NCBI GenBank assembly: GCA_021780095.1
Contig: JAJXZK010000344.1
Span: 1 to 7,790, forward strand
DNA from: Acidobacteriota bacterium
GTDB taxonomy: Bacteria > Acidobacteriota > Terriglobia > Terriglobales > Acidobacteriaceae
Reading direction: 5' to 3'
DNA length: 7,790 nt
In this document: positions 1-7,790 of the stretch, one piece after another
Layout of the letters: each line of letters starts with the position of its first letter
Position numbering within the stretch: the first letter of the stretch is position 1
The notes under the pieces: model-generated
The model's database searches: none
Told to the model about the DNA's origin: nothing
The model's input: only the letters and a program-made list of their open reading frames with translations
Program-made: the position numbers and the translations under genes

Positions 1-1
1 C

Positions 2-271
2 GGCAACACCATCCTCATCATCGAGCACAATCTCGATGTCATCCGCAGCGCTGACTGGATCATCGACCTGGGACCGGAGGGCGGCAAAGACGGCGGAGAA
101 ATTGTCGCCGAAGGAACGCCCGCCCAGGTCGCCGCAAACTCCGCGTCGTATACCGGCAAATTCCTGCGTCGCTACTTCTCGCAATCCGACCCGCCAGCCA
201 AGCCGCAATCAAATGGATTCGTCCCCGCAAAGAATGGTCGCGCTTCCGCTCGGAAAAAGATAAAACTATAG
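2..271 (+). CDS. uvrA: UvrA excinuclease ABC subunit A, C-terminal end (5' partial)
   Basis: This is the last 89 codons of UvrA, the DNA-damage-sensing ATPase of nucleotide excision repair, which works in the cytoplasm with UvrB and UvrC. The reading frame is open from base 2 to a TAG at 269-271. The visible part begins at the H-loop of the second ABC ATPase domain ([12 protein letters not shown]) and continues through the family hallmark of an aspartate followed by LGPEGG, a [10 protein letters not shown] strand and a TGKFLRRYF helix, all in the order seen in UvrA. A basic tail of roughly 30 residues follows, rich in Pro, Lys and Arg, which is common and variable at UvrA C termini. The rest of the protein lies left of the window. 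The identity is secure from the motif string, although only about a tenth of the protein is visible. Confidence 0.95.
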
Positions 272-320
272 ACGCCTCACAAGAATCTATCCGGTACCCG
301 CAGATTCGGAACACCACATC

Positions 321-1139
321 ATGAGCTCGAACACCTATCCCGTGCCGGAATCCTTGCCGCCCGACGCCGAACAAATCCCGCTTGCGCCCGCGCCTCGCGA
401 GGGCTACACCCCCACGTTTCTGGAGATGGTCGCGTTTTTCACCATGGCCGCCATCCTCATCACGCTGATTCAAGCTCTTAGCGCCGGGATCGCGCTCCAT
501 TGGCATTTATTCGGAAGAATCAGTCTGCGCAAACTCGCATACCAGCCGCGCTTCACCATTCCATCCATGGTCGGGTCGTATGGCGTCGTCGCGCTTGCCA
601 CGGTCGCTCTCTACCGGCGCGTGTGGCCCGACGGTTTTCTCGCTGGCATCCACTGGAATTTCTCTCAGGTGCGACGTTACGCCGTCTGGCTACCCGTGCT
701 TGGCATCGGCCTAGGATTTGCCATGCAGCTCGCCTCCAACTATCTGCCCATCCCCAAAGAAATGCCCGTGGATTCTTTCTTTCAAAACGCGCTCGACGCA
801 TGGATGGTAGCGCTGTTCGGCGTTTTCATCGCACCGGTCTGTGAAGAAATCGCTTTCCGCGGATTCCTCTATCCCTCACTGCGTCCATGGACTGGACGCG
901 TCATCGCCGCCATCCTAACCAGCGTCCCCTTTGCCTTCCTGCACGCGCAGCAGGTCGGTCACGCCTGGGGACCTCTCACCCTGGTCTTCATTGTCAGCCT
1001 GGTGCTGGTGTGGGTTCGCGAACGAACTAACTCCGTCGCCTGCTCCGCGCTGGTCCACGCCTGCTATAACTTCTCCATCTTCGCCGCCATCTTCTACGCC
1101 AGCGGAGCCTTCCAGCACCTCGAGCGCCTGAAAGATTAA
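321..1139 (+). CDS. CPBP family intramembrane glutamic protease (CAAX/Abi-type)
   Basis: A 272-residue membrane protein of the CPBP (CAAX protease and bacteriocin-processing) family, relatives of the prenyl-protein endopeptidase Rce1 that cleave inside the membrane. All signature motifs are present in order: EExxxR as E175-E176-IAF-R180, FxxxH as F204-AFL-H208, and HxxxN as H246-ACY-N250. The two glutamates and the histidines form the active site in the family. Several hydrophobic stretches surround them: near residues 36-56 (MVAFFTMAAILITLI), 80-100, 120-140, 160-175, 190-207, 215-232 and 248-262. The N-terminal 30 residues are polar and proline-rich. It starts 49 bases after uvrA on the same strand, without an obvious Shine-Dalgarno sequence, and ends facing the next gene. 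The substrate cannot be told from the sequence. Bacterial members have been linked to peptide maturation, bacteriocin self-immunity and membrane-protein scaffolding. Confidence 0.9.
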   Translation: MSSNTYPVPESLPPDAEQIPLAPAPREGYTPTFLEMVAFFTMAAILITLIQALSAGIALHWHLFGRISLRKLAYQPRFTIPSMVGSYGVVALATVALYRRVWPDGFLAGIHWNFSQVRRYAVWLPVLGIGLGFAMQLASNYLPIPKEMPVDSFFQNALDAWMVALFGVFIAPVCEEIAFRGFLYPSLRPWTGRVIAAILTSVPFAFLHAQQVGHAWGPLTLVFIVSLVLVWVRERTNSVACSALVHACYNFSIFAAIFYASGAFQHLERLKD

Positions 1140-1150
1140 CTTTCTTTTCT
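1130..1150 (+). terminator. weak inverted repeat plus T-run between convergent genes
   Basis: GAAAG (1130-1134) and CTTTC (1140-1144) are inverted around a 5-base ATTAA loop and followed by TTTTCT. It overlaps the stop codon of the CPBP protease and lies in the 19-base gap facing the minus-strand zinc-ribbon gene, which is where a terminator would be expected. The stem is only 5 bp and has just two G-C pairs, so it may be chance. Confidence 0.2.
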
Positions 1151-1158
1151 AATCCAGC

Positions 1159-1604
1159 CTATGAGTCTTTCGGCGTTTCGTGCCCACCTTGGCCCGCCTG
1201 CGTAGACTTTTCAGAATCCACGAACTCGCGGGGAAACAGAGTCGTGTACTTCTCGTCCTTCCAGGGCAGCGTGGGCAATTGGGGCAATGGTGGCGGTGGG
1301 CAATACGGCTCAAGTCCTGGGGGCAGTATTCGGCCAAGCGGACCGATAAGCACCACAGTGAGTAAAGAGCCTGCCAACACTGTGGCCCCAAAAAGTTTCC
1401 ACCCTCTGAAACCCAGTAGATATAGGGCCAACAATACCACACCGAAGAAACACAATTGCACGACCCAACCGTAAGCATCCGAAAACTGAAGTTCCGCAGA
1501 GCAGCCCGGACATACCACGGCTTCCACCCCTTGTACTCTTCGGTGGGCATCTTTGCGCCACAATAAGGGCATCGAAAGTTCCGCACAGGATACTGAAGAA
1601 TCAT
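1159..1604 (-). pseudogene. zinc-ribbon two-helix membrane protein, frame broken by a one-base shift
   Basis: No reading frame here is complete on its own, but two overlapping minus-strand frames join into one sensible protein of about 148 residues. From the ATG at 1604 the first frame gives an N terminus with CPYC followed by GAKMPTEEYKGWK. The frame starting one base earlier then carries AVVCPGCSAELQFSDAYGW. Adding one base near the AAG at 1521-1523 restores a zinc ribbon C-x2-C-x16-C-x2-C. The second frame continues through two hydrophobic helices (VVQLCFFGVVLLALYLL and KLFGATVLAGSLLTVVLIG), a proline-rich stretch and a polar tail, stopping at TAG 1161-1159. The protein is probably an inner-membrane protein with a cytoplasmic zinc finger. 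Function is unknown, and I do not recognise a named family. It lies 120 bases downstream of the MOSC gene on the same strand. The defect could be a real mutation or a sequencing error. Confidence 0.65.
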
Positions 1605-1724
1605 TTCCAGCTACCGCCACGACCAAGTGTCGTTCGAGCAATAGCCTGCGCCTCACCAAAAGCTGCCACATGAGTTGCGTGTCGATGCCATTGCGAATGG
1701 CCAGACTTTATTACCATCTTCATT

Positions 1725-2387
1725 TCACCCTTGATCGGAGGGCCGCCCCAGCCGCTCGCGAAAATATTCTTTCCAGCTTTCCGGCAGCGCCTCCACCACA
1801 AGCGCTCGCTGTACTGCACCTACATTCGCGCCGCTATAGTTTTTCTCGGCATATAAGCGCATGATCTCCGAAACCGGAACACCATTGGGATCGCGATGGA
1901 CTATGGTCATCTCATCGCCCGCCCCAACTTCTCCCTCCCTCGTCACAGCGACATAGAATCCCGTGCGCCGACTCGCAAGGAATCGCTTCACCATGTCGTT
2001 GTCTTCAAATCGTATGCCAAGCTTGTAACAAGGCAGCCGAGGTTGCGTCACCACCACCTCAGCTGAACCAATCGAATACCGATCGCCGAGATAGATCGAC
2101 TCCTCCGAGAAATCATCCAGCGTGAAGTTCTCCCCAAACATCCCCATCGGCAACTCTTTGCCTGCCAACTCTTCTCTCCAATAGTCGTAGTGTGTCAGCG
2201 GATAGCAATAGACGGCCTTATACTTGCCACCGTGAACGCTCAGGTCCGCCTGACGGTCACCGTCCAGATTCAGCGTCCGCAGCGAAATGCGGCCCTCAAC
2301 TGGCTCCTTGAAAATTCCCGTGGTCACGCTTTGCCCGTGCCACATCACCTCCCGCGGAAGCCCAACGTTCACCGACAATAATTTCAC
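1725..2387 (-). CDS. MOSC domain-containing protein, YiiM-like
   Basis: A 220-residue soluble protein with an MOSC domain (molybdenum cofactor sulfurase C-terminal fold), closest in layout to YiiM. The GTG start at 2387-2385 is preceded by GAGGGA with suitable spacing. The domain runs from about residue 20 to 165. Recognisable pieces are LDGDRQADLSVHGG (41-54) with the usual DxQAD and HGG, MFGENFT (83-89), YLGDRYSIG (99-107) and the VTQPRLPCYKLG segment containing Cys120, the conserved cysteine expected to contact the molybdenum cofactor. The C-terminal 45 or so residues (PVSEIMRLYAEKNY onwards) match the helical 3-alpha domain of YiiM-type proteins. E. coli YiiM is known for reduction of 6-hydroxylaminopurine, so detoxification of N-hydroxylated compounds is a reasonable guess, not shown here. 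It is divergent from the peptidase gene and same-strand with the broken zinc-ribbon gene. Confidence 0.88.
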   Translation of the reverse strand: MKLLSVNVGLPREVMWHGQSVTTGIFKEPVEGRISLRTLNLDGDRQADLSVHGGKYKAVYCYPLTHYDYWREELAGKELPMGMFGENFTLDDFSEESIYLGDRYSIGSAEVVVTQPRLPCYKLGIRFEDNDMVKRFLASRRTGFYVAVTREGEVGAGDEMTIVHRDPNGVPVSEIMRLYAEKNYSGANVGAVQRALVVEALPESWKEYFRERLGRPSDQG

Positions 2388-2395
2388 TGGATTTT

Positions 2396-2400
2396 CCCTC
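2396..2400 (-). promoter_or_regulatory. ribosome binding site of the MOSC gene
   Basis: On the minus strand GAGGG is followed by AAAATCCA and the GTG start, a spacing within the normal range. It supports the GTG at 2387 as the start, since there is no ATG nearby. Confidence 0.5.
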
Positions 2401-2580
2401 GTCTTTCGCCCGCGACTATCTGATGCATTCGGCAGCGTGGGGGTCGCTGCTCAACTCGCCCATGGCTTGCGCCGCTAAACTCAATACTGACTTCAACTTT
2501 GCATCTCCGCCCACACCGCATCTCGAAACCTCTCTCGATTCTCCATCCCCATCCTGTATTCTGAGATTCAACCTTCCCCT

Positions 2581-2585
2581 GGGAG
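2581..2585 (+). promoter_or_regulatory. ribosome binding site supporting the TTG start of the peptidase
   Basis: GGGAG at 2581-2585 is 8 bases upstream of TTG 2594. It is the only Shine-Dalgarno-like stretch I found that places a hydrophobic signal sequence exactly at the N terminus. Confidence 0.45.
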
Positions 2586-2593
2586 AATCCCCT

Positions 2594-4768
2594 TTGATTC
2601 TGCGTGCCGCGGCGTTCTTTTTGTTTGCCTCCTTCATCTCCGGACAAACAACGACTCCGCCCAATCCACCCCCGACTCCGGCCAATCCTGCGCCTCCTGC
2701 CACCATGCTTGGCTTTCGCGATGCAGCAGCGCAAGGCAAACTTGATCAGGAATTTCTGCAGGCCCCCAGCGCCACCCTCGCCGGCGAAGAGTTGAAAATC
2801 CTCACCGCCGCGCCGCATATCGCAGGCTCGAAAGAAGACTTCGCCACCGCCCAATATGTCGCACAAAAATTTCGAGATGCCGGCCTCGAAACCAAAATCG
2901 TTCCCTATCGCGTCATGATGAACACCCCTAAGAAGGTCGAAGTCACCGCCTTCGGGCGCGACGGCAAACAGCTCATGTCTGGCCCCACGCCAGAGCATGT
3001 CATCGATGATCCGTATCAGGATGACAAGCGCATCCCGACCGCCTATAACGCCTATTCTCCCTCCGGCGATGTCACCGCCGAGGTCATCTACGCCAACTAC
3101 GGCACGCCTAAAGATTTCGCCGAGCTCACCGCCCAACACATCAGCGTCAAGGGCAAAATCGTCATCGTCCGCTACGGAAAGGATTTCCGCGGAGTCAAAG
3201 CCTACGTCGCCCAGCAGCACGGAGCCGCGGGAATCATCATTTACTCCGACCCCGCCGACGACGGCTATTTCCAGGGCGATATCTATCCCGACGGCCCGTA
3301 CCGCCCCGAAAGCGGCGTCCAGCGCGGCTCCATTCAGTACCTCTTTAAGTATCCCGGCGATCCAACCACACCGGGCTTCGCCTCCACAGCGGACTTGCCT
3401 GCCGACAAACGTGTCCCGCTGGCCGACGCTACCAACGAACCGAAAATTCCATCGACGCCATTGTCGTATCGTGATGCCGCCCCCATTCTGCAAGCGCTCG
3501 GCGGTCCGGAATCTCCGCATGCCTGGCAGGGCGCGCTGCCCTTCACCTACCACATGGGTCCCGGCCCGGTGAAGGTTCACATGCTGCTGCAGGAAAACTA
3601 CGCTGTCCGCACCATCTGGGATGTTATCGGGAAAATTCCCGGCACGCAGTATCCCAATCAGCCTGTGATCGTCGGCAACCATCGCGACGCCTGGGTCTTC
3701 GGCGCCGTCGATCCCAACAGCGGAACCGCAGCCATGCTGGAAGCCGTCCACGGGATCGGCGCTCTGCTGCAAAGCGGTTGGAAGCCAAAACGCACTCTCA
3801 TCTTTGCCAGTTGGGATGGAGAAGAAGAAGGCCTCCTCGGCTCCACCGAGTGGACAGAAGACCATGCGGCAATGCTGGCGCACGCAGTTGCATATTTCAA
3901 TGTCGATGTCGGCGTCTCCGGTCCTGTCTTCGACGCCCAGGCTGTCCCTTCGCTCAAGCCATTCGTCATCGACATCACCAGGGAAGTTCCCAGTCCGCTC
4001 GGGGGCAGTGTCTACGACGTGTGGCTCCAGAACCAGCAACCTGCAGACCAGAAAAACGGCAGCATCGACCAGCACCTGGATCAGAGCCAGCACAGTTCTC
4101 CGTTGGTTGAAGGCATTCGCATGGGCGATCTCGGCAGCGGCTCCGACTACACTCCGTTCTTGCAGCATGACGGCGTTCCCTCCACCGACATCGGCTCCAG
4201 CGGCCCCTACGGCGTCTACCATTCCACGTTTGACGACTACACCTGGTTCACCAAATTTGCCGATCCCAATTTTGTCGATCTGCAGCAGCAGGGTCGCATC
4301 CTCGGCCTGGAAGCGCTACACATGGCCGATGCCGATCTGCCCCCCTACGACTACGCCGAGTACGGTGCCGAGGTCCTTGGCTATCTTCAAACGGCGCAGG
4401 AGAAAGCCGCCAAGTCCGGCATGACCAGCCTCAACTTCGCTCCCGCCATCGCTGCCGCCCATCATTTTCAAGATGCCGGCCAACACGCACTCGCGGCCGA
4501 ACGCAATCCCGCCGGTCCGCTGGCAGAAGAAAATCGAACCCTACGCAATGTGGAAGGAGACCTGCTGGACCCGCGCGGTCTTCCCGGCCGCCCCTGGTTC
4601 AAGCACACTATCTACGCTCCCGGGGAGTACACGGGCTACGCCGCCATCGTCATCCCTGGCGTCAATGAGGCCATCGAGGCCAAAGACACCACGCACGCCG
4701 CCGACCAGCTTGAGATCCTGACCCATGCGCTTGACGACGCCGCCGCAACCCTGAACCAGATGCCGTAA
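2594..4768 (+). CDS. secreted M28 family zinc peptidase, glutamate carboxypeptidase II type
   Basis: A 724-residue exported metallopeptidase resembling glutamate carboxypeptidase II (750 aa) in length and layout. With the TTG start at 2594 it begins with a signal peptide (MILRAAAFFLFASFISG), then a Pro/Thr-rich linker and a globular start at LGFRDAAAQ. A PA (protease-associated) domain falls near residues 160-245, including YPDGPYRPESGVQRGSI. The M28 catalytic domain keeps all expected di-zinc ligands: H363 and D373 in NHRDAWVFGAVDPNSG, E410-E411 in SWDGEEEGLLGS, D438 in FNVDVG and H543 in YGVYHSTFDDY. The C-terminal transferrin-receptor-like dimerisation domain is recognisable at GLPGRPWFKHTIYAPGEY. 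GGGAG lies 8 bases before the TTG. A longer frame opens at ATG 2423 but adds 57 residues without similarity. It probably trims peptides in the periplasm or outside the cell, and the true substrate is unknown. The mlaE-like gene follows after 96 bases. Confidence 0.9.
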   Translation: MILRAAAFFLFASFISGQTTTPPNPPPTPANPAPPATMLGFRDAAAQGKLDQEFLQAPSATLAGEELKILTAAPHIAGSKEDFATAQYVAQKFRDAGLETKIVPYRVMMNTPKKVEVTAFGRDGKQLMSGPTPEHVIDDPYQDDKRIPTAYNAYSPSGDVTAEVIYANYGTPKDFAELTAQHISVKGKIVIVRYGKDFRGVKAYVAQQHGAAGIIIYSDPADDGYFQGDIYPDGPYRPESGVQRGSIQYLFKYPGDPTTPGFASTADLPADKRVPLADATNEPKIPSTPLSYRDAAPILQALGGPESPHAWQGALPFTYHMGPGPVKVHMLLQENYAVRTIWDVIGKIPGTQYPNQPVIVGNHRDAWVFGAVDPNSGTAAMLEAVHGIGALLQSGWKPKRTLIFASWDGEEEGLLGSTEWTEDHAAMLAHAVAYFNVDVGVSGPVFDAQAVPSLKPFVIDITREVPSPLGGSVYDVWLQNQQPADQKNGSIDQHLDQSQHSSPLVEGIRMGDLGSGSDYTPFLQHDGVPSTDIGSSGPYGVYHSTFDDYTWFTKFADPNFVDLQQQGRILGLEALHMADADLPPYDYAEYGAEVLGYLQTAQEKAAKSGMTSLNFAPAIAAAHHFQDAGQHALAAERNPAGPLAEENRTLRNVEGDLLDPRGLPGRPWFKHTIYAPGEYTGYAAIVIPGVNEAIEAKDTTHAADQLEILTHALDDAAATLNQMP

Positions 4769-4852
4769 TCAACGGCGTCGCACTCGATCTTCAACCATCG
4801 TCGCGATTTCCGTAAGATTCTCCATTCCCTTCGCCAATCCCGCCACAGATGC

Positions 4853-4858
4853 CATAAT
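4853..4858 (+). promoter_or_regulatory. possible -10 element just upstream of the mlaE-like gene
   Basis: CATAAT matches the sigma-70 -10 consensus at five of six bases. At 17 bases upstream lies TTCGCC, a poor -35. Transcription would start about 7 bases downstream, at or next to the ATG at 4865. This gene has no visible Shine-Dalgarno sequence, so a leaderless transcript is possible. The short match is also easily produced by chance. Confidence 0.3.
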
Positions 4859-4864
4859 GCCAGT

Positions 4865-5632
4865 ATGGAGATTGGTGAGTTTCTCCGAGAAAAAGTCCTG
4901 GCCGTACAGGAATATTCCTTGCTGTCATGGACTGCGTTGACGAACATTTTCCGTCGCCCCTTCTACTGGGTTGACCTGTACACCCAAGCCGATCTCATCG
5001 GCGTCGGCTCCGTGCCAATCGTCATTCTCACCGGCTTTTTCACCGGCGGCGTGCTGGCTTTGAACTCCGCATCAACGCTGGCACAATTTGGAGCCAAGGC
5101 AGTCACAGGGACCCTGGTCAGCCTGTCCATGGTCAAAGAACTCGGGCCCGTGCTGACTGGCCTCATGGTCTCCGGCCGCAATGCTTCCGGCATGGCCAGC
5201 GAACTCGGCTCCATGCAGGTCACCGAGCAGATTGACGCCATGCGCGCCCTGGGCACCGACCCGCTGAAAAAGCTGGTCACCCCGCGCATCCTTTCCACCG
5301 TCACCATGCTGGTCTTCCTCACCATCATTTCCGACGGGCTGGGAACTCTCGGCGGCGGGTGGATCTCTTCCAGAATGGGCATCAATCTTTCGCAATACTT
5401 CCACTCGGCCTACCAGGCGCTCCGTTATCCAGACGTTCTGGAAGGCCTGGTGAAACCTCTGCTCTTCGGCTTCATCATCGCCACCGTAGGCTGTTACTTC
5501 GGCATGTCCACGCGCGGTGGCACGCAGGGCGTCGGCCGTTCCACCACCCAGGCCGTCGTCGTCAGTTCTGTCTTGATTATCTTCAGCGATTTTCTGATCA
5601 GTCAGCTAACCATTGGACTCTTTGGCCGCTAA
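4865..5632 (+). CDS. mlaE: MlaE-family ABC transporter permease
   Basis: A 255-residue inner-membrane permease of the MlaE (YrbE, DUF140) family, the membrane part of ABC systems that move phospholipids or other lipids between the inner membrane and the envelope. After an amphipathic N-terminal stretch, hydrophobic segments lie near residues 46-68, 85-105, 142-165, 194-214 and 229-252. The hallmark central block is intact: KELGPVLTGLMVSGRNASG (91-109), then ASELGSMQVTEQIDAMRALG (111-130), which contains the EQIDA coupling helix that contacts the ATPase. A second signature, RGGTQGVGRSTTQAVV, is near residues 217-232. Length is normal for the family. The ATG at 4865 has no clear Shine-Dalgarno sequence. 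The ATPase gene begins 23 bases after its stop on the same strand, so the two are very probably co-transcribed. Confidence 0.93.
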   Translation: MEIGEFLREKVLAVQEYSLLSWTALTNIFRRPFYWVDLYTQADLIGVGSVPIVILTGFFTGGVLALNSASTLAQFGAKAVTGTLVSLSMVKELGPVLTGLMVSGRNASGMASELGSMQVTEQIDAMRALGTDPLKKLVTPRILSTVTMLVFLTIISDGLGTLGGGWISSRMGINLSQYFHSAYQALRYPDVLEGLVKPLLFGFIIATVGCYFGMSTRGGTQGVGRSTTQAVVVSSVLIIFSDFLISQLTIGLFGR

Positions 5633-5655
5633 ATCAAAGGCGCTGGAACCAATCT

Positions 5656-6495
5656 ATGTCGACCGCGGAAACCATACCTTCCCCCCAGCAGACCATCGGA
5701 GATCCCAACGCGCCGGTGGTCTCGTTCGAGCACGTCTCCATCGGCTTCGACGGACATTCTGTCCTGCTCAACATCAGCTTCCAGGCTCGCTCCGGAGAAA
5801 TGGTCATCATCCTCGGCCCAGCCGGGGGCGGCAAAAGCATCCTGCTCAAGCTCGCCAACGGCCTCATCCCGCCTGATGCAGGACGCGTCCGCCTCTTTGG
5901 GAAAGACATCAACAAACTCTCCCAGGATGAGATGTTCGAATTCCGCAGCCACATCGGCATGGTCTTTCAGGAGGGTGCTCTCTTCGACTCACTCTCCGTC
6001 CGTGACAACGTCGCCTATCGCCTTCTCGAAGAGCATGACGACCCGGAAGAGATCAATCGCCGCGTCCTCGAAAGCCTGCGATTCGTGGAACTCGAACATG
6101 CCATCGACAAATTTCCCGCCGAACTTTCCGGTGGCATGAAGCGCCGTGTCGCCATCGCGCGCGCCATCATCACCCAACCTAGCTTGCTACTCTATGACTC
6201 GCCCACAGGCGGCCTCGACCCCATTACCTCCACCACCATTATTGATCTGGTCATGAAGCAGCGCGACGTCTATGAAAGCACCGCCCTGCTGGTCACCCAT
6301 CGCCTGCAGGATGCCTTCACCCTGGCCACCCATCGCTACAATCTGCAGACCAAACAGATGGAGCGCATCGAGAACGACGGCGTCGATCCCAACACCACCC
6401 TCATGGTGCTTAAGGAAGGCCACATCGCCTTCACCGGCTCCCTCGTCGATCTCCTCCGCTCGAAAGACCCGTACATCCAGGAATATTTAGCCTAA
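5656..6495 (+). CDS. mlaF: MlaF-like ABC transporter ATP-binding protein with altered Walker B
   Basis: A 279-residue cytoplasmic ATPase expected to power the MlaE permease encoded just upstream. The frame is open further left, but the ATG at 5656 falls after the permease stop and yields a normal N terminus leading into VSFEHVSIGFDG. ABC motifs in order are Walker A GPAGGGKS (G54-S61, with K60), Q-loop Gln105 in GMVFQEGALFDSLS, signature LSGGMKRR (157-164), Walker B LLLYD ending at D181, D-loop GLDP, and H-loop His215 in LLVTHR. EGALFDSLSVRDNVAYRL is typical of the Mla/Mkl branch. The residue after the Walker B aspartate, normally the catalytic glutamate, is Ser182 (TCG codon at 6199-6201). 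An acidic and basic insert follows the H-loop (about residues 225-245). The phosphofructokinase frame starts 22 bases downstream. No substrate-binding MlaD gene is next to it within the window. Confidence 0.9.
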   Translation: MSTAETIPSPQQTIGDPNAPVVSFEHVSIGFDGHSVLLNISFQARSGEMVIILGPAGGGKSILLKLANGLIPPDAGRVRLFGKDINKLSQDEMFEFRSHIGMVFQEGALFDSLSVRDNVAYRLLEEHDDPEEINRRVLESLRFVELEHAIDKFPAELSGGMKRRVAIARAIITQPSLLLYDSPTGGLDPITSTTIIDLVMKQRDVYESTALLVTHRLQDAFTLATHRYNLQTKQMERIENDGVDPNTTLMVLKEGHIAFTGSLVDLLRSKDPYIQEYLA

Positions 6496-6504
6496 CCGCA
6501 TCGA

Positions 6505-6510
6505 AAGGAG
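6505..6510 (+). promoter_or_regulatory. ribosome binding site of the pfk frame
   Basis: AAGGAG ends 7 bases before the ATG at 6518, a near-ideal Shine-Dalgarno sequence. It decides between that ATG and the out-of-frame ATG at 6514. It sits in the 22-base gap after mlaF, which suggests translation as part of the same transcript. Confidence 0.75.
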
Positions 6511-6517
6511 CACATGC

Positions 6518-6946
6518 ATGTCAGCTCAGCGAATCGGTATCCTCACCGGAGGCGGCGACGTCCCAGGTCTAAATTCGGTCATTAAGTCGGTCGTCTATCA
6601 CGGTTGCGCAATTGGATGTCAGGTAGTTGGCATCCGTCGCGGCTGGGAAGGATTGACGCACGTTGACCTGAAAGATCCGGCCAGCACGGCGCGGTACATC
6701 CTGCCGCTCAACCGGGAGAACACTCGCACCATCGACCGCACCGGCGGCACCTTCCTGCATAGCTCGCGCACCAATCCCACCAAGATGCAAAAGCTGCCGC
6801 CTGTGCTCGAGGGGAAACAGTTTTCCAGCAAACAATCCACCAAGAATGGCGTCACCACCACAGTGTTCGACGTCACTCCCGCGGTGCTCAGGAATATCGA
6901 GACCCTGGGCCTCAATTATGTGGTAGCGATCGGCGGCGATGACACC
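6518..6946 (+). pseudogene. 6-phosphofructokinase, N-terminal 143 codons (probably PPi-dependent type)
   Basis: This is the part of the chimeric frame that belongs with the genes to its left. It has a good ribosome binding site and close spacing to mlaF, and its codon use is like theirs (21 of the first 40 codons end in G or C). In the intact enzyme, fructose 6-phosphate is phosphorylated to fructose 1,6-bisphosphate in glycolysis, and PPi-linked forms run reversibly. The family continues after GGDDT with a strand and helix leading to PKT-x-DND, all lost here. The true gene was most likely complete before the join. Confidence 0.8.
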
Positions 6947-7594
6947 CATGAATTCCTCGTGCTGGCACTGGACGGCAATCCCGTGCCCCAGCCGCGCGCC
7001 GTGAAGGTGCTGACGCTGGGACCGGGGGAGCGCATCGACGCCATCGTGGCGATGAACCAGCCCGGCGTGTGGATCCTGGGCGCGATCGATGACGCCACGC
7101 GGCAGGGCGGCCTGGGCGTCGTAGTGGAATATTCCGGCCAGCACCGGCCCCCGCAGTGGGCCCCGCAACCCGGGGTCTACTGGGACTACACGCTGTTCGG
7201 CGGCCCCGCCTCCGGCAAGGCGCCCGCCCAGACCATCGAGATGATCTTCGAAAAGGTGCCCCGTGGCGCCCGGCCGTTCAATCTGTATACCGTCAACGGC
7301 AAGCCCTACCCGCACGACCGCGAGTTCGTGCTGCAGCAGGGCCACCGCTATCGACTGCTGCTGCGCAATCGCACCGACGATGCGCATCCCGTGCACCTGC
7401 ACCGCCATCTCTTCGAGCTGGTCGACGTGAACGGCAAACCCACCAGCGGCATCCTCAAGGACACGGTCATCGTGCCCATGTACGGCCGTGTCGCGGTGGA
7501 TTTCACCGCCGACCAGCCCGGTCTGTCCCTGTTCCACTGCCACATCCAGCATCACATGGACTACGGTTTCAAGGCGCTCTTCCGGTACGCTTGA
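6518..7594 (+). CDS. chimeric ORF: phosphofructokinase N-terminal half joined to multicopper oxidase C-terminal half
   Basis: A 358-residue frame made of two unrelated pieces. Residues 1-143 are the start of a 6-phosphofructokinase: RIGILTGGGDVPGLNSVIK with the nucleotide or pyrophosphate loop, RRGWEGL, ENTRTIDRTGGTFLHSSRTN, and IGGDDT at 138-143. The Asp after GGD is what PPi-dependent enzymes use, while ATP-dependent ones usually have Gly. The following PKT-x-DND catalytic block is absent. From residue 144 (HEFLVLALDGNPVP) the protein is a multicopper oxidase: the end of a middle cupredoxin domain, then a last domain with HPVHLHRH (H290, H293, H295, H297) and FHCHIQHHMDYGF (H340, C341, H342, H346; the axial position is Phe). 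The oxidase's N-terminal copper-binding HxH motifs are missing. Neither half could work in this arrangement, so I read it as two truncated genes joined by a breakpoint near 6947, not a functional fusion. Confidence 0.85.
   Translation: MSAQRIGILTGGGDVPGLNSVIKSVVYHGCAIGCQVVGIRRGWEGLTHVDLKDPASTARYILPLNRENTRTIDRTGGTFLHSSRTNPTKMQKLPPVLEGKQFSSKQSTKNGVTTTVFDVTPAVLRNIETLGLNYVVAIGGDDTHEFLVLALDGNPVPQPRAVKVLTLGPGERIDAIVAMNQPGVWILGAIDDATRQGGLGVVVEYSGQHRPPQWAPQPGVYWDYTLFGGPASGKAPAQTIEMIFEKVPRGARPFNLYTVNGKPYPHDREFVLQQGHRYRLLLRNRTDDAHPVHLHRHLFELVDVNGKPTSGILKDTVIVPMYGRVAVDFTADQPGLSLFHCHIQHHMDYGFKALFRYA
6938..6955. other. probable breakpoint between unrelated sequences
   Basis: Phosphofructokinase homology ends with the ACC codon of GGDDT (6944-6946), and multicopper oxidase homology begins with the following CAT (6947-6949). 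A GAATTC hexamer (EcoRI site) lies at 6950-6955, right at the join. Another GAATTC occurs at 5938-5943 inside mlaF, so the hexamer alone is not proof of a cloning join. Confidence 0.7.
6947..7594 (+). pseudogene. multicopper oxidase, C-terminal 215 codons
   Basis: Laccase-like multicopper oxidases couple oxidation of a substrate to reduction of O2 to water with four copper ions, usually outside the cytoplasm. Only the C-terminal share of the ligands is present: HPVHLHRH and the HCHIQHH cluster holding the type 1 Cys341. The Phe at the axial type 1 position, five residues after His346, is typical of higher-potential enzymes. The stop TGA at 7592-7594 directly after FKALFRYA looks like the natural end of the protein. 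Codon use is clearly more GC-rich (35 of the first 40 codons end in G or C). No signal peptide or start is available, so as placed it cannot be expressed as an oxidase. Confidence 0.85.
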
Positions 7595-7606
7595 GCCCGG
7601 CTGGCC

Positions 7607-7789
7607 CTGCAGCCGCCGGACGGCGCCCTGGCTCTGAACACCGTAAACGCCGTCGACCGGGCCAGGGTCATAGCCCAGGCGCCGCAGCTGCCGCTGGGCC
7701 TCGATCACGGCACAGCCGCGCATGGGCCGCTCGCCGGGGGCCAGGTTGGGGAAGCGCGGCAGAACAGGCTCCCACTCGATGTCGACAAT
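7607..7789 (-). CDS. peptidoglycan-binding domain protein, fragment entering from the right edge
   Basis: The minus-strand frame is open at the right edge. It first gives a proline-rich stretch (IVDIEWEPVLPRFPNLAPG), then from the ATG-encoded Met at 7723 a PG_binding_1-like segment: AVIEAQRQLRRLGYDPGPVD followed by GVYGVQSQGAVRRLQ. This matches the first two helices of the three-helix domain, with the usual LGY-x-PGPVDG turn. Similarity stops at about 7607. The third helix is not seen and the same frame runs on without a stop across the antisense of the oxidase and pfk pieces as far as 6569. I therefore give only the supported part; the true 3' end is unknown. Such domains anchor hydrolases, enzymes or signalling proteins to the cell wall, but the rest of this protein is outside the window. 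Confidence 0.5.
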
Positions 7790-7790
7790 G

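Follow-up and report, generated by a model that had tools for sequence, protein, structure and literature searches.

A phosphofructokinase–multicopper oxidase hybrid reading frame in an acidobacterial contig is probably an assembly artefact bridged by a prolyl-tRNA synthetase gene

Results

The hybrid reading frame

The open reading frame at 6518-7594 (+ strand, 358 aa) of contig JAJXZK010000344.1, which joins the N-terminal part of a phosphofructokinase (PFK) to the C-terminal part of a multicopper oxidase (MCO), is in our judgment an assembly artefact, to which we assign a probability of about 0.88. Comparison of the sequences suggests that a PFK gene from a member of the Terriglobia and an MCO gene from another, probably gammaproteobacterial, bacterium were bridged by a short piece of a prolyl-tRNA synthetase (ProRS) gene. 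The window referred to below is the whole stretch of DNA that was analysed, 7,790 nt in length. The source record is probably a metagenome contig with low coverage in this region.

The original prediction had assigned residues 1-143, up to GGDDT, to PFK and residues 144-358 to MCO, and both the coordinates and the motifs were found to be right by Pfam and blastn. Pfam places PF00365 (PFK) at residues 5-146 (profile 1-106 of 277), PF00394 (Cu-oxidase) at residues 143-189 (profile 87-133 of 157), and PF07731 (Cu-oxidase_2) at residues 255-356. The switch is in frame, as had been proposed, and is located at 6946/6947, which corresponds to codon 143/144. In blastn, the alignment to each of the four PFK loci ends at 6947, and the alignments to MCO loci begin at 6947 (two loci), at 6951 (five loci), or further on (the rest). 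The exchange is equally abrupt at the level of single bases. Compared with five PFK relatives, the window is identical at 25-28 of the 30 bases just 5′ of the join and at 4-6 of 30 after it; compared with seven MCO relatives, the values are 5-7 of 30 before the join and 20-25 of 30 after it. A direct repeat shared by PFK and MCO was ruled out as the cause of the join, since the two have at most about 2 nt in common there. A chimeric clone made by restriction and ligation was also considered, as an EcoRI site (GAATTC) is present at 6950, but the homology switch precedes the cut. Residues EF of the MCO (or of the ProRS) account for the site.

The PFK half (6518..6946, + strand) comprises 143 of ∼394 residues and is cut after GGDDT. 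Its closest relatives are from the Terriglobia set: it is 94% identical in amino acid sequence to the PFK of genome G369 (contig C118, locus L074), with 90% DNA identity over 6505-6947, and the four PFK loci carry titles that name either Terriglobia or Acidobacteriaceae. G369 was drawn from the class of the genome of locus L030, whose title is Terriglobia. It holds one close PFK (92%), and its next match is 44% identical over residues 2-90. Full-length relatives are 390-394 aa long and continue from GGDDT into LSY in 23 of 23 distinct loci (28 loci, less five duplicates); the window continues into HEF. About 251 C-terminal residues are thus missing from the window, including the region of PKTMDND, a motif that binds substrate. 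The full-length PFK of L074 continues past the equivalent of residue 143 with LSYAAELDRQGVKVIAVPKTMDND and has PKTMDND, in agreement with the earlier observation that the PKT-x-DND block is absent from the hybrid.

The MCO half (6947..7594, + strand; PF00394 and PF07731) comprises 215 residues, corresponding to the end of domain 2 and to domain 3. Its first residue corresponds to residue 269 of P0001, a protein of 483 aa to which the half is 85% identical. The copper motifs HPVHLHRH and HCHIQHH are present and align with those of seven relatives. The HWHG and HSH motifs of MCOs bind copper; in P0001, HWHG (102) and HSHAM (144) fall in the part that is missing from the window, so the N-terminal copper motifs are lacking, as had been noted. 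Judged from the sequence, neither half of the hybrid reading frame is an enzyme, PFK and MCO both being incomplete with catalytic-core motifs missing on each side, and the earlier view that neither could work stands.

Origin of the oxidase half

Among the 120 proteins listed of 8000 scored, the best relatives of the MCO half are P0001-P0003, with 85, 83, and 83% identity, and a Steroidobacteraceae protein (P0004) reaches 76%. The residues at the join site of these 120 proteins are HEF in 76, His-other-Phe in 43, and unreadable in one. In a set of 399 Terriglobia genomes, the best of the matches listed reach 72%, and the best match to the MCO side in G369 is 32% identical over residues 250-351. 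The separate searches that had been recommended for the two halves thus returned different closest relatives, in the Terriglobia set for PFK and in a gammaproteobacterial branch for MCO.

This branch was defined with a tree of 95 rows, built from P0001-P0050, the named members of the 120 listed proteins, and the loci up to L045 with alignments of >190 residues. The window groups with P0001-P0003 (100/99). A wider branch around them (96/94) includes each of the four rows with the names Gammaproteobacteria or Steroidobacteraceae and no row with an acidobacterial label; 49 of the 95 rows in the tree are unnamed, and its bootstrap values had not yet converged. Two loci with proteobacterial titles, L042 and L043, were counted as acidobacterial on account of their L prefix, and both fall outside the branch of the window. 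Their titles, Rhodanobacteraceae and Betaproteobacteria (BOG_genome_mining), may be wrong. The class draw obtained with the L042 genome seems to match that of the Terriglobia genome of L030, and the L043 genome is within that draw; the two class draws apparently hold the same genomes, which suggests that the L042 genome is classed with that of L030 despite its title. Based on the relatives and the tree, the MCO half is most likely gammaproteobacterial. A search for the MCO at 1e-40 in 398 genomes of the phylum of L046 (one of the ProRS loci described below) gave no match, an uninformative answer by which the donor is not placed.

Base composition also changes near the join. The best GC change-point of the whole window, found from composition alone, lies after base 6954, and none of 200 block shuffles gave one as strong. 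The GC content of the last 844 nt is 0.678, and the highest value among 6103 upstream segments of equal length is 0.620. GC3 lies at 0.64-0.75 upstream and rises to 0.87 over the MCO part, the following piece having 0.86. As proof of a foreign MCO, GC3 was set aside and is taken as supportive, since two of 36 acidobacterial MCO halves also have a value of at least 0.87.

A prolyl-tRNA synthetase match across the join

The original prediction saw no linker between the two halves. Instead, ∼20-38 nt around the join resemble ProRS and form a tiny third piece. Three loci (L046-L048) with the titles Oceanicella, uncultured Roseovarius, and uncultured Amylibacter, which we take to be Alphaproteobacteria, match across the join over residues 96-168 or 96-171. 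Their sequence at the join, IGGDDTHEFLVLAETGES, compared with IGGDDTHEFLVLALDGN in the window, gives 13 identical residues placed exactly over the join. In DNA, identity at the join is 34/39 nt for L046 and L047 and 30/39 for L048, and just upstream it is only 10-12/30. The match is closest at 6929..6966 (+ strand), where the 38 nt IGGDDTHEFLVLA are found 38/38 in the ProRS gene of genome G1268 (L119). The reading frame of L119 scores 737.6 bits and that of L046 723.3 bits with NCBIfam NF008979, proline--tRNA ligase (cut-off 550), these two being the reading frames assigned by the family search. The sequence across the join matches ProRS at the DNA level.

With up to three mismatches allowed, an even draw of 367 genomes from the class gave one genome with the 6929-6966 pattern. 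The order to which this genome belongs was searched because one member had already matched, and 46 of the 195 genomes searched there had the pattern; the match in G1268 was the one exact 38/38. Neither end of that match extends past the 38 nt; in five of 12 fetched loci, which have CCG in front of ATC or ATT, identity with the window continues for two bases on the left. As controls, the reversed pattern was found in none of the rows listed for the class draw and the order, and the native PFK continuation in none of the 195 genomes of the order.

Residue 147 provides a further distinction. The MCO relatives have HEFxVLA in common with the ProRS, x being residue 147, and at this position the window has Leu, as the ProRS do. 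In 119 readable MCO proteins of the 120 listed, the site holds His in 80, Gln in 16, Arg in 15, Asn in six, Glu in one, Tyr in one, and Leu in none. A pattern search of the fetched loci gave 56 more MCO sites, duplicates included, and none of these has Leu either. To assess the place of the join, all 185,164 possible joins of the G369 PFK and the P0001 MCO were compared with the L119 ProRS at each of its positions. The observed join, 143|269, is the only one with 12/13 identities, a figure that is not a clean probability, as the ProRS was found with the seed GGDDTHEF spanning the join and the match is partly selected. Three joins come next with 10 identities, and two of these are the observed join shifted by one residue. 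The place of the join, the Leu typical of ProRS, and the 38-nt match in DNA all point in one direction, suggesting that the ProRS likeness at the join is not due to chance.

A probable second break and the upstream neighbourhood

At the 3′ end of the MCO, a peptidoglycan-binding domain (PF01471) on the opposite strand (7595..7789, − strand) is cut mid-domain, with a match to profile positions 4-40 of 57. In 26 of 27 homologues the alignment breaks off at query residue 61-68 (about 7586-7609), and in the other one, P0122, it extends weakly to residue 82. Every one of the 27 proteins goes on past its aligned part, whereas the sequence of the window passes, with no stop codon, into the complementary strand of the MCO end. 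These alignments make a second false join, at about 7595-7609, probable. A 15-nt inverted repeat at 7330/7602, near this break, was judged to be chance.

Upstream of the hybrid, the M28-MlaE-ABC genes fit G369 best of eight genomes, with 82% DNA identity over 4865-6485 and 73% amino acid identity for the M28 peptidase. The MlaE-ABC genes (4865-6495) adjoin PFK in the window and are on a separate contig from it in G369, the closest genome (C40 versus C118). Beside PFK in 28 loci, some of them duplicates, no MlaE match was found, and the ABC matches were only 31-34%, in three overlapping loci. The boundary at 6496-6517 was considered as a further join (at 6496-6505); the ends of both genes are intact, and a normal gene-order difference appears likelier from the sequence. 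UvrA-CPBP (2-1139) and M28-MlaE-ABC (2423-6495) are each conserved with G369, on the separate contigs C102 and C40. A 612-codon open frame at 2384-4222 (− strand), antisense to the M28 peptidase gene, is probably an effect of composition and not a gene.

Search for other copies of the fusion

The same fusion in independent genomes had been named as an observation that would speak against an artefact, and none was found in the searches made. None of 48 loci held a PFK-MCO fusion: in four the match covers residues 1-146, in 41 it lies in the MCO half and begins at 129-144, and the other three are L046-L048. Nor was one present among the 120 proteins listed of 8000 scored, where query coverage was at most 66%, or among the matches listed for 399 genomes, where no match spanned both halves and a true relative would rank first. 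Megablast of the window against plasmids and phages gave no match, IMG/VR viral contigs gave no exact 30-nt match, and an Rfam search of the window gave no match. A literature search for a PFK-MCO fusion found no relevant description.

Discussion

A proposed route from PFK to MCO through ProRS

Our current hypothesis is that an assembler using a short overlap or k-mer (∼20 nt) would have walked from PFK to ProRS and from ProRS to MCO. The bridging gene would be a ProRS like those of Oceanicella, Roseovarius, and Amylibacter. The PFK-ProRS overlap, at 6927/6929-6947, is 19 nt, or 21 nt with CCG; the PFK of G369 also has ATCGGCGGCGATGACACCC followed by C or an equivalent. The ProRS-MCO overlap, at 6947-6966, would be about 20 nt of CATGAATTCCnCGTGCTGGC-like sequence, perhaps with one mismatch, the donor MCO sequence being deduced here. 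Common assemblers start at k = 21. We infer that the step took place in the assembler rather than by template switching during PCR. Such a walk through overlaps of ∼20 nt would account for the place of the join, which recombination or fusion does not explain. As the direct overlap of PFK and MCO is so short, the explanation rests wholly on the third gene, which counts against it. A further point against it is that, if the MCO donor had His (CAC), as most relatives do, there would be a ProRS-MCO mismatch that a strict k-mer walk would not cross.

The original prediction had favoured an artefact, either a misassembly or a chimeric clone, and had allowed for a rearrangement. The ProRS signature, the differing relatives of the two halves, and the failure to find a second copy in the searches made strengthen the artefact reading and make a rearrangement much less likely, and the clone made by restriction and ligation is rejected. 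A physical chimera that arose before sequencing, when two or three fragments were ligated or the polymerase switched templates, and that was assembled correctly afterwards is an improbable source of the hybrid. The available text of PMC3411829 describes ligation chimeras as expected to have short junction homology and keeps only junctions of at least 7-9 nt as likely real rearrangements, so the low PFK-MCO junction homology fits ligation, and two breaks within about 650 nt fit serial chimeras. However, blind ligation leaves the ProRS signature unexplained, and template switching, which could explain it, needs two switches within 38 nt.

Readings in which the DNA is real fare worse. Natural illegitimate recombination, in which a foreign MCO fragment entered an acidobacterial PFK gene and both were destroyed, is very unlikely; the sequence is continuous and in frame, and many genomes of the Terriglobia set have MCOs of the wider family (up to 72% identical among the matches listed), but the ProRS match over the join is left unexplained, no second example was found in the searches made, and, with a single close PFK in G369, its loss could be costly. 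Still less probable on this evidence is real acidobacterial DNA in which a gammaproteobacterial MCO would have recombined into PFK at a ProRS-like site, across phyla by way of a tRNA-synthetase motif. Almost no weight, finally, can be given to the notion that the fusion is a genuine protein that is expressed and has a novel function. In its favour, there is a single open frame that has a start codon, with AAAGGAG upstream, but both catalytic cores are incomplete (PKTMDND of PFK and HWHG/HSH of MCO are absent), no homologous fusion was found in the searches made, and a random join would by our estimate fall in the right strand and frame about one time in six.

Implications and comparison with known systems

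The hybrid would not represent a new enzyme, and as biology it does not matter. It does serve as a warning, as a 358-residue reading frame with strong Pfam matches on both sides mimics a fusion gene in catalogues. The join falls at the one place where PFK and MCO both resemble a third conserved gene. Checking a suspicious join for a match to a third gene is an inexpensive way to test for false fusions in protein catalogues built from metagenomes.

In relation to the phosphofructokinase family (PF00365), the hybrid shares the N-terminal 143 residues with GGDDT and differs in the absence of the C-terminal half with the PKTxDND region. In relation to the multicopper oxidase family (PF00394, PF07731), it shares the C-terminal 215 residues with HPVHLHRH and HCHIQHH and differs in the absence of domain 1 (HWHG, HSH) and of the first part of domain 2. 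The closest parallel is with interspecies chimeric metagenome contigs. In the available text of PMC8171044, chimeric nodes in de Bruijn graphs are sequences conserved in different species, and here, likewise, a stretch shared between species would join unrelated paths. Unlike the chimeric nodes described in that text, the flanking genes here are not homologous to one another, and a third gene, ProRS, would bridge them through two short overlaps.
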